From a virus: a stretch of 31,458 nucleotides of DNA. A model generated the notes under the pieces. It was not told where the DNA came from and made no database searches. It worked only from the letters and a program-made list of their open reading frames with translations. Within the stretch, counting starts at the first letter, position 1. Each line of letters begins with the position of its first letter. The stretch spans positions 1-31,458 of IMG/VR virus record IMGVR_UViG_3300048088_000072; one strand, given 5' to 3'. The position numbers and the translations under genes were made by a program. Below are positions 1 to 31,458 of this stretch, in pieces.

Positions 1-1361
1 CTCAGGTCGCCACGGTTACCGCAGCGAACTCCCAAGCCCAAGCGGCAGCAGTGCAAGCCGAAGCCTCCGCGAGCAACGCCGCGATCTCCGAGACCAACGT
101 GTCGTCCCTGGCCCAGCAGGCAACCACTACGCTGAACCAGGCCAATGCCGCTATCGCTACGGCTAACACCGCAGTGGCCTCGACGAACGCTGCGGTAACG
201 GCCTCAGGAACGAACGCCAACACGGCCACGACTCAGGCCAGCATCGCGACGACTCAGGCCACAGCCGCCTCGACGAGCGCGACCAACGCAGCAACCTCGG
301 AATCCAATAGTGCCGCCAGTGCAGCAGCGGCCCTCGCAAGCCAGAACGCTGCGAAGACGTCTGAGAACAACAGCGCCTCGAGTGCGTCGTCTGCTTCCGC
401 TTCGGCGTCCTCAGCCTCGACCAGCGCCACCACGGCAACCAATCAGGCATCCTCAGCATCGACGAGCGCCGGGGCTGCTTCGTCTAGCGCCGCTGCGGCC
501 TCGACCAGTGCCTCAAGCGCGGCCACTCAGGCGACCAATAGTTCGAACAGCGCCTCGGCTTCGGCAACTTCGGCGTCCCAGGCCGCGACCAGCGCAACCA
601 ATGCGGCGAACTCAGCCTCGGCAGCCGCCACTTCCGCCGCGAATGCTGCAGCAGGGACTTTCAACACTGATGTCAACGTCAATAGCCACAAGGTAACGAA
701 CCTCGCTAACGGGACAGCCTCCACAGATGCGGTCAACAAGTCGCAGCTTGATGCGGTCTCGAATGCCGATGTGAAGCTAACGGGCGATCAGACGGTGGCC
801 GGTAACAAGACCTTCACCAACAATGTGGTCCATAAAGGAAGTGGTAATCAATCGTTCCTTCTTACTGGCGGTTACGCGTACTGCTCTAACACCGGGGGTG
901 TAGGCTCTACCGACAAGTACATCGAAATGTTCCATGATGGGACTAACTCAGGCCTTGCAGTCAACAACGGTAACAACTCTTGGGCCATGGCCGTTGGGGT
1001 CACTGAAGCCCTCAAGCAAGCGGGCATCATTCAGGTGTGGGGCAAGAACTCCCCTATCGTATGGGCTTTCTGGTCCGGATCTAGCTCGGCTGTAGGCAGC
1101 GGCGCTGCTTATAACTGTTCGGCTACCTATCTGTCTGCGGGGCGTGTGCGTATCTGGCTTACCACAGCGTTCGCCTACGCCACCCACGCTCTCCTTGTTT
1201 CCGGCACCTACGCATCCAACGGTACCAACTGGTGTGTCCCACAAATCCTGGGCAACGCTGGGGATGGATCCTACGTTGATATTGGCTTAGTACCAACTGG
1301 AGCAGGCACTGGAACCGCCATTGAAGGGCAGCTTGGTCTCTTAGTCCTAAAGGTACGCTAA
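1..1361 (+). CDS. Tail fibre protein, 5' end outside the window
   Basis: The reading frame is open at the left edge, so the start lies upstream and the GTG at 51 is probably internal. The first ~215 visible residues are almost entirely Ala, Ser, Thr, Asn and Gln in irregular short repeats, as in the trimeric shafts of phage tail fibres. A junction then resembles the neck of trimeric fibres (NSHKVTNLANGTAS, then AVNKSQLDA). The last ~180 residues are a Gly/Ser/aromatic-rich globular tip that probably binds the host surface. The stop overlaps the next start as TAATG. The tail-fibre call is confident; the receptor cannot be deduced. Confidence 0.85.
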   Translation, partial: QVATVTAANSQAQAAAVQAEASASNAAISETNVSSLAQQATTTLNQANAAIATANTAVASTNAAVTASGTNANTATTQASIATTQATAASTSATNAATSESNSAASAAAALASQNAAKTSENNSASSASSASASASSASTSATTATNQASSASTSAGAASSSAAAASTSASSAATQATNSSNSASASATSASQAATSATNAANSASAAATSAANAAAGTFNTDVNVNSHKVTNLANGTASTDAVNKSQLDAVSNADVKLTGDQTVAGNKTFTNNVVHKGSGNQSFLLTGGYAYCSNTGGVGSTDKYIEMFHDGTNSGLAVNNGNNSWAMAVGVTEALKQAGIIQVWGKNSPIVWAFWSGSSSAVGSGAAYNCSATYLSAGRVRIWLTTAFAYATHALLVSGTYASNGTNWCVPQILGNAGDGSYVDIGLVPTGAGTGTAIEGQLGLLVLKVR

Positions 1362-1882
1362 TGCACTATCAACTAACTAAAACCGGCTGCGACTTGGTTG
1401 CTGATGATGGCACGTCTACGCCTGTCGTCGGGGGTACTCCCGAGTACGATGCTTTCTTCCAGTTCCTTCAGAACGGCGGGGTCCCTCTACCCCTCGGGTC
1501 CACCTTGGACGAGAAGAAGGCAGCGAAGATCTCCGAACTCTCGGACGCCTGCAGCGCGGCCATCGTCGCCGGGTTCACCTCCAGCGCCCTCGGATCCACG
1601 TACACCTACCCGTCTAAGAACACCGACCAGCAGAACCTCGCTTCCTCGGTGCTGTCCTCGCTGATCCCTGGCCTCCCGGGCGGGTGGACTACACCGTTCT
1701 GGTGCGCAGACTCCAACGGGACCTGGGGGTTCATCCCCCACACAGCCTCGCAGATCCAGCAGGTAGGCATGGATGGGAAGAACGCGATCCTCGCCTGTAT
1801 GGCCCGCAATGCGGCCCTGGCCTCGCAGGTCTACAGCGCGGTCGATGCGGATGCCGTGAAGGCCATCACATGGGCAAGCTGA
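1361..1882 (+). CDS. DUF4376-type protein, probable tail fibre-associated or assembly protein
   Basis: 173 aa. The central segment KKAAKISELSDAC, followed by YTYPSKNTDQQNL, is typical of DUF4376 domains, which occur at or next to phage tail fibre tips. The C-terminal half (QQVGMDGKNAILACMARNAA) fits the same family. The gene overlaps the fibre stop by one base (TAATG), so the two are probably translationally coupled, and its 3' end overlaps the next start by 13 nt. Known: DUF4376 proteins sit beside tail fibre genes. Inferred: it helps fold or decorate the fibre. No catalytic motif is seen. Confidence 0.7.
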   Translation: MHYQLTKTGCDLVADDGTSTPVVGGTPEYDAFFQFLQNGGVPLPLGSTLDEKKAAKISELSDACSAAIVAGFTSSALGSTYTYPSKNTDQQNLASSVLSSLIPGLPGGWTTPFWCADSNGTWGFIPHTASQIQQVGMDGKNAILACMARNAALASQVYSAVDADAVKAITWAS

Positions 1883-2103
1883 AGCGCTACCTCATCAACT
1901 TCCTGGTCCTCCTCGACGAGGCCGGGAACACGCTGACGGGCGGTAGCCCCAACGAAACCATCTCCAGCCGCGCAGGTAAGGCGGCAGAGAAGGGCGCTCG
2001 ATGGGGCTGCGTGCTCTGTCGGCTCCTCAACTACATCCAGAAGGATCACTGCAAGCTGTCCATGGCCGTCACGGTCGGGCAGGACGCAGTCATTCCAGAT
2101 TAA
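1870..2103 (+). CDS. Small conserved phage protein next to the lysis genes
   Basis: 77 aa. I chose the ATG at 1870 (MGKLKRYLINFLVLLD) rather than the longer frame, because the upstream part overlaps DUF4376 codons and looks unrelated. The N-terminal ~16 residues are a basic patch followed by a hydrophobic stretch. The core ETISSRAGKAAEKGARWGC, followed by a later HC pair, recurs in small proteins found beside holin and lysozyme genes in many proteobacterial phages. Its function is unknown. The position just before the lysozyme suggests a lysis or late role. Confidence 0.65.
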   Translation: MGKLKRYLINFLVLLDEAGNTLTGGSPNETISSRAGKAAEKGARWGCVLCRLLNYIQKDHCKLSMAVTVGQDAVIPD

Positions 2104-2113
2104 GGAACACAAC

Positions 2114-2569
2114 ATGACATGGTGCGACGAAGCACTCAAACTTATTAAGCAGTTCGAAGGATGCCGCCTCAAGGCATACCCCGACCCTGCGACCGGTGCC
2201 GCACCATGGACCGTGGGATACGGCGCGACCGGCCCGAAGATCGGCCCCGCAACCGTGTGGACCCAGGTGCAAGCCGACCAGGATCTCCTGGACCGCGTGG
2301 AGGCCCTCGGGAAGCACATCGACTCCGAGGTCAAGATCGAACTCTCGGACGAAGAGAAGGCCGCCCTGTGCAGCTTCATGTACAACGTGGGCACGGGCAA
2401 CTTCGACCACTCGACGATGTTGGCACTCCTTAACAAGGGGGACGTCGAGGGAGCAGGGCACGAGTTCGTGAAATGGAACAAGGCAGCAGGCAAGGTCATG
2501 GCTGGCCTGGTCGCACGCCGTGATGGTGAAATGGCTGAGTTTTTTCTCGGCCTCAAGGAGGTGGCATGA
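2114..2569 (+). CDS. Endolysin, GH24 (T4-type) lysozyme
   Basis: 151 aa, the usual length for a single-domain phage lysozyme. It would cleave the peptidoglycan glycan strand at the end of infection. The GH24 signature is visible: E15 in the QFEG motif, D24 in KAYPD and T33 in WTVGYG form the usual Glu/Asp/Thr site. The later FMYNVGTGNF and LVARRDGE segments also match the fold. No signal peptide or anchor is present, so release should depend on the holin encoded next. Its stop overlaps the holin start as ATGA. Confidence 0.93.
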   Translation: MTWCDEALKLIKQFEGCRLKAYPDPATGAAPWTVGYGATGPKIGPATVWTQVQADQDLLDRVEALGKHIDSEVKIELSDEEKAALCSFMYNVGTGNFDHSTMLALLNKGDVEGAGHEFVKWNKAAGKVMAGLVARRDGEMAEFFLGLKEVA

Positions 2570-3120
2570 CCTGGACTGATATCGCAGGCGCGGTCACGAA
2601 CCTCGCCCCTACCATCGCAGCGGCCATCGGTGGTCCTCTCGCAGGCACCGCAGTCACGGCCCTCGAGCACGTCTTCGGTCTCACCCCGGGTTCCAACGAC
2701 CCCGTGGGGCAGCGCCAGGACGCCGTGGCCCAGGCGATCTCCGGAGCCACTCCCGAGCAGCTTGCAGCCGTGCGAAAGGCCGACCAGGACTTCCAAGTGG
2801 CTATGGCCACGCTGGGGTTCAAGGATGCCGAGGCCCTCGCGGCGCTCAAGGTCCAGGACGTGGCCGGTGCCCGCACCATGCAGACCTCCACGCGCTCCTG
2901 GGTCCCACCGATCCTTACCCTGGTCATCACCATGGGCTTCTTTGGCCTGGTGGCGGGGATGATGTTCCTCAACACCCCGGACGCCAACAAGGCGATCCTG
3001 TACAGCCTCATCGGCTCGTTGGGCACTGCCTGGCTGGCCACCATTCACTTCTGGTTCGGTGACACGAACTCGAGCAACGACAAGACCACGCTGCTCGCGA
3101 AAGCGCAGCCGATTGAGTAA
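2566..3120 (+). CDS. Holin, 3-TM (GTA holin-like) family
   Basis: 184 aa. The N-terminal ~40 residues form a weakly hydrophobic Ala/Gly/Thr-rich stretch. A polar amphipathic middle (about 45-105) follows. Two strong membrane segments come next, beginning at RSWVPPILTLVITMGFFGL and, after a short loop, at ILYSLIGSLGTAWLATI. A polar charged tail closes the protein. The SWVPPILT motif before the membrane segments is typical of GTA_holin_3TM proteins. It would permeabilise the inner membrane and time lysis. It is coupled to the lysozyme by ATGA. Confidence 0.8.
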   Translation: MTWTDIAGAVTNLAPTIAAAIGGPLAGTAVTALEHVFGLTPGSNDPVGQRQDAVAQAISGATPEQLAAVRKADQDFQVAMATLGFKDAEALAALKVQDVAGARTMQTSTRSWVPPILTLVITMGFFGLVAGMMFLNTPDANKAILYSLIGSLGTAWLATIHFWFGDTNSSNDKTTLLAKAQPIE

Positions 3121-3125
3121 CGAAA

Positions 3126-3353
3126 ATGGAAGACAACATCGACAGCCGAGTAGCGAAGCTGGAGTTCAGGATGGACGCACAGGAAGAGAAGCTCGAGGAC
3201 CTCGAGGACTCACAGGAGGACTTTGGGACATCCCTGAAGGCCATCGAGAAGGTCCTGCTGCAGATCAAGTGGGCACTGTACGGCGGTGGCATGGTGTTCG
3301 CTGTGAACGTCTTGGGCCTCAAGGAAGTGGTGACGAAGCTCGTCCTCCACTGA
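3126..3353 (+). CDS. Coiled-coil plus single-TM protein, lysis-associated
   Basis: 75 aa. Residues ~5-50 are a charged heptad-like helix (VAKLEFRMDAQEEKLEDLED). A hydrophobic segment around 50-70 (ALYGGGMVFAVNVLGL) looks membrane-inserted. This layout resembles XhlA/holin-accessory or antiholin proteins. The gene starts 6 nt after the holin stop and closes the lysis cassette. An accessory lysis role is inferred from layout and neighbours only. Confidence 0.6.
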   Translation: MEDNIDSRVAKLEFRMDAQEEKLEDLEDSQEDFGTSLKAIEKVLLQIKWALYGGGMVFAVNVLGLKEVVTKLVLH

Positions 3354-3396
3354 TACGACTTGACGTAATAGAAGTTATCAACTCTTCGGACCAAAA

Positions 3397-3425
3397 GAAA
3401 AGTCCCGCCGAAGCGGGCTTTCCCG
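3397..3425 (+). terminator. Rho-independent terminator after the lysis cassette
   Basis: An A-rich run leads into CCCGC-CGAA-GCGGG, flanked by AAAG and CTTT that extend the stem with one bulge, and ends in CTTTCC. It lies 44 nt after the last rightward gene. Confidence 0.7.
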
Positions 3426-3540
3426 TGTCTAGCCAACCCTTACGCTCACTGGCCCTAGGAAGCTTCGAGCGGTCGTCACATGCGAACTTGAGGAGGGCAC
3501 ATGTGTCGCTCTCATTATAGCCAGGATAGCGCCCGCAGTG

Positions 3541-3591
3541 AAAAAATACCCCCTCGGGAACCCATTACGGGAACCTTGAGGGGGTCTTTTT
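3541..3591. terminator. Bidirectional terminator between convergent gene blocks
   Basis: CCCCCTC (3549-3555) pairs with GAGGGGG (3578-3584). An A-run precedes the stem and TCTTTTT follows it, so it can stop transcription from both strands. It sits between the rightward lysis genes and the leftward lipoprotein gene. Confidence 0.8.
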
Positions 3592-3596
3592 CGACT

Positions 3597-3824
3597 TCAA
3601 TTGTTGACGAGTGTGGCTCCGCAGGTGGTCGCGCAGAGCTTCAGGGACGAGTTGCACTGGAGCTTCTGGATCCCTGGGGTCAGAGGATTGGACGACAGGC
3701 ATTCGTTGTAGGCGTCCGAGCAGTGCATGGAGCACGAGCGGTCGGCGTAGCGCCAGTCGAAGTCAGGGGTCGCACAGGCCGAAAGGGACAGGGCTGTGGA
3801 TAAGGTAGCGATGAGCATCTTCAT
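3597..3824 (-). CDS. Small cysteine-rich lipoprotein
   Basis: 75 aa, starting MKMLIATLSTALSLSACATP. The short signal peptide ends in the lipobox LSAC, so the mature protein should be lipidated at C17. The mature part carries seven further Cys residues (for example RSCSMHCSDAYNEC), which implies a disulphide-bonded periplasmic domain. It lies at the end of the plasmid-like block and overlaps a DnaA box. Small phage lipoproteins sometimes block superinfection; here that is only inferred from type and position. The longer in-frame extension upstream is non-coding repeat DNA and was excluded. Confidence 0.7.
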   Translation of the reverse strand: MKMLIATLSTALSLSACATPDFDWRYADRSCSMHCSDAYNECLSSNPLTPGIQKLQCNSSLKLCATTCGATLVNN

Positions 3825-3833
3825 TGTGGATAA
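3795..3833 (-). promoter_or_regulatory. Two perfect DnaA boxes (TTATCCACA)
   Basis: TGTGGATAA occurs at 3795-3803 and again at 3825-3833, which is TTATCCACA on the minus strand both times. This is the consensus high-affinity DnaA box. The copies are 30 bp apart, about three helical turns, in the same orientation. One lies in the lipoprotein start region and one immediately upstream of its ATG. Confidence 0.75.
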
Positions 3834-3871
3834 CTTTTCTCTATTGTTAAGGTAAACATCTTTCTCGTTAG

Positions 3872-3971
3872 GGTGTCTTGGGTGACACCTATTCCCGGTG
3901 AATTGGTGCCTTGGAAGACACCTATTAATTAGTGACAGGTCGCACCCCTGATACGTGTCACCGATGACACC
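3872..3971. repeat. Three iteron/operator palindromes GGTGTC-N6-GACACC
   Basis: Half-site pairs lie at 3872-3877/3884-3889 (perfect), 3905-3910/3917-3922 (one mismatch) and 3954-3959/3966-3971 (one mismatch). Each has exactly 6 bp between half-sites and is followed by TATT. The centres are 33 and 49 bp apart. The last copy overlaps the stop of the Rep-like gene. A dimeric DNA-binding protein, most simply the adjacent winged-helix protein, would bind here. Confidence 0.75.
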
Positions 3972-4543
3972 TATTTCAACTTGTCCCGCAGCTTCTCCCG
4001 AATCGCCGGGTCCAGTTTGTCCATATTCTCCAGCAGGCTCTGCATGTTGAACTGCGCGGAGTGGTCGTTGAACACGTTCACTGTCAGGTTCTCGATGCTG
4101 ATTATCTTGGCCCCCGCGAAGTCCCCGGTCATCATCACGTGCTTCAGTTCTGCCACAGCATTCTTCACACCATCCGGAACGTAGTCCCACGTAGCGGCAG
4201 CTACGGGCCTCCCCTGGTCATCCGAGATCCCCACGCGCTCCCGCAGTGTGTAGACGTTGTTCCGCCCTTTCTTCTCTCTGGTGATGTACCCCATGTCCTC
4301 CAGGGTCTTCAGTTCCCTGAGCACCTGGCTCTTGGACAGCCCTGTCTTCGTCATGAGGACGTCGATTCCCGGCCACGCCTTGCCTGTCTTGAAGTTGGTA
4401 TGAGACTTAATGGAGCAGTAAGTGAGGAAGGCGTTTCCGCCCATCTTCGCGGCGTCCCCGTTCTCGAGCATCGCCCGGAACAGGTGGAACCACACAGTCT
4501 CAGCCGCGAACATGTCCGCCTGCTGCGGTTCCGGCGCGTTCAT
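3971..4543 (-). CDS. Winged-helix Rep-like DNA-binding protein
   Basis: 190 aa. After ~30 residues there is a conserved-looking block (KMGGNAFLTYCSIKSH). A winged helix of HTH_36/RepA_N-like character follows at about 60-105: DVLMTKTGLSKSQVLRELK, then a basic wing GYITREKKGRNNVYTL. The C-terminal half is mixed alpha/beta and ends in a charged helix. Similar proteins are plasmid replication initiators or regulators. It is coupled by ATGA to the RHH gene upstream and lies directly next to palindromes and DnaA boxes. I infer a replication initiator/copy regulator; a transcription regulator of the same operon is the alternative. Confidence 0.65.
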   Translation of the reverse strand: MNAPEPQQADMFAAETVWFHLFRAMLENGDAAKMGGNAFLTYCSIKSHTNFKTGKAWPGIDVLMTKTGLSKSQVLRELKTLEDMGYITREKKGRNNVYTLRERVGISDDQGRPVAAATWDYVPDGVKNAVAELKHVMMTGDFAGAKIISIENLTVNVFNDHSAQFNMQSLLENMDKLDPAIREKLRDKLK

Positions 4544-4887
4544 AGGAAGCCCTCCTCCTCTGCCTTGGCGATCTCCGCGTCCAGGGCTGCCTCTAGGACA
4601 TCAGCCACGAACCCCTTGCCGCTCTTGATGCGCCCGAGGCTCTTCAGTGTGTTTAGCTTCGTCCGGATCCGCATGGGGACCTCGAAGTTTACCTTGATCA
4701 CCTCGTCCTGCCCCTCCCACGTGCGGCGGCGGATAGCTTCCTTCCTTGCTTCCCTCGAAGTTTCCTTCGTTCCTTCAAAGGAAGGTTCCTTGGTTCCTTG
4801 GTTACTTCCTTCTTTCCTTGGTTCTAGGGCCGCTGGCGCGGCTCCTCCTTTCTGCACCACGGCCCCCAAGGAGATCGACTTAGACAT
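4540..4887 (-). CDS. Ribbon-helix-helix centromere-binding (ParB/ParG-like) protein
   Basis: 115 aa. Residues ~1-62 are polar and low complexity, with repeats such as EGTKE, as expected for the flexible tail of type Ib partition adaptors. The C-terminal ~50 residues (KVNFEVPMRIRTKLNTLKSL, then SGKGFVADVLEAAL) fit an RHH fold: a short strand, a helix, a turn and a second helix. It overlaps the parA stop by 8 nt and the Rep start by ATGA. Small RHH proteins encoded just after a short ParA bind centromere repeats and stimulate ParA. The codons of its tail themselves contain an 8-bp repeat array. Confidence 0.7.
   Translation of the reverse strand: MSKSISLGAVVQKGGAAPAALEPRKEGSNQGTKEPSFEGTKETSREARKEAIRRRTWEGQDEVIKVNFEVPMRIRTKLNTLKSLGRIKSGKGFVADVLEAALDAEIAKAEEEGFL
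4762..4821. repeat. 8-bp tandem repeat array, candidate centromere (parS-like)
   Basis: In strict 8-bp register on the plus strand: TTCCTTCG at 4762, TTCCTTCA at 4770, the inverted AAGGAAGG at 4778, TTCCTTGG at 4786 and TTCCTTGG at 4794; a further TTCCTTGG lies at 4814. The same 8-mer occurs in both orientations upstream of parA. RHH partition proteins bind arrays of short repeats with this kind of spacing. The array lies inside the RHH coding region. Confidence 0.6.
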
Positions 4888-5524
4888 GTGCCTTCTCCCG
4901 CTTGGGTGGGGCGATGAACTGGCTCACGACGAAGTCCGCCACTTGGTCAATAACGATGGCCCCGGTGCCCTTGTTGTGCTCCTTAAAGACGCCGCCTGGG
5001 ATCATGGCCATCCAGTAGCCATTGAGCTTCGGTACGTTGTGGGGGATCACAGGACCCATAGCGGCTAGATTGCGGGTTGCGTCGAGCGCTACGGCCTTCC
5101 CGTTCGTCTCGTTGAGCAGGAAGAAGAAAGGCTTTCCGAGGCCCTTACACATAGCGACCGTAGTCTTCGCCGCGCGTATGTCATGCGGAGAGTGCTTCAC
5201 AGGGATGATGACCATGTCGGCCAGTTTTATGGCCTCCTCGTTGATCGCGTGGTCCTGCGGAGGGGTGTCGACTACACACCACGCGTACCCGGCGCTTGCA
5301 AGCTCTGCGTGTTTCCTGGGGAGGTGTGCCACGTCTTCGACCAATGCAAACGCAGGGGTCTCCTTGGTCCTGTCGTTCCACCATGCCGAGAGGGACCCTT
5401 GGGGGTCTAGGTCCATAGTCACTACGGGGCCGTGCCCCAGGTCCTCTAGAGCACACGCGAAGTGCGCCGAGTGCGTGGTCTTTCCGCTGCCGCCCTTCAG
5501 GCACGAATACACGATGGTCCTCAT
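4880..5524 (-). CDS. parA: ParA-type partition ATPase (short, type Ib-like)
   Basis: 214 aa from the ATG at 5524. The longer frame upstream is repeat DNA and was excluded. The deviant Walker A motif KGGSGKTT (K10, K15) is followed by MDLDPQG (Walker A') and VVDTPPQ (Walker B). The protein lacks the N-terminal HTH of type Ia ParA, and its length fits the short type Ib group that pairs with RHH adaptors. It would form ATP-dependent nucleoid-bound dimers that position plasmid copies before division. It is preceded by CCAAGG-type repeats and followed, with overlap, by the RHH gene. MinD or a metabolic ATPase is unlikely in this setting. Confidence 0.88.
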   Translation of the reverse strand: MRTIVYSCLKGGSGKTTHSAHFACALEDLGHGPVVTMDLDPQGSLSAWWNDRTKETPAFALVEDVAHLPRKHAELASAGYAWCVVDTPPQDHAINEEAIKLADMVIIPVKHSPHDIRAAKTTVAMCKGLGKPFFFLLNETNGKAVALDATRNLAAMGPVIPHNVPKLNGYWMAMIPGGVFKEHNKGTGAIVIDQVADFVVSQFIAPPKREKAHV

Positions 5525-5571
5525 TCTGGCTCCAAGGTAGGAAGGAACGAATGAAAGAATAAAGGAAACTT

Positions 5572-5597
5572 CCAAGGAAGGAAACTTGGTTCCTTGG
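5572..5597. repeat. Inverted CCAAGGAA / TTCCTTGG repeat upstream of parA
   Basis: CCAAGGAA (5572-5579) and TTCCTTGG (5590-5597) form an inverted repeat with a 10-bp spacer. A further CCAAGG lies at 5532-5537 and AAGGAA copies lie between. The same 8-mer makes up the array in the RHH gene, so both sites are probably bound by one protein: partition site and/or parA operator. Confidence 0.6.
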
Positions 5598-5606
5598 TAG
5601 ACCAAA

Positions 5607-5624
5607 GCCCCGACAGAGCGGGGC
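5607..5624 (-). terminator. Hairpin after the second RHH-like gene
   Basis: GCCCCG-N6-CGGGGC is a perfect 6-bp stem just past the stop at 5630. On the minus strand it is followed by TTTGGT only, so it is a weak terminator or attenuator ahead of parA. Confidence 0.4.
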
Positions 5625-5629
5625 ACTGA

Positions 5630-5986
5630 TCACTTCGCCTTGGTGAACCTATCGATCACCGCATCGGCCATCTCGTTTGCCGCACGGTCCAGAAACACCT
5701 GCATCGACTTCATCCCACCCACGTTCTCAACGATCCACTTGACCTTGAGGTACAACTCCGGTTCCATCTTGAAGTTGTACCCCATGCGCGGCTGCGCTTG
5801 GATTATGTCTGGGTTTTCCCAAGGGAAGCGGGCCGACTTGGTCGCCTCCTCGCGGGCTAACTCCTGCAATCGGGCGATCTCCGCTTGTGCCGCCCTCAAC
5901 TGCTCCTCAACACTCATCGCCGCTTTGTCTGCTGCCTTTGAAGCTACCTTAGCAGGAGCTACACTCTTGCCCGATACTGCGTTCAT
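5630..5986 (-). CDS. Small DNA-binding protein, RHH-like C-terminus
   Basis: 118 aa from the ATG at 5986, with GAGGA about 9 nt upstream. The Ala/Lys-rich tail and the helix SVEEQLRAAQAEIARLQELA look like a coiled coil. The C-terminal ~45 residues start with a strand-like YNFKME, followed by two helices (YLKVKWIVENV and MQVFLDRAANEMADAVI), which resembles an RHH domain. It is the first gene of the leftward parA-RHH-rep block and has a good sigma70-like promoter close upstream. It may be a regulator of the block, a second partition adaptor or a lysogeny regulator. No catalytic motif is seen. Confidence 0.55.
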   Translation of the reverse strand: MNAVSGKSVAPAKVASKAADKAAMSVEEQLRAAQAEIARLQELAREEATKSARFPWENPDIIQAQPRMGYNFKMEPELYLKVKWIVENVGGMKSMQVFLDRAANEMADAVIDRFTKAK

Positions 5987-6248
5987 TTGGCTGGTCCTCG
6001 TTTGTGTTTTCAGTGCTTGTACTGTACAGGTTCGTGCAGTCCCTAGCAACCTTTACCACTTCTGTTAGTGTGGTACATCTAACACAGAGGCCAAACTCTT
6101 CCCAAGCGTGGTCCCAGGTGCTATAGGAGCACTCGAGATTCCCGTCGATCAGCAGGTGGTGCTGGTGCGACTCGGGGTCTTCCTCGGTGCCTTCGGAGAC
6201 CAAGGACACCGTAGTATTATCAGACAAATAGGCAGAGATCAGTTGCAT
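5949..6248 (-). CDS. Unknown acidic protein between integrase and the partition block
   Basis: 99 aa from the ATG at 6248; earlier Met codons exist but none has a clear ribosome binding site. The middle (DGNLECSYSTWDHAWEEFGL) looks like a real globular protein. The last 38 nt overlap the next gene in another frame. No family is recognised. The candidate promoter for the downstream gene lies inside its 3' part, so part of this region may be regulatory rather than coding. Confidence 0.4.
   Translation of the reverse strand: MQLISAYLSDNTTVSLVSEGTEEDPESHQHHLLIDGNLECSYSTWDHAWEEFGLCVRCTTLTEVVKVARDCTNLYSTSTENTNEDQPNERSIGQECSSC
6021..6049 (-). promoter_or_regulatory. Candidate sigma70 promoter of the rep/par block
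   Basis: TTGCTA-N17-TACAGT on the minus strand (-35 at 6049-6044, -10 at 6026-6021), about 28 nt before the expected leader of the ATG at 5986. TTGTAC and TGTACA lie back to back at 6017-6028, over the -10 region. Confidence 0.5.
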
Positions 6249-6322
6249 GTTCTTTGAGGGGTCAAGATTCGTTACAACTTGTTGCAAACGCTTTCGCGGC
6301 GGCATTAAATGTAGCATTTGAA

Positions 6323-6375
6323 GGAAAGGTTTACAAGTAGGATGAATGTGACAAAAACCCAACAGTAAACTTTCC
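6323..6375. repeat. Inverted repeat downstream of the integrase gene
   Basis: GGAAAGGTTTAC (6323-6334) and GTAAACTTTCC (6365-6375) are nearly complementary, with about 30 bp between them, starting 14 nt past the integrase stop. It could be a recombinase arm or core site, or a weak terminator. No host-matching core can be seen from this window alone. Confidence 0.3.
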
Positions 6376-6388
6376 CTAAGTTAGAGGA

Positions 6389-7198
6389 TTACCGCACAGC
6401 CGCCAGCAGGTCCTCGTCCGAGATGTGGGCGTAGCGCATCGTCGTCTGTATCTTACGGTGTCCGAGGAGCTTCTGGACTACCGCGATGTTCCCAGTCCTC
6501 GACAGCGTCCGGGTTGCGGCGGTATGTCGCAGGGCGTGAAGGACGAAGTCGTCGTCCCCCTCGAGGCCCATAGCCACCTTCAGGCGCAGCCATACAGCCC
6601 GCAGTTTCCCCTCGTCCAGGGCGAAGGGCAGCCCCTGGGCAATCGCATCCTGAGCACGGACGCTGAGGGGCACCGAGCGGGGCTTCTTCGTCTTGTTGAC
6701 CCACAGCCGAACCCACGGTCCATCCACGTTCTTCGCCTCGAGCTTCAGGATCTCCGAGCGGCGCATTCCGGTGTCGATGGAGACCGTAAGGAACCTAGCG
6801 ACCTCGGCCTCTCCCCAGGTGTCCAAGAGGGCGAACATCTGAATTTCTTCGACTTCTGTCAACCAGCGGGTGCGTCCCTCCGTTTCTTCCTTCCATTCGA
6901 ACTTCGGCATCTTGGCGAGCCACTCGCGCTCGAAGCCGTACTTGAGGACCGTGTGGATGTTGGCCAGCTTGCGGTTGACCGTGGCGTCCGCGATGGTCCC
7001 TTGGACCTCCAGGATGAAGTCGTCGATGGTCGTCGTCCGGACGTCCTCGAGGGCCAGGTTGCCGACCACCTTGATGAACTGCTCGACGTTGCGGTAAGCG
7101 GTGAGTTCGTAGGCCTTGCCGCGCCACAGGGCCTTGGCGGCGATCCGAAGGAGTTCGTGGAGGTTCTTGGGAGCTTGTACCGGCTTGGTGGTCTTCAT
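6389..7198 (-). CDS. Tyrosine recombinase / integrase
   Basis: 269 aa from the ATG at 7198, which has AGGAG upstream; a longer frame runs into the promoter and was rejected. The N-terminal core-binding domain (about 10-95) precedes a catalytic domain with the full set: R146 in TGMRRSEI, K169 in NKTKK, H221 and R224 in HALRH, H247 in LLGHRK and the nucleophile Y256 in TMRYAHIS. It breaks and rejoins DNA strands at specific sites. It could integrate the phage or, next to rep and par genes, act Xer-like to resolve multimers of an episome. No excisionase was recognised. Confidence 0.92.
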   Translation of the reverse strand: MKTTKPVQAPKNLHELLRIAAKALWRGKAYELTAYRNVEQFIKVVGNLALEDVRTTTIDDFILEVQGTIADATVNRKLANIHTVLKYGFEREWLAKMPKFEWKEETEGRTRWLTEVEEIQMFALLDTWGEAEVARFLTVSIDTGMRRSEILKLEAKNVDGPWVRLWVNKTKKPRSVPLSVRAQDAIAQGLPFALDEGKLRAVWLRLKVAMGLEGDDDFVLHALRHTAATRTLSRTGNIAVVQKLLGHRKIQTTMRYAHISDEDLLAAVR

Positions 7199-7320
7199 TC
7201 TTGTTCTCCTTTGGTCTGAAGGTATCTTCTCAGGTTCTTGAGACGACTTCTGTCTCGATCCGCACTGCTGTGTTCGCTTCCGTACACACATTTGTTCAGT
7301 GCGCAATTGCCGTAGATGTG

Positions 7321-7349
7321 ACTGTACCAACTTGTACGACACGATGCAA
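7321..7349 (-). promoter_or_regulatory. Candidate sigma70 promoter of the integrase
   Basis: TTGCAT-N17-TACAGT on the minus strand (-35 at 7349-7344, -10 at 7326-7321). TTGTAC occurs in the spacer at 7332-7337. It leaves a leader of about 115 nt before the integrase ATG. Confidence 0.5.
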
Positions 7350-7360
7350 CTGTCTGATGA

Positions 7361-7390
7361 AAAAAAATCCCCCGACCGAAGTCAGGGGAA
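7361..7390 (-). terminator. Rho-independent terminator ending the leftward replication operon
   Basis: On the minus strand TTCCCC leads into CTGAC-TTCG-GTCGG-type pairing (8-bp stem, one mismatch), followed by eight T residues. It separates the long leftward replication operon from the integrase promoter. Confidence 0.8.
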
Positions 7391-7409
7391 AACTTACCGC
7401 GAGAGGGGA

Positions 7410-7466
7410 TCAGTTGAACAGGATCCAGAGGACGAGGAAGAGGAGGAGGGTTTCGCCGAAGGTCAT
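7410..7466 (-). CDS. Possible 18-aa hydrophobic micropeptide
   Basis: MTFGETLLLFLVLWILFN begins at an ATGA overlap with the stop of the preceding gene and ends just before the operon terminator. The sequence is one transmembrane-length helix. The coupling supports translation; function unknown. Confidence 0.4.
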   Translation of the reverse strand: MTFGETLLLFLVLWILFN

Positions 7467-7975
7467 TCGTACACCACCGCGTCGATGCCATAGTCACAGC
7501 CATCGTAGATGTAGCCACCACAGCCCCCTACGACCACCGAGGGTCCCCACCAGGCGAACGGGTCGTAGTAATAGACGCTACCACCGAGCAGGAGGATTGC
7601 GAGGATGACCACGGCGATGAAGATCAGCACGTCAGCGCCCGAAGACTGGGCCATTCCACTCGAGGTCACGTAGACCGGAGCGGGGGCCACGTAGGGAACC
7701 ATGGGAGCAGCGACGATCACCGGGGGCCTCGCGACGATCACAGGGCGCGGGGTGTAGATCGGGACCACGGGACGCGCAATGATCACAGGGCGCGGAGCGA
7801 TGTAGACAGGGCGTGGGGCCACGTAGACGCGGGCCATCGGGGCCGAGCGGAAGCCACCACCGTAGTAGGCTGCGTTGGCGCTGGTCGTCGAGAACAGGCC
7901 GATGAAGGTGATGATCGCGAGGAAGCCCAGGAAGAGGGCTGCGTACGGCTTGTGGAACTTGGGTGCAGGGATCAT
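7463..7975 (-). CDS. Secreted or membrane protein with Pro-Arg-Pro-Val repeats
   Basis: 170 aa from the ATG at 7975. A hydrophobic N-terminal segment (ALFLGFLAIITFIGLFS) is followed by a signal-peptidase-like ANA site. The middle (about 45-105) consists of repeats around APRPVYIAPRPVIIARP. A second membrane segment lies at about 120-140 (DVLIFIAVVILAILLLGGSV). The end is Tyr/Trp/Gly-rich with two Cys. Proline-rich repeats suggest an extended periplasmic spacer between membrane anchors. Its start overlaps the upstream gene (ATGA). No family is recognised; an envelope or exclusion role is possible. Confidence 0.65.
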   Translation of the reverse strand: MIPAPKFHKPYAALFLGFLAIITFIGLFSTTSANAAYYGGGFRSAPMARVYVAPRPVYIAPRPVIIARPVVPIYTPRPVIVARPPVIVAAPMVPYVAPAPVYVTSSGMAQSSGADVLIFIAVVILAILLLGGSVYYYDPFAWWGPSVVVGGCGGYIYDGCDYGIDAVVYE

Positions 7976-8181
7976 GCGAAAGTCCTTGTATTCAGCTTGG
8001 TCACCCAGAAGCCGTCGGCGTTCTTCGCCATACCCTGGGCATTCATTTGCATCGGTGTGAGGCAGCGGCGGGGGTTCTCTTCGTTCCCGAAGTCCCCACG
8101 GCGATGCTTCTCGAAGGCCACGGTCGAGTTGAAGAACTCGGCGCAGCGCGGGCACTGGTTGCGGTCGCCGGTGAGCTTCAT
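7972..8181 (-). CDS. Conserved small zinc-finger-like phage protein
   Basis: 69 aa. NQCPRCAEFFNSTVAFEKHR resembles a C2H2 finger, and a second block RRCLTPMQMNAQGMAKNADG follows. Proteins with this pair of blocks are common in phages and prophages of proteobacteria, but their role is not known. Both ends overlap neighbouring genes by ATGA, so it is part of a tightly coupled operon. Confidence 0.7.
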   Translation of the reverse strand: MKLTGDRNQCPRCAEFFNSTVAFEKHRRGDFGNEENPRRCLTPMQMNAQGMAKNADGFWVTKLNTRTFA

Positions 8182-8399
8182 TTATGTTTGGTCATCTCGT
8201 AGTGCAGGGTCCACCGGAGCCGCGTGGAGAGAATCTGGATCTCCTTGGCAAGCTGGTAGATGTCTTGGTTCACTTGGTTCGACCGCGTCATCTCGTCGAG
8301 CTTGGTGATTCGCTTGGCCAGTTCGATCTGGAGTTCCACCGAGAGCACCTCGGACCCTATGGCCAGTTCTTCGTAGATTTCGTGGGTGTCCTTGATCAT
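8178..8399 (-). CDS. Small helical protein of unknown function
   Basis: 73 aa from the ATG at 8399 (MIKDTHEIYEELAIG). Nearly all helical and charged, with SVELQIELAKRITKLDEM suggesting a short coiled coil. ATGA overlaps on both sides. No family is recognised. Confidence 0.6.
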   Translation of the reverse strand: MIKDTHEIYEELAIGSEVLSVELQIELAKRITKLDEMTRSNQVNQDIYQLAKEIQILSTRLRWTLHYEMTKHK

Positions 8400-8566
8400 T
8401 CGTGGGTCACCGTAATCCGCAGAGCGGTCGCGTAGGGGAAGAAGTGCGTCACCTTGCGGTCGTTGGAGTAGACCGACAGCATCGTGTCCCCGAAGGACCA
8501 CGCAAAGTCCCGCCCACTGTACTGGTGCGCGGTTCCGTTGTAGACGTATAGGGTTGAGCGATTCAT
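8396..8566 (-). CDS. Small beta-rich protein of unknown function
   Basis: 56 aa from the ATG at 8566 (MNRSTLYVYNGTAHQYSG). Alternating polar and aromatic residues suggest beta structure. The ATGA overlap with the next gene and the overlap with the preceding gene support it. No family is recognised. Confidence 0.6.
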   Translation of the reverse strand: MNRSTLYVYNGTAHQYSGRDFAWSFGDTMLSVYSNDRKVTHFFPYATALRITVTHE

Positions 8567-8784
8567 TCGACGATCTCCAGGCGCACCTTGGCCACCTGCC
8601 ACTGCCCCCCGTTACCAGCACGGGCCTTGGCCTTCGCTTCGCTGCGGTACAGGTGCGGGGCCGACGAGGTGCCCGAGGGGCCACCCATGAAGGTTCCAAG
8701 GGCTGCCTCGTAGCGCGAGTAAGGCCCGCTCGGGACCGTGGTCTTGACCAGCGCCCAATAGAACTCTTGGTTCTCGAGCTTCAT
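8563..8784 (-). CDS. Small protein of unknown function
   Basis: 73 aa from the ATG at 8784 (MKLENQEFYWALVKTTVPSG). It has a Gly/Ser-rich middle and a basic stretch RSEAKAKARAG, then a beta-like end. Overlaps both neighbours by ATGA. No family is recognised. Confidence 0.6.
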   Translation of the reverse strand: MKLENQEFYWALVKTTVPSGPYSRYEAALGTFMGGPSGTSSAPHLYRSEAKAKARAGNGGQWQVAKVRLEIVE

Positions 8785-8936
8785 TGCGTGAGTTCCTTGA
8801 AGAACAGGTCGAAGAAGTCCGCAGGGACCCACGACTCATGGTTGTTGTACGAAGGGATCACGACCTTGTATCCCGGGATGTTGTTGCGGGCTTCGGGTGT
8901 CGCTTGGCAGAAGTAGCCGCCGTAGAACATCTTCAT
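8781..8936 (-). CDS. Small phage protein with PSYNNHESWVPADFF motif
   Basis: 51 aa, starting MKMFYGGYFC. The motif YKVVIPSYNNHESWVPADFF resembles segments of small early/middle proteins in other tailed phages. Overlaps by ATGA at both ends, which argues strongly that it is expressed despite its size. Confidence 0.6.
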   Translation of the reverse strand: MKMFYGGYFCQATPEARNNIPGYKVVIPSYNNHESWVPADFFDLFFKELTQ

Positions 8937-9172
8937 GCCAGTGCGATCCTCGGAAGTTCGACGATGCAGTCGATGGCCTCAAGCAGGTCCAGGTACACCT
9001 CGTCTACATCTTTGTCCAAGGCTTCCTGCGTCTCCTCGTAAGCGAGGAGTTCCTCGTTGAATCCGTCGACCACACGTCGTTCTTCATCGGTCGGTGCGCG
9101 TCCCTTGGACTGCACGGTTTGCATCAGGGCCGTAAGGACGATGGCCTTCAGCATTACTTTCGTTGCGTTCAT
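8933..9172 (-). CDS. Small acidic helical protein
   Basis: 79 aa. A hydrophobic N-terminal helix (MLKAIVLTALMQTV) is followed by a strongly acidic helix (EELLAYEETQEALDKDVDEV). It could be membrane-associated. AGAGAG lies upstream of the ATG. Overlaps the next gene by ATGA. Function unknown. Confidence 0.6.
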   Translation of the reverse strand: MNATKVMLKAIVLTALMQTVQSKGRAPTDEERRVVDGFNEELLAYEETQEALDKDVDEVYLDLLEAIDCIVELPRIALA

Positions 9173-9196
9173 TGCTCTCTCGCTGTATTCGGTTGG

Positions 9197-9712
9197 TTAC
9201 TGCTGATTCGGGTACAGTTGGTTCAGGTGCTCGATGGTCTTCTCGACCTCTGCGAACGTCTCCTCGGTTGCCTCGCGGTAGCACTGCGGACCCGGGTAGA
9301 TGTTGTCTTCCACGGGACCCACGCAGGGCCGATTGTCGATCAGCATCCCAGTGGCCTCAGCGGTCAGCAGGATGTTCGTGCAGGCCCGTACGGCCCCGAG
9401 GTGATGGACCAGTTCCTTGCGGTCCACGCGCTCCCCGGAGACCCACTGGCCGAGGTGCCGCAGGATCGCGCCCACGTACGTCATGGCCTCGACCTCGGTG
9501 GCCAGGTAGTTGTTCTCGCCGTACTTGCGCTTGCCGCCATGGAGCGCCGCTGCTTCGTGCAGTTGGGCGATCATGTGGATCAGGTGCAGGGGCGGCTTCT
9601 TGTCGCCGTAGAGTTGCTTGGGGTTCGCAGGCTTGGTGTTGGATGCATTGGTGGCGTAATAGCCTGCCGCGTTTAATTGCATGTTGACCAGGTGCTGTGT
9701 CAAGGGGTCCAA
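9197..9712 (-). CDS. dATP/dGTP diphosphohydrolase N-terminal-like (DUF5664) protein
   Basis: 171 aa. I chose a TTG start at 9712 because GAGGTG lies 5 nt upstream; the ATG at 9682 has no good site. KPPLHLIHMIAQLHEAAALH, then GKRKYGENNY, then RHLGQWVSGE and LVHHLGAVRACTNILL match the order of the DUF5664/dGTP_diPhyd_N family, an all-helical MazG-like group that acts on deoxynucleotides. It is coupled to the exonuclease gene upstream, so a role in the nucleotide pool during replication is sensible. Purine specificity is taken from the family name, not shown here. Confidence 0.65.
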   Translation of the reverse strand: MDPLTQHLVNMQLNAAGYYATNASNTKPANPKQLYGDKKPPLHLIHMIAQLHEAAALHGGKRKYGENNYLATEVEAMTYVGAILRHLGQWVSGERVDRKELVHHLGAVRACTNILLTAEATGMLIDNRPCVGPVEDNIYPGPQCYREATEETFAEVEKTIEHLNQLYPNQQ

Positions 9713-10422
9713 AGTTTCACCTCGTTGTTTTCGAAGTCCCAGTCCTCAGCGCGGAGGATGCGGGCCATTCGTGCGTTCATGAGTGCGTCCTCCTCAGTGA
9801 GTCCAGCCTTGAGGTACGCGTCGACCACGGTCTTCCATACTGCCCCGTGCTTGTCCAGGAGCTTCTCGGCGGTCTTGGGGCCGATACCCGGGCAGCCTCC
9901 GTACCCATCCGTCGCATCGCCCATAAGGGACTGCAGGAGGAACTGTCGGTTGCCGTCTTTCTCGTTCGATTCAACCCATTTGCCTTCGAGTTTCTGGTTG
10001 AGGTGGAACATGCGGCCAGGGATCGTCAGCAGATCCTTGTCCATGGTGGCGGGGAAGGCCTTGCCAGGGAACTTCGTGGCCAGGATGCCCATGCAGTCGT
10101 CGGCCTCGAGCTGGTCCTTCTCGAAGAACGGGTAGGTTTCCTTGGCCCAGGCCTTGAGTACCCCGTAGCCAACCGGCTTGGGTCCGCGCTTCGACTTGTA
10201 GAGCGGGTTCAACTTCTTGCGGTAGTTGTCGCGCCCGGTGAAGCAGAGCTTGAACTCGGAGATGCCCGCCTGGTCGATGACCTTGTCGAGCCACTCCTGG
10301 AAGCGCCGCTTGCCCTTGGCGAAGTCGAAGTAGAAGGACCAGGTGTCCTCGTCCCACTCGATCTCTTCCTGGGCACTGGCGCACGACGAGAAGCATGTGA
10401 TGTCGGCGTCGATCAGGAGCAT
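9700..10422 (-). CDS. 5'-3' exonuclease, T7 gp6-like
   Basis: 240 aa from the ATG at 10422. LLIDADITC near the N-terminus supplies the first acidic metal ligands, LEADDCMG and TMDKDLLTI the central ones, and GDATDGYGG with PGIGPKTAEKLL the second metal site and helix-hairpin-helix. The C-terminal LTEEDALMNARMARILRAED closely parallels T7 gp6. This PIN/FEN-type enzyme would remove RNA primers and degrade host DNA. Its start overlaps the preceding gene stop by 10 nt. The order around it fits T7-type replication genes. Confidence 0.9.
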   Translation of the reverse strand: MLLIDADITCFSSCASAQEEIEWDEDTWSFYFDFAKGKRRFQEWLDKVIDQAGISEFKLCFTGRDNYRKKLNPLYKSKRGPKPVGYGVLKAWAKETYPFFEKDQLEADDCMGILATKFPGKAFPATMDKDLLTIPGRMFHLNQKLEGKWVESNEKDGNRQFLLQSLMGDATDGYGGCPGIGPKTAEKLLDKHGAVWKTVVDAYLKAGLTEEDALMNARMARILRAEDWDFENNEVKLWTP

Positions 10423-10625
10423 TTGTGGATCTTCCCGTCTGTTACGGTGCGTACAGTCGCCACGCACACGGAGGCGAAGGTCTCTTCGATCACTTCGAGA
10501 GTCTTCGGGGTGTCGCTTCGGTTCCAGCGGGTCATACTGCGTGCGTAGGAAGTCGCGGGTGCTTGGGCCATGTACGGGCCTGCAACCTGCTTCTCACCGT
10601 CATAGACGTAATAGAGAGTGATCAC
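10413..10625 (-). CDS. Small protein of unknown function, GTG start
   Basis: 70 aa. The GTG at 10625 overlaps the upstream stop as GTGA. The N-terminus LYYVYDGEKQVAGPYM looks beta-rich and is reminiscent of the small protein at 8396-8566. Its end overlaps the exonuclease start. No family is recognised. Confidence 0.55.
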   Translation of the reverse strand: MITLYYVYDGEKQVAGPYMAQAPATSYARSMTRWNRSDTPKTLEVIEETFASVCVATVRTVTDGKIHKCS

Positions 10626-11197
10626 AGGGCCTCCAAGGACTTCGTGACCTTCACGCGGTAGTCGGCAACCATCACCGTCTCCCAGATGGAGAACGTCTCG
10701 CCGTCCTTGCCATGCAGGATCGCTGCCTGTTCTGCTGCGGCCACGCTCGGGTATTCCGTGGTGCCGATCTGGGTGCCCACGCAGATGCGATAGGTCACCG
10801 GCTGCGGTTCCGGTTCTTGCTCGACTACCTCGACCACTTCCTCGACGTGCTTCACGCGCATGGAGAAGCAGCTACCCAGGGTGCCGTTATCTGCCGACAC
10901 ATAGAGGATGTCGTCGTCGCCCAAACGCGTCACAGTCGCCTTAACGCCCATGGTCAGCGTGCTACTGTAGTCCTCGACGAACTCCACGCGGTCACCCACG
11001 CGGAAACCATCGGCCTCGAGTTCGCTCGGGTAGAACGCACCCACATCTCCATTGCCCTGCACGCCGATGCGCGGGGACCATGCCGGTGACAAACTGTCGA
11101 CCACCAAGCGACCACGGAATGCCTCGGGATGCTTCGATGCTTCAACGGCCTTCAGACGCACCTTGTCACCAACCTTGAATTCGTTCGTATTGCTCAT
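10622..11197 (-). CDS. Protein with two SH3/KOW-like domains, unknown function
   Basis: 191 aa from the ATG at 11197 with GAGAGAG upstream. Two segments of similar plan occur: FKVGDKVRLKAVEAS (about 7-60) and FRVGDRVEFVEDYSS (about 61-110). Each begins with the VGD-V pattern of small SH3-like barrels. A Glu/Pro linker (EEVVEVVEQEPEPQP) and a C-terminal alpha/beta domain follow. These barrels often bind nucleic acid or protein. It is coupled to neighbours on both sides. A replication accessory role is only a guess from position. Confidence 0.6.
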   Translation of the reverse strand: MSNTNEFKVGDKVRLKAVEASKHPEAFRGRLVVDSLSPAWSPRIGVQGNGDVGAFYPSELEADGFRVGDRVEFVEDYSSTLTMGVKATVTRLGDDDILYVSADNGTLGSCFSMRVKHVEEVVEVVEQEPEPQPVTYRICVGTQIGTTEYPSVAAAEQAAILHGKDGETFSIWETVMVADYRVKVTKSLEAL

Positions 11198-11436
11198 TTT
11201 CTCTCTCGCTTTTTGGGGTTGTTGCGGGCTTTCGATTCCGCCGTGAGGCACTCGAGGCCCTTGGTCGTGAGGTGCCACCGGTTGGTGAACTCCCCCCACT
11301 CGACCATTGTTGTGATGAAGCCAAGGGACGCGCCCATGGCTATGTCGATGGCGTGTGCTCGGGCGAAGTTGCCCTTCACGTACACGGGAGCGTTTCGGCA
11401 CTCCCGCAGAACGTGCATGAGGTCTGTGTGTTGCAT
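11194..11436 (-). CDS. Small winged-helix-like protein
   Basis: 80 aa from the ATG at 11436, which overlaps the HNH stop as TGATG. The middle ASLGFITTMVEWGEFTNRWH followed by LTTKGLECL resembles a small winged helix, and the tail KARNNPKKRERK is basic, so DNA binding is plausible. Its stop overlaps the next start as ATGA. Confidence 0.55.
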   Translation of the reverse strand: MQHTDLMHVLRECRNAPVYVKGNFARAHAIDIAMGASLGFITTMVEWGEFTNRWHLTTKGLECLTAESKARNNPKKRERK

Positions 11437-11852
11437 CAGGCTTTGCCCCACTCACGTATCCAACGGCAAGCAGAGCTAACCGTCCGACCGTACAAGGACG
11501 CCAGATGGGTCCCCGTGCATCGGGTCTCTTCCCAGTACTTCCTGGCGGACTCGCGAAGCTCCGAGTACCTCTCTAGGTTCGTAAGGATCGCGTGGTCTTT
11601 ACCCGAGATGCACTCAAGGTGTTCAACGTTCTGGCACGCCCTGTTTCCGCACTTGTGGTTGATCTCATGGCCTTCTGGGATTGGGCCGTTGTGTGCCCTC
11701 CAGATAAAGCGGTGAAACATCTCCGCCTCCCCCGTACCCCGCTTACTCCATGCCTTTCTAAAATAACCGTCAGCATTCAAGCGGTGCGAGAGGGGGACGA
11801 GACAGCCGCTGTCCAACTCAATGAACCGCAGTGCAGTTGCTCGTTTATCCAT
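11436..11852 (-). CDS. HNH homing-type endonuclease
   Basis: 138 aa from the ATG at 11852, which overlaps the DNA polymerase stop as TGATG. The core HEINHKCGNRACQNVEHLE is an HNH_3 motif with paired Cys. The C-terminal ~40 residues (THLASLYGRTVSSACRWIRE) look like a helix-turn-helix for target recognition. Free-standing HNH genes are common mobile elements in phages, often next to DNA polymerase genes, where they cut alleles that lack them. Here it is neatly coupled to the operon rather than disrupting a gene. Confidence 0.88.
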   Translation of the reverse strand: MDKRATALRFIELDSGCLVPLSHRLNADGYFRKAWSKRGTGEAEMFHRFIWRAHNGPIPEGHEINHKCGNRACQNVEHLECISGKDHAILTNLERYSELRESARKYWEETRCTGTHLASLYGRTVSSACRWIREWGKA

Positions 11853-13774
11853 CAATGTGTTTCCGCCCAGTTATTTCCTATCTTGTACTCAGCATCGACA
11901 GGACACCTAAAAGAAAAGAACTCGCCAGCACGCCGTGCGCACTCGACCACCATCTTCCCGAACTCCCCCTCTAAACCTTCTCGGACACCAAGGGCTAGCT
12001 CGTCGTGAATGAAGCCCATCAGCGTCCAGTCGCCCTCCCAGCCATACTTCAGGCCGCGACGCTCTGCTTCCTCGAAGACCTCAATGACCCAGCGCTTCGC
12101 AATGGCCGCACCGGCTCCCTGAAGGAGGGTGTTGAGGGCAGCGTGGGCCGAACGAACCGACAGGCGTCGACCGTCCAGGCCGATGAGATAACCTTCCTTC
12201 TTGGCCTTGGCTTCGACAGCAGTCTTCAGTTTCCCGAGTGCCGGGAGAGATGCAAGGAACTGTGCCTTGAGCTTCTTACCGATAGAGGCCTGTGCGGTTG
12301 CTGACTTCTCTGCCGCAACAATGGAACCTATCTTCGCGTCCCCGGCCCCATACAAGAAGGCATAACAAAACGTCTTCGCGTTGTCACGTGTCGGGAGTCC
12401 AGCGGCCTGCTGGTTCACCGTGTGTATGTCCCCGTTGAGGATGACGTCCACGTAGGCCCCTTGGTCCCAACGAGCCATGTAATGCGCCAGGCAGCGGAGT
12501 TCAATACCCGAGAGATCCGCACCGACCTGCTTGAACCCTGGCCGCACTGTGAACAGCGCCCGACACCCCTTACCATGCAGTGCGCGGATCGACGGCACTT
12601 GGGCCACGTTGGGGGCCGAGTGGGTGCAGCGTCCGGTCACCGCGCCGTTCGTGTTGATCGAATGGTGGATGTGGCCGTCCCGCTCGAGCTTGAGCCACGC
12701 CTGGTCGCCTTCCGCGATCTGGCCGACACGCTTCTCGAGCAAGAAGAAGTCCGCGAGGATCTGTGCTTCCTCGTAGGGGAGCTTCTTCAGGATGTCTTCG
12801 TCCACCTGGGGCTTGCCGCCCTCGGTGAACTGCTTCGGCTCCCAGCCGTACTTTGCGATCAGACGTTGGGCGATCTGGTCCCGTGAACCGGGGTTGAACT
12901 CGATCACCTTGTCCTTCAGGCGCTTGCCGGTCTTCTCGGAGACCCTCTCGATCACCAGGGGCGGGAACGTGGCCACCATGCGAGCACGAATCGTGTCGCG
13001 CTCCTGGGCCAGCTTCGAGTACAGCGCCACCGCAGCCTCGACGTTGAACGGCCAGCCGCTCCGCTCCATCATGCTGCAGTAGTGCCGCGCCTTGTGCTCC
13101 ATCTCGATTGCGAGGTCGGAGTACTCGAGGGCCATCAGGTGGTTGTAGAGGGCCTCGGTGACCTCGACGTCCAGGTCGCAGTAGTCGCCCATCTCCGGGC
13201 AGTACTCCTTCCACTCGAGGCCCGCAGGGTAGTTCTGCTTGCCCCAGGCGTCGATCCACTTCGACTGGTCGCACTTCTCGCGCATCTTGGGAGACAGCGA
13301 ATCCAGGTGCTCCTGCAGCGGACCTCCGACGTTATCCAGGATCCACTGCAGCTTGAAGTCCGTCGAGTACTCGCCCTTCTGGAGACCGAGGCGGTAGCCC
13401 CAGGCTTCGAGCTTGTGCGAACCGATCAGCTTCCCGGGCAGCTTGCCCGCCTTGATGTAGCCGCCATCGCGGTTGAACATGTCGCTGAAGAACAGCCGCG
13501 AGAGCACCAGGGTGTCCACGACGTTCGCCAGCGGGACCGTGAACCAGGGGTACAGCTTCTGGATGACAGGGATGTCGAAAGGGATGATGTTGTGACCGAC
13601 CAGCTTGCCCGCCTCTCCGAGCTTCATGAGGAGGCGAACGCCTTCCTCCATGTTCTCAGCAGTGAAGCGCCTCACGTTGCCGTTGGCCGGGTTCTTGATC
13701 GAGAGGCAGTGGATCTTGGAAACGATGGACAGGAAGCCATCTGTCTCGATGTCGAAAAACGTGATGCGCTGCAT
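11852..13774 (-). CDS. DNA polymerase, T7-type family A with 3'-5' exonuclease
   Basis: 640 aa, a little shorter than T7 gp5 (704). Exonuclease: D8 and E10 in FFDIETDGF, D67 in HNIIPFDIP and D202 in YCDLDVEVTEALY. Polymerase: motif A with D420 in GADLSGIELR; motif B RDNAKTFCYAFLYGAG, with K467 and Y471 equivalent to T7 K522 and Y526; motif C with H590-D591 in GFIHDELAL. All catalytic residues are present, so it should be an active proofreading replicase. A separate thioredoxin-binding insertion is not obvious at this length. It lies between the ligase-like gene and the HNH gene. Confidence 0.96.
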   Translation of the reverse strand: MQRITFFDIETDGFLSIVSKIHCLSIKNPANGNVRRFTAENMEEGVRLLMKLGEAGKLVGHNIIPFDIPVIQKLYPWFTVPLANVVDTLVLSRLFFSDMFNRDGGYIKAGKLPGKLIGSHKLEAWGYRLGLQKGEYSTDFKLQWILDNVGGPLQEHLDSLSPKMREKCDQSKWIDAWGKQNYPAGLEWKEYCPEMGDYCDLDVEVTEALYNHLMALEYSDLAIEMEHKARHYCSMMERSGWPFNVEAAVALYSKLAQERDTIRARMVATFPPLVIERVSEKTGKRLKDKVIEFNPGSRDQIAQRLIAKYGWEPKQFTEGGKPQVDEDILKKLPYEEAQILADFFLLEKRVGQIAEGDQAWLKLERDGHIHHSINTNGAVTGRCTHSAPNVAQVPSIRALHGKGCRALFTVRPGFKQVGADLSGIELRCLAHYMARWDQGAYVDVILNGDIHTVNQQAAGLPTRDNAKTFCYAFLYGAGDAKIGSIVAAEKSATAQASIGKKLKAQFLASLPALGKLKTAVEAKAKKEGYLIGLDGRRLSVRSAHAALNTLLQGAGAAIAKRWVIEVFEEAERRGLKYGWEGDWTLMGFIHDELALGVREGLEGEFGKMVVECARRAGEFFSFRCPVDAEYKIGNNWAETH

Positions 13775-13786
13775 GGGACTCCTAAG

Positions 13787-14386
13787 TTATTCAGTCAAGC
13801 CTTTCGGCATGTGGTCGTTTTCGATCAGCACCTTGAAGTTCTGCTTCGATGCCGTGTGGTAGACGATGATGCCCTCGGGCTTATCGAAGCCAGGGACCGC
13901 AAAGGAGCCGCCGTCGATCAGCTCCTTCATCGCGAGGTCGACAGTCGCCATGTTCCCGTTCGTAGCCAGTACCGGGACCACCTCGCAGCACTTCGGTGTG
14001 TTCGGGTTGTGCCGACCCCAACGGGCCGTGTTGAATAGGGCGAAGCGCTTGTGATCGAGACCGTAGCCGCGTTGGATTCCCTTGCCGTACCACTCGCCGA
14101 AGTGCTGGCCCTCGCCGAGCTTGAAGAGTTCGGCCTGGTTCTCGTAGCACCACTGGGCGAAGCCGTAGTTGTCCGTGGCCTTGCCGGGGGTGATCCAGCG
14201 GGACCGCGAGCCGACGCGCATGGTCGTCAGGCGTCCGTCGAGTGCGTACGTCTCCGCGATGATGTGCTCATCGGCGAGGCGGTCATCGACCGTGATCACC
14301 ACCTGGGCGTTCGTGCCGTCCAGCTTCTCGGTGATGACGATGTCCCGCTTCAGGCGGGGGGTCTTCGGGTACGGGGTGAATTCCAT
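13787..14386 (-). CDS. RNA ligase-family nucleotidyltransferase
   Basis: 199 aa, small for the family. Motif I EKLDGTN has the adenylylated lysine at K21. Motif IIIa is in HFGEWYGKGIQRGYGL, motif IV in KPEGIIVY and motif V in NFKVLIEND. These match the covalent nucleotidyltransferase fold of RNA ligases (Rnl2/DRB0094-like) rather than the larger ATP-dependent DNA ligase of T7. There is no OB or C-terminal domain. It could seal nicked RNA, for example to reverse host tRNA cleavage, or serve as a minimal ligase in replication. Position just upstream of the polymerase fits either. Confidence 0.82.
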   Translation of the reverse strand: MEFTPYPKTPRLKRDIVITEKLDGTNAQVVITVDDRLADEHIIAETYALDGRLTTMRVGSRSRWITPGKATDNYGFAQWCYENQAELFKLGEGQHFGEWYGKGIQRGYGLDHKRFALFNTARWGRHNPNTPKCCEVVPVLATNGNMATVDLAMKELIDGGSFAVPGFDKPEGIIVYHTASKQNFKVLIENDHMPKGLTE

Positions 14387-14395
14387 GTTGTCTCC

Positions 14396-14647
14396 TTAGC
14401 GCGGGTCCGCGAGGTCTTCGAAGCGGGCCTTCAGGATTGTGTAGAGGGTGCGCTGCGCTTCGACGTCGAGGACAACCATGTCGTCTTCGTCCAGTTCATC
14501 ACGCTCGTCCCCGTTCTCTTGGTACAGGCAGACGCAGTGCGACGCCTTGTTGAAGCCCATCCCGATGCGCGTGGTCTTCGGGCCGTTCGCGCCGACCGAG
14601 TCGAACTCAGCCAGCAGGGCACCGCCTTCTTCGTGTTCGTTGATCAT
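14396..14647 (-). CDS. Small acidic protein, paralogue of the gene at 14893-15099
   Basis: 83 aa from the ATG at 14647. The C-terminal VVLDVEAQRTLYTILKARFE aligns with VVELDLAGQHALYLILKNRF of the neighbour, and both have an acidic middle. The two probably arose by duplication. Function unknown. Confidence 0.6.
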   Translation of the reverse strand: MINEHEEGGALLAEFDSVGANGPKTTRIGMGFNKASHCVCLYQENGDERDELDEDDMVVLDVEAQRTLYTILKARFEDLADPR

Positions 14648-14654
14648 GTCTTTC

Positions 14655-14891
14655 TCAGTTGGACCAGCAGTGCATAGCGACACCGCCCTGGTTGTTATCG
14701 GATGCGGCCACGGTGCATTTGTGACCTTCAGGGGACACCATGTCGAACAGTCGGACGTCCGTGGACCCGTAGGCCACATGTTGTCCATCGTTGCGGATGG
14801 TGTTGTTGCCTGCCAGCGACATCTGGCCGTCTCGGCTGTTACACCCAGAGAGCAGGGCTGCGAGGACCAGCATGGAGACTGTGTATTTCAT
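14655..14891 (-). CDS. Small phage lipoprotein
   Basis: 78 aa from the ATG at 14891 (MKYTVSMLVLAALLSGCNSR). The signal peptide ends in the lipobox LLSGC, so C17 should be lipidated. The mature part is polar, with two more Cys near the end. It sits between the two small paralogues in the replication operon, so it is made during infection. Lipoproteins made early can block entry of competing phages; this is an inference. Confidence 0.7.
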   Translation of the reverse strand: MKYTVSMLVLAALLSGCNSRDGQMSLAGNNTIRNDGQHVAYGSTDVRLFDMVSPEGHKCTVAASDNNQGGVAMHCWSN

Positions 14892-14892
14892 G

Positions 14893-15099
14893 TCAGGCCT
14901 CGAAGCGGTTCTTGAGAATGAGGTACAGCGCGTGCTGACCGGCCAGGTCCAACTCGACCACATCGGTCGTGTCGAACTCTTCCTGGATGAGGTACAGGTG
15001 CGGCTCCTCGTTGGCGAACTTGCCGATCTGGATGTTCGCGTCCTGGTACAGGGTTACCTGGTTGGGGCAGTCTTGAGTGTTGAGATTGCTAAAAGCCAT
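14893..15099 (-). CDS. Small protein, paralogue of the gene at 14396-14647
   Basis: 68 aa. The ATG at 15099 lies inside the end of the primase-helicase gene and has GAGGAAG just upstream, which fixes the start. It shares the C-terminal pattern VVELDLAGQHALYLILKNRF with its neighbour. Function unknown. Confidence 0.6.
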   Translation of the reverse strand: MAFSNLNTQDCPNQVTLYQDANIQIGKFANEEPHLYLIQEEFDTTDVVELDLAGQHALYLILKNRFEA

Positions 15100-16705
15100 A
15101 TGCTTCCTCTGCGGTTTCTTCGGGGGCGAAGGCCTCCGTATCGAAGAGGAGACCTGTCGCGGGGTCGTATCCCAGGGGCAGGGTCTTACCCGTTGCCTGG
15201 CCGGTGGGGCGATCCTTGATGACGCGGAACGTGGTGATGTGGCTCTCCTCGTCCTCGCCTTGCGTGTTTCGTTCAAGGCCGAACATAAAATGACTCCACA
15301 TCCCGATGGCGTTGGAGCCACGGAACTGCGCCTGCTTCACACGGCCACCTTCCTCATGCGGCGGGCCGTCCTTGGGCCGCGTCAAGTGGGAGATGAAGTG
15401 GAGGTAAATCTTCAGCTCGAGTGCGAGTGCCGCAAGCTCGGCCATGATCTGGTCCAGGCCGCGCCGCTCGTCCTCTACGTTCGCTGCCAGCGCAGTCAGG
15501 TGGTCCAGGTAGATCGACTTGCAGCCGAGGCCGTGGACCATGTAGCGGATCTTCGCCTTGACCACTTCCCAGTCGGCAGCGCCGAACGAGTCATAGAGGT
15601 GCAGGCGGTCACCCTCCGAGATAACCTCGAGAGCGGCCCTACGTTCCTCCACAGTGGCCTTGCGGGGTACGTGGAGCACCTTACCTACCGCCTTGCCTGC
15701 GATCCGCCTGGCGGTCTCTTTAATCGGCTGCTCGAGGTAGATCACGCCTACGTTCAGCTTCAGCTTCAGGAGGTCGAATGCGATCCCTTGGGTGAACCAG
15801 TCGGTCTTCCCGATACCAGTCCCCGCCCCGAACGCATAGCACTCGCCCTCGCGCCGACCATAGGTCAGCTTCGTGAGCCGTTCGTCCCACCACGGGGCAC
15901 CATCGGGGATGTCTTCAGCCGCATCCGCAGCCACTTCGCTGATCGACTTGATACCGTCGGGCCTATAAGCCTTCGCGTTCCAGATTGCCTGGATCACTTC
16001 GGCACCTTGGCCCTCCGCGAGACACTTGTTGGCGTCCTTGTGGGGCAGGGAGGCGATCTTCGCCTTGCCAGGGCCGAACATCTCCGCAACTTCCTTCGCT
16101 GCGGTCTGGCCCGGCTCGTCCATGTCAAACATCAGGATGATTTCGTCGAACTGCTGGAAGAAGTCCATCTGACGTGCGATGTCTTTCTTTGCGGCCTTCG
16201 CGCCATTGGGCACGGAGACCACGGGCCACTTGTTGCCCTGTAGTTGGGAGACCGTCAGGCAGTCGATTTCGCCCTCGGTCACCACCAGCTTCTTGCCCTT
16301 AGACCAGAGGTTCTGGCCGAACATGGGCGGGTGCTTGGCGTCCCCGAGGAACTTGAAGTCCTTGCTGGAGTCTCGGGTCTTTACTGCCACTACTTGGTTA
16401 TCACGAAGGTACGGGTACATGTGGACCGTCTGGTCCCCTAATGCCCCTACGCGGACACCGAAGAACCGGCAGGTATCTTCGTTGATCCCACGGGCACGAA
16501 GCCCGCTTACGTCCGCTCTGGCATAGAAGTCCAGGTTGTCTGCCACTTTCTTCCTTCCTATCGTTAATGTTTCGCCATCCCCGCGCTCGAAGTGTCCACA
16601 CGAAAAGCAGTGGGAGTGTCCATCGGAGTACAGAGCATTGGCATCGCTCGAGCCGCACTCGTCGCACGGCCCCTTGCGGATCAGTGTGGATTCTTCGTGG
16701 TTCAT
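15089..16705 (-). CDS. Primase-helicase, T7 gp4-like
   Basis: 538 aa, close to T7 gp4 (566). Zinc-binding Cys at 14, 17, 33 and 36 recognise priming sites. The TOPRIM core has E144 in VVTEGEID and D194/D196 in MFDMDEPG. The helicase domain has Walker A GAGTGIGKT at 293-301, a DnaB-type GVIYLEQP strand after it, and SIYLDHLTAL as Walker B. The protein would make primers and unwind DNA as a ring at the fork. Its start overlaps the preceding small gene by ATGA, and its end overlaps the next gene. Confidence 0.95.
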   Translation of the reverse strand: MNHEESTLIRKGPCDECGSSDANALYSDGHSHCFSCGHFERGDGETLTIGRKKVADNLDFYARADVSGLRARGINEDTCRFFGVRVGALGDQTVHMYPYLRDNQVVAVKTRDSSKDFKFLGDAKHPPMFGQNLWSKGKKLVVTEGEIDCLTVSQLQGNKWPVVSVPNGAKAAKKDIARQMDFFQQFDEIILMFDMDEPGQTAAKEVAEMFGPGKAKIASLPHKDANKCLAEGQGAEVIQAIWNAKAYRPDGIKSISEVAADAAEDIPDGAPWWDERLTKLTYGRREGECYAFGAGTGIGKTDWFTQGIAFDLLKLKLNVGVIYLEQPIKETARRIAGKAVGKVLHVPRKATVEERRAALEVISEGDRLHLYDSFGAADWEVVKAKIRYMVHGLGCKSIYLDHLTALAANVEDERRGLDQIMAELAALALELKIYLHFISHLTRPKDGPPHEEGGRVKQAQFRGSNAIGMWSHFMFGLERNTQGEDEESHITTFRVIKDRPTGQATGKTLPLGYDPATGLLFDTEAFAPEETAEEAYGF

Positions 16706-16962
16706 CGGTTAGGGAAGAGCTTCTCTTTCAGGGTGGGTTTCGCTTGCACGAACCAGCGGGCCTCGAGGCCGCACAGGGTCGCGTCTTTCCTACGGTCTGC
16801 GGGGTCTCCAGAGATGCCTATTTCCCGTCCGGAGACCGGGTCGCATAGTTGGGGTCCAGGAGTGAAGTAGCAGGTCTTCCAGCCGCCTATGGACAGGCCC
16901 ATGGAAGGCACGCTCACTGGGTCGAAGGAGTCGAAGTGCTTGCAGTCCCTGCAGAACTTCAT
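16702..16962 (-). CDS. Small cysteine-rich protein of unknown function
   Basis: 86 aa. MKFCRDCKHF and the later LCDPVSG and ATLCGLEARW give five Cys that could bind a metal, similar to many small phage proteins of unknown role. Coupled to the primase-helicase by ATGA. Confidence 0.65.
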   Translation of the reverse strand: MKFCRDCKHFDSFDPVSVPSMGLSIGGWKTCYFTPGPQLCDPVSGREIGISGDPADRRKDATLCGLEARWFVQAKPTLKEKLFPNR

Positions 16963-16963
16963 G

Positions 16964-17170
16964 TCAGTCGAGGTTCCAGGGTGTCTGGATGCCTGCTTCG
17001 TCGAGTTCGTCTTCGAGTTCCCAGAGGACCTGAGCTTCGAAGACCGACAGGTTGAGTGCTACGCGCACTTCCGGCTTGTACGTGTCCAGCAGGATCCCGC
17101 GCAGGACGACTGCGGTGTCCAGGGGCATCGTGGCTTTCACGTTGCCGTTCTTCGTGTGTTTGACTTTCAT
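16964..17170 (-). CDS. Small protein of unknown function
   Basis: 68 aa from the ATG at 17170 (MKVKHTKNGNVKATMPLDTA). The second half is an acidic helix. The start overlaps the upstream stop by ATGA. No family is recognised. Confidence 0.6.
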   Translation of the reverse strand: MKVKHTKNGNVKATMPLDTAVVLRGILLDTYKPEVRVALNLSVFEAQVLWELEDELDEAGIQTPWNLD

Positions 17171-17343
17171 GCTTCCCTTGTGAGTAGGCGGACGGCAGCG
17201 TCCATGTAGGAGGTGACCAGTGCCGCCTGCTTCTGGTCGTTTGAGGTGATACGGTATGCCCACTCCCGGGCGCGGTTCATGAGAAACTCAGCCTTGTCCG
17301 CTGCGCCTTGCAATTCCATAGGGCCGATGTATGAGGCAGGCAT
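17167..17343 (-). CDS. Small helical protein of unknown function
   Basis: 58 aa (MPASYIGPMELQGAADKAEF). Mostly helical. TGATG overlap upstream and ATGA overlap downstream make translation likely. No family is recognised. Confidence 0.55.
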   Translation of the reverse strand: MPASYIGPMELQGAADKAEFLMNRAREWAYRITSNDQKQAALVTSYMDAAVRLLTREA

Positions 17344-17555
17344 CAGAGTTTCTCCGGAGTCCCGAGGATGTAGCGGCAGTAACGCTGGCCGGTCACCGGG
17401 TGCTTGCGCAGGCTCGAGTGGATGTTGTAGCCGTGGTCGCGCAGTTCCGTGACGCGGCGGGTGAGGGACTGAATGCTGTGGTCCATAATGGCCTCGCGCT
17501 GCGTGATCGAGCCAGCGGTGCGGAGGTGCTTCAGGAGTCGTTGGGTTTGGGTCAT
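17343..17555 (-). CDS. Winged helix-turn-helix protein
   Basis: 70 aa from the ATG at 17555, in a TGATG overlap. TQRLLKHLRTAGSITQREAI is followed by the recognition helix SIQSLTRRVTELRDHGYNI and a basic wing SLRKHPVTGQRYCRYIL, a compact winged helix common in phages. It could regulate transcription or support replication. It lies in the middle operon. Confidence 0.7.
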   Translation of the reverse strand: MTQTQRLLKHLRTAGSITQREAIMDHSIQSLTRRVTELRDHGYNIHSSLRKHPVTGQRYCRYILGTPEKL

Positions 17556-17746
17556 CACATCGGCTCCTTCATCTGGCGCTTGATGGTCTTGAGGAACTTG
17601 ATGAGTCCCTTGAGGTCCTCGAGGCTGTAGTACTGCGCGGGTACCTCGAGGCGGGCGTCCATGCTGGTCACATTCCGCGCAGTCGGGTAATCGACAAGTC
17701 CCGGACCCTCATAGAACTGGGTTCCGGTGTAATCGGTCTTGATCAT
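17555..17746 (-). CDS. Small protein of unknown function
   Basis: 63 aa from the ATG at 17746 (MIKTDYTGTQFYEGPGLVDY), with GAGAGAG upstream. The C-terminus LEDLKGLIKFLKTIKRQMKE is a basic helix. No family is recognised. Confidence 0.55.
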   Translation of the reverse strand: MIKTDYTGTQFYEGPGLVDYPTARNVTSMDARLEVPAQYYSLEDLKGLIKFLKTIKRQMKEPM

Positions 17747-17756
17747 TTGCTCTCTC

Positions 17757-18062
17757 TCAGAAGGATGTGTTGAACGAGTACAGTGCCCGCTCGGACACCT
17801 CATCTCGGATGAACTTCGAAAGCTCGGCTTCGGTGAGCACTAGTACATCGGTGGTGTAGTGGAGAAGATGTCCGTCGCCTTCGTGCTTCGCGCTAAACTT
17901 CTTCTGGATTTCGTGTGCGAGCACCATTGCGTGCGTGTGCTCGATGCTCGCTTCTGTGTATTGCCGTTCGCAGGTCTCACGAAAGGCGTACGGGTCTACG
18001 GTGGTTCGTGTCCTCAGCGTGTGCTCCCTGAGGAACTTGTCGAGCCTGAAGGCATCAATCAT
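17757..18062 (-). CDS. Small protein of unknown function
   Basis: 101 aa from the ATG at 18062. Largely helical and charged, with several His. It directly follows the endonuclease gene (4-nt gap to its stop). No family is recognised. Confidence 0.55.
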   Translation of the reverse strand: MIDAFRLDKFLREHTLRTRTTVDPYAFRETCERQYTEASIEHTHAMVLAHEIQKKFSAKHEGDGHLLHYTTDVLVLTEAELSKFIRDEVSERALYSFNTSF

Positions 18063-18065
18063 GGT

Positions 18066-18497
18066 TTAACTCTTCGGTTCTGCTAACCATTCTGGCGGAA
18101 TGAGTTTGTCGGCATACTTGAAGCCGTTCTTCTCGCACCAGGTAGCGTAGGTGGACTTGGATCCCTTGTACAACGGGGAGGCACTGCGGGTGAACACGAA
18201 GCGGACATCGAGATGCGGGTGCTGCTTCTTCACGGCCAGATGCTTGGTGCGGTCTGCCGAGTCGAAGAGACCCTTGCCCTCGACGATGATCCCGTTTGCG
18301 AGGATGAAGTCGGGGTTGTAGTTGTGCGGGATCGAGTAGGGGACCTTGAGGGACTCATAGGTGTACTCGACCCCGGCTTCGTCCAACTGCGCGGCGATCT
18401 TGTCTTCCAGACCACTGCGCAGCTTCGCCTTCACCTTGACCACCTGATTCTTCTTGGAGAACCAGTTGGCCTTTGCGGCTCGGGCACGGATCTTCAT
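18066..18497 (-). CDS. Endonuclease I, Holliday junction resolvase (T7 gp3-like)
   Basis: 143 aa, near T7 gp3 (149). E31 in SGLEDKIAAQL, D63 in NYNPDFIL, E73 and K75 in IIVEGKGLF reproduce the catalytic set with nearly the T7 spacing. It cuts branched DNA during recombination and packaging and helps break host DNA. TGATG overlap with the SSB stop. Confidence 0.93.
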   Translation of the reverse strand: MKIRARAAKANWFSKKNQVVKVKAKLRSGLEDKIAAQLDEAGVEYTYESLKVPYSIPHNYNPDFILANGIIVEGKGLFDSADRTKHLAVKKQHPHLDVRFVFTRSASPLYKGSKSTYATWCEKNGFKYADKLIPPEWLAEPKS

Positions 18498-19066
18498 CAG
18501 AAGTCGACCGGGCCTTCCGAGTCATCGCTCGACTCGTCGCTGTCGTTGAAGTTCGCCGGTTCCGAATTGTCGGCCACGTAGCCGTCATCGTCGCCTTCCG
18601 ACTCGTCACCGAAGCCACCACCACCGCCCTCGACGAGCTTGATGATCTGGACGTCGTTCAGGTAGGCCGTAACGCCACCACCGAAGCCCTCGTAGCTCGA
18701 GAAGGCACCCTTGACCTTGATGGTCGAGCCAGCGATGCGCTGCAGGCCTTCCGTGTTGCGGATCGGGTTGCCCTTGGCATCGAACAGCTTCGGCTTCTTC
18801 TTGCTCTTGAACGTGAAGGTGACCGTGTCGTCATCGTTCTCGACGAACGGCATCTTGATACCTTCCGGCATCACAACCTTCTTGGTCTTCTTGTCGAGGA
18901 CAGCGAGTTCGTTTGCTTCCTCACGCGCCAGGTCCATGAGGGACTCGGCTTGCGCTGCCGGGATGGTGATGCTCGTCTTGTACTTGCCCTCGGCATCGAA
19001 CTTGGTGTCCGGAGTGACGAGGTTGGAATAGCCTGCAGCGCCCTTCGGCGTCGTGAAGTTTTTCAT
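18497..19066 (-). CDS. Single-stranded DNA-binding protein, T7 gp2.5-like
   Basis: 189 aa. An OB-fold-like body with a basic stretch (FKSKKKPKLFDAKGNPIRN) ends in a long Gly/Asp/Ser/Glu tail terminating in GPVDF. The acidic tail with C-terminal Phe is the hallmark of gp2.5, through which it contacts the polymerase and helicase. It is the first large gene after the phage promoter at 19304, as expected for a protein needed in bulk. Confidence 0.88.
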   Translation of the reverse strand: MKNFTTPKGAAGYSNLVTPDTKFDAEGKYKTSITIPAAQAESLMDLAREEANELAVLDKKTKKVVMPEGIKMPFVENDDDTVTFTFKSKKKPKLFDAKGNPIRNTEGLQRIAGSTIKVKGAFSSYEGFGGGVTAYLNDVQIIKLVEGGGGGFGDESEGDDDGYVADNSEPANFNDSDESSDDSEGPVDF

Positions 19067-19089
19067 GAAGTGTGGTTCTCGGGGTTGGG

Positions 19090-19227
19090 TCAGTCGTTGA
19101 AGTAGGGGTCTTGCGGGATGAAGGCGTTGCGGCCTTCGAGGGAGTTGAGGTCGTAGCCGAGGGCCATGAAGCCCACAGCAACGTCCAGGGGCATCGGGTC
19201 AGCGGTGCCGAATTCTTGGTCGTCCAT
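19090..19227 (-). CDS. Small 45-aa protein at the head of the middle operon
   Basis: MDDQEFGTADPMPLDVAVGF then MALGYDLNSLEGRNAF. It lies between the phage promoter and the SSB gene, on the promoter's transcript. No strong ribosome binding site was seen. Function unknown. Confidence 0.5.
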   Translation of the reverse strand: MDDQEFGTADPMPLDVAVGFMALGYDLNSLEGRNAFIPQDPYFND

Positions 19228-19243
19228 CGTGTGTTCCGTGATG

Positions 19244-19265
19244 TTGTACAAGATCGTGTTGTACA
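19244..19265. repeat. Paired TTGTACA(A) palindromes
   Basis: TTGTACAA at 19244-19251 and TTGTACA at 19259-19265, exactly 15 bp apart, just downstream of the phage promoter at 19304. A further TTGTACA is at 19358-19364. Confidence 0.5.
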
Positions 19266-19299
19266 GAAAAACAAGCGGGCCGGAATTGGCCGGGTCTTT

Positions 19300-19321
19300 C
19301 TTTCTATAGTGCGTCCTAAAT
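19300..19321 (-). promoter_or_regulatory. Phage RNA polymerase promoter for the replication operon
   Basis: TTAGGACGCACTATAG on the minus strand with +1 G at 19304, followed by AAAG. It is shared exactly with two plus-strand copies. CACTATAG matches T7 and SP6 promoters, and the upstream ATTTAGG is SP6-like. Confidence 0.88.
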
Positions 19322-19323
19322 GC

Positions 19324-19344
19324 AAAAAGGCCCCGTAGGGCCTT
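19324..19344 (-). terminator. Terminator after the RNA polymerase gene
   Basis: AAGGCCC-TACG-GGGCCTT followed by TTT on the minus strand, 22 nt past the polymerase stop and immediately before the phage promoter at 19304. Confidence 0.8.
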
Positions 19345-19366
19345 GTATTACGTGGTGTTGTACAGA

Positions 19367-21871
19367 TTATGCGAACGCGTACGGCGACTGCTTGATCAAC
19401 TGCAGGTCCAGGGTGCCCTTCGCGGGGAGGCCTAGCTTACCGAGGTCCTTCATGCTCTTCTGCAGCTTCGTCATGACAGCAGCGTCCTCGCACGTCGAGA
19501 CCAGTTCCATCATGTCATCGACCGCATTCGTCAGCACGCCCTCGAGCGGCTCGTTGTCTTCGTACATCTCAACGAACGCTTCGCGGATCATGCGATTGAA
19601 CTTGGGCATCTGATTAGGCAAGGCCGCGAACGAGTCGTGGATCAGCAGGAAGTCGTTGATGCCATTGTCGACGCACTTGAGCACGCTGAGGCCCAAATGC
19701 GCACCATCGAGCGAATGCACGAAGTTCGGGGCGCACGAATTTCTGCACTTGTGCTCCAAAAGCTCCTTGGTGTAGCCCATGACAATCTGCGGGTCATAGC
19801 GCACCGGGACGTTGACATCACGGCTCCACAGGGTCATCTTCAGGCGCTTGACGTTCGGCTTGTAGTACGCGTTCTCCACCGGGAGGCCGAGGGGGGTGAC
19901 CCATCGCATCGGGATGTTGTGACGCGCCAGGATGCCTGCGACCTTCTGCAGCCATTCCATCGCATCAGCAGCGGCCTTCACGGTCTCCTTCACAGCCGCC
20001 ATGATGTGCGCAGCCAGGTAGTGCGCAGCCGGTACTTGCTCTGCCCACTCGGTGCCGAAGATCTCGCGGCCTTTACCTTCAACGTCGATGATGTCCTCGA
20101 CCAGCTGGTCCGCGAAGCCTTTTTGCTTGCTCCCGTACACGAACGTCATAACGGCACGCTTGCAGACCTTGCGGTCGATGCCGTAGTCGATCCACTTCTG
20201 CGCCCACTGGGCCTTCTCCGGGTCCATCAGATCAGCCTGGACCAGCGGCAGCACGATGGTCGATGCCTTGCGGTAGACGTCCTGCGGGAGTTCCGAGGGC
20301 AGCAGGTTCACATAGCTGCCACCTTCCGGGTCACGGAGGAGGGCAGAGAAGTGCTGCAGGCCCGAGCACGAACCGTCGACGGCGACCGGGATGTGACACA
20401 CGTAGCCTTCGGGATCCTTCATGTAGCCGTCGAGCGCCAGGCACGCGGCCAGGTAGCAGAACGGGCTGTCAGCGCCTTGCCACAGGGGCAGTGCAGCCAG
20501 AGGGTCTTCAGCGATAGCGCGGACGGTCGACAGGTTCTCGTCAGTCCACTGCACGCGACGGTCGTGAGAGGCCTTGTCCATGGCGAGACCATCCACTTTG
20601 AACGCGCCAGTCGTGGCCACGTGCCACTTGAGCCAGTAGACGCCGTCCTCGTTCAACACCTCGCCTCGGGCCAGTTCATACAGCCCCTTCGCGAAGTCCG
20701 CTCTCTGATGATTTAGACCCGGACGCGCATAAACGCGACCACGCCAATCGTCCGTATGCGGCTGCCATAGCGGAGCGCCAACATACTGCTTGGCTTCAGC
20801 GATGGCCGACCGGATTGCGTTGCGCTTGGCGCGGATGGCCGCGTTGTCCTTGCGCATCTTGACGGCCTTCTTCGGCTCCTCGTCCTTGGCGATCTCGAGC
20901 GGCTTGCCCGGGACCTTGCCGACAGCGATGCCCGACACGAAGCAGTGCTCGAGAACCTCGAGAACCTTCGCATTGAGCATCAGGGGCACGTCCTGGACAG
21001 CATTCAGGGCACGGACGAACGGGGCGTTAGCTTTCGCGGCCTCGTCGATCAGCTTGCGGACCTTCTTGTTAGGCGTGGACACAAGCGGGACCGTCTTGGC
21101 GACCCGTTGGTCATTGTAGGCACCAGTGTCGAGGGCGGTCCAAGGGTTCGGACGCGTAACCATGGGCTGGTAGACCGGGTGCATGAACTGCTGAATCTCA
21201 GTCATGTTGTCCATCTCGGTCTGCGCGGCCTCGGTGAACTTCAGGGTCGTGCCACCAGTGAACTCATCGCCTTCAACCGTATGGAACATGTCCATCGCGG
21301 GCAGGGCAATGTTGATTAGGTTCAGGCCAACCTTGATGAACTCGTCGGGCGTGCGCTCTTCGCCAGCAGCCTCGAGCAGGTCGACCCCTTTCTTCTCGCC
21401 AGAGCGGGCCGAGGTCACCTTGCGACCGACCAGCTTCTGCAGTTCGGCCTTGGCTCCCTTGTCCTTCTCGGCCTTGGCTTGCTCCGCGAGCTTCAGGCTG
21501 GCCATCTCGGCCTCGACCTCGAAACCGATGGTGTGCGCCATGTCCGTGACCGTGCGGTCGATGGCCGCGCCGTTGAACAGGGTACGCAGGGTGATCGCCG
21601 TGAGAAGCTCGTGGTCGACCATCGCCAGCACAGCAGCGTGAGCCGCAGGGCGACCACGGCCCTTGGCAGCAACCTCGGCAGCAGCCGTAGCGAACGCCAC
21701 GACAGCCTTCTGGAAGGCCGAGGAGAACAGCTTGTTCTGGTTGCGGGCGATGTCCCCTGCATACAGGGCACGTTCGTTGTTGTCGGCGTAGCGTTGGGCA
21801 CCACGCTCGATCATCGACGCTTCGAGATCAGCCTGGCGGGCGTAGTTCAGATCGAGATCAGTAAGGTTCAT
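19367..21871 (-). CDS. Single-subunit phage DNA-directed RNA polymerase
   Basis: 834 aa, close to T7 (883) and SP6 (874). Motif A has D499 in AVDGSCSGLQHFSALLRD, motif B has K571 and Y579 in CKRAVMTFVYGSK, and motif C has D746 in LLIHDSFAAL. The chain ends in YAFA, like the C-terminal foot of T7 polymerase. The promoter-specificity loop region (about 660-705) differs from T7, consistent with a different recognition sequence. It should transcribe from the TTAGGACGCACTATAG promoters. A degenerate copy of that promoter and a host-type promoter precede it, and a terminator follows. Confidence 0.97.
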   Translation of the reverse strand: MNLTDLDLNYARQADLEASMIERGAQRYADNNERALYAGDIARNQNKLFSSAFQKAVVAFATAAAEVAAKGRGRPAAHAAVLAMVDHELLTAITLRTLFNGAAIDRTVTDMAHTIGFEVEAEMASLKLAEQAKAEKDKGAKAELQKLVGRKVTSARSGEKKGVDLLEAAGEERTPDEFIKVGLNLINIALPAMDMFHTVEGDEFTGGTTLKFTEAAQTEMDNMTEIQQFMHPVYQPMVTRPNPWTALDTGAYNDQRVAKTVPLVSTPNKKVRKLIDEAAKANAPFVRALNAVQDVPLMLNAKVLEVLEHCFVSGIAVGKVPGKPLEIAKDEEPKKAVKMRKDNAAIRAKRNAIRSAIAEAKQYVGAPLWQPHTDDWRGRVYARPGLNHQRADFAKGLYELARGEVLNEDGVYWLKWHVATTGAFKVDGLAMDKASHDRRVQWTDENLSTVRAIAEDPLAALPLWQGADSPFCYLAACLALDGYMKDPEGYVCHIPVAVDGSCSGLQHFSALLRDPEGGSYVNLLPSELPQDVYRKASTIVLPLVQADLMDPEKAQWAQKWIDYGIDRKVCKRAVMTFVYGSKQKGFADQLVEDIIDVEGKGREIFGTEWAEQVPAAHYLAAHIMAAVKETVKAAADAMEWLQKVAGILARHNIPMRWVTPLGLPVENAYYKPNVKRLKMTLWSRDVNVPVRYDPQIVMGYTKELLEHKCRNSCAPNFVHSLDGAHLGLSVLKCVDNGINDFLLIHDSFAALPNQMPKFNRMIREAFVEMYEDNEPLEGVLTNAVDDMMELVSTCEDAAVMTKLQKSMKDLGKLGLPAKGTLDLQLIKQSPYAFA

Positions 21872-21904
21872 GTGGTGCTCCGTGGTGTTCGTTGAGTTGT
21901 TGCT

Positions 21905-21933
21905 ATCTTACCGTGCGTCACCGCACAATGCAA
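21905..21933 (-). promoter_or_regulatory. Candidate host sigma70 promoter for the RNA polymerase gene
   Basis: TTGCAT-N17-TAAGAT on the minus strand (-35 at 21933-21928, -10 at 21910-21905), about 27 nt before the polymerase ATG. A TTGTACAA palindrome lies just upstream at 21941-21948. Confidence 0.5.
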
Positions 21934-21940
21934 CACGAAG

Positions 21941-21948
21941 TTGTACAA
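21941..21948. repeat. TTGTACAA palindrome upstream of the RNA polymerase promoter
   Basis: Exact 8-bp palindrome, 8 bp upstream of the candidate -35 box; one of seven exact copies in the window. Confidence 0.5.
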
Positions 21949-21960
21949 GAAAAAGGTTGC

Positions 21961-21982
21961 GGTGCTATAGTGCGGCCTAATT
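21961..21982 (-). promoter_or_regulatory. Degenerate phage promoter facing the RNA polymerase gene
   Basis: TTAGGCCGCACTATAG on the minus strand, +1 G at 21965. It differs from the consensus at one position (GGCCG for GGACG), and its initial transcribed bases are GCACC instead of GAAAG. It would give the polymerase a weak autoactivation loop. Confidence 0.75.
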
Positions 21983-22028
21983 CCAACCCCTTGATTTTTC
22001 GTGAGATTCGTTAGAGAGCCTCTGGGTG

Positions 22029-22050
22029 AATTAGGACGCACTATAGAAAG
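22029..22050 (+). promoter_or_regulatory. Phage RNA polymerase promoter, rightward
   Basis: AATTAGGACGCACTATAG with +1 G at 22046, followed by AAAGGGG. Exact match of the core to the promoter at 19304. Confidence 0.88.
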
Positions 22051-22096
22051 GGGACCCTTCGGGTGTCCTTCGGACGCAGACCAGCAATGGAGAACG

Positions 22097-22120
22097 AATT
22101 AGGACGCACTATAGAAAGGA
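22097..22120 (+). promoter_or_regulatory. Second rightward phage RNA polymerase promoter
   Basis: AATTAGGACGCACTATAG with +1 G at 22114, followed by AAAGGAG. It lies 68 bp after the first rightward copy, and a hairpin GACCCC/GGGGTC (22121-22145) follows at once in the transcript. Confidence 0.88.
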
Positions 22121-22152
22121 GACCCCATCAAGGGGGTAGGGGGTCCTTAGAG

Positions 22153-22171
22153 ACCCTAGGATCCTTAGGGT
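22153..22171 (+). repeat. GGATCC-centred near-palindrome in the leader
   Basis: ACCCTA and TAGGGT flank GGATCC with one bulged base, about 40 nt into the transcript from the second rightward promoter. CCTAGG is repeated at 22155, 22176 and 22232. Confidence 0.45.
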
Positions 22172-22381
22172 TATTCCTAGGACCATAGAACCTGAGAGTG
22201 TTTTTCATTAAGGGTGTTTTTCTAGGATCAACCTAGGGACACCTGATGTACCTTTGATTCACTTGGATCACCACGAGAGTCCCCAGGACCCTATACACAC
22301 CGAGGCGACACAGCGCCAACAGCAACCATAACTATGGTCGCCCTCGGGAATACTAGGGACTCCCGCGATGGTCCTTTTTCC

Positions 22382-22406
22382 TGTACAACACCGAACAATA
22401 CAACAC
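22382..22406. repeat. Paired TACAACAC repeats, 15 bp apart
   Basis: TACAACAC at 22384-22391 and 22399-22406. The first is part of TGTACAA. The 15-bp period equals that of the pair at 19244-19265. Confidence 0.45.
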
Positions 22407-22416
22407 AGTACACAAA

Positions 22417-22488
22417 GGGTGGTAGCAGAGGCTGCCAGTCGGATTCCAAATCCGCACCGAGGAGGTTCGATTCCTTCGCTGCCCGCCA
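22417..22488 (+). tRNA. tRNA-Trp-like gene, anticodon CCA, reduced D-arm
   Basis: 72 nt with an encoded 3' GCCA. The acceptor GGGTGGT pairs with GCTGCCC (three G-U pairs). The anticodon loop TTCCAAA carries CCA at 22446-22448 on a CGGA/TCCG stem. The T-arm GGAGG/CCTTC closes a loop TTCGATT. The D-arm is abnormal: GCAG/CTGC closes only three bases, and the conserved D-loop GG is missing. It could be a functional minimal tRNA, a decoy, or a tRNA-like structure for another purpose. It lies on the rightward phage transcript. Confidence 0.65.
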
Positions 22489-22655
22489 GAGCAAACAGGA
22501 CCCCTAACGGGTGTGTCCTCAACGGTTGTCAGTGACGATGGGTGCTATCGGAACTGTCGCACACATTCCCCTCCAGTTCCCTCTACATAATCTTCAGCAG
22601 ATACCGTAAACTCCTTGGTAAACCACGGTACACCACGGTCACTGGGGAGACCAAC

Positions 22656-22787
22656 ATGCACTTCATCATCGGCTTCGTCCTGCTCGTCCTGGCCTTCGGG
22701 TTGTTCCCGAGGGTAGCCCTGGCCTTCACGGCCCTTGGTGCAGCAGGTATCGCAGCGTTCTTCGCTGTGCTCCACTTTCTACCCTAG
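22656..22787 (+). CDS. Small two-segment membrane protein
   Basis: 43 aa from the ATG at 22656 with GGGGAG upstream. MHFIIGFVLLVLAFGLFP and VALAFTALGAAGIAAFFAVL are two hydrophobic helices with one Arg between them. It is the only protein gene close downstream of the rightward phage promoters, so it should be strongly expressed. It could be a small holin-like or superinfection protein; no family is recognised. Confidence 0.6.
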   Translation: MHFIIGFVLLVLAFGLFPRVALAFTALGAAGIAAFFAVLHFLP

Positions 22788-22810
22788 CCCTCCCATACCA
22801 GCCGGGAGGG
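22788..22810 (+). terminator. Hairpin directly after the small membrane protein
   Basis: CCCTCCC (22788-22794) pairs perfectly with GGGAGGG (22804-22810), starting at the base after the stop. There is no U-run, so it may be a pause, processing or phage-polymerase terminator site. Confidence 0.45.
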
Positions 22811-23274
22811 TCCCCCAAGACCATGGTGCAACGCCATGGCCTCGTCTACCCGCAATAGGTAGGCTCGAGCGTGCCCTTTCGATTGTTCGGCCATCCACCG
22901 TAACCGGATACTCTCTCTCGCTCCCGAGAGGGCACCCTCAAGCCAATTTTCCAGCAACGTGAAAATGGTCTTTTCCCAAAGGGCCAAAGAATTTTTACGG
23001 GGGCCTACTTTCGTAGCCCTAAATTTCTGGATTTTCCCTGTTACGTCCGGCCCAGTCCCAAGACCAGAGACGCCCATCGGGTAGTCAGGATGCGGAGCGA
23101 CTGGGTTGGACCCCCTCAGATCACCGGATTTCACCCCTCGTCGAGCGTCACCGGCCCGGATCGTAGGGCAAGGCACGGCCTCAAACATACCCTTGCGGCA
23201 TGTCTACAGGCCCCTTCCTGCCCCTCCCAGACATCGGGCAGGGGTTAGGCAGCCTTGAGGCCCCCGAGCGGCCC
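22811..23274. other. Structured DNA without a convincing gene
   Basis: Contains GTGCCCT/AGGGCAC (22871-22877 with 22929-22935) enclosing a CTCTC/GAGAG hairpin. Next is a long imperfect stem: the outer arms CCAAAGAATTTTTA at 22984 and TAAATTTCTGG at 23020 enclose the inner pair GGGCCTAC/GTAGCCC. A CCTGCCC/GGGCAGG hairpin lies at 23217-23242. A 134-codon frame on the minus strand exists but has no ribosome binding site. The density of stems suggests a structured RNA or processing signals. Confidence 0.45.
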
Positions 23275-23466
23275 TTACCAGCCGTTTTTCTCGTAGGCGT
23301 CAATGCGCCGTTTGGCGTCTTTTTCCGTCTTGAAAAACCCCAGTGACTTCCCGTCAATGTTCACCGCTTGGACCCGCATGCTAGGTGCGTTCCAGACGCG
23401 TTCGATCAAATAGAACCCTTTCCACTGGCCCAGAATTTTTTCCTTGCCGTACTGTGCGTAATCCAT
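23275..23466 (-). CDS. Small protein of unknown function, end of the early operon
   Basis: 63 aa. The ATG at 23466 has GGGGAAG upstream. The protein reads as a small beta-alpha fold (FYLIERVWNAPSMRVQAVNI then FFKTEKDAKRRIDAYEKNGW). No family is recognised. Confidence 0.6.
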   Translation of the reverse strand: MDYAQYGKEKILGQWKGFYLIERVWNAPSMRVQAVNIDGKSLGFFKTEKDAKRRIDAYEKNGW

Positions 23467-23591
23467 TGCTTCCCCTTCGTTGGTTAGTTGGTTCGATGCA
23501 GACAGGCTAGAGCGGCCCGCGTAGCACCACAGGCACCAAGGGAACCCATGGAGCCGATGGAATGCACAGGCGTGCGCCCACGATGCACTAC

Positions 23592-23613
23592 AGGCCCCAA
23601 GGGGCCTTTATTT
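23592..23613 (+). terminator. Rho-independent-like terminator, rightward
   Basis: AGGCCC-CAAG-GGGCCT followed by TTATTT. It would limit rightward transcripts before they enter the leftward early genes. Confidence 0.6.
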
Positions 23614-23633
23614 CTAAACCGTCGACAAATAGC

Positions 23634-23655
23634 AAAAGCCCCGCGCTTGCAGGGC
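23634..23655 (-). terminator. Terminator after the leftward early genes
   Basis: On the minus strand GCCCTGC-AAGC-GCGGGGC is followed by TTTTGC, six bases past the stop at 23661. Confidence 0.6.
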
Positions 23656-23660
23656 CTCAG

Positions 23661-23849
23661 CTATTGACCGTCACGGCCTCGAATGATCCGGACGTTTCCA
23701 GGTAGTTCTATGGTTACCTTGCCTCCCATGGTTGACGATAGCTCCAATGCTAACGCCTGGGTCAGCGCGTGGACTAACTCAGGCGTAGGACGGATTGCCC
23801 TGGCGTATGCCTCCAGGGCCTGCGATACTGGCTTAACGGACGGGCGCAT
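23661..23849 (-). CDS. Small early protein of unknown function
   Basis: 62 aa from the ATG at 23849 (MRPSVKPVSQALEAYARAIR). A helical first half is followed by a strand-rich end (KVTIELPGNVRIIRG). It overlaps the preceding small gene by 17 nt in another frame. The ribosome binding site is weak, so the start is uncertain. Confidence 0.5.
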   Translation of the reverse strand: MRPSVKPVSQALEAYARAIRPTPELVHALTQALALELSSTMGGKVTIELPGNVRIIRGRDGQ

Positions 23850-23946
23850 TGTGCGTGCTGAACGTGCCGTTGGAGTAGCTCGCGCCATTGGTGCCCGCTG
23901 CAGTCCGCAGAATCTGCAGGGCATTGACGATTTGTTCAAGGGTCAT
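23833..23946 (-). CDS. Possible 37-aa early peptide
   Basis: Starts MTLEQIVNALQILRTAAGTN. The ATG at 23946 follows the upstream stop by 4 nt and has GGTGA nearby. The first half is an amphipathic helix and the rest is polar. Small, so moderate confidence. Confidence 0.4.
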   Translation of the reverse strand: MTLEQIVNALQILRTAAGTNGASYSNGTFSTHNAPVR

Positions 23947-23950
23947 TTGA

Positions 23951-24178
23951 TCACCGATACTGTTTTGCAAGAAACGCTTGCGTGTCGTATCCGAAAATAC
24001 GGTCAGGAACGATTGTGTCGTCACGTTCAACGAACCAGTCACATGTGTCGAGCGTGTACCCCTCGGCATCGACATGCGCATTTCCGTACACGCTGTGTTG
24101 AGCATTGCCAAGGTAACTCGCCGTTTCTTCTGCTTCTGCGCGAGTTTTGAACGGACCAGCCACAAGAATGCACGCCAT
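23951..24178 (-). CDS. Small early protein of unknown function
   Basis: 75 aa (MACILVAGPFKTRAEAEETA). The N-terminal strand-helix pattern LVAGPFKTRAEAEETASYLG resembles SPOR-like or ferredoxin-like small folds. It is acidic toward the end. It lies in a compact leftward operon; no family is assigned. Confidence 0.6.
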   Translation of the reverse strand: MACILVAGPFKTRAEAEETASYLGNAQHSVYGNAHVDAEGYTLDTCDWFVERDDTIVPDRIFGYDTQAFLAKQYR

Positions 24179-24187
24179 GATGAAACC

Positions 24188-24289
24188 TCAAAGATAGATA
24201 GCCAACACAAGCCCCGCGCAACCCGCAAGGCACAAGAGAACAGCCGAACCTAAAAGGATGGCTGCAGGGTCGATGCGATTAGCGATCAC
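24188..24289 (-). CDS. 33-aa membrane peptide, GTG start
   Basis: The GTG at 24289 overlaps the upstream stop as GTGA. ILLGSAVLLCLAGCAGLVLA is a single membrane helix with a lipobox-like LAGC. Possibly a small lipoprotein or membrane peptide; the coupling is the main support. Confidence 0.45.
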   Translation of the reverse strand: MIANRIDPAAILLGSAVLLCLAGCAGLVLAIYL

Positions 24290-24642
24290 GCGTACACCCA
24301 GCCATCGTCTCCCGCATACATGTCAACTTCGCCGTAGGGCTTGCAAGCTGCCGACAGAGCTTCGCCAACAGCACCCAGTCCACGGTCCCAGAATCCTGCG
24401 CCGTGTCCGTTACGGGTCAGCCAGAAGTCGTGGCCGATCTGTTCATCGGACAGTCCGGACGCATCCAACAGAGCCGCATTCGATTCCACGAAATCCGCTA
24501 CATCCTCAAGTGCCTCAGCCAGTAGCGATGCGGAGCAGTCACCCACACCAAACACAGCGTCCAAAGGTTCGCCATGCTCATCAGTCGATGTCCAAAGAGC
24601 GGCTGCAAGGTAGTGACGGAGGATGACTGCGGTATTTCTCAT
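24286..24642 (-). CDS. Conserved phage/plasmid protein with GHDFWLTRNGHGAGFWDRG motif
   Basis: 118 aa. The motif GHDFWLTRNGHGAGFWDRG at about 69-87 recurs in small proteins of many phages and some conjugative plasmids. No biochemical role is known to me. The rest is acidic and helical. It belongs to the leftward early operon downstream of the acidic 307-aa gene. Confidence 0.7.
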   Translation of the reverse strand: MRNTAVILRHYLAAALWTSTDEHGEPLDAVFGVGDCSASLLAEALEDVADFVESNAALLDASGLSDEQIGHDFWLTRNGHGAGFWDRGLGAVGEALSAACKPYGEVDMYAGDDGWVYA

Positions 24643-24671
24643 GGCTAATCCTTGTTGGTTGGTCTCATCAG

Positions 24672-24741
24672 CACGGGCCTAACCCGTGGACCCTCATGAG
24701 AGGGTTTCGACCTTTGGGCCTGCCACCGTAGCGACAGGCCC
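24672..24741. other. Three tandem hairpins between early genes
   Basis: CACGGG/CCCGTG (24672-24688), ACCCTC/GAGGGT (24690-24705) and GGGCCTG/CAGGCCC (24716-24741) follow one another. In T7 the early genes are separated by RNase III stem-loops, so processing sites are a reasonable reading; one could also be a terminator. Confidence 0.5.
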
Positions 24742-24766
24742 TCACGCTCTTCTTTTTGATTTCATG

Positions 24767-24794
24767 TTGTACGACCCTATGAAGTGTTGTACAA
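24767..24794. repeat. TTGTAC / TTGTACAA sites between early genes
   Basis: TTGTACGA at 24767 and the exact palindrome TTGTACAA at 24787-24794, just past the stop of the acidic early gene. On the minus strand TTGTAC-N17-TACAAC could form a weak promoter for the genes at 24642 and beyond. Confidence 0.4.
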
Positions 24795-24795
24795 C

Positions 24796-25719
24796 TCAGA
24801 CGTACAAGTAAGGAGAGACTTCGACGGCACGGCCCTCCACGTCCCAGGCTACATACGCTTGTCGCTTGTCGGACCACAGAAGGCCGTCTTCGCCACCTTT
24901 GATGTTAGGCAACAGGCCCGAGTAAAACGGGTTCGAATGGTAACCAGGGCTGCATTGTTCAGCGTAGCCAGTCTCAGTACCATCCGAGTAACGCACGGAC
25001 CAACCAAGGGACCAATCCAGGAACCCGCTATCGCACAGTGAATCGACCTTGTACAAGCGAACGCGCCCATAGTTGCCGCGCACGTCTCCACCTTGGTGCA
25101 CTTCGATAGCCACATAGACATCGTCCGCATAGCACCAATCGCGTTCATCGGTAGGGTAGAACACTTGCCACTGGAACACGTCCGAGAAGTCATTCTCGTT
25201 GTTGTAGACATTGTCAACGGACGTGCAAGCGTACTCACGACCCTCTTCGGATTGAATGGCTGCAAGAATCTCGTCTTCCGCTTGCATCAGCCACTTGTCC
25301 TTAATGGACTCTTCCAGGTCGACAGATTCACCCTCACGAACCCAGAAGACATACTGGCCAGCACGCTCTGACATCTCGTCTTCGTCTCCCATACGTGCGC
25401 TACGCACGAAGTGGCGAGCAGTCTCACGGTATTCCTGGGCACGCTCTTCCGACTCTTCGTCCTCTTCAATCTCTTCCGAGTCGAAGTCAGACAGTGTGTC
25501 CGCAATGTAGCGGCACGCATCAGCGAACGAATCGAATTCTGCGGGTTCATTGTCGGGCATGTAGCCAGGCATATTGTAGCCAGCTACCCACTTGCGACCG
25601 GTCGACAGCGCCACCTCGGAACCAAGAACACGTTCGAGCCAGCCTTCCGTGTCGATTGCAGTGTATGCAGCGTGTCTCGTGTCGATTGATACCAGGCCCT
25701 GCGTGATCGTTGCGTTCAT
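24796..25719 (-). CDS. Large acidic early protein, possible host-takeover or anti-restriction factor
   Basis: 307 aa. PGYMPDNEPAEFDSFADACR at about 51-70 resembles a motif of small phage and plasmid proteins often near anti-restriction genes. A highly acidic helix follows (DFDSEEIEEDEESEERAQEY). The C-terminal ~150 residues are Tyr/Trp/Asp-rich. The overall acidity and its place as the first large gene after the host-type promoter recall T7 gp0.3 (Ocr), a DNA mimic, but there is no sequence resemblance to Ocr. Function is therefore inferred only from charge and position. Confidence 0.65.
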   Translation of the reverse strand: MNATITQGLVSIDTRHAAYTAIDTEGWLERVLGSEVALSTGRKWVAGYNMPGYMPDNEPAEFDSFADACRYIADTLSDFDSEEIEEDEESEERAQEYRETARHFVRSARMGDEDEMSERAGQYVFWVREGESVDLEESIKDKWLMQAEDEILAAIQSEEGREYACTSVDNVYNNENDFSDVFQWQVFYPTDERDWCYADDVYVAIEVHQGGDVRGNYGRVRLYKVDSLCDSGFLDWSLGWSVRYSDGTETGYAEQCSPGYHSNPFYSGLLPNIKGGEDGLLWSDKRQAYVAWDVEGRAVEVSPYLYV

Positions 25720-25755
25720 TTTGTTTTGCTCCGGGTTCGTTTGGTTCGTTGCTGC

Positions 25756-25884
25756 TTAGAAGTACATGCCGCTGAAGATTCGTGCGGCGAGGAGGCGCAG
25801 GGTTGACCACTGGATCGCCTCACACACTTCGTTTGATGCCGTGCGGTTTCGCACTTCGTTCAGCTTGCCTGCGGTATGGCTCAT
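25756..25884 (-). CDS. First gene of the early operon, 42 aa
   Basis: MSHTAGKLNEVRNRTASNEV, then a hydrophobic LRLLAARIFSGMYF end. The ATG at 25884 has AAGGAG upstream, and the host-type promoter lies about 40 nt before it. A very early small host-modifying peptide is plausible; no family is recognised. Confidence 0.55.
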   Translation of the reverse strand: MSHTAGKLNEVRNRTASNEVCEAIQWSTLRLLAARIFSGMYF

Positions 25885-25921
25885 CGCGTTACTCCTTTGT
25901 GTTCGTTGCTGCGATGGATGA

Positions 25922-25950
25922 ACTATAGCAAAGCGTTTTGAGTTGTACAA
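25922..25950 (-). promoter_or_regulatory. Host sigma70 promoter of the leftward early operon
   Basis: TTGTAC-N17-TATAGT on the minus strand (-35 at 25950-25945, -10 at 25927-25922). The palindrome TTGTACAA (25943-25950) covers the -35 box, so a bound protein would block it. Confidence 0.65.
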
Positions 25951-26374
25951 GTAGGTACAGCAAAAAGATTCGTCTGCCTGTCGAAAACACGCCACGGTCA
26001 ATCCCAGGCAACCATTTTTAAACCTCGGTGCCCCTGTATCCCCCACGCCACGCAACACATCACTAGAGGGATCACCACAGGCACCATCGCACCACTGGAT
26101 CACCACAGGCCCTAAACGCCTGCAGATCACGCCTGATTCCATGTCCGTCAGATAGCCCATCTGATCGAATCCGTTACGAATCAATGGGTTGCAAAGGCAA
26201 GGCACACGGCGCGGCTCGAATCCCCCGCCAGACAGTACCCCCCATGCGCCTTTTGGAGGCCTTTCCAAAACTCCGGTAAAGCCTCAGCCGTTGTTGTTGT
26301 TGTTGAGGATTGCTGAGTGGTGGCTTCCGCCCAAAACACAGACCCCCTGGGGTCCCCGCCGGGTCCTCAAGTGA

Positions 26375-26423
26375 CCCCGTCCCCAATTTCCCCAAGTACC
26401 CCCGGTACCCCCGGGGTGCCCCC
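26375..26423 (-). other. G-quadruplex-prone stretch
   Basis: Six runs of four or five C on the plus strand with spacers of 2-6 nt (one central spacer is itself G-rich) give six G-runs on the minus strand, 22 bp before the first structural gene. Confidence 0.5.
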
Positions 26424-26424
26424 A

Positions 26425-26438
26425 AAGTTGTACAACTT
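26425..26438. repeat. Extended palindrome AAGTTGTACAACTT
   Basis: Perfect 14-bp palindrome ending 6 bp before the ATG of the first rightward structural gene; the longest member of the TTGTACAA family here. Confidence 0.6.
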
Positions 26439-26444
26439 AGCCCC

Positions 26445-26789
26445 ATGAAGAACGTCCTCAAGTACCAGGCCCACCCCTGGGGCCGCGAGGTGTGGTTCAC
26501 ACAGGACGACACGGCCCTCAAGGCCCTTGGGAAGAAGTTCGATCTCAACCTCGACCTCGAGGGGTCCCTCGGCCTCTGCTGGGGTACCTCGACCCGGGTG
26601 ATCGTCATCTGGGTGCGGCCTGGGTCCGATGTGTCCGTGCTTGTCCATGAGTGCTGCCATGCGGCCCTGGACATCCTGGACTACGCAGGCATGAACCCGG
26701 CCCACGCCAATGGCGAACCCATGTGCTACACGCTCCAGCGAATGATTGAACAGTTCGCTCCCCACCTCATCCCCCCACAGAACTCCTAA
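26445..26789 (+). CDS. HExxH putative metallopeptidase
   Basis: 114 aa from the ATG at 26445; no ribosome binding site is visible, since the palindrome occupies that position. VSVLVHECCHAALDILDYAG holds H68-E69 and H72, the zinc-binding HExxH motif, in a helix. The third ligand is not obvious. Small HExxH proteins occur in several phages, possibly for virion maturation or entry. It is the first gene of the rightward structural block. Confidence 0.7.
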   Translation: MKNVLKYQAHPWGREVWFTQDDTALKALGKKFDLNLDLEGSLGLCWGTSTRVIVIWVRPGSDVSVLVHECCHAALDILDYAGMNPAHANGEPMCYTLQRMIEQFAPHLIPPQNS

Positions 26790-26813
26790 CGTGCCCCTGG
26801 GGCACATACCCCC

Positions 26814-27533
26814 ATGGCACTCGAAACTGGCACTTACATCTCGGACCTGGTAGCCACCAACCCGGTTGGCTCCGATCCCATTGCGTACGCTGACGATCAC
26901 ATCCGTCTGTTGAAGTCGACCCTGAAGAACACCTTCGCGAACGTGAAGGGCGTGGTCTCCGCTACGCACGAAAATCTCTCCAACGGAACCCCGGTTGGTC
27001 TCATCGCCATGTGGTCGGGCGCTACGGTCCCCACGGGCTGGGCACTCTGCAACGGGCAGACGGTAGCCCGGGCTGACGGTACCGGCAATATCACGACCCC
27101 CGATCTAAGGGACCGGTTCGTGGTCGGTTCTGGCGGGTCGTACGCGGTTGGCAATACCGGTGGTGCTGCGTTCGTAGGACTCACGGTCGACCAACTTCCC
27201 TCCCACGGTCACGCGGCCTCCTCGGATACCCAAGGGATCCACTCTCACACCGGGAGTACCGGGTCGGTGGGGGATCACCAGCACACGCTGCCGAACCTCG
27301 GCTCCGTGCAGGCAGGTTCCGATAATGGTGGTGCCAGCGTACCGGTCAGCACTGGGTATGGCACCAGCCGCTACATGTCCCCCACGGACCCCGCAGGTGG
27401 TCACAATCACCCCTTCAATACGGACTGGGGCGGTAACCACCAGCACAACATCACCGTCTATCCCACGGGGAGCGGAGCGGGCCATGAGAATAGGCCTCCT
27501 TACTACGCGCTCGCACTGATCATGAAGGTCTAA
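26814..27533 (+). CDS. Tail collar-domain protein (first of two)
   Basis: 239 aa. The N-terminal ~55 residues (ADDHIRLLKSTLKNTFANV) form a helical attachment domain. VGLIAMWSGATVPTGWALCN, then TPDLRDRFVVGSG, is the phage tail collar fold. The rest is His/Gly-rich (SHGHAASS, HSHTGS, HQHTLP, GGHNHP), a pattern of metal-binding fibre tips, and ends in NRPPYYALALIMKV. It is a short fibre or fibre-tip protein of the virion. Confidence 0.85.
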   Translation: MALETGTYISDLVATNPVGSDPIAYADDHIRLLKSTLKNTFANVKGVVSATHENLSNGTPVGLIAMWSGATVPTGWALCNGQTVARADGTGNITTPDLRDRFVVGSGGSYAVGNTGGAAFVGLTVDQLPSHGHAASSDTQGIHSHTGSTGSVGDHQHTLPNLGSVQAGSDNGGASVPVSTGYGTSRYMSPTDPAGGHNHPFNTDWGGNHQHNITVYPTGSGAGHENRPPYYALALIMKV

Positions 27534-27536
27534 CCC

Positions 27537-28082
27537 ATGGCTATCGAATCCGCGCAGTACATCACGCAACTTGTCTCCACCAACCCGCTGTCGACCGACT
27601 CGGTATCCCAGGCCGACGATCACCTCCGAATGTTGAAGGTGGTTCTCCAGAATACCTTCCCGAACCTGGATTCCCAGGTCACCGCCACCCCGACCCAACT
27701 GAACAACCCGATCCCGAAAGGGGCCGTGATCATGTGGTCGGGCGCACTCACTGCGATCCCCACGGGCTACGCGCTGTGCGATGGGGCCCAAGGGACCCCG
27801 GATCTCCGGAACAAGTTCGTCATCGGGGCAGGGGACCAGTACGCGGTCTCCGCAATCGGTGGTGACGTTTCTACGGGCTTCAGTGGTGCTCACACGCACA
27901 CTGAGAACCAGTCCACGGCAAACCTGCAGGTCTCCTCTCTCGCAGTCGCTGCGGGTGCTGGTCAGTCTGTGGTCTCGTCAGTGGTGGCCCAAGGTCACGT
28001 CCACACGATCAACCAGGTGGGCGACCACACGCACTCCTGCCTCCCTCCGTACCTGGCTCTCGCCTACATCATGAAACTGTAA
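27537..28082 (+). CDS. Tail collar-domain protein (second, paralogue)
   Basis: 181 aa. The N-terminus ADDHLRMLKVVLQNTFPNL and the end PPYLALAYIMKL match the preceding gene, and KGAVIMWSGALTAIPTGYAL plus GTPDLRNKFVIGAG is again a collar domain. The His-rich tip is shorter and diverged. It follows its paralogue after 3 nt and overlaps the next gene as TAATG. Confidence 0.83.
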   Translation: MAIESAQYITQLVSTNPLSTDSVSQADDHLRMLKVVLQNTFPNLDSQVTATPTQLNNPIPKGAVIMWSGALTAIPTGYALCDGAQGTPDLRNKFVIGAGDQYAVSAIGGDVSTGFSGAHTHTENQSTANLQVSSLAVAAGAGQSVVSSVVAQGHVHTINQVGDHTHSCLPPYLALAYIMKL

Positions 28083-29791
28083 TGGCTAACCTCCCGCTGC
28101 GCCAACTGGGGGGCGTGGGGGTTATCACCGACGCTTCTCCGTATGATCTTCCGCCCAATGCCTTCTCGGCGGCAAACAACGTGATCTTCTCCGAGGGCCG
28201 CATCCAGCGTGCCCCGGTCTTCAAGCAACTCTTCAACCCGATCCGCTCGACGCTCTCGTACGATGCGGGCACAGGCTCCTACGATGCCAACTCGGCCCTC
28301 TACAACTCTGCGGAAGGCGGTAGCTCTAACGCTTCTCGCTTTGTCGGTAGCTACACCGATCCCACTGCCGGTGAGACCGTATTTGTGGCAGACAACGACG
28401 GAACCATCCGTGCCTACCCTGGCAATGTGATGTCCTTCCAGACCCCGACCACGGGGACTGTATCCAACGACAACGCCTGGTCTCACGCCCAGGTCGCCGG
28501 TCTGTCCTTCCTGGCCCGCAAGGGCATGCGCCCGTACGCTCGGAACATCAAGAGCGACTCCCAGTACTCCCTCATGGGCGGCGACTGGGTGGCCACGGAC
28601 CAGGCGAGCATCGTGCGGGGCTTCAAGGGCTACTGCATCTGCCTCGGGATCAACAAGAACGGCACCGACTACCCCACGATGGTGAAGTGGTCGAACCCGC
28701 TTCAGTACTCCACGCCGGTCTCCGGTCTCCAATGGGACCCCGCGAACACGAACTACGTGGCCGGTGAGAATGTCATCGGTGACATGAAGAACCCGATCCG
28801 CGATGGTCTCTCCCTTGGCGAGGCCTTCATCATCTACTCCCAGAACCAGTTGTGGCTCATGGAGTACTCGGGCGACCTGAACGTCTTCAACTTCCGCAGG
28901 CTCCCCTTCGAGGGCGGCATCATCAACACGAACTGTGTGGTCGAGGTCGAAAGCAAGCACTTTGTATTTGGCGACAACGACATCTACGTCCATGACGGCA
29001 TCAGCCGCCAGTCGATTGCAGATGGCCGCGTCCGTCGCCGCATCTTCAGCACACTGGACCGCAACAAGCAGCAGTTCTGCTTCGTGGCTCACGACTCCGT
29101 GTCGAAGCTACTGCACTTCTGCTACGCGACCTTGCAGGACGAGGCGTCCTTCGCGGGCACTCAGTTCTGCAACCAGGCCGCGTCGTACAACTACAAGAAC
29201 GACACCTGGTCCTTCATGGACCTGCCGAACATCGTCGGTGGGGCAGAGGCCAATGCTTCGCTCGTTAAGAACTCGTTCCCGGACGTCACGAACAGCTACA
29301 CCCTGTTCAACACGGCATATTCGAGCTTCTCGGGTGGCGGCACGCCGAAGCTGTCGATCATGCTCGGGGTATACGACCAGTCCAAGGGCCTGTCAGATTC
29401 CTGCGTGTATGCCGTCGACCTCCCGACCGTAGGCCTGGTGAACCTTCCAGCTAACACCGAGACGCTCAAGCCCGCCTACGTGGAACGCGTGGGGATCTCC
29501 CTGGATACCCAGGGCCTCCCGCTGCGTTCGTACAAGACGGTGCAGTGTGCGGTCCCGGAGTCGTTCTTCGACGACAGTACAGGTACGTTCACGTTCGAAT
29601 TCGGCTCCTCGGATCTCCCGGAGCAGACGCCGAACTATCGGTCCAAAGCAACCTTCAACCCGAGCAGCGACTACAAGCTCGACATGATGGTCTCCGGGCG
29701 CTACCTGTCCTACAAGGTCAGCACCCCCTCGATCTCTAACTTCCAGATCTCTGGCATGGATGTCGAAGTCAAGTCGCTGTCCCGGAGGTAA
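28082..29791 (+). CDS. Tail structural protein, nozzle (tail tubular B)-like
   Basis: 569 aa. The opening LRQLGGVGVITDASPYDLPP, followed by NNVIFSEGRIQRAP, recalls the start of podovirus nozzle and tail-stabilising proteins. Repeated beta segments follow, such as LGEAFIIYSQNQLWLMEYSG and HFVFGDNDIYVHDGIS, consistent with a beta-propeller. No enzyme motif is seen. I assign a virion tail role by overall plan and its place among fibre genes; similarity to T7 gp12 is structural guesswork. Confidence 0.6.
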   Translation: MANLPLRQLGGVGVITDASPYDLPPNAFSAANNVIFSEGRIQRAPVFKQLFNPIRSTLSYDAGTGSYDANSALYNSAEGGSSNASRFVGSYTDPTAGETVFVADNDGTIRAYPGNVMSFQTPTTGTVSNDNAWSHAQVAGLSFLARKGMRPYARNIKSDSQYSLMGGDWVATDQASIVRGFKGYCICLGINKNGTDYPTMVKWSNPLQYSTPVSGLQWDPANTNYVAGENVIGDMKNPIRDGLSLGEAFIIYSQNQLWLMEYSGDLNVFNFRRLPFEGGIINTNCVVEVESKHFVFGDNDIYVHDGISRQSIADGRVRRRIFSTLDRNKQQFCFVAHDSVSKLLHFCYATLQDEASFAGTQFCNQAASYNYKNDTWSFMDLPNIVGGAEANASLVKNSFPDVTNSYTLFNTAYSSFSGGGTPKLSIMLGVYDQSKGLSDSCVYAVDLPTVGLVNLPANTETLKPAYVERVGISLDTQGLPLRSYKTVQCAVPESFFDDSTGTFTFEFGSSDLPEQTPNYRSKATFNPSSDYKLDMMVSGRYLSYKVSTPSISNFQISGMDVEVKSLSRR

Positions 29792-29794
29792 CCC

Positions 29795-29959
29795 ATGGCA
29801 GTCACTTTCACCGTACCCCTTCAGAACTACGTCCGCGCAGCACAGCCCCCATTAAAGGGATCCGAGGCCCAGTGGCTTCAGGAAGAGCTAAAGAAGCTCG
29901 AGCGTTCGGTCGCCGCTATCAACGCGGCACTGACGCAACTTGCTGCGCGGGTCACGTAA
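29795..29959 (+). CDS. Small 54-aa coiled-coil virion-associated protein
   Basis: Starts MAVTFTVPLQNYVRAAQPPL. The second half, EELKKLERSVAAINAALTQL, is a heptad-patterned helix. The ATG has a strong GGAGG site in the 3' end of the preceding gene. Possibly an adaptor or trimerisation peptide. Confidence 0.65.
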   Translation: MAVTFTVPLQNYVRAAQPPLKGSEAQWLQEELKKLERSVAAINAALTQLAARVT

Positions 29960-29980
29960 CCCTTTTAAATCGAGAGAGCA

Positions 29981-30553
29981 ATGAAAAACTTCATGCGAAT
30001 CGGAGTAGGCCTGGACACAGTGCCGCTCAACCTCGCAATCCAACGCCGTCCGGAGATCTGGAAGGCCGACACGTACCTGCGCGACTACCCCCAGGGGCCG
30101 TTCGGGCAGATCGAGTCGATCATCCTGCGCTTCCCGCCGCGCTCCGTGCATGAAACCGAAGAAGCCCTCAAGAAGCACCTCGAGAACTTCGACCAGCACG
30201 AGTGCGTTGACCAGGAGGCATACAAGGCCCTCCCGGAAGCCCGTCCCATCGTCATGGGTCTCATGGCCCGCGTGGCCGGTGAGCGCCTCGGGCGCGTGAT
30301 CGTCAACAAGATCGCCCCTGGTGGTCGCATCTTCCCGCACGCGGATACTCCGGAACATGCCCAATACTGGGATCGCTTCCATGTGGTGCTCCAAAGCGCC
30401 CCTGGGGTGTACTTCCGCACGGGCGACGAGGACGTCTACATGGCCCCAGGCGAGACCTGGTGGTTCCAGAACGCCGAAGAGCATGAAGTGATCAACAACT
30501 CCCCCTGCGACCGCATCCACATGGTCGTTGACATTCGGACATCCAAGCCGTGA
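29981..30553 (+). CDS. 2-oxoglutarate/Fe(II) oxygenase, aspartyl/asparaginyl hydroxylase-like
   Basis: 190 aa. IFPHADTPEHAQYWDRFHVV gives the HxD pair H120/D122. H169 in AEEHEVINNS completes the facial triad, and R178 in PCDRIHMVVDIR is placed to bind 2-oxoglutarate. The order fits the Asp/Asn hydroxylase family. It would hydroxylate a protein side chain; the substrate is unknown and could be a virion or host protein. Its stop overlaps the GNAT gene by GTGA, so the two are coupled. Confidence 0.82.
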   Translation: MKNFMRIGVGLDTVPLNLAIQRRPEIWKADTYLRDYPQGPFGQIESIILRFPPRSVHETEEALKKHLENFDQHECVDQEAYKALPEARPIVMGLMARVAGERLGRVIVNKIAPGGRIFPHADTPEHAQYWDRFHVVLQSAPGVYFRTGDEDVYMAPGETWWFQNAEEHEVINNSPCDRIHMVVDIRTSKP

Positions 30554-30999
30554 TTACCTATTCAGTAGAGAAGTGGCGGGACATCGTGTCTGAAATGGAG
30601 GCCCTGTGGCCCGCTCATTGGCAAGAGGTCGCAATCGACCACGACACCATTAAGCTGGCCCCCGACTATCGGCAGTACGAAGCATTTTGTGATTCTGGGG
30701 CGCTACACATCGTCACGGCCCGCGAGGCCGGAAAGATCGTTGGCTACCACATCAGCATCGTCCGTCCGCACCTCCATTACAAGAACGACCTCCACGGCTT
30801 TACTGACGTCTATTACATCTCCCCGGAGCATCGGCAGGGGTGGACAGGCGTAAAGCTCTTCAAGTACGTGGAGAAGACCCTCAAGGCCCGTGGGGTCAAG
30901 AAGGTGTTCTCCGGGACCAAGTTGCACCTAGACATGGGACCGATCTTTGAGCGGATGGGTTGGCGGGAAACCGAGCGCCTCTTTTCCAAGGTCCTATGA
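30550..30999 (+). CDS. GNAT-family acetyltransferase
   Basis: 149 aa, with a GTG start fixed by the GTGA overlap. LHIVTAREAGKIVGYHISIV is the central sheet. DVYYISPEHRQGWTGVKLFK contains the acetyl-CoA-binding Q/R-x-x-G-x-G-type loop in variant form (RQGWTG). The end, GPIFERMGWRETE, fits GNAT ends. Similar genes occur among structural genes of many podoviruses. The acetylated target is unknown. Confidence 0.8.
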   Translation: MITYSVEKWRDIVSEMEALWPAHWQEVAIDHDTIKLAPDYRQYEAFCDSGALHIVTAREAGKIVGYHISIVRPHLHYKNDLHGFTDVYYISPEHRQGWTGVKLFKYVEKTLKARGVKKVFSGTKLHLDMGPIFERMGWRETERLFSKVL

Positions 31000-31458
31000 T
31001 CAAGTCAATCCTCAAGCTCCTCGCCCCCGCGATCTTCATGCGCTCGCATGTGGCCGCAGCGGCAGTAGGGGCAGCAGCAGTCGGCGCGGTCGGTAGTGGT
31101 ATCGCCTCGAGCAATGCCGCCGATGCCCAAAAGTCCGCAGCCCAGGCTGCCAATTCCCCCTGGTCCGCAGCGCAGCCGTATATCAGCGGCGAGTTCCAAG
31201 GGTCCCAAGACGCGCTCCACAATGCCCTGGGCATGGGAACGTACAGCGGACCACGCGTAGCTGGTCTGAATCCCTACCAGACCCAAGGAGCCGATCAGAC
31301 CGCATCCTACGCGAACGGTAACGGCATCAATACGGCAAACCAGTTCTACAACACTGGTATGGGCCTCACGCAGACGGGTTCGCAGTATGGCACCAACGCC
31401 CAAGGACTCCTAGCGCAGGCACAGCAGGACCCGACCCAAGGGTTCATGAACTACGCAA
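30996..31458 (+). CDS. Internal virion protein-like, 3' end outside the window
   Basis: At least 154 aa, open at the right edge. The ATG overlaps the GNAT stop as ATGA. The N-terminus holds a hydrophobic helix and an Ala/Gly-rich stretch (HVAAAAVGAAAVGAVGSGIA). A Gln/Asn/Gly-rich part follows (GLNPYQTQGADQTA). This composition and position fit the small ejected core proteins of podoviruses (gp14-like), which insert in the host membrane during DNA entry. Confidence 0.6.
   Translation, partial: MIKSILKLLAPAIFMRSHVAAAAVGAAAVGAVGSGIASSNAADAQKSAAQAANSPWSAAQPYISGEFQGSQDALHNALGMGTYSGPRVAGLNPYQTQGADQTASYANGNGINTANQFYNTGMGLTQTGSQYGTNAQGLLAQAQQDPTQGFMNYA

Follow-up and report, generated by a model that had tools for sequence, protein, structure and literature searches.

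The stretch of DNA analysed here (the window, 31,458 nucleotides, positions 1 to 31,458 of IMG/VR virus record IMGVR_UViG_3300048088_000072) belongs to a T7-type phage, encoding a single-subunit RNA polymerase, a DNA polymerase, a primase/helicase, a Gp2.5-like protein and an endonuclease. The features considered below are as follows:

6389-7342: tyrosine integrase (profile search)
13787..14386, minus strand: RNA ligase, 199 aa (Pfam PF09414, 43.5 bits, cut-off 27; PHROG 548)
19367..21871, minus strand: single-subunit T7-type RNA polymerase, 834 aa (Pfam PF00940, 322.5 bits)
21965..21980, minus strand: T7-type promoter directed towards the RNA polymerase gene (motif scan)
22031..22051, plus strand: T7-type phage promoter TTAGGACGCACTATAGAAAGG, copy 1 (motif scan)
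22099..22119, plus strand: the same promoter, copy 2, exact (motif scan)
22269..22379, plus strand: conserved structured leader, downstream of the promoters and upstream of the tRNA, with a terminator-like hairpin and T tract at its 3' end
22408..22618, plus strand: cargo slot whose contents vary among sister phages (right border within 22565-22813)
22417..22488, plus strand: compact-D-arm tRNA-Trp(CCA), 72 nt including an encoded CCA (ARAGORN; model R1)
22425..22435, plus strand: D-arm, 4-bp stem GCAG/CTGC and 3-nt loop AGG, the loop at 22429-22431 (covariation of free pairs)
22440..22454, plus strand: anticodon arm, 4-bp stem and loop TTCCAAA, with the anticodon CCA at 22446-22448 (ARAGORN)
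22461..22477, plus strand: T-arm, loop TTCGATT (ARAGORN drawing, family scan)
22485..22488, plus strand: discriminator G73 and encoded CCA (G73 in 44/44 family members)
22656..22787, plus strand: small hydrophobic ORF of 43 aa downstream of the slot, seen by eye also in L017, L016 and L025

The window phage also encodes a ParA-like protein, which together with the tyrosine integrase indicates that it is probably temperate. Its nearest relative with a named host lies on contig 46 of Caballeronia temeraria LMG 29319, where the RNA polymerase is 84% identical; an actinobacterial host was dropped, since this contig holds the sole close relative of the polymerase found in genome contigs (the other match reached 28%). 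The integrase (6389-7342) raises the question of whether the tRNA is an integration-related piece, serving either as attachment site or to make up for a host tRNA-Trp gene that integration disrupts, and tRNA-dependent lysogeny is known (PMC10865867). However, the integrase lies 15 kb from the tRNA, the related Caballeronia contig ends with tRNA-Leu genes, and the window shares no 14-mer with the Caballeronia tRNA-Trp, for which reason an attachment-site origin was rejected; we give this reading scarcely any probability.

The promoter motif TTAGGNCGCACTATAG occurs four times in the window, at 22031 and 22099 on the plus strand and at 21965 and 19304 on the minus strand, the shuffled mean for its 21-base form being 0.00. 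The first-pass annotation, made from the sequence of the window alone, had placed the tRNA directly on the transcript of two strong phage promoters. Two exact T7-type copies do lie upstream, but the terminator-like hairpin ending at 22379 intervenes, so that the tRNA would need either read-through or another promoter. The 13 outer pairs of this hairpin are nearly invariant in 9 sequences and therefore show almost no covariation. The conserved stretch leading from the promoters to the tRNA measures about 260 nt (22120-22380 of the window), with the long, near-invariant hairpin at its end. On the other side, 3' of the slot, a second structured RNA (22805-22940) has changes on both sides in 7 of its 39 predicted pairs (4 sequences) and no Rfam match at gathering.

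Close IMG/VR sister phages share DNA with the window up to about 22407, and the shared DNA resumes between 22565 and 22813. The interval is occupied by the same tRNA-Trp as in the window in L004 and L037, by a tRNA-Asn in L020, by a tRNA-Tyr, a tRNA-Gln and a small ORF in L024, and by a different stretch readable as an ORF in L025, while L018 and L021 have no tRNA there; in the BLAST table, the slots of L013/L014 and L019 follow those of L021 and L025. This region is an exchangeable cargo slot, and since several sister phages are without tRNA-Trp, the tRNA is dispensable. The slot of L016 (5140-5540, minus strand) encodes a 75-aa ORF with the Acb2/Tad1 hairpin domain (PF24729, 68.3 bits), and such an ORF can be recognised by eye in the slots of L006 and L022, the Pfam score being that of the L016 copy. 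This Acb2-type ORF is, by its sequence, an anti-CBASS candidate in a T7-type phage. In L017 (Caballeronia temeraria contig 46; 5377-5452, minus strand) the slot tRNA has a 6-base anticodon loop, and yet it scores 48.6 bits with RF00005. An element (AACTAATG ... GGTCGTTAGG) was seen by eye in similar form 3' of the tRNA-Tyr of L024 and of the tRNA-Trp of L038, which are otherwise different phages. The RNA ligase gene of this T7-type phage recurs in L004, L006, L009, L017, L023 and L035. As a partner of the tRNA-Trp it was rejected for lack of specificity, because it is present in L006 and L017, whose slots are without tRNA-Trp.

The only tRNA gene that ARAGORN reports for the window is a tRNA-Trp(CCA) at 22417-22488 on the plus strand, which bears out the earlier description of a tRNA-Trp with a good acceptor, anticodon arm, T-arm and encoded CCA. 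In the ARAGORN drawing the acceptor has 7 bp, three of them G-U pairs, and the anticodon CCA sits in a 7-base loop with U33. The connector between acceptor and D-stem is a single base, A at 22424. The D-loop of three bases that had been reported is real, the arm reading GCAG-AGG-CTGC. On the other hand, the same description held that the arm lacks the conserved GG and is vestigial; the loop reads A-G-G, so the GG is present, and the arm is instead a compact one with GG in its loop, found in phages of several groups.

Covariance models, which had been suggested as a check, rate the window tRNA poorly. Rfam gives no match at gathering anywhere in the window, and RF00005 assigns 20.3 bits to the identical copy in L004, below the gathering value of 29, a score cut-off that is no biological definition of a tRNA. 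The minimum-energy fold of the window RNA differs from the cloverleaf (z -1.3). With our family model R1, which itself contains a copy identical to the window RNA, that RNA scores 69.0 bits and the Caballeronia tRNA-Trp 47.7. Across the family, the compact tRNA passes Rfam gathering in 6 of 19 loci tested (L040, L056, L065, L068, L071 and L074) and ARAGORN reports 27 of 44 members. If the class is real, the 13 of 19 tested loci under the Rfam cut-off would imply that phage tRNA sets are undercounted.

In a lax Rfam scan of the window the best match was tRNA-Sec, at 22.8 bits against a gathering value of 47 and with the variable arm missing. A tRNA-Sec identity was rejected on this score, the long acceptor, 6-bp D-stem and long variable arm not being found. 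Since tRNA-Sec is a UGA reader, this match favours the view that the altered D-arm extends UGG reading to UGA in the fashion of the Hirsh suppressor, the precedent being a D-stem G24A change with which tRNA-Trp reads UGA (PMC11805395); the architecture also resembles that of tRNA-Pyl (PMC7609411). We compared stop use between loci with compact and with canonical tRNA-Trp on crude ORFs of at least 150 codons, duplicate contigs included. In low-GC loci UGA stops are rarer where the tRNA is compact (9% vs 24%, and 21% vs 32%; 9 loci), but the shares are 43% vs 53% at 50-60% GC and 62% vs 48% at 60-75% GC. As there is no consistent avoidance, the lower share appearing in small low-GC bins only, the UGA-reading signature was rejected, and we regard this view as quite improbable.

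A BLAST search of 50,697 phage records with the window tRNA gave no match covering at least 80% of the tRNA with its flanks; its direct relatives therefore come from metagenomic contigs only. One of these, the tRNA-Trp of L038 (found with a gapped pattern), keeps TAGCAGAGGCTGC, although a count by eye puts it some eleven substitutions and a single length change away from the tRNA of the window; in its acceptor G6-C67 has become A6-U67 and U7-G66 has become U7-A66, so that pairing is maintained, and it passes the RF00005 gathering threshold with 33.7 bits. The first-pass annotation had proposed looking for the shortened arm in relatives, and it is kept in L038 and beyond, though several sister phages are without the tRNA altogether. 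This bears on the idea that the gene is a captured tRNA on its way out, having lost part of its D-arm. The low RF00005 score, the 6-base anticodon loop of another slot tRNA (L017) and the sister phages without a tRNA are all in line with such degeneration; nevertheless, L038 keeps the arm along with compensating acceptor changes and other phages carry it with covarying stems, which makes degeneration very improbable.

The same compact arm was read in the tRNA-Trp of Mycobacterium phage Asterius, Klebsiella phage FZ41 and Vibrio phage D419, and ordinary D-arms were read in the tRNA-Trp of PS2, Muldoon, EM, Acinetobacter phage 133, Salmonella 7-11, CC2 and CM1. The Asterius gene matches 158 Mycobacterium phage records at 95% or more, and the D419 region matches 286 Vibrio records (285 at 99% or above), the arm having been read in one record in each case; the FZ41 region matches its own record only (1 Klebsiella record). 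The FZ41 and D419 records have no tRNA annotated where the compact tRNA-Trp sits, and mycobacteriophage records do annotate the gene as tRNA-Trp. Among the 26 ARAGORN tRNAs of the Asterius cluster, only tRNA-Trp has its anticodon before position 32, and a shortening limited to this one tRNA argues against general decay. The gene annotated as tRNA-Pyl(CUA) in the same Asterius cluster (L317, 6610-6683), with its anticodon at 32, has a small D-arm by eye and may also be reduced, ARAGORN drawing a 7-base loop. In seven loci (the window, L038, L051, L057, L059, L069 and L083), all or some of which are fragments, the compact tRNA-Trp is the sole ARAGORN tRNA. Compact tRNA-Trp of the GGGTGGT type (AGGTGGT in L051) lies, by eye, near terminase-like ORFs in L050, L051, L059, L069, L075 and L083. 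Evidence for a cellular origin was sought in 398 Pseudomonadota genomes, none of which contained the family pattern in a strict form (AGG, GC..GC, Trp loop) that would miss diverged relatives.

A pattern scan of IMG/VR, which left D-stem pairs 3 and 4 free, returned 44 stretches of the same design, duplicates counted, and the same pattern gave 36 distinct 74-nt sequences across all loci collected. A register-aware scan, conditioned on an NGG loop, a paired D-stem, three anticodon-stem pairs, the Trp loop and threshold scores for acceptor and T-stem, yielded 44 distinct members, with the D-loop AGG in 38 and TGG in 6; apart from G73 and the anticodon extension, these features were thus selected by the scan. 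In the sample chosen by anticodon and T-arm, at least 92 of 105 distinct tRNA-Trp strings among the matches listed have a good acceptor; among those same matches the D-region is 18-20 nt long in at least 78 and 14-17 nt in at least 14, and a strict 3-base loop occurs in at least seven (L051, L054, L250, L269, L275, L278 and L288; L244 is doubtful). This sample comprises at least 120 stretches, and another one at least 119. A class restricted to tRNA-Trp was rejected: a strict scan of loci not chosen by their D-arm gave 9 tRNAs with a three-base D-loop, 3 of them Trp, set beside 987 distinct ARAGORN tRNAs with 95 Trp, a comparison in which the detectors differ. The 3-base NGG D-loop is also seen in tRNA-like sequences assigned by anticodon to Gly (L153, L228), Met (L130, L148, L150, L182 and L254) and Cys (L065, L278). 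A fully paired D-stem is present in 33 of 104 distinct strings, 23 of these with TCCAAA, the remainder of the 104 including many ordinary initiator tRNAs in another register. The compact arm is, on these counts, enriched in Trp and not confined to it.

The two free D-stem pairs form in 29/30 and 29/30 distinct strings, each made up of the pattern and the seven bases upstream of it; in 2000 shuffles the mean is 13.2 for either pair and the maxima are 22 and 23. That the arm is kept more than chance would have it follows from these free pairs and from L038, where it persists alongside paired acceptor changes. In a MAFFT alignment of 42 members (L244, probably canonical in another register, and L057, with a poor T-stem, being within the 44 and outside these rows) the covariation score is 0.640 vs 0.180 for shuffled alignments (0/500) and at most 0.158 for slid controls, figures that stand for strong covariation and not for a probability, as the shuffles leave relatedness in place. 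On every measure the 42-member structure scores above each of the 500 shuffles and each slid control; its D helix is partly selected, D-stem pairing being a condition of the scan, as are three anticodon-stem pairs and the acceptor and T-stem scores. The anticodon extension and the T-stem covary in this alignment, and each acceptor pair forms in 35-38 of 38 members, partly selected by the acceptor threshold. The family thus has a cloverleaf whose four stems (acceptor, D, anticodon and T) covary. The discriminator G73, which lies outside the search conditions, occurs in 44/44 members.

The 44 members take three forms. Ten combine a connector of 0 bases with a 4-bp D-stem and 20 a connector of 1 base with 4 bp; the remaining form (14/44) has an AG or GG connector, whose G is able to add a fifth, G-C pair to the D-stem. 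Below the 4-bp anticodon stem the members have a mean of 1.45 extra pairs vs 0.53 in shuffled sequences (0/5000), and four extra pairs are reached only in the connector-0 form, so that the longest stem occurs where the connector is shortest. In the 1-base-connector form of the window 13 of 20 members have no extra anticodon-stem pair, and the window itself has no extension without a bulge. In the class as a whole the acceptor has 7 bp, the connector 0 or 1 base and the D-stem 4 or 5 bp; the D-loop is three bases long, NGG and mostly AGG, and the anticodon stem is longer in some members. The T-arm is normal, with G73 and the anticodon CCA completing the design.

We consider it likely that the locus encodes a genuine phage tRNA-Trp of this compact-D-arm class, predicted to be functional in the role proposed below, and the compact arm looks like a working, little-noticed tRNA shape and no broken gene. 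The first-pass annotation had offered an unusual functional tRNA, a mimic or a processing signal as possibilities, and the first is the best of the three, given the covarying free pairs, G73 in all members and the covariation of anticodon and T-stems; its qualification of the arm as vestigial falls away. As a mimic, the RNA would soak up a host nuclease or modification enzyme and go unused in translation. Its altered core would suit a decoy, the substitute for position 8 being U in 2 of 38 dereplicated members and 10 having no such base, as would an AGG loop without a U for dihydrouridine and a slot shared with an anti-defence candidate. But a decoy has no obvious need for G73 in 44/44 members together with a paired acceptor and T-arm, and we think it unlikely. 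The RNA may alternatively be a processing signal; this, like a pure decoy, leaves the joint retention of acceptor, G73 and T-loop unexplained.

G73 is an identity base for tryptophanyl-tRNA synthetase, and a charged, decoding tRNA is argued for by the retention of G73, the paired acceptor, the anticodon loop and the T-loop. In the functional reading, transcription from the T7-type promoters would reach the compact tRNA-Trp of the window phage by reading through the terminator-like hairpin, and the tRNA would be charged by the host tryptophanyl-tRNA synthetase and would decode UGG during infection, the GG of the small D-loop still meeting the T-loop. A weaker inference is that the spare tRNA-Trp would replace host tRNA-Trp destroyed by a tRNA-cutting defence, and the altered D-arm and connector might hide it from the nuclease. 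Such replacement would be the likeliest use: the position is shared with the Acb2/Tad1-hairpin ORF, and both the other contents of the slot and the phage tRNAs known from the literature to overcome tRNA-cutting systems suggest that an attacked host tRNA-Trp is replaced. With a single codon for tryptophan, supply of synonymous codons is an unlikely reason for carrying a lone tRNA-Trp, which makes the gene a direct way to test why phages have tRNAs at all. More tentatively, and with less probability than its rejection, these genes could form a separate phage tRNA class, chiefly tRNA-Trp, with an AGG loop, a connector of 0 or 1 base and an anticodon stem that compensates, active on the ribosome and yet unseen by host enzymes that read the elbow, both those of tRNA-cutting defence and modification enzymes. 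If this were true, the class would be a natural bacterial counterpart of the type I mitochondrial tRNAs, often overlooked by annotation tools.

The single gene is already known as tRNA-Trp in mycobacteriophages, and we found no account of its shape; open-licence PubMed Central papers, searched by title and start of abstract, gave no description of a compact-D-arm phage tRNA class. Compared with the canonical bacterial tRNA-Trp of Caballeronia temeraria (L316), the phage RNA has the same CCA anticodon, YTCCAAA loop, G73, T-loop and 7-bp acceptor, but the Caballeronia tRNA has a 2-base connector, an 8-base D-loop and its anticodon at 34, the corresponding figures for the phage RNA being 1, 3 and 30. 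Asterius, a carrier of the compact tRNA-Trp, is a phage that we take to belong to Mycobacterium cluster C1. For cluster C1 tRNAs with altered anticodon loops an escape from tRNases has been proposed (PMC10264068); those tRNAs change the anticodon loop, whereas the compact tRNA-Trp changes the D-arm and its anticodon loop looks ordinary. Strongly expressed phage tRNAs are reported to act against defence, tRNA-Tyr against retron-Eco7 and tRNA-Lys against PrrC (PMC11555353). They resemble the present case in being phage-encoded and behind strong phage promoters, and differ in that their function was tested; the terms D-arm and D-loop are absent from the main text of that paper. The D-arm-less "mini HisT" of evolved E. 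coli indicates that bacterial translation accepts a reduced D region (PMC11551756), although it is artificial and has no D-arm, whereas the phage arm is natural, has stem and loop, and retains the cloverleaf. The closest likeness in shape is to type I mitochondrial tRNA-Ser(UCN) and tRNA-Pyl, in which a short connector goes with a long anticodon stem (PMC7609411, a review of non-canonical tRNAs whose main text does not contain the word "phage"). Shared with them are a one-base connector, a small D-loop and, in part of the class, a lengthened anticodon stem, and tRNA-Ser(UCN) retains G18 G19 as the phage loop keeps its GG; they differ in serving other amino acids in other genomes and in their three-base variable arm, and the anticodon-stem lengthening is weak or absent in the window tRNA. 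The short connector and small D-loop are present in all 44 members; with respect to the anticodon stem of at least 6 bp, the family has its mean of 1.45 extra pairs on a 4-bp stem, and up to 4. As small-D-loop, short-connector tRNAs have been described from mitochondria and as tRNA-Pyl, the phage cloverleaf stretches this picture more than it breaks it.
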